A DNA stretch of 64,000 nucleotides from Omphiscola glabra (lineage: Eukaryota; Mollusca; Gastropoda; Lymnaeidae). The first letter of the stretch is position 1, and the number at the start of each line of letters is the position of its first letter. Both the position numbers and the translations under genes were made by a program. The stretch lies in contig OZ024797.1 in NCBI GenBank assembly GCA_964017045.1, positions 18,383,307 through 18,447,306 of the forward strand. Direction: 5' to 3'. The notes under the pieces were generated by a model. That model was not told the origin of the DNA, searched no databases, and saw only the letters and a program-made list of their open reading frames with translations. Shown here piece after piece: positions 1-64,000 of the stretch.

Positions 1-335
1 GAATGTGTTGCCATGGTGTCATTGAACAAATGGATGTGGTCTCGTGGAGTCATTGAACAAATGGATGTGGTGCCGTGGTGCCATTGGACAAATGGATGTG
101 GTGCCATTGAACAAATGGATGTGGTGCCATTGAACAAATGGATGTGGTGTCGTGGTGTCATCGAAAAAATAGATGTGGTGTCATTGAACAAATGAATGTG
201 GTGCCGTGGTGTCATTGAACAAATCGATGTGGTGCCGTAATGTCATTGAACAAAGGTATGTGGTGCCGTAGTGTCTTTGAACAAATGAATGCGGTGTCAT
301 GGTGTCATTGCAAAAAATGGATGTCGTGCCATGGT
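1..335. repeat. Minisatellite GTCATTGAACAAATGGATGT
   Basis: Variable units of roughly 18-33 bp built from TGGTGCC and ATTGAACAAATGGATG. It continues off the left edge. Confidence 0.9.
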
Positions 336-1067
336 GGTATATTTTTAGAGAACGTCTTTTTCTCTTTTGATGTACACATTTATAATAAAAACTGAGCTCT
401 GTCGCTGTTATATTAAGTTATAGATTTAGTCGACACGTTACGGTTTAGACAGTGATTATTTTTATCTCAATTTTCACATAATCCATACGAAGAAATAAAT
501 GTTTTACAGTAATAAGATATATATAGGTGTGTGTATACATATATATATATATATACGTATACATTGAATAGGATCACATAAATCAGAATTCCTATAATAA
601 CTCCATAACATCACCTCCTTTCACTTCAGAATCGTATGCACCAAATCCTAATCCTAATCCATAATCATCAATCTCCTGTCATGGCTGTTTACCTCTCCAA
701 AACTGTTGCTCTCACGTGACCCAATCAAACACTCTGATTGGGCAGTTTTTTAAATTCCCAATTCTCTTTGTAACATGCACGTCATTAACTATCTCAGTTG
801 TCTCCCGTTGGTGGTTCGCGCATTCACGATGATATATGTGAAGATCTTGTGAGCTTAATTCGGTAATAAAATCATCTAGATCTGTTCAACGATTTCATTT
901 TAATGTTATTTTAAAGACCCTGTTTTAGCTTTACGTCGGTATCACGCCCCTCATCCCATGTGCTGCTTGTTTGAACGCCCTGTGCATCAAATGGAAACCA
1001 CATGCTGAATCTCTCTAGCGCTTTATTATTTCCCTCTATCTCTGTCTTTCTTTATTTCTCTCTCTCT
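336..1067. other. No gene seen
   Basis: AT-rich noncoding sequence with a short TA run near 540-555. Confidence 0.6.
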
Positions 1068-1305
<238 letters not shown>

Positions 1306-2519
1306 GCTTTCTAATACTATATAAGAATGAGCTATGGGGACATAACGCTTAAAACCCGAAAATATTTTGATACGTTCGAACTCTTAAAAACAAACATAGT
1401 TATTTTCTATTATTTTACGGAAATCGAATAAATTTACATGGGCAAAAAATATTATATTTCCGCTTTTATTTTAGCAAAAGTTTAAGTATTATTATAAATT
1501 ACAAATACATATAAAGAAACAACTAAGGAACCATCTTAAGCAATTTATATGCGTTTAAAAGTTATGAAAAAAAAATTAAATAGAAAAAATATTATCAAAG
1601 AAATACACAGTAATCACATTTATCGGGAAAACCTAAACATCAGTTGTTGTTAGTGCGTTCTTTAGCGCGTTGTCAATAAGGCGAAATAAAATTAAAATTA
1701 ATTAGTTCTAAATAATCACGCAAATGACGTCATAGTGCGTATTGCCTATTTAGCCAAAGCTAAAAGTTATCTGATTTAATAAAAGAGCATGACAAAACTG
1801 ATGATGTACATTCCCCTTCTTATAAGTAAAATTAATTGATAGCATTGATTACTTTTTAAATTGCTAAACTTAAATACTAATTTAGCATTTTATTTTTAAC
1901 ATTTAATAAGTTTGTACTTTTTATTCATTCCAAAAATAAACTTTTATGAAATTTATAAAAAAGTAAAAACTCTACATTTGAAAATAATTTTAATAAGAAT
2001 ATGCCTTTTAACTAAATTGGTGTAGCAAAACTAAATAGCCAAATAGCATTTTTAATGCACTTATCACTGATCTAGATAAGAAATAAGCATATTAAATGCA
2101 AAAAAAAAAAATCTTCTGCGTAAGTAAGGGGGCTACAATCCAGTGAATGATTTATTTATTTATTTTTAAACTCGATGTAGCCCACTATACACTATACATT
2201 CATTTTGCCCAGTGCAGCACAAGATAAGTCTCAGAATAAATTTGATCAATAATTAACCTTCTTCGATACATTTAAATCGATGGTAGGAAATTGAGTTTAT
2301 GCATTTTTACTTGGATGACAATATCTTTCAATCCAATGACATTTCAGTTGTTAAAAAAATGAAGCTATATTCTCATTTTACATATGAACATATGTTAACC
2401 AATTAAGAAAATCAATGACTTTAACAAAACATAAAAATATTTTCATAATTATCCCCAGGGATATCAAAACCCAATCACTTTACACGAGTGAAAATTTAAT
2501 TTTAAAAATAGAGATTTTA
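1306..2519. other. AT-rich, no gene seen
   Basis: Very AT-rich with no ORF, splice pair or repeat I can support. Confidence 0.6.
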
Positions 2520-3260
2520 TTAGATAGAAAGACAGACAGACAGACAGGCAGACAAATACACAGATAGATGATAGATAGATAGAGATGTAGATAAAAGATA
2601 GCGAGACGGATGGATGGATGGATGGATGAAAGGATGGATGGATGGATAGATAGGTAGGTAGAAAGGCAGGAAGGTTGGTAGGTAGGTAAGTAGGTAGATC
2701 GATATGTAGGTAGTGAGATTGGTAGATAGAGAGGTAGATAGATACAGACCTGTTTACTCTTACGATTTTGGCGTACAATGTACGATTTTGATGTGTATAC
2801 ATTATATATACTGAGTGTTTTTTTACTTTTAAGATAATGTATTGAACGATTTTTGTGATGAAATTGTACGATTTTAAGATTTTGAGGGTAAACAGGTCTG
2901 TAGATAGTAGCTGCATTGGTAGATAGTTAGGTAGATAGGTAGGTAGGTAGGTAGGTAGGTTGGCAGGTAGGTAGGTAGACAGAGAGACAGAGACTGACAG
3001 TGAGACAGACTGAGAGACAGCTTGAGAGACAAACATAGAGACAGAGAGACAGACAGCTATATTGACCAGCAGAGAAACAGAGAGACAGACAGAGAGAAAG
3101 AGAGACAGACATAGAGAAAGAGAGATAGACAGAGAGACAGACAGAGCGACAGAGAGACAGACAGAGAGACAGACAGAGAGACAGACAGAGAGACAGACAG
3201 ATAGGGAGACAGATAGGGAGACAGACAGAATGGCAGAGAGACAGACAGTCAGACAGATCA
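2520..3260. repeat. GATA/GACA/GGTA compound microsatellite
   Basis: Tetranucleotide-derived array, interrupted by the MITE at 2,745-2,900. The right half is AGAC/AGAG-rich. Long ORFs here are low-complexity artefacts. Confidence 0.95.
2745..2900. mobile_element. CAGACCTG MITE copy 1
   Basis: 156 bp with inverted ends CAGACCTGTTTAC, flanked by a perfect 6-bp duplication TAGATA (2739-2744 and 2901-2906). It is inserted inside a GATA/GACA microsatellite. Subterminal motif GTACGATTTT recurs. It has no coding capacity. Confidence 0.85.
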
Positions 3261-3315
3261 TCCTTGAATAATTGCAAAAAAAGTATCTTAATTCGGTAAA
3301 CTATATCTATACATA

Positions 3316-3650
3316 TATAAGTATATCCCATATGTGCTTCTATACCATCAATCCAAAGTGATGAAAATTGTGTGAATTGTAAAAAAATGCAAATGTTTCT
3401 GAATTATTACACATATTTTACAATATTCCGTTTTGGGACCGGGGACCTAAATTCTTTTTTTCCCCCTCTTATGAGCTAAATATAATTTTCGTATGCGTTC
3501 CTATACCATTCATCCGATTGCGATACAACTTTGGTAAGTTGTTGTGCACAGAAATGGTTTCTGAATTAGCTTATCCATTTTGAAATGTTCCTTTTCGGGC
3601 CGGAGCCCCAAATTATTTTTTTTTCTTATATGAGCTATATACAAATATAA
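3316..3650. repeat. Imperfect ~165-bp tandem duplication
   Basis: Two diverged units share TATACCAT..ATCC, TTTCTGAATTA, TTCCGTTTTGGGACCGG or its variant, and ATGAGCTA. No coding signal. Confidence 0.6.
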
Positions 3651-4145
3651 TTTCAATCAGTGCTATTGCATGGGTGGCTAGAAATCAATCAAATACAAGT
3701 GGGTGGATCAATCGCTACAAGTGTGTGGACTAAATTTTGAAAATACACGCTTCTCACGTGGGCAGCTATATGTTGCCTGCTCACGCGTTGAAAAAAAACT
3801 TCTAATTTATTTGTCTACACAGCAGACGGAAAAAGCAGTAAATATTTTCTATTTAAAAATTACTTTAAAACTTATTTAAAACACAAACACTTTTTTCATT
3901 GAGTGGCATGCAACGCATGCCGGGTTCTCGCTAGTAATATATATGACAGTTGTGTAAGTAGTGAATATAAGTAAAGCCTTATAATAATAATAACAGTTTC
4001 AGTTATGTAACTCACAGTAAATAAAATCATGATTATAAAAATGTCTTGACCGATGAACCGTTCCTTACTGTAGTTTCAAACTGTTTTTAAAAAGACAACC
4101 ACAACCACGCTCTGTAGAAATTGTCGCTGCTCGAGACTCTTAAAC
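3651..4145. other. No gene seen
   Basis: Contains GTGGGTGGATC-type short repeats and GCATGCAACGCATGC, a small hairpin at about 3,907; possibly a transposon end. Confidence 0.4.
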
Positions 4146-4680
4146 CCGCCCCCCTCCAAATCTATTTCCCTGCCTCTCCCATCCCTTCCCCCCCCCCTAA
4201 AAAAATCCCTTTCACTGCCCCCTCCCATTTCCTCGCATGCCACATCCCTTTACCCCCTCCCTTTCTCTGCCTCCCACTCCCTTTCTCTGGCTTCCCAACT
4301 CCCTTTCCCTGCCCCCATTCCCTGCCCCCATTCCCTGCCTCGCCCAACTCGTTTTCCCTGCCTCCCCTCCCTTTCCCTGCCTCTCCCGCTCCCTTTCCCC
4401 GATTCCCCAACTCCGTTTCCTTGCCCCAACTCCCTTTCCTTGCCCCCCACTCCCTTTCCTTGCCCCCCACTCCCTTTCCTTGCCCCCCACTCCCTTTCCT
4501 TGCCCCCACTCCCTTTCCTGGCCCCCCACTCCCTTTCCACTTTCCCCGCTCCCTTTCCCCGCCTCACTTCACTCCCTTTCATTGCCTCCCCCACTCCCTT
4601 TCCCTGCCTCTCCCGATCCCTTTCCCCGACTCCCTCGACTCCCTTTCATTGCTTCCCCCACTCCCTGTCTCTCCCGCCTG
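4146..4680. repeat. Pyrimidine-rich minisatellite
   Basis: Units around CCCACTCCCTTTCCTTGCC. A strong C/T strand bias makes open frames on both strands; none looks like a gene. Confidence 0.93.
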
Positions 4681-7254
4681 GGACAATCTCTTATGGTACC
4701 ACGTACGTTTCCCCGGCTCGACCATCTCATCACCGAATGAAAGAAAGGACTTGCATCTCTGAGCGGCCTCTCAAAGATTAAGTCTTCCGGCTTTCTTACT
4801 CCCAGAAAGAAGGATGGAGAGGGGAACAAAATTGATTTTTAAAATAGAAAATATGGTTTCCCCATGGTGCGAGAAGAAATGTTTAGCCGTTCACACGCAC
4901 CAACCTATGCTCACATTAGTTATTTCTATATAAGTTGCGTGTTTTGTCTGTCTGTCTGGATCCGATGGAGACTATTTTTAAAGACACGTTTAACAGAGTT
5001 TTTTTTTTCATCTGTGTCCATCACATCTTTCGGCATGGATTTATTCTGTGAGATTCTTGTCTGTGACACGTCCAGTTATTATTTTATTTTTTTCCGTGAC
5101 ACTTCACAACCTTGCTGTATCTTTTTTGTGATGGCGAAACAAACAAAAAAAACAAACTAGAAAAAAAAAAGTACGCACACAATTCTGATGGCTAAAGTAT
5201 GAACAACCCAAAATAGTAGACATGTCGGTAACATCCCGGTAGATGTCTACAAATTGAGAATCTTCGGAAACGTTTTTTCTGATCGTCACAATAAGATTTT
5301 TTTTGGACATGGAAAAACATCACTCTTATTTTTCTTTAAAGATGCTTACTTTTTTTTCATCGACATCGTGTCTTTTTTTTTTTCCTGTTCGTTTGTTTTT
5401 TTTATTTTTATTTTATTTTTGTGTGTTTTTGTTTTACGATTACGAAAATTCATTACGAATTTTTTTTTTTTTTCATTTGCACGCGAGGAACCGACATTCA
5501 AGCGCTCAAGGAATCCGGATTAGCGTTATCGATTTAAACCCTGCGTCATGTTCCCTTGTTTCATCCTCGACAAGTGTGAATGGGTGGGGGAAAGTCAGCT
5601 TCATCTCATGTACACCAACAGAATATTTGCATTTCAGATTTGTAATGTCATTTTTGTTGTTTTTGCTTTTTATTAAGCCGTTCATATCAAAGACGGTGAT
5701 AGATTCAATCAGATGACTGCCATTAGACCCTAGCCCAGATGTTAGATTCAATCAGATGACTGCCTTGAGACCCTAGCCCAGATGTTAGATTCAAACAGAT
5801 GACAGCCATTTGGCACTAACTTGCTCAGGTGTTTAAGACGTTCATATCTTTAAATTCCCCTCTTTGTGGTGATTCCCGAAAACTTTTTGTCCAATATTTT
5901 ACTAGTACGTTAATTTAGTAATAGTACGTTAATTTAGTAAATGGATAAAAGAAAAATTTTTCAAAATTATATTTAAAAATATAATAGAAATAATCCACCC
6001 CAAACAATGGCTGCGACAAGTCGTGAACTTCCCTTCTATGCTATATAATAATCTGCGATTGTGGTGGCCGAATGGTCTAATTTTCAACAGCGACCCTTTG
6101 GAAGGCAACTCATCTAAGACAAACGGAACTAAAACCCGGCGATGAAGTCCCATGTGGCGGTATGACATTGATACAACTCCTGTGATGTAGAGCGCATAAA
6201 GAGCACACTGCTGGTCATCTACTGCATCCTGGTGTATTTCCAGTCGTCCTGACTAACTCTTGCCATTGGGCGAGGGAGTGAGTCTGGCGAATTGAGCAAC
6301 TCTCCCTCACTTGAAACTGCTTCAAGTCAAAAATTTCCTTGGTCATCTTCGCGCGTGAAGGGCGAACAATATATATAGAAATGGTAATTATTGATAGCTT
6401 CTGGGAAATGTATTCTTCGTGCCCATTGAACACAACCTTACAGCCATATAAATGAATTATTATTTGTGATAAGAATTATGTATATGGATGGTAGTAACCT
6501 GTGTTCTTTTCCTGATTGAATATGTTTTATCACTGAAGTGGTGCTTCAACTGTGGCTAGTCTTTCGGAAGTCTTCCTGACACCCGGACATAATGCCCTTT
6601 CCCTGACAACGGGGCATTAGGACGCCCCCTGACAACGGGACAATTGAACGTCTCCATGTTGACAACGTGACGCTAGAGGGTTCCTCCAACACGTGGGACA
6701 TTACGATCTCATTATGGGACAAGTTCCATTACTACTTGCTCTTATGTGCCAGTGGATTTTTAACTTATCATTTTATAATATGTAGAGTCCATTTGTAGAC
6801 TTACGTAGACATTTTAATGTGAAGAGTGTATGTGTTGACTAATTTAAATCAATACATCCTCACCATCTCGAAATTAACCAACCTCAGTTAACTATGAGAG
6901 TTCCCCACCACCACTCACCACGAGATGACCACTCAGCACACGTTATTGCCACCACTCATTATTCTTTGCATGACTCGAGATAAACGACTCATCGTCTAAA
7001 ACGGCGTTTCCCAATGTAGAGTCCACGCCCCACAGGGGGGTAATTTGATTGTTTGGGGGGGGGGGGGGCTTTTGAAAATGAGCTGTCTAGAATTTGAAAA
7101 CCAACTGTCGACTATGATTTAACTTGCATTTTGCAGAAAGAGCAACATTAAAGTCTCTATTTACTACTCATACTGCAACTGTCAATCGTACTCTTGAGGC
7201 TAGTTATGAAATATACTTACCTCGTCGCAAAATCTGGGGAAAATCACACTATAA
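4681..7254. other. No gene seen
   Basis: Poly-T-rich stretch 5,290-5,475. Short repeated GACAACG motifs at 6,600-6,680. A G13 run precedes the MITE at 7,255. No convincing exon. Confidence 0.5.
5701..5813. repeat. 43-bp tandem repeat, 2.6 copies
   Basis: Unit begins AGATTCAATCAGATGACTGC and contains ACCCTAGCCCAGATGTT. Confidence 0.9.
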
Positions 7255-7409
7255 CAGACCTGTTTACCCTCAAAATCTTAAAATCGTACAATTTCATCAC
7301 AAAATCGTTCAATACATTATCTTAATAGTAAAAAAACACTCAGTATATATAATGTATACACATCAAAATCGTACATTGTACGCCAAAATCGTAAGAGTAA
7401 ACAGGTCTG
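7255..7409. mobile_element. CAGACCTG MITE copy 2
   Basis: 155 bp, reverse orientation relative to copy 1. Flanks are CTATAA and CTATAG (5 of 6 match). Confidence 0.85.
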
Positions 7410-7782
7410 CTATAGGAGAGAATTTAATCAAACCATCAATATCAGCATTTCTTAAAACGGTTCTGGAAAAAGATGACAAAGACGTGAAAGCTATGCCACT
7501 CACTAACAATACTGTTAGCAGCTGAATAAAGAAGGTAATAATGGGGGAGACTGCAATCAGGTTAGCACAATAGGAAATTAGTAAAACACATTAAGGTTAA
7601 ACCTGATACAAGGAACGCAACAAAACAACGAACGTGTCGGCAGGAAGCCTTCATCAGCGAATAAACAGAAAAACGAATAAAATAAAAATGTATCAAAAAA
7701 TATAATGAAGCACGTAGCTCAGAAGTAGTATCCAAGAGGGCAGCAAAAGATTAGATTGCACTAATGAAGGCAGTGAGACCTC

Positions 7783-7862
7783 TCGAACATCGAACATCGG
7801 AGCGCCGTGAGCATGCTATCATAGCATGGAATGAGCGCTATATAAGTACTCCAATCAAGCTA
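7783..7862 (+). mobile_element. SINE/LINE tail with GCGCTATATAA
   Basis: GTGAGCATGCT..ATAGCATGG followed by GAGCGCTATATAAGTACTC. A related copy lies at 17,070-17,152. GCGCTATATAA-type 3' tails are common in invertebrate and fish SINEs. Confidence 0.45.
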
Positions 7863-8666
7863 TAAAGAACAAACTACAGACTGAGACTGTTACCTTGAAG
7901 TAAGATGGCTTTCAAAAGGGAATCGCTTGAAAAGATTTATGGAACTATTTAACATTCTTGCGATTTTGTAAAGCGACAAACCTGATATGAATATCTGTTA
8001 ACGGTTGATATTAAAGCATTTGTGAGTTATTTAGCCGATATCTTTGAAAAATAAATATATTACATAACCAACTTCAAGCAACAAATAAAACTGTTGTCGA
8101 TGCAAAAGCGGAGATTTTTAGTTTCATATTACCTCTGTTGAATTATGTCTGAAAAATATTTACAACAAAAATTTAGAAAAGTTTCGTTGGCTCCAAAGTG
8201 ACTGATACCGCTATACGTGATATTGTCGATCACTGTCGGGCATAGCGCTGACACTGCCGGGCATAGCACTAATACTGCCGGGCATAACGCTGACACTGCT
8301 ACAATTAGGAAAATAATGTGTCGATGGAAATTAAGATAGGATTTTTTTTATTGAAAAATATATCTATGAAACTGGTGCGTACAGAGTGGTGAGAACTTGT
8401 GTTTGGCATTATTATTTTGTAACAATTTGATGCCACTGACATATCACCCACATCATCCCCCACCACCGAGAGACGTGATGCGGGCGTTGGCGGTTGGGGT
8501 GTTGTTGTTTTCTTTCTTGGGTCTGTTCGTGTCACTTTCTGAGGGCAATGACGACTATTCGTCAACAGCCTGTTGGTCATCCTGTTGGTCAGCCCGGTAG
8601 CTAAGGATTTCGCGAGCACCGTCTAGAAATTGTCCCATTTCTCGACTATCAGCCTCAAACTAGTAA
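7863..8666. other. No gene seen
   Basis: A small CTGCCGGGCATAGC repeat at about 8,240-8,300. Otherwise unique noncoding. Confidence 0.5.
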
Positions 8667-8834
8667 CCAGGGTAAAGATCCTGGTACTCACCAGGGTAAA
8701 GATCCTGGTACTCACCAGGGTAAAGATCCTGGTACTCACCAGGGTAAAGATCCTGGTGCTCACCAGGGTAAAGATCCTGGTACTCACCAGGGTAAAGATC
8801 CTGGTACTCACCAGGGTAAAGATCCTGGTACTCA
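8667..8834. repeat. 24-bp palindromic minisatellite, 7 copies
   Basis: Exactly 7 units of CCAGGGTAAAGATCCTGG plus TACTCA. Each unit has an internal inverted repeat CCAGG/CCTGG. Confidence 0.97.
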
Positions 8835-11184
8835 TTTACAGTAGGAGACATTCCCATGATTATAGTCGGCTGATTTAACCAGGAAGCACGCCCACCCACA
8901 GGTTATATTTTACTGTCTGTTACGTCCCTTCTGTTGACATATCGTAACCATGCAATATAGCTGGGCACAACGATGAGCATCTGCTCGTGATTAAAACAAA
9001 GAAACTCCTGTAATTGTTTTAATGAGTTGTCTCCCAGGGCGGATAATGCACACAAAAAAAAGGGGGGGGGTGTAGTCGAGCGTAAAGAATCTGTCGACCT
9101 TTCATGTAAAAAATAAAACATAACTTTGGAAAATAATAAAAAGAAAAGCTATTAAAAAATTAATTCAATTCAAACTTCAACGATCTGAGAAATGTCCAAC
9201 TCATTAATTGTCTGGTTCGTTCTGCTTCTCTTATTTCTTCTAGAGCTTCGGTTACAAAAATTATTTCCCTTGTTCTCATTGTTGCTTATGTTAGCAAAAT
9301 AATATTAACAGTTTTCTCCCCTAACCGTTATCTGCTTCTTTAAACATTGAAAGTGGCAGAGGATAGGGATGATTAATCTTGACAATCCATTCTTCTATCA
9401 TATTAACATCCATAATCAAGACAATCAATTCTTCTATCAAATTAACATACTAAATCAATACAATAAATTCTTCTATCTTTTTAACATCCATTAATCAAGA
9501 CAATCCATTATTACGGACCGTTATAGATGGAGAATTTAATCTCTTAATTTTAGTCTATGGCTCGTTCAGAAACAGTCCATAATAAAGAACGATACCAACG
9601 TTTAAAAATAATACCAAATACGACAATCAAGGCCAGAGCTAATTACAATTAATAACCTTTTAATTTGTGAACTTCAATTAAATAATAACAGCAAGTGAAA
9701 TATGATTGAAATTATAAACTTACAGATTTGCTGGTACCGGTACTGTATATCAAAATACAATGAGCACAAAATTGTACGAGGAAATAAGAATCTCTACACA
9801 CAACAAAGTATAATGACACATAGCATGCCTCGTAATCAAGGAAAGGAAAATCTCTCCCTCTCTATCGGTCAGCCCTTTTTATAGGCAGTTTCAGATGATC
9901 ATTCTGGAAATGGAACACACAGTCTTACTGCTTCCCACATTTTCTAGATTGTTCTATCATGTTCCACAGAAACGGATGATAGTAAACAAAAGTATCATCA
10001 AAGGGATATTTTTTCTAGCCGCCCCAACATAGGACCAACTTGAAAGAGGTCATGCACGTGGAAGGCGGGCAAAGCGTCTTAAAATACGTCATCCCTTATA
10101 ACACCATTAATCAAGACAATCCATTAATCAAGACAATCCATTAATCGAGACAATCCATTCTTCTACCATATTCAGTCGTGAATTCACCCTCCTTTCCGCC
10201 TTCTTGTCTTCTCCAAAAATACACCAGAATTAATTCATTCTCTTCTTCCCCATACTTTGGGCATTGTTGGATCAAGACATTTAGGTCTACCTTTAATAAG
10301 AATTATTAGACTTTCATTGTAACAGTCCCTGTGATAGCTGATATCACGATATAAATTATATATATTATATATATAAATATTATATACACACACGCATAGG
10401 AAAACGGACACACACACACACTAAAACATTATAGTACTTTACCAATATCTTATGGGCTCTAGGCTAACACAATGTAGAATATTGATCAAGGCTTAGAAAG
10501 TCCCCATATTGTACTTATTCATATTCGATAACTTCACTCATTAAACCCTTAAACCCCCCCCCCCTTTTTCCCCACTTTTTTTCCCACGACACACACACGC
10601 ACTGTTAAGAGCCTCGGAAAATAAATGAGGTCAAACGAATCCCTTTCCGCGGCTTTGGCCTGGCCCCGGGGGGCATGTGCCCAAACCAATCGCTCTCACG
10701 CAGGCTGTTTTTTGATGACACCTGTTGTAGCATGGTATATGCCACTGCAGCTTTTGTACCGGTACTGTTTGTATTGAGAACGTTTAACTCACAAATCACT
10801 GATTCCAGAGCTCTGTCATTTGGATCTTATTGAGTTCGCTTGACTCCGGGAGTCATAGTTTTTTTGTTGTTTTTTTTTGCTCACGTGAGAATTGTGTGTG
10901 CTTTTTTTTAAATTCAGTTAGGAACATATAACATATTAAGTCGTGTGTCTCAAATAATTCACATACCGAAACAATGGATGAATTCAAATAATGAGTCGTT
11001 TTTCTCAATCATTTGGGTTCACGTACTGGGCTAAGTACGGGTCGTCTGAATCCTCATCCTATTGAAAATAAATGCTAGTCTGTCAGTGGAAGTAAACAAG
11101 ATAAATTAATTTAAAGTCGTGGGTGGTGAAGAAAGGAAAAAAAGGGATGGGGGTGATAGAAGGAAACGAATCGATTTAATTTCA
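8835..11184. other. No gene seen
   Basis: Scattered ATCAAGACAATCCATTAATC repeats at 9,380-9,510 and 10,110-10,160. Short mononucleotide runs. No coding signal. Confidence 0.5.
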
Positions 11185-11395
11185 TGTTATTGTATTTATA
11201 ATCCTGTTGTTGTGTTTATAATCCTGTTTTTGTATTTATAATCCTGTTGTTGTATTTATAATCCTGTTGTTGTGTTTATACTCCTGTTGTTGTATTTATA
11301 ATCGTGTTATTGTATTTATAATCGTGTTATTGTATTTATAATCCTGTTGTTGTATTTATAATCCTGTTGTTGTATTTATAATCCTGTTTACATAT
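11185..11395. repeat. 20-bp minisatellite
   Basis: About 10 copies of TGTATTTATAATCCTGTTGT. Confidence 0.95.
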
Positions 11396-12020
11396 TTAGA
11401 CATGAGATATTTGTCAAAGTGCCATTATTATTTAGACCTTAAGGAGGTGATGTTGGTGTTTTCTTCCCTGTACAACAATGCCTACAATGACAATCCCCCC
11501 ACTGACAAGATGACAGCTTCTGGGTCACCGGGTCACATCTTGAGAGCGGTTCTCGCGGAAGTCAACGGCTTTTTCAATTAGAAATACACCTGGACGAGAT
11601 GTCAAAGGACATTTCGCGACAGTTGATGACACTCGACGACGAGACACCTCATGGCATGCCGAGACATTTCACAGCACGCCGTGTGTAGCGAGCAGTTTGT
11701 TCTGCTGTTTACATTCTAGGATTATGGCAGTGTTGTGTGTTGCTGTGTAATCCCGTGTGTCTGTCGGCGATTAAAGTGAAGCACAAGTGTTATACTTGGT
11801 TTTAAAAGATTTTTTTAAAGTATAAATCTTTCTGTGTATTTGTTGAGGGCTACAACGCAGTGTTAATTGTTCGAATTCAACAAAAAAGCTGTTCAACTTT
11901 AACCGTGTTTAACCCGACTGCGCGCTGTCATCGTTTCTCCTAACTGCGATACACAGAACCAGCTGTGTAGGGCGGTGGTCAAAAGTCTTGTTCAGTGGTT
12001 GGTGACTTACGCCAATCGTC
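11396..12020. other. GC-balanced stretch, weak small ORF
   Basis: An open frame of 43 codons from ATG 11450 to TAG 11581 (starting MLVFSSLYNNAYNDN) lies in less AT-rich DNA. No homology is recognised and there is no splice support; it might be part of a 5' UTR. Confidence 0.2.
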
Positions 12021-12252
12021 TCTACTCCAAAGAACGTATTGTTTTGTTGGTGTTGTCATTAATCCCCTAAAATTATAATCACTACTCCCAGAAATGTATT
12101 ATATTGTTGGTGTTGTCATTAATCCCCTAAAATTATAATCTCTACTCCCAGATGTGTATTGTTTTGTTGGTGTTGTCATTAATCCTCTAAAATTATAATC
12201 TCTACTCCCAGAAATTTATTATATTGTTGGTGTTGTCATTAATCCCCTAACA
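12021..12252. repeat. 60-bp tandem repeat, ~4 copies
   Basis: Exact 60-bp spacing; the unit contains TTGTTGGTGTTGTCATTAAT and CCTAAAATTATAATC. Confidence 0.95.
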
Positions 12253-12947
12253 TTCTAAACAAGTCACTGGATTGAGGCTGATATGTTATGAATATCTGCG
12301 TCTGATTGGAAACTCGTGGATGAGTGGCAATCGATTTCTCTGGTCTGCCCGATATTCCTACCCCCGCCCCCACCCCACCGTGTGCAATATGTCCTCAATC
12401 CCTGGTGTTCGTTTAACTGGGATATCATATGTTGACATTAACTGGGATTTCATATGTTGACATGTCCGTGGAAGGATAATTATTGGACATCATCATCCTC
12501 TTGAAGCGGTCTTAAGTTCTGGCGGTGCTTTGATTTAATTTCTTAAAACAGATTTAGAAACCCCGACTCCTATTTGACTAGGTCAATATGACGCTGTCAA
12601 GTCGAATGGTGATTGTTGGCGGTCAACACTTGTCGTTTCAATAAATTGTGTCAGCCTCGTTTTGGGTGCAAAGAAATTGCGGTCAATGGCCGATGAAGAA
12701 AATGTCGATAATGGTTTTGTTGTTATTCTATAATTCACGAGCGTTGTTTTTTTAATTGCCAGCAACAACAACAACAAAAGACAAACCCGAGTCGGACATT
12801 TGAAGGTTTCAATCTATTTACCATTCCTTCTAGCATCGCTTACCAGGGAATGTCAGCTTAAAATTTCCTTTCTGTCACTGTCCGGTGTGATAACAGCTCC
12901 ACTGGTCTTGTGAATGCTGCTAAAGAGTTCACTGCTATAGTCTAATG

Positions 12948-13146
12948 CAGTGGTTCTCAACCATCCTAATGCCGCGACCCTTTAGTACGGTTCCTCGCGT
13001 TGTGGCGACCCCCAACTAAAAATTTATTTTCGTTGCTACTTCATAACTTTAGAGTATATGAGTTTCCCGATGTTCTTAGGCGACTACCCGGGGAAAGGGT
13101 CGTTGGACCCCCAAATTGGTCGCGACCCACAGGTTGAGAACCGCTG
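12948..13146. mobile_element. SPIN-like nonautonomous hAT
   Basis: About 199 bp. The right end reads TCGCGACCCACAGGTTGAGA then ACCGCTG; the left starts CAGTGGTTCTCAACC. These are hAT-type ends closely resembling the SPIN family as I remember it. Flanks GTCTAATG and GTCTAAAT suggest a degraded 8-bp duplication. Confidence 0.75.
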
Positions 13147-14204
13147 GTCTAAATGACTTTAAATGTTGCTAAGTCTAAAGGAATTTGCTGCCATTGTCTT
13201 ATGTTTTCATTCTTCCGTTTATTTTAACGTTGTGACCTATCCGTGCTGTCTTCAGTTATTGTTATCATTCACGGCAAGGACAATAAGCACTGTTTGGGTT
13301 CAACATTAGAAATAGATGAGTTCTTTCTTGTCTCATTCAAATCGATTATTTAGCTACCCTGCTGCAGGCCTCGTGCAGTCAGTGGAACAAGTTGAACAAG
13401 TACAAAGGTAAACCTGTTGTTTTTTATCGCGATCGGGAAGCCATTGTTTCAGCTTTTGGGAATAATGGCCGGGGACAATGGGTTATGGAAATTGTGTTGT
13501 CCGCATTCAAATTAGGGTGTCTAGGCTAGGGTGGTGTGTGAAGAGGCGAACACGCTTGGTCTCTTTAATTATAGTGTGTTTGTCTTCAATGGAGTTTGTT
13601 TGTCTTCAATGGAGTTTGTTTGTCTTCAATGGAGTTTGTTTGTCTTTAATAAAGTGTGCGTATTCTGAATTGTGTAAATTTGAGGCGCGCGTGTTTGCGC
13701 GGGGTCAGCTCCGCTGTGTAGTGAATGCGAGATATCGATTGGTTATTGGTTTAATTGTAAGAACAATAAATTACTGCACACTCAGAACTGAGTTGTTGTT
13801 GTTATTGCTTTCTTTTTATTATAAATTTACGGTTGCACTATATCAGGAATTATTTTTTTCCCAATGGATGTACTTCGGATAAAGATTGCATCTCAGTAGA
13901 CATAGCGCTGCTTCGCTGTTTTAAAAATCGGCATTATTTGTACCTAGAAGTACAATTATTAAACTTCGCCTTAACAGAGTGGTGAGCCCAGCCCTAGGTT
14001 GGGGTACTACGCTATAAAAAAACTTTTATAATAATAATAATTAACAACAACTGGGGTCCATAAAATATGATCGTGTTAATAGAGGGGGGGGGGGCGTTAT
14101 GTCGAGATATCATGATATTCTGTTCTTAAAGAGTGGAGCTTTTGTTTAGTTAGGAAGACATGTTATTATGTATATTTTACCAACGCCTTTTTAATATTTT
14201 TTGA
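13147..14204. other. No gene seen
   Basis: Apart from the 20-bp repeat at 13,575, only unique sequence with no supported exon. Confidence 0.5.
13575..13655. repeat. 20-bp repeat, 4 copies
   Basis: Unit TTTGTCTTCAATGGAGTTTG. Confidence 0.9.
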
Positions 14205-14430
14205 TGTTGTAATCGTATTAGTTTTAGTGGATTATTTATTGTGGTGTATGAGATTATTTTGATGTCGAAGATTATTGTGGTGTATGAGATTATTGTGGTG
14301 TTGGATACTAATGTGATGTAAGGGATTATTGTGACATATGAGATTATTGTGATGTATGAGATTATTGTGATGTATGAGTATGAGATTCTTTGTGATGTAC
14401 GAGGTTGTTGTGATGCATGAGATTATATCC
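14205..14430. repeat. Degenerate 18-bp repeat
   Basis: Variants of GATTATTGTGATGTATGA in tandem. Confidence 0.85.
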
Positions 14431-14714
14431 CTTTGGTAATTTAGAATTAATATGACATCATGAAAGCGTTACATCTGAATTCGCATTATATCGTGGCTCC
14501 GGGGTATGAAACTTTAGTTTAGCTGCACGTCTTTTGGAATCTGTGCATCGATGATCCCTCTAATTTGATGGATTGAAAATTTCTGGCCAGACTAATCTTT
14601 TCAAACTGTGCTCCACGTTTCAACTGTCTCGGATAAGCAGACATTGGAGGAAAAACAAACAATAAATAACGTTCAGGTCCAGGGAACTTTTTTTGTTTAA
14701 CTAATTGGAATGAT

Positions 14715-15232
14715 TGATGTGAATTATTCGACTTTTGATGTACTGGCTAAGCCCTAGTGTGTCTATATTAATCATGTGAATTATTCGACTTTTGATGTAC
14801 TGGCTAAGCCCTAGTGTGTCTATATTAATCATGTGAATTATTCGACTTTTGATGTACTGGCTAAGCCCTAGTGTGTCTATATTAATCATGTGAATTATTC
14901 GACTTTTGATGTACTGGCTAAGCCCTAGTGTGTCCATATTAATCATGTGAATTATTCGACTTTTGGTGTACTGGCTGAGCCCTAGTGTGTCTATATTAAT
15001 CATGTGAATTATTCGACTTTTGATGTACTGGCTAAGCCCTAGTGTGTCTATATTAATCATGTGAATTATTCGACTTTTGATGTACTGGCTAAGCCTTAGT
15101 GTGTCTATATTAATCATGTGAATTATTCGACTTTTGATGTACTGGCTAAACCCTAGTGTGTCCATATTAATCATGTGAATTATTCGACTTTTGGTGTACT
15201 GGCTGAGCCCTAGTGTGTCTATATTAATCATG
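14715..15232. repeat. 57-bp minisatellite, 9 copies
   Basis: Unit includes CATGTGAATTATTCGACTTT and GTACTGGCTAAGCCCTAGTG. Because 57 is a multiple of 3, the minus strand stays open for 190 codons; this is not evidence of a gene. Variants at two positions alternate in blocks. Confidence 0.97.
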
Positions 15233-15504
15233 GCGTGCACGCAATCGATAACTAGATAATTGGCTTTACACACGATAAAAAAAACTTGGCTAACGGTCTG
15301 CGGTTAAAAATGAAAACAAAACAAGTATTTGTTCAAAACTCTTGTCAACTCAATGACTCATTGAATGTTACATAGCGTTCAATCTTTGCCTTCTTACCAA
15401 CATGGAATTGTGGTTTAAACGCTACTCTCTAATCAACTATTTATTGTAACTCTCTTTGGGGTTGTATTACCGAGCGTCTGCCATGACGCCTCCCATCCAC
15501 TCTT

Positions 15505-15754
15505 TTTCTCTCTCTCTCTCTCTCTCTCTCTGACTGTCTGTCTCTCTCTCTGTCTCTCTCACTCTCTCTGTCTCTCCGCCTCTCTCACTCTCTCCGCCTC
15601 TCTCAATCTCTCTCTCCGTCTCTCTCACTCTCTATTTCTCTGTGTCTCTCTCTCTTTCTCTCTCTCTCACTTTCTCTCTCACTCTCTCTCACTCTCTCTC
15701 TGTCTCTCTCTCTCACTTTCTCTATCTCTTTCTCTCCATCTCTCTCTCTCTTTT

Positions 15755-15788
<34 letters not shown>

Positions 15789-16380
15789 TCTCTCTCTGTC
15801 TCTCTCTCTGTCTCTCTTTCTCTCCGTCTCTCTCTCTCTGTCACTTTCTCTCTCACTCTCTCTCACTCTGTCTCTCTCTGTCTCTCTCACTCTCTCTCAC
15901 TCTGTCTCTCACTCAGTCTCTGTCTCTCTCTCTGTCTCTCTCTCTGTCTCTCTCACTTTCTCTCTGTCTCTCTTTCTCTCCGTCTCTCTCACGCTCTCTC
16001 TTTCTGTGTCTCTTTCTCTCTCACTCTCTCTCTGTCTCTCTCTCTCACTCTCTCTCTCTTTCTGTGTCTCTTTCTCTCTCACTCTCTCTCTCACTCTCTC
16101 TGTCTCTCTCATTTTCTCTGTCTCTCCTTCTCTCACTCTCTCTCTCACTTTCTCTTTCTCTCTTTCTCTCTCACTCTCTCTCACTCTCTCTCACTCTGTC
16201 TCTCTCTGTCTCTCTCTCTTTCTCTCACTCTCTCTCACTCACTCACTCTCTCTCACTCTCTCTTTCTGTGTCTCTTTCTCTCTCACTCTGTCTCTCTCAC
16301 TCTCTCTGTCTCTCTCACTCTCTCTCTCTTTCTGTGTCTCTTTCTCTCTCACTCTCTCTCTGTCTCTCTCACTCTCTCTG

Positions 16381-16411
<31 letters not shown>

Positions 16412-16580
16412 CTCTCTGTCTCTCTTTCTCTCCGTCTCTCTCACTCTCTCTCTCTCTCTCACTTTCTCTCTCTCTCTCTTTCTCTCTCACTCTCTCTCAC
16501 TCTGTCTCTCTCTGTCTCTCTCTCTTTCTCTCACTCTCTCTCACTCACTCTCTCTCACTCTCTCTCTCTTTCTTTCCCTT
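15505..16580. repeat. CT-rich microsatellite (TCTC/TGTC/CACTC)
   Basis: About 1.1 kb of nearly pure pyrimidine on the plus strand. The Ser/Leu-rich open frames are artefacts. Confidence 0.97.
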
Positions 16581-17069
16581 CGCCTTCCCTGTGATGGAGA
16601 AATAGCTCTCCAGTAACATCATTAGACGCTGACAAAACTAATGCCCGGCCTACACTTGGTGTCAGATTTCTCAGTAATGGGTTTGTGTTCCTAAACAGAC
16701 TAGGAAAAAAAAACCGTTCACTAACTACACTCAGATGACATGTTCGATGAAAGCAGCGGTGTATCCAGTCGAGTGGTATCTCAGCAAACCATCGGGTTTC
16801 CTTTTTAATATGCATGGGTGTCTCTAGAAATGGATTAATTTTTGATGTTCTGTTTGTCGTTGTTATTGTCGTTTTGTGTTTTTTTTTCAAATCCCCCTCA
16901 TTAAAAAAACACGTATATTACGTTTGACATAAGGTGTGTTGTGTGTGTGGAGGGGATGGTGCTGTTGACAGTTGTTGTCGTTGAATATTTTGTTGTAACA
17001 GTTGTTCTTATTTTATAATGTTAGGCCCCTTTTTTAGACTTCCACACCGTAACATTCTTTTTTTACCAG

Positions 17070-17152
17070 ATTGTGAGAGCATCTCCTCTATGAACGCAGT
17101 GAGCGTGCTAAAGTAGCGTGGATACAAGCGCTATATGAATATTCAATCAACC
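17070..17152 (+). mobile_element. SINE/LINE tail with GCGCTATATGA
   Basis: GAACGCAGTGAGCGTGCT, GTAGCGTGG, then CAAGCGCTATATGAATATTC. Related to the copy at 7,783. Confidence 0.45.
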
Positions 17153-17482
17153 GTTCTTTTTGCGTGTTATAGCTATTGCTCATCAACGATAATGCTGGTA
17201 GATGGTGCACATTGCAGTATATTGTTCACTGCTTGACCCGCTCACAATTAGTGACGCCATTATATATTAGTTCCGTTGGTTTGCGTCACGTGGTGGGCAT
17301 CTAGCCCCCGTCCGCTTCACTTAATCCTTCTAACAGAAACTTAAGTGAACGCTGTGAAATAGGGGTTGGGTGTTCTTCGCGAGGTCACGGTAATATTATT
17401 GTGGGCACTTCCTCTGTTACCGTTTACCAATAGAATGATATTGATATGTCAGGGAATCAATAGGTCTTCGCAGGTCATCGCT

Positions 17483-18010
17483 GTCTTGTGTTTTCTTTCT
17501 CTTACAAAAGTCATGGCAACATTGGGGTCTCTTTCTCTATCAAACGTCAAGACAATATTGTGTTTTCTTTCTCTTACAAAAGTCATGGCAACATTGGGGT
17601 CTCTTTCTCTATCAAACGTCAAGACAATATTGTGTTTTCTTTCTCTTACAAAAGTCATGGCAACATTGGGGTCTCTTTCTCTATCAAACGTCAAGACAAT
17701 ATTGTGTTTTCTTTCTCTTACAAAAGTCATGGCAACATTGGGGTCTCTTTCTCTATCAAACGTCAAGACAATATTGTGTTTTCTTTCTCTTACAAAAGTC
17801 ATGGCAACATTGGGGTCTCTTTCTCTATCAAACGTCAAGACAATATTGTGTTTTCTTTCTCTTACAAAAGTCATGGCAACATTGGGGTCTCTTTCTCTAT
17901 CAAACGTCAAGACAATATTGTGTTTTCTTTCTCTTACAAAAGTCATGGCAACATTGGGGTCTCTTTCTCTATCAAACGTCAAGACAATATTGTGTTTTCT
18001 TTCTCTTACA
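17483..18010. repeat. 72-bp minisatellite, ~7 copies
   Basis: Near-identical 72-bp units, themselves a diverged 36+36 dimer (CTTACAAAAGTCATGGCAAC; CTATCAAACGTCAAGACAAT). Degenerate derivatives continue to about 18,300. The period is a multiple of 3, so three frames stay open. Confidence 0.97.
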
Positions 18011-18494
18011 AAACTCCTGACAATATTGGGTCTTACAAAAGTTCTGATAATATTGGAGTCTTACAAAAGTCATGGCAATATTGGGGTCTCTTCTCTTACA
18101 AAAGTCATGGCAATATTGGGGTCTCTTCTCTTACAAAATTTCATGGCAAAATTGGGGTCTCTTCTCTTACAAATATCATAATAATATTGAGGTCTCTTTC
18201 ACTTAGAAATATCATGATAATGGTGGCTCTTTCACTTACTCAGGTCATGTCAAGAGAGGGGCTCTTTCTCTTTCAATGCTTATGTCGTGATTGTGGTCTC
18301 TTTTTCTTACACCGCCCATTGGTACAGCTAGATGTTGCCCGAATTTCGATAAGTTTCCGTATCTGTGTTTCAACAGTAATCAATAGCACGCACCAAGTGG
18401 TCCAAGGCGCAGACATGTTGCTCGGTGACATATGGTCCCGTAACTGAAACGTTACATCAAATAAATCAACATGTGATTCCTTCTTTCCCTAAAC

Positions 18495-18684
18495 CGGGCC
18501 TGCACAACTCAAAATGTAAGGCCGTAATACTTAATGAAAAACTTGTGCGGCCCGAAATATATTAGGACAGTAGGAGAGCTATAAGAAAATAATAATAATA
18601 AAGAATATTTCGTTACTTCGCGGGCCGCCAAGGGGGTTCTGGCGGGCCGTATGCACCCCGCGGGCCGTATGTTGTGCAGGCCTG
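18495..18684. mobile_element. hAT-like MITE, GGCCTGCACAAC ends
   Basis: 190 bp with inverted ends sharing GGCCTGCACAAC and GC-rich subterminal GGGCCG motifs. Flanks are CCCTAAAC and CCCTAAAG (7 of 8). Confidence 0.7.
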
Positions 18685-20559
18685 CCCTAAAGGGATACAA
18701 GAAGATCTGTTCCGGCCTAAATGCATGATGATACATTAATGTCCGGAGACTTTGTTTATGAGTGTGATGTGGGACAAAGTCTAGCATGCTTGCACATTTA
18801 AAGAAAAGTGTTTACCAGAATTTTAAAAACATTGTTCTGGAGGAAATCTTTCACTGGATGTTTTGATACGAGTTGCCATCTGTGAGGCGTGAACTTTTGG
18901 TCACTTTATTCCATCTACTACGATGTGAAATAAAGTGTGGGTTGCCACCGCTGCTGGCTGACAGCTTGGCCATTGTCGCAGCTTTGTACGCCCTACATGA
19001 TAAAAATCTTAACGGCATTTTTTTTTAAACCCCAATCAATATCCGGCGATATCCTGGTGTGACACCTATAAAACTGTATTCACATGTAATGTTATTCTGG
19101 TACATTTCATCGTTGCATTCGGAAGTGAGTCAACTCGGTGTTATTCAGTTGGTGTTATTTAATTTAGTTGTTGCTGAGCACTAGTATATTTCAGTGTGAA
19201 TAGTTGTTCCTCGTCTGCTGCGTGAGGCATAGGCGTGTATGAATGGATTGAGGCATAGGGTGGTTTCAATCGGGGACAAGTGTACGCTTTAAATTTTTAA
19301 TGTGCCGAAATGTGCAGGTGAACCCTTCAAACAAAAGCTGTGACATTTTAAATATAATGCTTGGTCAGTAAAAAAAAAATTAATTTAAAAAAAAACAATT
19401 ACCAACACAGCGCATGTTTGGTGCGTACGGTGGTCAGTTGATGAAAACGTCTAACGAAGTGTCCAGTGTACTTAAGACAACTGAGCTGACTGCCCTGAAA
19501 GGCTGCGGTCATGATGTCAAGTTATGTGGCATTATGACGACAGAGAGTATGTACCGTAGCTCGGCCACTATAGTCAAACTGACACGGCTGGTGTCTTATG
19601 GAGGCAATGGAGCTACACAACACGGTAAATCTATATATCCATATATCCATCCACCTGTCTCTCTTTCTAACAATCTATCAATATGGAAACTAGTTTCTCC
19701 CTTTGATCCTACTTCTCTCACTTTTATTTGTTATTAAAATAACTGAAGCTTTTTTTCTCAGATTTTTCTCAGCCTTTTCTCTACGAAGTGGCTATTGGTA
19801 CCCGGGTACCAGAATGGAATTGAGAGGTTGGGATTAAAAACGATTAAACATATTTTATTTGGGTTTGTAAGACCAAATGATGTATCAAATGAAAGATATT
19901 AAATGTAGTATACGTTTGTAAACTTAATTCTTCATTTTAACTAAAATAAACTACTAAAATTGACATCCGAATAGAATAAGGCACCGGTAGGTGAAAGTAG
20001 TACCGGTATCCAATTATTGTTTGGATGTCTCCCCGTCTTTTTGTTGGAGATTATTTGCGCTTGTCGTCACTGGATACTGTTTCATCTTTATTCATATACT
20101 CTCTAAACCTGATTTTAAAAAATGTGTTCAGTTTTAACGTTTCCACATGCATGTATTTTTTCTTGGACTACGTGCCTTGTTTTGTTCCATATAGAAACAC
20201 AAACCAAGCACATTATTATTTGGGAAAATACATTTCAGACCATCGTAATGGGATACACCTCTTCGTGATAACGCGCTCAACTTAATTTGCATTGGGCACA
20301 CAAAAAAACACAGCCTGTCAAAGATTGGGCATTGGTTGGGGGGGGGGGGGGGAATCGATGAGAAATTGATAGTCTCGTGTTGGACTGGACTGTAAGGTTT
20401 CGTGGTCAGAAATCATGGGAACCAATTAACGCCTTTACACCGGTCAGTCATTCGACTACTTACCTATCACTAGACGATACTTAATATCGTAGTACTTCTG
20501 GACTCTAAAACAGGATCTCATGTTAAAGTATATATATATATATATATATAAATGTGTGT
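18685..20559. other. Only the 19,414 exon candidate
   Basis: Noncoding apart from the exon described at 19,414-19,624. A G14 run at about 20,339 and (TA)n at about 20,530. Confidence 0.5.
19414..19624 (+). CDS. Coding-looking exon, unknown identity
   Basis: ATG 19414 opens 70 codons (MFGAYGGQLMKTSNEVSSVL ... NGATQH), ending at donor CACG/gtaaat in phase 1. Codon use is mixed and GC-balanced, unlike the surrounding AT-rich DNA. A possible acceptor (ccaacacag) sits just before it. Phase 1 is what the PRKD exon at 27,915 accepts, so this could be an alternative first coding exon of PRKD. I do not recognise the protein, and it is not the PKD ubiquitin-like fold by eye. Confidence 0.4.
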
Positions 20560-22370
20560 GTGTTGTCGTTGTTCGTCCGTCAAGATCGACTAGGACAATC
20601 TAGTCATCCAGTTGAGGGGGGGGGGGGTGGTCACTGTGAGTTCGTAGGTGGTCTGCTAGTCAGATCCGTGCTCGGAATAGTCTCTGGCACCGCGGGCAGG
20701 GGATAGTTGCTGTAGTTGGTGGCCTAATGTTGCTTTTTTCGGGCTAGCCTGCGTGTCTCAGCTGTGGCTCTCCTACTGGCTTCATGAGATTGAGCCCCCT
20801 TATTAACAGCTGATCTCCACCTGGCTGTGACCTGTGCTTTCTGCACCAATTCAATGGGGTTGATGCTCAAGGCCTTTGGTACCGCTTTCAGTGTGTCCTT
20901 GTATTGCTTTGGTGCCGCTTTCAGTGTGTCCTTGTAACGCTTTGGTGCCGCTTTCAGTGTGTCCTTGTATTGCTTTGGTGCCGCTTTCAGTGTGTCCTTG
21001 TAACGATTTGGTGCCGCTTTCATCCTTGTATCGCTTTGGTGCAGCTTTCAGTGTGTCCTTGTGACGCTTTGGTGCCGCTTTCAGTGTGTCCTTGTATCGC
21101 TTTGGTGCCGCTTTCAGTGTGTCCTTATATCGCTTTGGTGCCGCTTTCAGTGTGTCCTAGTAACGCTTTGGTGCCGCTTTCAATGTGTCCTTGTATCGCT
21201 TTGGTGCCGCTTTCAGTGTGTCCTTGTAACAATTTGGTGCCGCTTTCAGTGTGTCCTTGTAACGATTTCTTTGACTTCCTTGGGGGCGCTTGCCTATCGT
21301 GAGTTCTCCGAAGAATAGTTGTTTCGGGAGCCGCTTGTCTTCCATACGGGCTACGTGTTCCGCCCAACGGAGTTGAGACTGCATCAGGGTGTTGAAAATG
21401 CTAGGTAGGTTCGCTCTAGTGGGGACCTCCGTGTCAGGCATTTTGTCTTGCCACCTGATGCCGAGTTTCCTGGGGCAAGTTGTGTGAAGGTGGTTTAGTT
21501 TATTGGGGTGACGCTGGTAGACTGTCAACGTTTCACATCCGTAGAGCAATGTCGAGAGGACTGTTGCGCTATAGACCTTGATCTTCGTTTCTCGATTGAT
21601 ACCTCACCTCTCCCCCACAGTGCTTCGGAGTCTGCCAAATATTGCACTAACTTTTGCGAGTCTGGCAATCATTTCGTCAACCATGACGACAGATCTGGAG
21701 AGAGTGCTGCCCAAGTAAGTAAATTTATCCACCGCGTTTAGACGCTGTCCGCTGATGATGATGCTGGGTTCAGCGTAGGGCCTACTGGGAGCTGTCTGAC
21801 ACATCAGTCTTCTTTGTGTTGATTTTGATGCCAAAGTTGTAACAGGCCTCAGAGAAGATTTCAACGCTGTGTTCCATGGCGGCTTCAGAGGCAGCATTGA
21901 GGGCACAATGGTCCTCAAACAGAAGCTCGTTGATGGTGTTATGTTTCACCTTGGTTTTAACTTGAAGCCTCCTAAGGTTGAAGCCGGATCAATCGGTGCG
22001 GAAACGGATTGGCAAGCCCATGGTGGATACCTTGAATGCATCAGACAGCATTGCAGAATACATAATACTGAAGAGTGTGGGATCCAGGACACGTCCCTGC
22101 TTCACACCGTTTGTGACAGGAAATGCTTGAGATAACTGACCGTTGTCCTGCACACGGGCCATCATGCAGCTGATGGATGATGTTGGTGAACTTGTCTGGG
22201 CATCCGTACTTCTTCATGATTTTCCACAGGCCACCTCTATTGACCCTTTCAAAAGCCTTATTTAGGTCGATAAATGGGGAATATAGGTCCGTATTCTGCT
22301 CCTGACATTTCATCAGCTTTCGCACTCAGCCATGAGTCTTGCTTCTGGCGCAGTTGCAACTGGATAAATA
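20560..22370 (-). mobile_element. Decayed LINE (non-LTR retrotransposon)
   Basis: Minus-strand frames give an RT fragment (LNKAFERVNRGGLWKIMKKY), a later RT block (AEPSIIISGQRLNAVDKFTY), the post-RT region (LLYGCETLTVYQRH; SQLRWAEHVARMEDKRLPKQ) and a C-terminal CPRCQRLFRARI...HLRTH zinc finger near 20,640-20,690. The RT active-site FADD reads FEDH (about 21,930), and frameshifts and stops break the frame. At the 5' side a linker fragment (KQDSWLSAKADE) runs straight into RT, indicating an internal deletion. Family unassigned; Jockey- or RTE-like. Confidence 0.8.
20868..21275 (-). repeat. 33-bp minisatellite inside the LINE
   Basis: About 11-12 copies of a 33-bp unit encoding YKDTLKAAPKR on the minus strand. 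It amplifies the conserved RYKDTLK segment of the LINE C-terminal region in frame. Confidence 0.9.
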
Positions 22371-23124
22371 TGTACATATATATAGATATATATTATAACA
22401 TAGCAAGGACATTTTTTTCTTAATGATAACCCGCCTTTTGAACTTGTCTAGATAGCTTACCTTCCCTTTATGCATGTGAAACGTAACGAAGTAAAAACTT
22501 ATACCATTGTTATAGCATAGTTGTTAGCATAATTGTTTTAAAGTGTGATCATATAAGACCAATATCCAAAACATGGTGGCATTCTATTACGATGTAATAG
22601 TTTGGGCCTGTGGTAGTCTCTTGCAAAACTCAAGGAATTAAAACACTACATATTGAGAGTTAAGCGCCCGTGCTGTACACATTGCATGCATCAATTATCC
22701 ACTCGTGCATACACATAACAACTTTAAGCAAGTTTGTCTCATCATCATGCATTATGATTGAGGACGTAATTATTATCTAGTATAGATTCGCCCATAGGTC
22801 GGTCCGTGCAGATCCGCCACGTTGTCATGACTACAGACTTGTTTCATCTCCTGTACTTGGTGCGTGAGCCTTGCATGAGACAATGGTTTATCTGAGTGAT
22901 TCCGCGACATTGTTTTGCAGCGACTAGATTCCCGAACACATTATGTGGTGGCATATTGCCCAGGTCATTTACCCTGATTTGGGGGAGGTCGTGGTGACAT
23001 AAACAAGCTAGAGCTTTAAAAAAAATATTCGAAATTATAGTTGGCGGGGTTAAAAAATTTAGTTAAGTGGTTATCTGTGGTATTCTTCGTGGTAAAAATG
23101 TTACTCAGATTTATTTGCCAACAT
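22371..23124. other. No gene seen
   Basis: AT-rich unique sequence. Confidence 0.5.
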
Positions 23125-23645
23125 TCACACATCTCTCATCACCCACAACATCTATTCACACATCTCTCATCACCCACAACATCCATCCACACATCTCTCA
23201 TCACCCACAACATCTATTCACACATCTCTCATCACCCACAACATCCACACATCTCTCATCACCCACAACATCTATTCACACATCTCTCATCACCCACAAC
23301 ATCCACACATCTCTCATCACCCACAACATCCATCCACACATCTCTCATCACCCACAACATCTATTCACACATCTCTCATCACCCACAACATCTATTCACA
23401 CATCTCTCATCACCCACAACATCCATCCACACATCTCTCATCACCCACAACATCCATCCACACATCTCTCATCACCCACAACATCCATCCACACATCTCT
23501 CATCACCCACAACATCCATTCACACATCTCTCATTACCCACAACATCCATCCACACATCTCTCATCACCCACAACATCCATTCACACATCTCTCAGCACC
23601 CACAACATCCATTCACACATCTCTCATCACCCACAGCATCCACCT
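23125..23645. repeat. 26-30 bp minisatellite
   Basis: About 18 copies of CACATCTCTCATCACCCACA followed by ACATC and a variable CATC/TATT. Confidence 0.96.
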
Positions 23646-24285
23646 ACCACTGCTGCCTTAACAAACTACTCACCACTTCTCCCCCCCCCCCAGACAGAGT
23701 GGTCATCTGGGTCATTTTACCTTTGTTTCACAATCATGGGGGCTTAAATAGTGCACATTACCATTAAGGATCAGAACATTTTAAATTTCTCGATAAACAA
23801 ATTACACTAAAAAATATTATTTTTACAACATGGTTTATTGAATATTTACTATTTTTATTTCTAAAGTTTTGAAAAGGTCAACTTCATCATTTTTGAACTT
23901 CATTAGAAGTAATGGATAAAAATAATGGGTTCATTCTTATTTTTCTATTTTACCAAATTTGAGCCTAGCAAAAAGTGGTAAATTTTCCCCTTCTTTACCT
24001 AGACAAATATGTTGTCCTCCGCAGCAGTCAGATTATGACGTGAATAACAACTTGGGAGAAGCTATATGGGATTAGGGTGAGGCATTGGGGTGGGGGTGAT
24101 ATTTAAAGTTGAATGCCGTGGAACTCTGACAGGCCCTGCTCACAATTATTGACCATACCTACGTGCCTATTAGATCTGAGTTTCCCAAACTTTTAAATTT
24201 GGTGGACCTGTGGACAAGCTTCGGAACTGCACCAGTGACCTGGGACATATTTGTATATTCTTTTAATTTTATAAATATTCATGTT

Positions 24286-24505
24286 GTTCTTACCCATTAC
24301 CTCCAACTGCCGACTTACCCATTACCTCCAACTGCCGACTTACCCACTACCTCCAACTGCCGACTTGCCCATTACCTCCAACTGCCGACTTGCCCATTAC
24401 CTCCAACTGCCGACTTACCCATTACCTCCAACTGCCGACTTACCCATTACCTCCAACTGCCGACTTACCCATTACCTCCAACTGCCGACTTACCCATTAC
24501 CTCTA
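24286..24505. repeat. 25-bp minisatellite, ~8 copies
   Basis: Unit TTACCCATTACCTCCAACTG plus CCGAC. Confidence 0.96.
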
Positions 24506-26211
24506 ACTACAAGCAATTCAATATTATTGACAAGGATAAAAACAAACCTAAATTGTGTAATTATTTTTAAAAAGCCAGACAGTAGCCAGTGGTGGTAAAG
24601 ATAATGTTAAGACTTTCTACCACTGATAAAGCTTCGGTGACACGGGACAACAGCACATAGGAAGGGAAACTAGTTTAATTATAGACACAAACACGAACTG
24701 AATACACGATTTAGTCCAATGTTGGGGAGACTAGCCTTGGTAGTAGGCGTAACTGAGGTAGTAACTTAGGTAGTAGGCGTAGCCACGGTGACATGGTGCT
24801 TAAAATTCATTTATTTTTTAAATGTAAAGTTTATGTTTTAAATGTTACTGAGGGAGGGGACGCGGGGAATCGCCCCTCCCCCACATCCCGCTGATCTGCA
24901 CCACCCCTGCTATACAAGCAACCAATGACGCACTGTCAGTGTAGAGTTCAATGTCGCCAAGTGTATGGCTCGTGTATGGCTCTGGAGTAAATGTATCGAG
25001 AGTCGACAGTCAAACAAACACTGACCTTCGTTAACCCAGATTTCTGGGGGAATCAATGGAAGCAGTATATGTAATAGCGAAAGAATAAGCGACGGAATAA
25101 GTTTTAGAAAAAAAAACATTCATGCCCGTGACGGCCCGTGACCTCAATCTCAATCATCATGAACAACACACCTCACATTTTTTAACATCGATTCCCACCT
25201 TGTATTTGAACCCGACCCGCCCCTGTCTGGCTGCTATCATGGGCGAGCACATCTGTCTGTACATGGTTCTGATCCCATGCCCTACTACCAGTCAATGAAC
25301 AATCCTTCGTTGATTATTGTTTGTGTATGTTGACACTGAGCACTGGATGCTGCTGTAACGATATCATATCTTGTTACTGTGATCTGTAATAAATACCTTA
25401 GTTGATATACGCGACTTCCAGAAATATTCAGCCATCAAATTCTTTTTTTTTTCAATGAATGTAAATTTTGTTACATATTTACGATGAGTTAGACATAATT
25501 TATTGAGTAGTACATCACTGTTAATATAAGGCAGCCTCGCCAGGGAAATAAATTATGTGTTGTTTTTTCCCTTTAACGAAAAATGCTTTGGACTCTACTT
25601 GCATAAACCAGTGTAAACAAGTGTAGCTATAAGTATAAGTATAGGTTTTTGTATTTTTAATTATTTAATTTTATTAAAATAATTTAAAATAACACTATTA
25701 ATCTAGTTTTCACGCGACAGGGTTTTAACGTCGGAAATATGATCTCACTAAATACGTTTCTGTTTCCATTTTGTGAAATAGTAGCCTTTTTAATGATTTA
25801 ATTAAATGTTTGAGGCATTAACTCTCACGTTTCCATCGTGCTTTTTAACTATTACTAAAGGGGGAGCAGTCCAAAAACAATGTCTTATCAGACGATTGCT
25901 GTTGCTCGTTTTTAATTGTCTTTAACTTTAAGTTTTATCGTTGACTATTGACACTATTGTGATTAAACTCTGACCTAATGAAAATAAATAGTTTACATGC
26001 TGAGCAGAATGTCCGCATTGTCAATCATTACTTATATAGAGCTACTTGAATAACACCCGTTAAAAAAAATAATGAGAACACGCTGATGGCTTCTTTTATT
26101 TTAATAGGCGAATCTAAATAAATTCACAATCCACCGTTAGACCTGAAAGTGAAAGGAATTTATTAACTACACAAATACTACCACACCCATCGGCCAGACA
26201 CAGCCAATCAA
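24506..26211. other. Region upstream of PRKD exon 1
   Basis: No TATA box or other promoter element I can assign. If exon 1 is a true first exon, the promoter should lie here. Confidence 0.4.
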
Positions 26212-43347
<17,136 letters not shown>

Positions 43348-46300
43348 CATGACTGTGTCTCTGTGTTGTCTGCTCTCTCTCTCACACCTTTGATCACTTA
43401 CACCACCTCCCAACTGTTTAAATATCTGCTTACTTCCAATCTTTGCTGCCTCTTGCTTTATTTATTATTCATAGTACAGTCTTGGAGAGTGTGTCTAGAG
43501 TTTCAATTCTCTATGCAGCATGCATTCCTTTACTACGGGAGGCATTCGTAGTAGTAATAAAGTTGTGGCTCAGACTAGATATGTATGTTTCAAAATACAA
43601 GAAATCTGTTAGCTTCAAGGGAAGATTAAAAAAATTTTTTATATATTTATGTAACTTTATTATACAAGCAGTACAACCTGTTAATCCATAACTGTTACAA
43701 GATAGATAATGGCCCAAACAAATTTACATCAGATATAATTTCTTAATGTTGCTCGTAAATATCTGTTTTACTTTTTTTACTCATGATAAAATTTGAAAGA
43801 TACATATTTACATCTCTTTAAAAAAAAATTAAAACCATGTAAGAAAATTGCTTTTGTATCATTCACTTTTTCTTTGATTTTTCTCTGCTGTGGCACATGC
43901 AATTGGACTTTTGAATGTTTGCAGGAATGATATTATGAAGACAGATAATTTTGTTATGTTTCAGCTGTACTCTTGTTTGTGCTTGTGTTTGGTCACCCAG
44001 CATTTATCTCACTGACCTCCTCTTCTATTTCCTAGTCTAGTAAAACAATAGTTTATTGGGTCAATCCAAAACAAAATGTCTGCCTGAGTTTTGTGCTGAC
44101 CAAGTTGCAGTGGGAGACAGGTGTGATTGATTGATAACAGACTAAAAATGATGAGAAATGATATTCCCAGCCAGCACAGTTGTATAGGGGAATCAAGATT
44201 TATCTGTCAGCTGCTCCTTTTGCTGTGAGAGGAAAATATATAGTCTAATGCATCTCTTGCTATACATAATTCTTGTAATGCTGTTTGCTTTAAAAAATAT
44301 GTCTCAGCAATCTTTTAACTAAAGCTGTATCACTTTATGTTTAATCGCTACATAATGCTGATAAAGAAAAAACTGGATGAAAGAAACTTAACACAGCTCA
44401 GTTGAAGTTGTTAGTCTTTGTTCCTCCATTTATTGAATTTGATTAGGTTTCTTATTTCTTAATTATTTTTGCTTTTCTTACACTATAACATTATGTAACT
44501 GTTATAGTTTTCAGCTAACTTATGGGCAAAAAGTGTTAATGTAGACAATGCCCCCTTGACAGTTAAAAGACAATGCAGAAAAAATATCTAATACCAGTGC
44601 TGGTACCTTAAAACATCAAGAATGAAGGGATATCTGGGAATCTGTCTATTTATAAAATAGTTTTATCTGGGTTTCCTAACTGCTAAAATGGTCCACTTTT
44701 GTTTACATTTAAATAACTTTTTATGCCTGGATAACTTTGTGAAGTCGTGCTTACAATTCAACAAGAGAAAAGTCTTCTGATTTTAATAGTCAGTAGTTTT
44801 CAAATTTGTGAATGAGGTCATGTGTGGCTAATCTAACAAGAAATCAATGCCAGTCTACCAAACCAACATGGTTTCCTTTTCTTTCCTGTGGCGATATGAC
44901 CTACATTTCTAGTCAGACACTTCTGCTCTATAAAAATATAAAGAATAACAGTTAAGAATGCACATCAATCATGTTTTGACCCAAATTAATTGTAAATATT
45001 TAAATTTTAAGTAGTTTAAACTAGCCCTTGGCAACCAGATAAATATAATGATTAAAGAAAAATCCTCATTATCGGCCCCTCCATGCATACCAAGTGCCTT
45101 TTTGACTTTTATGTTTAATAATAGTTTTTGAGGACACATTTCTCTGAGCACACTGTAAATTGGTTGTGATAAATAGTATATTGTTCTATTGTTCATATTG
45201 TATATGTGTCCTTGTTTAAGGTGTCCAGTGATGTGTCATAGTTATTGACTGGTTGTTGCTTGTTGTGATGTGGAGGTTCGCTGTGGCTTAATCTCATTCA
45301 TTTCTAATGGTTTTATTTTTTTTTTAATCATGAGTTTTCTGTCATTGGGTAACAACCAAAATTTGATGTTAAAGATTGTTATAGTTTCCCAGCATTCACC
45401 TGGAAGTTACCTCTTCCTCATATATGTAATCAGTAAAAAATTCTTTGATAGCCTCAGATTTGAACCTTGTTCTGTCCTAGATATACAAATATGCAAATAA
45501 TCTCTAGTGGTTAGGGGCGTACCTAACACAGTGTTGCGTACTGTACCTAACAGTGTTGCGCACAGTACCTAACACGATATAATGGTTCTGGGAACCATCT
45601 TAGAGGTGTTACCTAAAACCTAAATCACAAAAAATGTAAACATTTGCTGCCATTGCAGCAGTGCAATGCTAAGATCTGGCAACCACATAGAAACAATACT
45701 AGAGACTCTGCTGTTTTCTAGCCACTCCTTTTTAGTTTAGCAATTGAAATAAGTGTAGATTTTGATTTTAGCATAGTAACAGTAACGATATCAAATTGAT
45801 AGAATCAGATTAGCTTCAAACTAGGAGGGGAACCTTCCATTCTTTGAGTTATGCGGGATCATCTTAAAACTTTAATTATTGTCCAAAAAAAAAAAATGTT
45901 TTGTGTGGGTCGACCCTGGGGAGTCTCAGAATATCTTATATTTTTAGTACAGTACTTTGGCAGTGTCACTGAAAAGAGCTGTTTGGTACAAAAAAAAAAG
46001 AAAAAAAGTCTGAATTTATAATTTCCGTCACCGGTACTTATGTGAAGCAAGCTCTTTTGGGGTATTTGAAAAATGTGGGCAAGCACTCAGTATTTTACTG
46101 ACAACTGATATCACACAGGTTGTTTTTTTATCTGAAGCATTTAAATGTGTGCATGTTAACATTAAGAATTGTTTTTATTTACATTGTACATACTATAGAT
46201 CTAAATCTACTCTATACATTTTAGTGAAACATTTACTTGTGTATTTATAGATGTGATACATTGAATGGTGCATATTATCAATAATTTTTTTTTTTTTTTT

Positions 46301-47725
46301 TTACATTTTGGATAAGAAAATTTTATCTTTGTGTAGATTTGTATACAGTGATAAAACAAAATTTTTGTCTGTACATTTTATATGTATTTTAGAATTCCCT
46401 CTTAGCCTTTGTATGTTTATCATTGCTTTCATTCTTTTTAATTTCTTTTCATCAAATTTCTTTTTTTTTCTCTGTTGGCCTGATATATTGTTGATGATTA
46501 CTTCCGAAGACCTAAATCTTTCAGCATTCAGGGGGTTGGTTTGTTCTATAGCTTCTATTTTGTTGTCTGCCTTTGTAAGTGGGGAACACGTTACATTGGC
46601 AAGAAATGCATATGACTACTTAAAATCTAGCATTTTTACCTCAGATGCTGCCAGAATCAATATAGTATAATACACGTAAGTGGACAGATATATTTCATTT
46701 GCTATCATTTGTTTAAATTACTAGTGTTTGTTTATGAGAATGGTTTGACAATGTCAAGTAGCATTGAAAGAGGTAGGCAACATGAAACCTCAATTTGTGT
46801 TAAATCATTGCAATGTTGAAGTAGTTTTTGGCCATAGGATGGATTTAAGGACATTATCTTCACGAGTTCAATATAATGATAGTCAAAGAGTGTATTTTTA
46901 TGTTTGCTGGCTTGATTTAGTTGGTTATGACAAAACTCAAATGAATACAATAAATAAGAAAAAGGTTTGAAGATTTTTACTTGAAAAATAAAATACAAGA
47001 AGGTATTTGCTTTTTCATAATAATGTTTAAAAAGAAGAAAATAAGGAGTTCAGTATTTATATAAACTGAAGTTTGTTCTGTCAATGTGTAATTCTTCATT
47101 GTTCACACAGATTTTAATGAAAGCAAACGTTATATGAAACTTTTCAAATGATTTCGCAATGCAACACCAGGAATTACATCTGGACAAAATGCTTGTAATA
47201 TTGCATGTCACATCTGATTCTTACTTGAGACATCCCAGCCAATACAAATTTCAACCTCAGCATGTGCATATTGCTTTCTTGAAACCCACTGTAATTTTAA
47301 CATTGAAGCTTTGCAAGTTTCTCTCTATATACTTAAAAATAATGGCTTCTTGCTCGCTTCTAAACAAAGAATTTAAAATTATTTAGTAGTAATAACAGTT
47401 TTGTATTATACACTGTTTGCCTTTGTAGGAATAAATATTTTCATTTTCTAGCCTTGACATTCAGCCTAGATGTTAATCTTTAGATAAGGATTCTTTGGCT
47501 AATCATTTAAAGTATACTACTTTATTGCCAAGAAATGTCTAAGAATTTTATTACTTACAGAAAATCTTCTTTTATTATTTGTCACTAACCATCAAAATTA
47601 ATAATTTTTATAGTTATGTCTTAATGACGCCAAGAGAGCTTCAATAGAAATCCTTAACTAGATTAACAAATTAGCCATGTTAGCCAAAATGTGATGTATA
47701 GAGTAATCCTATTTTACATTTGCAG
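43348..47725 (+). other. PRKD 3' UTR / intron to exon b
   Basis: AATAAA at 43,556-43,561 could end the long-form transcript. A short GTACCTAACA repeat at about 45,520-45,580. No further exons supported. Confidence 0.6.
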
Positions 47726-47802
47726 GCTTACCAGAGGATGATTATCGAAATAGTCTGCGAGGTTTCCTCGCTCACAATGAATACTATCCTGTATTTGATT
47801 AA
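47726..47802 (+). CDS. PRKD: Alternative PRKD terminal exon b
   Basis: After acceptor tttgcag, the phase-1 reading gives LPEDDYRNSLRGFLAHNEYY and then PVFD with a TAA stop, 24 residues. It is in phase with the internal donor at 43,276. The composition looks coding amid AT-rich sequence, and AATAAA lies at 47,997-48,002. The link to PRKD is inferred from strand, phase and position. Confidence 0.65.
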
Positions 47803-50800
47803 TGTCCAGTCCACACATCAAAAAAGACAATAATTCCTATTTGAAATTGAGTAATAATTCAATCCAGAATACAGTTGAAGTTGAAAGCAAACATTGCAAA
47901 TTTTTAAAATGACGAGTTTTTTTGTTTTTTAACAGTACTAGTTTTGAATTCCAGTTATGTGTGCTCATCATCAAAGTTAAAATTTCTTCTCACTCAAATA
48001 AAGAGAGAAAAAAAAGCAGGAAAACTTCTTTACAATACAACACTTGTTTCATGCAAAGATTTACCTTTAAAACAGCAAGCATTACCTGGTACTCATAGAA
48101 TTTTGATAGCCTCTTCTGCTTACACTGGTTGAAAAACTTTCAACATGCTGACCTCTAGCGATATGTTTGGTAATTTGTGCTAACCAGCCAGTTTGTTTTT
48201 CTTGAATGTTTAACTTTTTTTGGAGTGGCTTTTATTGTTGTCTTTAAATAATTATTGTGATTGTCTACTTCTAAATATGAAGAGTACCACGCAATTAGTT
48301 AGATATATGGGATCAAACAGTCAGTAAATAAATATTCGGCTTTAGGATTATATCCTTAGCATGGGAAATCCAAATGATTATTTTACGGACAAGACCGCTG
48401 GAAAGTAGCAATTAACAAATTTTGATCTCCTTGGGGTAAATATTTTAAATGTTTTATCCCCATAATGCATGATCTTGTAAAAGCATAGTAAACAAATAAA
48501 CAAACAGACTTTTCTGGATTTAATAGTGTTCATCTTTGAGAAAAATATTTTGGTAAAGCTAGAAATTAGATGGTGGTGTAGTCATATATTAGACAATGAT
48601 ATAATTATACAATTTGCAGAGGATAAAACCATCAAATGCCCAGTTTATGTAGAGAAAGGGTATATTGCTTAACTTTTAAAAAGAGCAGGAGGTTAGGACA
48701 TGCCATATTAAACCAAAACAACTGATCTTAAAAATTGTATTCTGAAATATATTCTCTCATATTTGTGATGTTTAAGCAACTTGATTTCCTTGTGTTCACA
48801 TGTCGCCTACTTGTTACAATTATATTGTTTTTATTTGTTGACAACAAAATGGTGATGTTTTTATATTTTATTGGAACTGTTAAGGCACTATATATTTAAA
48901 TGTTATGTTTGTTTCATGTCAATGACTTACTCAAATACTTTAAACAGCTTTATTGTATATAAGGATTCTCACACATGTAATTTTGTCTCATTTTTTTTAA
49001 AATGTTGTTTGGGCTTCTCAAACATTCCATATCATTTTTTAAATCAACTGACTCTTATAAATATGGTTTTATAAAAATGTTTATTTTAAATCCTGCTAAC
49101 AACATTAAATATAATTTATAATTTACCATTGTAGGATAAGGATGATGAAACAGAAATGTATTAAATCTTTATTATATTGTATAATAATTGCTTAAAGATT
49201 AATTAACTGACACTAAATACTGTCAACTGGTTCACTGTTTTTGTAAAGCCTAGTCACAATCATATAACCTCTTAGTGATTATATTACCCATAGGTTGGGC
49301 TTGCAGTCTGGTTACTCTCATACAGTGTCTAAATTTGATACACTTTTAACCCAAGCCAAACCAAACAATACATTTTGTATTAGAATTAGAATCTTATTGA
49401 ATAAATAGCTCTTCATTGTAAATGAAGTTTTTGTTGACACTATATTGTTGTTATGTGACAAACTAAAATAAATACATTTAAAGTAACTCACATTTCCTAA
49501 GTTTAATTTAATTGTGCATATTTAAAAAAAATTAAAAATCATTTCTGACATTAAAAATAAAATGGATATTGATTTTAAAAAACTTAAATAGCTCTAATTC
49601 AATATAGTTTTTAATTTCGGAATTAATGAAATCTTATGCATCAGGTTTAAATTAAATTAGAAGTACATATGGTTGTACTTTTACATTGCCTTTAAAATGT
49701 ATTAAAACAAACATGATACAACATAACAAAGCAGAAATTCTGTACACATTCTCACTTTCCTTAGCATTTTCTTTATATCTTAGTTTTAAGTGTCTTTTAA
49801 ACCTTGACTTTGCATACAAGTTTTATTCATTGTCTGTAAATGAAGTAAACAATTAAATTAAGCATCCTAAAAGCTTTAATCAATATACTAAATGTAATAT
49901 TGAATATTGACATCAAAAAAATGTTTTTTAAACCGTATTCTTACTTTGAGCCATGCTAAAAGTATGTAGACAGTAGAAACAGTTGTATTTTTACTGCACT
50001 GTCATGGAAATGTCAATGTCATATTTTTATACTTAATTACCAAATTAGATTTTCACTCAATAGCAAAGTAAATTAGATATTTTTGTTGTTGCTGTCATTG
50101 TTACTTCAGCTGACACATTTTGAAAACTTTACATGCCACAGTTATTTAGTCTCAGCACATACCATAGTTATTTAGTCTCAGATGTCCATAACATTCAGTT
50201 ACATGAAAGAGACTCGCATTGATGAATGAATACTTGTTTTCGGTGTACTAGTATATTAAGTGATGAAATGCTCAATATTAATAAATGTTTTATGTCTATA
50301 GTCAAGTTTAAATATTTTCTTCTGGCATATTCACAACATTTTTCACAAAATGTAATTGCTTGATTAAATATTAAAATTAACCTTTTGGTATTGTTAATAA
50401 TTATAATGTTTGTCCTCTGAAAATCTAGAACTTGATAGCTTTGAACTCTTGTTAAACTCACTACAACATGATTTTTAAAACCGGTACTTAATAAACTAAT
50501 TTTGCACTTTAATTAATTAACTGGTTTCAAATTTTTTTTTTAAATCCCTACATTTTATACATTTTAAGGCACTTAAACTTCACTTGCACTAATTTTAGTA
50601 ATATTAATATTGATTTTAAAAAAACTGAAACCTATTTAACAATAAGGCTAGTAAAATCCTGTATATTTTTACAAATTCACAAATGGCAATTTGATAACTT
50701 TTTCTGCATTACACAATAATCCATGTCTTGCAAATGAAATAGGGTACATCTCTCTTGTGCACTCTTACTATGGTTAATTTTAATGCAGTTAGTTTTTATT

Positions 50801-50830
50801 TTTATTTTATTAATTTTTTTTTGTTTTTAG

Positions 50831-51066
50831 ATGTTTTTCAAATAAAAGCAGATTTATCAAAAGTTCTCACCAAAAAGCAACTCTGTCAGAGTGAATTGTT
50901 TACATATTTTATATTCCTATTGCTGTCCATTGGTTCAGTTTTAAAATTATGGCATGATCAGTGTATGGAAGTGCTGGTGTGTTTGATATTTTTTAAATCT
51001 CTTTACATTCTTGCCTTCCCATGCAGTCTGTTAGTTCTCATTTCCAAAGCATGCTACTGTACATAG
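50831..51066 (+). CDS. Weak candidate PRKD terminal exon
   Basis: After acceptor tgtttttag, phase 1 is open for 77 codons to TAG at 51,064. It starts DVFQIKADLSKVLTKKQ and then becomes strongly hydrophobic, which is typical of translated AT-rich noncoding DNA. The only support is phase compatibility. Confidence 0.2.
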
Positions 51067-51331
51067 AAGATATGATTGTTCCAGATAGCACCTGTAGTAT
51101 CAGTGCATTTTTGTCTCTCCATTTTTCCATGTTACAATTTCCTCTATAATAATTAAAAAGATAAATTTATTATTATTAATATTCTAAAATGTTTCTCTAT
51201 TTCAGAAATAAATTTTAGAGTTAATAATCCTTCCTGTCTTGTTTCTCATCAATCCTCAAGTCAGCAATGCATGAACTATATTTTCTTTATAATTATAAGG
51301 AATGGTTCATAAACAAGTTAAAAGTCAAGTA

Positions 51332-51667
51332 TAGTGGTTACCAAACTTTTGAAATCATTCATTCCCTTGATGCAGATATTTCAATGTTAACTATAACTAT
51401 AAGATTATTTTTAGGTATCGGGTAGTCAAATTTAATTTTCCATTTTAATAAGGATTATATGAATATAGAACTACACAATTCAGTGCTCGAATTTTAACTG
51501 TAAAAACATATTTTTATAATAGCTTGTTTAGCAATTATTGGCATATAATATAATCTAATTTATTAGTGGCATATAATCATATTTAATAGTACTTTATACC
51601 CATGAACTGGTAATTTACTGCCTTCACAGGATAGGTCTTTTCCAGAACTTATGATTGGGAACCACTA
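51332..51667. mobile_element. hAT-like element, TAGTGGTT ends
   Basis: About 336 bp between TAGTGGTTACCAA and an inverted TTGGGAACCACTA. The interior is AT-rich and decayed. No clean target duplication is visible. Confidence 0.5.
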
Positions 51668-52195
51668 ATAGTTGCATATAGTTTATAAGTGCTGGTAAAA
51701 GAAAAGAATGTCTCTAATTATATTTATAACCACATGTCACTGGACTGCCTGATTTCATTTTACATATCTCTACATCTAGTACTTCTCATGCCCATCATAA
51801 TCTAATTACTCCACCATACAATCAGTCCATTGTTTTCCTCAATTACTATGGTAAATAATCACATAATCATCAAAATATTTTTTATTGTATTTTGGCTCTG
51901 GATAATAAATGCAGCTAACCATGAATTGACTTGACAAAATCACTCACTTGTGTTGCTTTTGGTACCGTAACTTTTATTTATAATAATTTATATAGTCTTC
52001 TCCCAACTCTACTTTTTTTTTTCATACTGGTATTTTAAATGATGATTGGACTTCTACTAATTTTTAGTAGTGGCACTTTATCAAATGTTACGTTTGGTTA
52101 CTCATGAGTTTAAACTAATATTTTCAGTAACTCCTTTAAATTTAAACCAACTTTACATGCAGTCAAAAACTATTATTTATTTCTTCGTGCTGCAG

Positions 52196-52324
52196 ACTTA
52201 AGTGAAAAGGAGTTTAGCATTAAAGATGCCCTTCCCAAAAGTTTTCTCCTCCTAACACTTGGCATAGACCACAACTCTGGGCCAGGTGATCACAATGATG
52301 ATGATGACTGTGAAACAAACAGCG
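52196..52324 (+). CDS. PRKD: Alternative PRKD exon c1
   Basis: Acceptor gtgctgcag and donor AGCG/gtaact bound a 129-nt phase-1/phase-1 exon. It encodes LSEKEFSIKDALPKSF, an LLLTLGIDH segment and an acidic run (DHNDDDDCETNS). It can follow the donor at 43,276 and precede exon c2 at 52,878. It looks clearly coding in composition. Assignment to PRKD is inference; a separate small gene is possible. Confidence 0.65.
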
Positions 52325-52621
52325 GTAACTTTTATCTGGCTAGTAAATAATGTTTCCATGGTGCCTAGTCCTAGCAACACTAAGCACCCTAGCAAATACT
52401 AGCATTGCCTCCTACCACTCCACACAAAATTGTATTTTTACTACTACTACTACTACTGCACAAAGTATTCACAAGAAGCAGCAAATGTATTTAAGAATTT
52501 TCTTTTGCACTCCTTTTAACAGCTGTCAGTGTCAACATGTTTTAATACTTCCTTGTCTTGTTATATGACATTTATTAAAATAAATTGGTGTAATTAATTT
52601 GAATAAAATGGGTCTTCACTC

Positions 52622-52818
52622 ATTTATTTCTGTGTATCCAGATTACCCTAAGCATTTGTTAGATGCAAATATCAGCTCAACAATTAAAATGAAACAAAAT
52701 GCACTTTTAAATAGTCACTTATGAAAAGGTGAATATATCCACTATTGTGCCCCGGTCCCCCCAAACATATTTGCATCTAACAATGCTTAGGGTAATCTGG
52801 ATATACAGAAATAAATTC
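52622..52818. mobile_element. Fold-back (long inverted repeat) element
   Basis: Arms of about 48 bp, 52,622-52,671 and 52,769-52,816, are near-perfect inverted repeats (ATTTATTTCTGTGTATCCAG, GATTACCCTAAGCAT) around a ~100-bp loop. It lies between exons c1 and c2. Confidence 0.75.
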
Positions 52819-52877
52819 TTGAAGAAGCATATTATTATTATTATTCAAATTACAATAACTATAAACTTTATTTTTAG

Positions 52878-52945
52878 GGACTCAACTTGTGGGAATTAAA
52901 AATTCGTTATCAATGAGCAGCAACTCTTCAACTCAATATTCCTAG
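52878..52945 (+). CDS. PRKD: Alternative PRKD terminal exon c2
   Basis: After acceptor atttttag, phase 1 reads GTQLVGIKNSLSMSSNSST and then QYS with a TAG stop. The serine-rich tail joins in phase to exon c1. AATAAA occurs at 53,266-53,271. Confidence 0.6.
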
Positions 52946-54751
52946 TTTTAAAAATATGGTACATACCTGGTAATAAAAATTCTTACCCTGTCATTTGAAG
53001 TCCATCAAACTGAATATGTTATTATTGTTATCAAAAATTAAAAGGGGATATTTTTTTATTTTACCGATCCTTGCATTTATTCTACAATTCATCTTTGGTA
53101 AGGTAAGTCAAAGTTTAAATTTACTGTTGTAACTTATTCTTCACTGCTCTTTGACTTTATATGTACTGGTATATTACCACTGGTGCATACTATAATATGC
53201 ATTGTTATTAAAATTTTATTTGCATTAGTAAATATATATAAATATAATTAAGTTTAAAAAAAGAAAATAAAACATTGGTGTTTTGGTTGTATTTTGTCAA
53301 TTTTTGTCAGATTACTACTAATGTAACAGGTAACGTAAATTGATGATAAATTATTATATACTGTATGTAATGTAAATGAGATTTATCTTCTGAAGTAATA
53401 TATAGGCTTGCATATAATTATTATATGTATCTACTCTCTTAGAGTTGTGTAATTATTCATGTCAAATACCCTAAATTTTATCAGTTCTCTCTCCTGTTTT
53501 GACAAGTTCACTGAAAAAACCTTCAGAAAATCAATATTTTTCTACTCTACTTTACCGGGTACATGGGTACATTGTATTCAAAAAAGGGATTGTTGCCAAG
53601 AACTGGAGAATATTGAACACCATCGGTTTTATGAACTATGTTGTAAACCCCCACGGAACATACTTTTGTAGAAATATATTTTATTATTTAGTTAATTTAT
53701 TCCTGCATATATATTTCCACCTAATTTATTCTTTTTTTTTTCAGTGTGATATAGTGATACCATCAACTTCCTATACCGGTAGCTGTTTTTAAAGTATTGT
53801 AAGGGTAACCTGAAATGCCATACAGATGTAGACAATGAATGACATTTTCAGAAATCTATGACAGGAGCACCATTTTGTAGGAAGCAAAGTTTGGACCCCT
53901 TCTTTTATGTTTACGCACCCCTTTGCATGCTGTCGAAAGCTTAGTGTGGTATTTAAATGTCAGTTTTTAATTATATACGGAGTATAATACGGTACCTTAC
54001 TTAATATTTTCAGAATATATAAATACAAAAATTGCATTTATTTTAATTATAACTTATATTAAACACTTAACTCCCCAGATCAGTGTCCCAAACCCATGTA
54101 ATAACTTATTAAATAAGTAATAGTGTAGTGGGGGTTGCTGATTTACTACCTTCAGTCATCAAGTCTGATTAATTTCCCGTTTCCATTAGGGAGGGTACTG
54201 TGACATGAATTCAGTAATTTGTATAATTTTTTTTAGCTGGCCATGTGACATACAATGCCTTTAAGTGATAACTGTTCTTCAAGAAAAAATTGGTGGCCTT
54301 TCATCCCACCCATATAAAAAAGTTAAACCCTCTTATTTTCTATTTGCATTCTTATTTAACAAACCTTAGTGATCAGTGTACATGTGCAGAATTAATGAGG
54401 AAATGAAAAATGGAGAGTAAAAAGGGGGAAATTCTCAAAGATGATTGATCCAATTTTATTAAAACCATATTCTCCATTCTGAATTAGGTCAGGTCACTAA
54501 AATTTGGAGGACTGGACAAAAAAAAATAAATTGTGTTGAGGGCAATACCCAAATTTATTTAACCACTGCATGACATGGTAACCAGATATGATGGCAAATT
54601 GTAATCAGCTGATTTGAATAAGATGAGGCTATACAATTTCCCATTAATTTTCTACAACAAATAAATATTACAGGACAAAATTAATTCGAGTTTTCATTAA
54701 ATTACCTATTGAATTGGCAAATAAACATTTAAATCAACTTTTGTTATTTTT
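52946..54751. other. Convergent intergenic region PRKD / eEF1G
   Basis: 3' UTRs of both genes are expected here. Minus-strand AATAAA candidates are near 54,556 and 54,453; the plus-strand one is at 53,266. Confidence 0.5.
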
Positions 54752-54904
54752 TTATTTAAATATTTTTGAATCAGCAACTTCTTTGCCACCAAAGTCTCCA
54801 TCTTGAAGGAAAAATTTCTTCACCAATTCTTTCGTCTCATCACTGTCAGGGTCTAGTTTCTTCCATGAATAGGATTCATAATCAATCATCCAATCTGGAG
54901 AAAG
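54752..54904 (-). CDS. EEF1G: eEF1G last coding exon
   Basis: Encodes LSPDWMIDYESYSWKKLDPD and ends ADSKIFK with a TAA stop. The acceptor is tattcacag. The nearest snoRNA copy ends 103 nt upstream of this acceptor. Confidence 0.96.
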   Translation of the reverse strand, partial: LSPDWMIDYESYSWKKLDPDSDETKELVKKFFLQDGDFGGKEVADSKIFK

Positions 54905-57900
54905 CTGTGAATACAATTTAAAAAATTTGATCATTATAAAATCAATATGATTGTATTTAGCTGAAAATAACAATCGGATAACAATTATAACTATGTCTAA
55001 ACAGTAATTCAAGCTCAGGACGGCGAGTGGTTGTTTTTTCATTCACATCAAATTCCACTTTGTCATCATAGCTGGAAAAACTTCTAACACAAAAACTTTT
55101 TAAAATTTCTTTTATAATAAAAGCAGGATGCCAGAAGTAGCTTCACCTTCACAAAAAGAATCTTTATAATGGTCAGGGAAAATCACAGCAGGGATAAACA
55201 AAATGACCTTTCCATGTAGTATCATTACTCAGAGAAATGATCAACTATGTAACATGTCAAACTTTTAACTTGAATTCAGGAGGACAATTTTCAACAAGAG
55301 AGATAAAAAGGTTAGATGTTAACCAACTTTCTCTATGCCTTTTACTGAGGTACCCAGTAGGTGAGAAATGTATTTTATTTCTCTCATTATCCAGTTATTT
55401 TATAAATTGCCTTTGTATATAAAAAACATAACCAAAAAAAACTAACTCATTTCTATTAAATATGTGTACATATAAATATTGCACAGTCTGGCTTTAAAAA
55501 AAAACAATCACCACTTTCAGGCCCTTAAATTTTCTTTGAGATCACAATTTAACAGGTTATGTCTAAACAGTAATTCAAGCTCAGTACGGCGAGTGGTTGT
55601 TATTTCATTCACATCATATTCCACTTTGTCATCATAGCTGGAAAAACTGCTAAAAACACAAATTTCATTCAAAAAATCTTAAAATTAAGCGCATGCCACC
55701 AGTAACTAGAGAAAAAAAAAGAGCCTTTATAATAGACAGGAAAAAATATTAAACATTTGGATGTGGGGAAGGAAGTGACATTTCCATACTATAGATGTAC
55801 TCAAAGAAAGGATAAACTCTGTTATTTCATCCACATCATATTCCACTTTGTCATCATAGCTGGAAAAACTGCTAAAAACAAAGACTTCTTTTTAAAATTT
55901 CCTTAGCAGGAATCCACAAGTAACTTCACAAAAGAACTTTTATAGTAGACAGGAAATATCTTAATAAAAGATTAAGATGTTAACCACTCTGTTTTTCTCT
56001 ATAAAATGCCTTTGTACATAAAATAATTAACCAAAAAAATTATATTTCTATAAATAATTTGTACAAAACCATTGGAGAGTTCTTTCAGTTAGGTTTTCTA
56101 AGAAAAAACATTAAAAAAAATACGGTCACCTGATTCAAGCCTGATTATTTTGTTGAAAATATTACCATTGAATTTTTAGGATAACAAAAACTAAAAATAT
56201 TTTATATCCCAACAGTAATTCAAGCTCAGTACGGCGAGTGGTTGTTATTTCATCCACATCATATTCCACTTTGTCTTCATAGCTGGAAAAACTGCTAAAA
56301 TCAAAAACTTTTTAAAATTTCCTTTATAATAAAAGCAGGATGCCACAAGTAACTTCACAAAAAAAATCTTATTAAAAAAACAGCAGGGACAAAAAATATG
56401 ACTTTTCCATGTAATAGCATTACTCACTTTGTAGCATGACAAACTTTTAAATTGAATTCGGAAGGACAATTTTCAACAAAAGATGGCTAAAAGGATTAGA
56501 TGTTAACCACTGTTGTCCATAAAATGCCTTTTCAAATAAAAACACTTCATCAAAACAAAACAAAAATATTTCTATAAATAATTTGTAAGAACCAATAGAG
56601 AGAGTTCATTCACCTGATTCAAGCCTGATTATTTGATTGAAAATCTTACCATGAATATTTTGAATAAATAAAAACTAAAAATACTTTTTTCCTAACAGTA
56701 ATTCAAGCTCAGTACGGCGAGTGGTTGTTATTTCATAAAAATCATATTCCACTTTGTCATCACAGCTGGAAAAACTGCTAAATACATTTTCACAAAAAAA
56801 AAGAACCTTTATAATAGACAAGAAAAATCTAAACAAAATAAAAGCGAGGACAAAATATATCACTTGCATGTAATAGCATTAGTCAAAGAAATCAACATTA
56901 CAGTTTGTCAAACAACCTGATTTGAGCCTAATTGAAAATCTTCAAGTACACTTAAACTTCTTTGGATAACAGAACCAAAATTTTAAAAATATGTCTACAA
57001 AAGTAATTCAAGCTCAGTACGGCGAGTGGTTGTTATTTCATTCACATCATATTCCACTTTGTCATCATAGCTGGAAAAACTCATTAAAACAAAAATTTCA
57101 TTCCCATAATCTTCAGAATATTAAGGGCTTGCCACTAGTAACTACAAGACACACAAAAAATTGACAAGAAAAAATTACTTAACATTTGGGGTTGGGGGGG
57201 GGGGGGGGGTGCGTTACATTTCCATATTATAGATGTACTCAAAGAAAGGATAAACTTTGTAGCATTTTAAACTATGAAAAGAAAAAAAAAAGGGCTAAAC
57301 ATAGATTTTGAAAGCAGTCCTCTATGCCCAGGAATTATTGCATTTTTCGATAAAAGACTTTTTTAACAAACAAAAAAACATTTTTCTAGTAATAATTTGT
57401 AAATAATCATTGGATTGAGTTATTGCAGTTATGATTTTAAAATCAGAACATAGATAAGCGTCTCCCAATTCAATCAAGTCTGATTATTTGGTTGATAACT
57501 TTACCTTTACTTCTTTGGATAGCAACTAAAATGAAAAAAATACTAATGTTATAACAGTATTTCAAGCTCAGTACGGCGAGTGGTTGTTATTTCATAAAAA
57601 TCATATTCCACTTTGTCATCACAGCTGGAAAAACTGCTAAATACATTTTCACAAAAAAAAAGAACCTTTATAATAGACAAGAAAAATCTAAACAAAATAA
57701 AAGCGAGGACAAAATATATCACTTGCATGTAATAGCATTAGTCAAAGAAATCAACATTACAGTTTGTCAAACAACCTGATTTGAGCCTAATTGAAAATCT
57801 TCAAGTACACTTAAACTTCTTTGGATAACAGAACCAAAATTTTAAAAATATGTCTACAAAAGTAATTCAAGCTCAGTACGGCGAGTGGTTGTTATTTCAT

Positions 57901-60900
57901 TCACATCATATTCCACTTTGTCATCATAGCTGGAAAAACTCATTAAAACAAAAATTTCATTCCCATAATCTTCAGAATATTAAGGGCATGCCACTAGTAA
58001 CTACAAGACACACAAAAAATTGACAAGAAAAAATTACTTAACATTTGGGGTTGGGGGGGGGGGGGGGGGTGCGTTACATTTCCATATTATAGATGTACTC
58101 AAAGAAAGGATAAACTTTGTAGCATTTTAAACTATGAAAAGAAAAAAAAAAGGGCTAAACATAGATTTTGAAAGCAGTCCTCTATGCCCAGGAATTATTG
58201 CATTTTTCGATAAAAGACTTTTTTAACAAACAAAAAAACATTTTTCTAGTAATAATTTGTAAATAATCATTGGATTGAGTTATTGCAGTTATGATTTTAA
58301 AATCAGAACATAGATAAGCGTCTCCCAATTCAATCAAGTCTGATTATTTGGTTGATAACTTTACCTTTACTTCTTTGGATAGCAACTAAAATGAAAAAAA
58401 TACTAATGTTATAACAGTATTTCAAGCTCAGTACGGCGAGTGGTTCTTATTTCATAAAAATCATATTCCACTTTGTCATCACAGCTGTAAAAACTGCTAA
58501 ATACAATTTCACCAAAAAAAAAGAACCTTTATAATAGACAAGAAAAAATCTAAACAAAATAAAAGCGGGGACAAAAAATATCACTTGCATGTAATAGCAT
58601 TAGTCAAAGAAATCAACATTACAGTTTGTCAAACATCCTGATTCGAGCCTAATTGAAAATCTTCAAGTACACTTAAACTTCTTTGGATAACAGAACCAAA
58701 ATTTTAAAAATATGTCTACAAAAGTAATTCAAGCTCAGTACGGCGAGTGGTTGTTATTTCATTCACATCATATTCCACTTTGTCATCATAGCTGGAAAAA
58801 CTCATTAAAACAAAAATTTCATTCCCATAATCTTCAGAATATTAAGGGCATGCCACTAGTAACTACAAGACACACAAAAAATTGACAAGAAAAAATTACT
58901 TAACATTTGGGGTTGGGGTTGGGGGGGGGTGCGCGTTACATTTCCATATTATAGATGTACTCAAAGAAAGGATAAACTTTGTAGCATTTTAAACTATGAA
59001 AAGAAAATAAAAAGGGCTAAAAATGTCAGATTTTAACAGCAGTTCTCTATGCCCAGGAATTATTGCATTTTTTGATAAAAGACTTTTTCAACAAACAAAA
59101 ACATATTTTTCTAGGAACAATTTGTAAATAATCATTGCATTGAGCTATTGCACAGTTAGGATTTTAAAATCAGAACATAGAAAAGAGTCACCCAATTCAA
59201 TCAAGTCTGATTATTTGATTGATAACTGTACCTTTACTTCTTTGGATAGCAACTAAAATAAAAAAAAAATACTAATATTATACAGTATTTCAAGCTCAGT
59301 ACGGCGAGTGGTTGTTATTTCATAAAAATCATATTCCACTTTGTCATCACAGCTGGAAAAGCTGCTAAATACATTTTCACAAAAAAAAGAACCTTTATAA
59401 TAGACAAGAAAAATCTAAACAAAATAAAAGCGGGGACAAAAAATATCACTTGCATGTAATAGCATTAGTCAAAGAAATCAACATTACAGTATGTCAAACT
59501 TTTAAATTGAAATGGGATGGAAAATTTTCAACAAAAGAGAGCTAAATAGATTCGAATTTAACAGTAGTTCTGAATGTCAAGTATCTTTCATTGCCATAAC
59601 ATCCTACTTTTTTATCACAAAGAAACTGAAATCTTAATTTTAAATAAAATAGAAATAGCCTCCGGACATGAAACACTTGATCCAAAAAATGTACAAAATT
59701 CCATATATATTTTGTACACAACGATTGGACAGTTCTGTACAAGACAAAACATAGAAAACATTAACCTGGTTCAAGCCTAATTGAAATCTTCAAGAACACT
59801 TAAACTTTTTTGGATAACAGACCACAATTTTAAAAATATGTCTACAAAAGTAATTCAAGCTCAGTACGGCGAGTGGTTGTTATTTCATTCACTTCATATT
59901 CCACTTTGTCATCATAGCTGGAAAAACTGCTTAGAACAAAAATTTCATTCCCATAATTTTCAGAATGTTAAGGGCATGCCACTAGTAACTACAAGACACA
60001 CAAAAAATTGACAAGAGAAAATACTTAACATTTGGGGTTGGGGGAGGGCGTTACATTTCCATATTGTAGATGTACTCAAAGAATAGATAAACTTTGCAGC
60101 ATATTAAAATTTAAAAAAAAAAAAGGGCTAATCATAGATTTTGAAAGCAGTCCTCTATGCCCAGGAATTATTGCATTTTTCGATAAAAGACTTTTTCAAC
60201 AAACAAAAAAACATTTTTCTAGTAATAATTTGTAAATAATCATTGGATTGAGTTATTGCACAGTTATGATTTTAAAATCAGAACATAGAAAAGCGTCTCC
60301 CAATTCAATCAAGTCTGATTATTTGGTTGATAACTTTACCTTTACTTCTTTGGATAGCAACTAAAATTAAAAAAATACTAATGTTATAACAGTATTTCAA
60401 GCTCAGTACGGCGAGTGGTTGTTATTTCATTCAAGTCATATTCCACTTTGTCATCATAGCTGGAAAAACTGCTAAATACATTTTCACAAAAAGAACCTTT
60501 ATAATAGACAGGAAAAAATCTTAACAAAATAACAGCGGGGACAAAAAATATCACTTGCATGTAATAGCATTAGTCAAAGAAATCAAGATTACAGTTTGTC
60601 AAACTTTGAAATTGAAATGGGATGGAAAATTTTCAACAAAAGAGAGCTAAATAGATTCGAATTTAACAGTAGTTCTGAATCTCAAGTATCTTTCATTGCC
60701 ATAACATCCCACTTTTTTTATCACAAAGACACTGAAATCATAATTTTAAATAAAATAGAAATAGCCTCCGGACATGAAACACTTGATCCAAAAAATGTAC
60801 AAAATTCCATATATATTTTGTACACGATTGGATAGTTCTGTTCTTCAAGACAAAACATAGAAAACATTTACCTGGTTCGAGCCTAATTGAAAATCTTCAA

Positions 60901-62821
60901 GTACACTTAAACTTCTTTGGATAACAGAACCAAAATTTTAAAAATATGTCTACAACAGTAATTCAAGCTCAGTACGGCGAGTGGTTGTTATTTCATTCAC
61001 ATCATATTCCACTTTGTCATCATAGCTGGAAAAACTGATTAAAACCATTTTCAAATACATTTTCATAAAAAAAGTATTGCCAACACTAACTTAAAAGTTG
61101 TTATTAAGGACAGAACATATCACACCCACGTCAAGCTTCATATTTGCATAAAAATCTTTAAGGATACAAACACAAAAAATTGCTAGTATTGACATCCACT
61201 TTAACAAAGACAACTTAAAGCTATGAAAAGAAAGAAATAAGTGGTACTACAGGAACGGTAAATAAGCCAATTTTCTCCCATTGTATTATACCAATTTTTA
61301 TAATTATACTATCTAAAATAGCTTTTACTTACAGTGAAGGCAAGGTTAGGGGACCTCCAGAACCACAACCCAGCAATGGAGTTCTTCCTAGATTCACCTA
61401 ATATAACCATGCTACCAAAAGCATTTTTCCTGAATTTATCCAACCTCTGGAACATACCTATAAAGAAATCAATTACGAGATGTGCTTTATCTTAAATATA
61501 AAGAACATGAATGTTATGCATTTTCTCTAAATACCATTCAGAAGGAACTTTCCGACATTACTGTTGATGTACAATAAGTTAAATCAATACTCACCCTCCA
61601 CAAGATTGGACACCATGAAGGTCATTTTTCCTTCAAGATTCTCTGTGTATTCACAATACCAGATAGAGTAATTCTCACGATCAAAATTATTCCAAAAGTA
61701 TGGGACAGCTTCAGTAAGGATGTCTTGATTCGAGTAAACTCGCTTGAACTCATCAAGATTCATGGTACTGGAGATTAAATTTCACTTTTTGACTTAAATT
61801 TCCTGATAAACTACAGATTATTTACATATTGTAACATATATCTCAAAAGTCAAATGTTCTTTACATCTTAAAATTAAGAGTAGCCGACCTGGTTACCCAG
61901 ATACTCCAGAAATAGTACAATGCCATCTAAGAATAGTACATTTAGTATTCAAAGCAGACAAACACTTTAACCCACATCTTTTTTGAAATAATTGAATTAC
62001 CCATGTGTTGATGCTGCTAATTTAGTCACTTTTATTGGGATTATAGTACACCAGTACACAAATTTCCAAATAAAAACATGAAAAATCATAACAATCCCGA
62101 TGTGACAGTTTTGTTCAAAAATAAAATAAGTATGCAATAGTGAACGTACCAAATAATATTGAGATACAACATACATGAAATAATATAAATGTTTAACCGT
62201 TTCCTTGCCATTGTTCAGTAAAAAATATTTACAAATTTTAGTACCTCCTCCAAAACATAATTTTAAAAAGTGTGTATGATATCTTTATGAACAGATTTGC
62301 AATTCACAAAGCTGTAACAGGGTTCAATCAGTATATTGTACCTTCCAAAGTTACACACCATCTAAAATAAATATATGGTCTGTCTTTGAAGGAAGGAAAT
62401 GTGAGGCAAGAAAAAAAATACTTTTTAAGACAACACATAAAAATCTAATGCATCATACCCTTTAGGCAAAGCTGCAAATGGATCCTTGGATTCCGATTTT
62501 GGTTCTTCATCCTCTTCTTCAGCTGCTGGCTGAGGCTGAAATAAAATCGTTTGATATTGATAGCACTTCATTAATATTTTGGATCCCACAATGAACTACA
62601 TTTGGCCTACATGAAAACAGCTCTTTAAAAAACCTGTTAGAAGTAGAAGCAAATTGTTTTTAAGTATAGCCCTATATAAATTTTAAGTTAAGCTACCTTA
62701 GGAGCTGCTTTTTCCTTCTTAGGCTGTTGAGGTTGGGCTGTCTTTTTTTCTTTCTTTTTGCTGTCACCACCCCCAACATTAGCAGGAGCAGAGCCTCCAT
62801 GAAGCTCCTGATACTTTTTAG
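54752..62821 (-). CDS. EEF1G: Elongation factor 1 gamma (eEF1G), C-terminal part
   Basis: eEF1G is the scaffold subunit of the eEF1B guanine-nucleotide exchange complex that reloads eEF1A with GTP. Exons in coding order on the minus strand: 62821-62697, 62535-62459, 61767-61595, 61457-61333, 54904-54752. All junctions are GT-AG and phases agree. The visible part is about 217 residues: a Lys/Pro/Gln-rich linker, the DPFAALPKG motif, then the conserved EF1G C-terminal domain (LDEFKRVYSN, PYFWNNFDREN, MFQRLDKFRKNAFGS, WMIDYESYSWKKLDP) ending SKIFK. The N-terminal GST-like domain lies beyond 64,000. The last intron is 6.4 kb and carries the snoRNA array. The gene is convergent with PRKD. Confidence 0.95.
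55008..55077 (-). ncRNA. Box C/D snoRNA-like copy 13 (nearest the acceptor)
   Basis: 70 nt with C box TATGATGA and D box CTGA. The base before the D box is C instead of A, but the 10-nt guide is unchanged. It ends 103 nt before the last eEF1G exon, near the distance usually favourable for splicing-coupled snoRNA assembly. Confidence 0.8.
55574..55643 (-). ncRNA. Box C/D snoRNA-like copy 12
   Basis: 70 nt with all boxes, stems and guide intact. Confidence 0.78.
55821..55865 (-). pseudogene. Truncated snoRNA-like copy
   Basis: Only the C-box half (stem TTCCAGC, TATGATGA and middle) remains. The guide, D box and 3' stem are missing, so it cannot form a C/D particle. Confidence 0.7.
56219..56288 (-). 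ncRNA. Box C/D snoRNA-like copy 11, mutated C box
   Basis: 70 nt with guide, D box and stems intact, but the C box reads TATGAAGA, breaking the core TGATGA needed for the kink-turn. It is possibly non-functional. Confidence 0.55.
56702..56771 (-). ncRNA. Box C/D snoRNA-like copy 10 (G-type C box)
   Basis: 70 nt with C box TGTGATGA, and intact guide, D box and stems. Confidence 0.77.
57007..57076 (-). ncRNA. Box C/D snoRNA-like copy 9
   Basis: 70 nt with all elements intact. It is 305 nt from copy 10, the same spacing as the pairs 57,561/57,866 and 58,421/58,728. Confidence 0.78.
57561..57630 (-). ncRNA. Box C/D snoRNA-like copy 8 (G-type C box)
   Basis: 70 nt with C box TGTGATGA, the A/T-rich middle variant, and intact guide, D box and stems. 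Confidence 0.77.
57866..57935 (-). ncRNA. Box C/D snoRNA-like copy 7
   Basis: 70 nt with all elements intact. It is part of an ~860-bp unit nearly identical to its neighbour. Confidence 0.78.
58421..58490 (-). ncRNA. Box C/D snoRNA-like copy 6, weakened stem
   Basis: 70 nt with C box TGTGATGA, guide and D box intact. The 5' stem is TTACAGC instead of TTCCAGC, which removes one stem pair, and one base just upstream of the 10-nt guide also differs. It may be less well processed. Confidence 0.65.
58728..58797 (-). ncRNA. Box C/D snoRNA-like copy 5
   Basis: 70 nt, identical in boxes, guide and stems to copies at 57,866 and 57,007. Confidence 0.78.
59289..59358 (-). ncRNA. Box C/D snoRNA-like copy 4 (G-type C box)
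   Basis: 70 nt with C box TGTGATGA, which uses the other permitted R base. D box, guide and stems are intact. The middle carries the A/T-rich variant (cataaaaatcat on the plus strand). Confidence 0.77.
59854..59923 (-). ncRNA. Box C/D snoRNA-like copy 3
   Basis: 70 nt with all boxes, stems and guide intact. One substitution lies in the non-guide middle. Confidence 0.78.
60396..60465 (-). ncRNA. Box C/D snoRNA-like copy 2
   Basis: 70 nt with C box TATGATGA, guide CACTCGCCGT, D box CTGA and both stems intact. A small change lies only in the middle, between C box and guide. Confidence 0.78.
60962..61031 (-). ncRNA. Box C/D snoRNA-like copy 1 (first in host order)
   Basis: A 70-nt unit: 5' stem TTCCAGC, C box TATGATGA, guide CACTCGCCGT, D box CTGA, 3' stem GCTTGAA. 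The stems pair with one internal mismatch. It is in the same orientation as eEF1G and lies 302 nt inside the intron. The guide complements the conserved 28S segment ACGGCGAGUG; by the D+5 rule the second G of ACGG would be 2'-O-methylated (inference). Confidence 0.8.
61333..61457 (-). CDS. EEF1G: eEF1G exon, C-terminal domain part 2
   Basis: Encodes MFQRLDKFRKNAFGSMVILG, then SIAGLWFWRSPNLAFT. The donor ACT/gtaagt opens the 6.4-kb intron that holds the snoRNA array. Confidence 0.96.
61595..61767 (-). CDS. EEF1G: eEF1G exon, C-terminal domain part 1
   Basis: Encodes TMNLDEFKRVYSNQDILTEA, then PYFWNNFDRENYSIWYCEY and MTFMVSNLVEG, closely matching the EF1G C-terminal domain. Confidence 0.96.
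62459..62535 (-). CDS. EEF1G: eEF1G exon, acidic linker
   Basis: Encodes PQPAAEEEDEEPKSESK, then DPFAALPK, the conserved entry to the C-terminal domain. It starts in phase 0 and ends in phase 2. Confidence 0.93.
62697..62821 (-). CDS. EEF1G: eEF1G exon, charged linker
   Basis: Encodes KKYQELHGGSAPANVGGGD, then a Lys-rich stretch (SKKKEKKTAQPQQPKK). This is the low-complexity linker between the GST-like and C-terminal domains. Acceptor is tttatacag, donor AAG/gtagct. Confidence 0.85.
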
Positions 62822-62886
62822 CTGTATAAAAATTGTAGTTTTTTTTTAGAAGGTCATGATTTCTAAAATGGCATCTTTATCTAGGG

Positions 62887-63073
62887 CAGCAGTTCTCAAC
62901 CTGTGGGTCACGACCCCTTTGGGGGTCGATTGACCCTTTTCCAGGGGTTGCCCGAGACCATCTGAAAACACATATACTCTACAGTTATGAAATAGCAATG
63001 AAAAAAATTTTGTGGTTGGGAGGTGGCCACAACATGAGGAACTGTATTAAAGGGTGAAGGTTGAGAACCACTG
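62887..63073. mobile_element. SPIN-like nonautonomous hAT, exact 8-bp TSD
   Basis: 187 bp starting CAGCAGTTCTCAACCTGTGG and ending GGTTGAGAACCACTG. A perfect 8-bp duplication ATCTAGGG flanks it (62879-62886, 63074-63081). Opposite orientation to the copy at 12,948. It lies in the eEF1G intron upstream of 62,821. Confidence 0.8.
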
Positions 63074-63361
63074 ATCTAGGGAACAAACTGGTAGACATTT
63101 TCACCAGGTACTGAGTATTTTGGCACTATTTGCCAAATCCGGGTAACAATCCGAGTACTATTTGGTAAATATACATCCACTTTCACTAGTAAATTATTTA
63201 TTCTTGTTATTTCAGTTAATTTAATTAATTGATTAGTAGAGTAATGCATTTTTAATCGTAATTTAATATTACTTTACTTTTATATCTTGAATTCATGATT
63301 TACATTTGAGAACTTCGGAGAGATGTAGGTAACAAATGTTACATTAACCGTCTTACAGTAA

Positions 63362-63525
63362 CAGACCTGTTTACTCTTACGATTTTGGCGTACAATGTAC
63401 GATTTTTAGGTGTATACATTATATAAATTGTATCTATTATATGTTTTTTTACTATTAAGGTAATGTAATGAATGATTTTGTGATGATATTGTACGATTTT
63501 AAGAGTTTGAGAGTAAACAGGTCTG
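63362..63525. mobile_element. CAGACCTG MITE copy 4
   Basis: 164 bp upstream of the eEF1G exon at 62,821. It has a perfect 6-bp duplication CAGTAA on both sides. Confidence 0.85.
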
Positions 63526-64000
63526 CAGTAAAGTGTTCAACTTAAATTATAAAATTAAACTATCCATTAAGTATAAATAATATAATGAAACTTATTTATC
63601 CACATAGCGCATAGAGTTAAAAACCCCTTCTATCCACATTTTGGTGAAAATAAAACTTAAAAGTGGGTAAACTCAATAACTTTGTCAAGGCTGTTAAATA
63701 CAAGAATCTGTATTACTATAGCTAGCATAATTAAAAGATGAATCATCTTTATTTGCTATCAAAGTCTATTTTTTTACAAAGCTATAAATCTATGTAAATA
63801 ATACATTTCGTTCTTCAGCTATTTTCACATTTAAAAGTTGATATATTAATTTAGGAAGAATGTAAAAAGGAGTGTGAAACTACGGAGAGAATCCATCAAT
63901 CCCTGTGGCGCTACAGCCCATGTAGGGCTTTGGCCTGCCTCAACACTTACTTTCACCGAGACCTTATCTTTTCCATGCTTGGATTCCCAGATAAAAACAA
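63526..64000. other. eEF1G upstream intron, repeat at edge
   Basis: From about 63,890 the sequence CCCTGTGGCGCTACAGCCCA then TGTAGGGC contains a short hairpin and is GC-richer than its surroundings; probably the end of a SINE or other mobile element cut by the window edge. Confidence 0.35.

Follow-up and report, generated by a model that had tools for sequence, protein, structure and literature searches.

In this work, we observe that the last intron of the eEF1G gene of the gastropod Omphiscola glabra holds a short element built like a box C/D snoRNA, in thirteen full copies and a truncated one. At the level of sequence, the array is confirmed as real and unusual, with thirteen likely C/D snoRNA genes at a single locus. 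Animals predominantly carry one snoRNA per intron, with intronic clusters forming a described category (PMC11028025, in its available text), and contrary to that usual layout the array most likely represents an amplified family of methylation-guide snoRNAs. An earlier note on this stretch of DNA had proposed that a C/D snoRNA cluster was amplified locally within a single eEF1G intron, and this reading is the best fit because it is favored by the boxes, the terminal stem, a 28S guide in the D+5 register, the type and orientation of the host, the confinement to a single locus and the greater conservation of the elements relative to their flanks. We consider it quite probable that the thirteen copies are box C/D methylation-guide snoRNA genes. 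All coordinates below refer to the window, which is the whole 64,000-nt stretch analyzed (contig OZ024797.1, positions 18,383,307 to 18,447,306), unless a different contig is named.

The proposed identity of the host is borne out by protein matches. Five exons, joined by hand, give 217 residues with a match to Pfam EF1G (PF00647, 1.3e-40), and the last three of them (148 residues) match PDB 1pbu, elongation factor 1-gamma. These three lie on the minus strand at 61595..61767 (the exon upstream of the penultimate one), 61333..61457 (penultimate) and 54752..54904 (last, ending in ...DSKIFK and a stop). The host intron on the same strand is a phase 0 intron of the form GTAAGT...AG, and its size and bounds are those claimed earlier, from 61332 (GTAAGT) to 54905 (AG), or 6,428 nt. 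The suggestion that the host is a gastropod is also well supported, as among the best 120 of 195 protein matches the closest is from Candidula unifasciata, a land snail, with 79% identity, followed by Elysia chlorotica with 63%, which makes a heterobranch very likely.

A repeat search gave 14 related sites on the minus strand, and a mismatch scan with a 67-nt core recovered the thirteen elements and the single truncated copy reported earlier, all on the minus strand (that is, in host orientation) and between 55008 and 61028. Mismatches to the core number 0-5 in the full copies and 16 in the truncated one, and the next best site outside the array has 30 on the minus strand and 34 on the plus strand. 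Named in host order from c1 (starting at 61028) to c13 (starting at 55074), the cores on the minus strand occupy 60962..61028 (c1, with its C box starting at 61023 and its D box ending at 60969), 60396..60462 (c2), 59854..59920 (c3), 59289..59355 (c4), 58728..58794 (c5), 58421..58487 (c6), 57866..57932 (c7), 57561..57627 (c8), 57007..57073 (c9), 56702..56768 (c10), 56219..56285 (c11), 55574..55640 (c12) and 55008..55074 (c13). The truncated copy (55820..55867, minus strand; 48 of 72 query bases aligned) sits between c11 and c12 and consists of the 5' half only, without guide or D box. Successive copies from c1 to c13 are spaced by 566, 542, 565, 561, 307, 555, 305, 554, 305, 483, 645 and 566 nt. 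The copy nearest the 3' splice site is c13, with 110 nt from the end of its D box to the last intron base; the other twelve lie 676-6064 nt from that splice site. Copy-specific variants are found, for example GTGATGA...TTTTTATG in a B-type group of copies and ...CCGTCCTGA in c13. Two stretches at 59552-59632 and 60657-60738 score 20.1 and 13.0 bits, within the antisense range (up to 20.7), and are not claimed as decayed extra copies.

When the element was used as a BLAST query against the 744.8-Mb assembly (37 contigs), it returned 14 matches, all in the eEF1G intron, a count that is a lower bound; strongly diverged relatives could be missed by BLAST. The word formed by guide and D box gave 13 matches across the whole assembly, again all in this intron, and a control pattern gave one. 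A mobile element or dispersed family is thus unsupported, given that all 14 genome matches fall inside one intron. As for a simple satellite, Tandem Repeats Finder finds no array, its longest period being 500 nt and units of about 550 nt lying beyond its reach.

The full copies display the hallmarks of box C/D snoRNAs to the extent previously described: the C box reads RTGATGA in twelve of thirteen (GTGATGA in c4, c6, c8 and c10; ATGAAGA in the exception, c11), and the D box CTGA and the adjoining guide CACTCGCCGT are present in every one. A generic C/D scan, which called for a C box, a CTGA 25-110 nt further on and at least six of eight stem pairs with the inner three paired, was run on both strands of the whole window and yielded 13 matches on the minus strand, all in the array, and none on the plus strand. 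These correspond to twelve distinct copies and one longer alternative for c12, with c11 missed. Twenty block shuffles of one strand gave a mean of 0.25 matches under the same scan, and because of this difference, together with the core mismatch scan, a chance repeat is ruled out. By eye, ATGATGT is a possible C' box in most A-type copies and is altered in the B-type, with no clear D' box; a conserved 5' stretch, ACAAAGTGGAAT, is accounted for by neither the boxes nor the guide.

The terminal stem TTCCAGC/GCTTGAA that had been proposed is present, but it contains one mismatch and extends further outward than claimed. It is made of AGC/GCT and TTC/GAA, continued outward by CAGT/ACTG in 7 of the 13 copies and by variants in the rest, so that 9 to 13 pairs, interrupted by small mismatches, can form in all thirteen. 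The cofold energies of the stems are -8.3 to -12.6 kcal/mol, against a mean of -2.2 for 1,500 intron control sites of the same geometry, at most 0.27% of which match the copies in stability; the truncated copy gives -0.9. One whole copy folds better than its shuffles (z -2.31, with 5 of 200 shuffles as good). Covariation in the stem is not above that of shuffles (174/500), and both partners have changed in one pair only, from C-G to G-U, in c5, c7 and c9. In a covariance search of the kind recommended in the earlier note, Rfam gave no match in the window at gathering score, and hence no named snoRNA family; the generic scan picked out the array and nothing else. A laxer Rfam scan of 54700-64000 gave seven matches, none of them on an element in its own strand. 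One copy submitted alone drew ten sub-threshold matches, seven of them to C/D families, the best being sR17 at 15.8 bits against a threshold of 36.

The guide, at its positions D+2 to D+11 (10 nt), is perfectly complementary to ACGGCGAGTG within the 28S segment TCCCTCAGTAACGGCGAGTGAAGCG, which places a 10-bp pairing in the D+5 register with the conserved 28S sequence AACGGCGAGTG, the target being read from a keyhole-limpet primer and not from the host. That 28S primer carries the complement of the guide (PMC5288781, available portion), a flatworm primer carries the same 28S core (PMC3607561, likewise), and the 28S word ACGGCGAGTGAA recurs in the accessible parts of the published literature. 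Duplex energies for the guide range from -26.3 to -29.0, compared to a minimum of -17.2 among 4,804 intron windows, and in 5.7 kb of random rRNA an exact 10-mer at a fixed register would be met 0.005 times on average. The +5 rule for the methylated nucleotide is given in a footnote to Table 1 of PMC8817022. By that rule the predicted methylated nucleotide would be the G that pairs with D+5, which is the second G of AACGGCG (AACGGCGAG), near the 5' end of 28S. This site would lie at about position 92 in yeast 25S numbering. The predicted site is absent from two methylation tables, neither of which covers molluscs: Table 2 of PMC11542601 has 25S sites at 40, 44, 48 and 144 with none between 48 and 144, and the first LSU site in Table 1 of PMC8817022 is Gm711 of Dictyostelium. 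The available part of a Xenopus methylation study (PMC8797249) likewise has no site near it. In searchable literature text CACUCGCCGU was not found, and CACTCGCCGT appeared together with snoRNA only under titles on yeast Nop8p and mouse hippocampus.

In the host assembly, the 28S target word has no match and neither does a distant 28S word, while a neighboring conserved word has a single match, in a 28S fragment that ends before the target. That short fragment lies at an unrelated place (C5:41183500-41192500, at about 2600-2670 therein), breaks off before the target and is unrecognised by Rfam at gathering level. Searches for rRNA in the prokaryote and viral contigs gave no match in either. 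Because the target and distant words are unmatched and the neighboring word meets only a broken fragment, the intact rDNA of the host is most likely unassembled.

Judging from the comparison of its units, the array is the product of spread by tandem duplication. The basic unit is about 542-566 nt (c1, c2, c3, c4, c6, c8 and c12), and two subfamilies alternate, A (c1, c3, c5, c7 and c9) and B (c2, c4, c6, c8 and the 5' side of c10), with the A units c5, c7 and c9 being without about 260 internal nt. The 305-nt units of c7 and c9 do not differ at all, and the dimer c5-c6 differs from c7-c8 in 10 columns of about 860; thus the last growth, as read from the sequence, is by A-B dimers and recent. 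The exact count at c5-c10, where the units are nearly identical, may include assembly error. A change of the central block from GTGAATG to TTTTATG, plus the C box GTGATGA, is shared by c4, c6, c8 and c10; c2 is without most of the block change though its flanks are nearly identical to those of c4, c6 and c8. This pattern is a sign of conversion or of a relaxed central sequence.

Elements are 88-100% identical in all 78 pairs of copies, whereas in many of the same pairs the 130-nt flanks are 23-50% identical (gaps counted), so that either selection or gene conversion keeps the element constant. For a rate comparison, 56 of 156 flank comparisons were alignable by the chosen criteria, and 18 with less than 5% divergence were set aside, which left 38. 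In these, changes amount to 0.262 per flank site and 0.035 per element site. The element is the slower in 35 of the 38 comparisons, with the caveat that pairs overlap and the counts are not independent; in five disjoint pairs, 202 of 566 flank sites and 19 of 335 element sites are changed (Fisher p ~1e-27, sites taken as independent). The three exceptions are comparisons of c2 with B-type copies, in which elements change as fast as or faster than flanks, and several closer B-type comparisons among the 18 set aside also have element change equal to or above that of the flank. Between c2 and c4, c6 and c8 (and for the upstream flank of c10), flanks are 2-6% different and elements are 4-5 changes apart, mostly in the center. 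Within the core, 2 of 32 columns vary in boxes, guide and stem and 8 of 35 elsewhere (p 0.086), a shortage of changes in the former that is only suggestive. The earlier statement that the middle drifts freely is overstated, for those 8 variable columns are far fewer than in the flanks. The related claim of selection on the RNA gains from an element far steadier than most flanks, but gene conversion could mimic such steadiness; taking both into account, selection on the RNA is likely, and conversion could account for part of the conservation.

Several other readings of the array deserve weighing; they are not mutually exclusive, and those that invoke passenger copies, a sno-lncRNA or a chaperone partly overlap the one we favor. 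It is possible, if on balance doubtful, that only one or a few copies make a snoRNA (c13, for example, or those at the ends of the intron) and that the others are passengers, carried in a young tandem repeat whose units stay alike through recent duplication and gene conversion. The identity of c7 with c9, the near identity of c5-c6 with c7-c8, the altered C box of c11 and the truncated copy are in keeping with it, and for a vertebrate snoRNA it is reported that some, or most, of the copies may lack expression (PMC10234308, in its available text). On the other hand, c1, c11, c12 and c13 have elements 93-100% identical among themselves with 130-nt flanks at 27-68% (gaps counted), and C box, D box and guide are all kept in twelve of the thirteen copies. 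It is far less probable that eEF1G uses the repeats as alternative coding or poison exons. The string TTTTTCCAG, which would be their acceptor, stands at the start of the element in 11 of 13 copies (c4 has CTTTTCCAG there, and c6 TTTTTACAG), and every one of the thirteen copies has the same frame free of stops for 21 codons; but that frame is not the host phase, which meets a stop at the second codon, and the changes are 2 synonymous to 10 nonsynonymous where 21% synonymous is expected. Donor-like sites at least as strong as that of the host follow 6 of the 13 copies within 300 nt downstream, against 5.9 expected by chance, which also leaves the earlier idea of cryptic noncoding exons around each copy without support. 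On phase, substitution pattern and donors at chance level we reject coding or poison exons, which would moreover leave the D-box-anchored 28S match unaccounted for.

The two further alternatives accept the snoRNA-like elements and differ on the product or the task. The excised intron might remain uncut, as a sno-lncRNA with snoRNP-capped ends and internal snoRNPs that would act as a scaffold binding fibrillarin and 15.5K or rRNA. Introns with two snoRNAs can yield such RNAs, the core proteins stopping exonucleases (PMC11028025, available text), and here one intron contains not two but, by sequence, thirteen copies from c1 to c13, with donor-like sites between them no commoner than chance. Little besides the elements is conserved between distant copies, however, and we hold this reading to be unlikely. 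No more likely, in our estimation, is a bolder conjecture drawn from the same layout: that the eEF1G intron becomes a multi-kb RNA which bears thirteen snoRNPs and has c1 and c13 as its caps. Such an RNA would be an independently evolved mollusc counterpart of the mammalian snoRNA arrays, would tie the dose of a single rRNA-modifying particle to the output of a translation factor and would methylate a 28S G absent from the tables. Alternatively, instead of guiding methylation, the RNA could act as a chaperone of rRNA folding through a longer duplex in which the D box takes part. If one rRNA A is bulged, complementarity does extend through the D box (ACUGAG) to 16 bp in 12 of 13 copies, and the site is missing from the two methylation tables cited above (no molluscs). 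Yet in c13 the base that precedes the D box is mismatched (C for A), and a D box engaged in such a duplex would be in competition with the C/D kink-turn; a chaperone role thus appears improbable to us.

Returning to thirteen methylation guides as the favored reading, the snoRNAs would be released from the eEF1G pre-mRNA, and the guide would direct fibrillarin to a single conserved guanosine in the 5' end region of 28S, the favored consequence of amplification being a likely rise in the dose of this 28S guide snoRNA. A snoRNP would presumably assemble on each copy via the terminal stem, and would do so without lying, as is usual, close to the branch point; for a few well-studied C/D snoRNAs, the distance to that point has proved important (PMC10234308, available text). 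The inner copies may be freed by endonucleolytic separation or by release that is independent of splicing, and would require cuts between units, as the intron would otherwise persist as a sno-lncRNA. In U74, an extended external stem allows release without splicing (PMC12205218, available text), and like the human U74 stem those of all thirteen copies are prolonged into the flanks; by analogy, they might serve the same purpose.

With respect to known systems, the copies resemble animal intronic C/D guide snoRNAs of the SNORD type in their C and D boxes, terminal stem, guide next to the D box, sense orientation and location in an intron of a translation-related host, and differ from them in that thirteen sit in one intron and no Rfam family is reached at threshold. 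Reportedly, intronic clusters of H/ACA snoRNAs were the title subject of a 2004 report by Huang. Further parallels are SNORD113/114, SNORD115/116 and rat Bsr, in which, as here, a single C/D family has undergone local tandem amplification and shows subfamilies and traces of recombination. SNORD113/114 and 115/116 are eutherian orphan snoRNAs in repeated lncRNA introns at two imprinted loci, with Bsr in rat (PMC11028025, available text). In contrast to these, in which each copy has its own repeated lncRNA intron, the present copies share a single intron, with donor-like sites at chance level; their host, in a mollusc, is a housekeeping gene that codes for a protein, and they have a predicted rRNA target. 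The Drosophila clusters of Uhg1-8, lola, Arpc2 and dom are alike in having several snoRNAs per host gene, and there the snoRNAs that share a host are spread over its different introns (PMC5932544; host list in PMC13228274; both in their available text). No comparable array was recognizable from the titles or opening lines of abstracts in the literature searched. If the guide function is true, the array offers an independent case for asking why one guide RNA is amplified, and it raises the questions of how thirteen snoRNPs are released from one intron and of an unusual 28S methylation in molluscs.

Two further features were seen in the window. On the plus strand, at 31024-43347, there are open reading frame pieces which, by eye, we take to resemble the C1 zinc finger, PH and kinase parts of a protein kinase D-like gene. 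At 62879-63081, in an upstream eEF1G intron, there is a hAT-like MITE with the inverted ends CAGCAGTTCTCAACCT/AGGTTGAGAACCACTG. These ends presumably resemble those of the SPIN family. A hAT element with identity to SPIN has been reported in Biomphalaria (PMC5440852, available text). An 8-bp repeat, ATCTAGGG, read by eye, stands on both sides of the MITE at 62879-63081.
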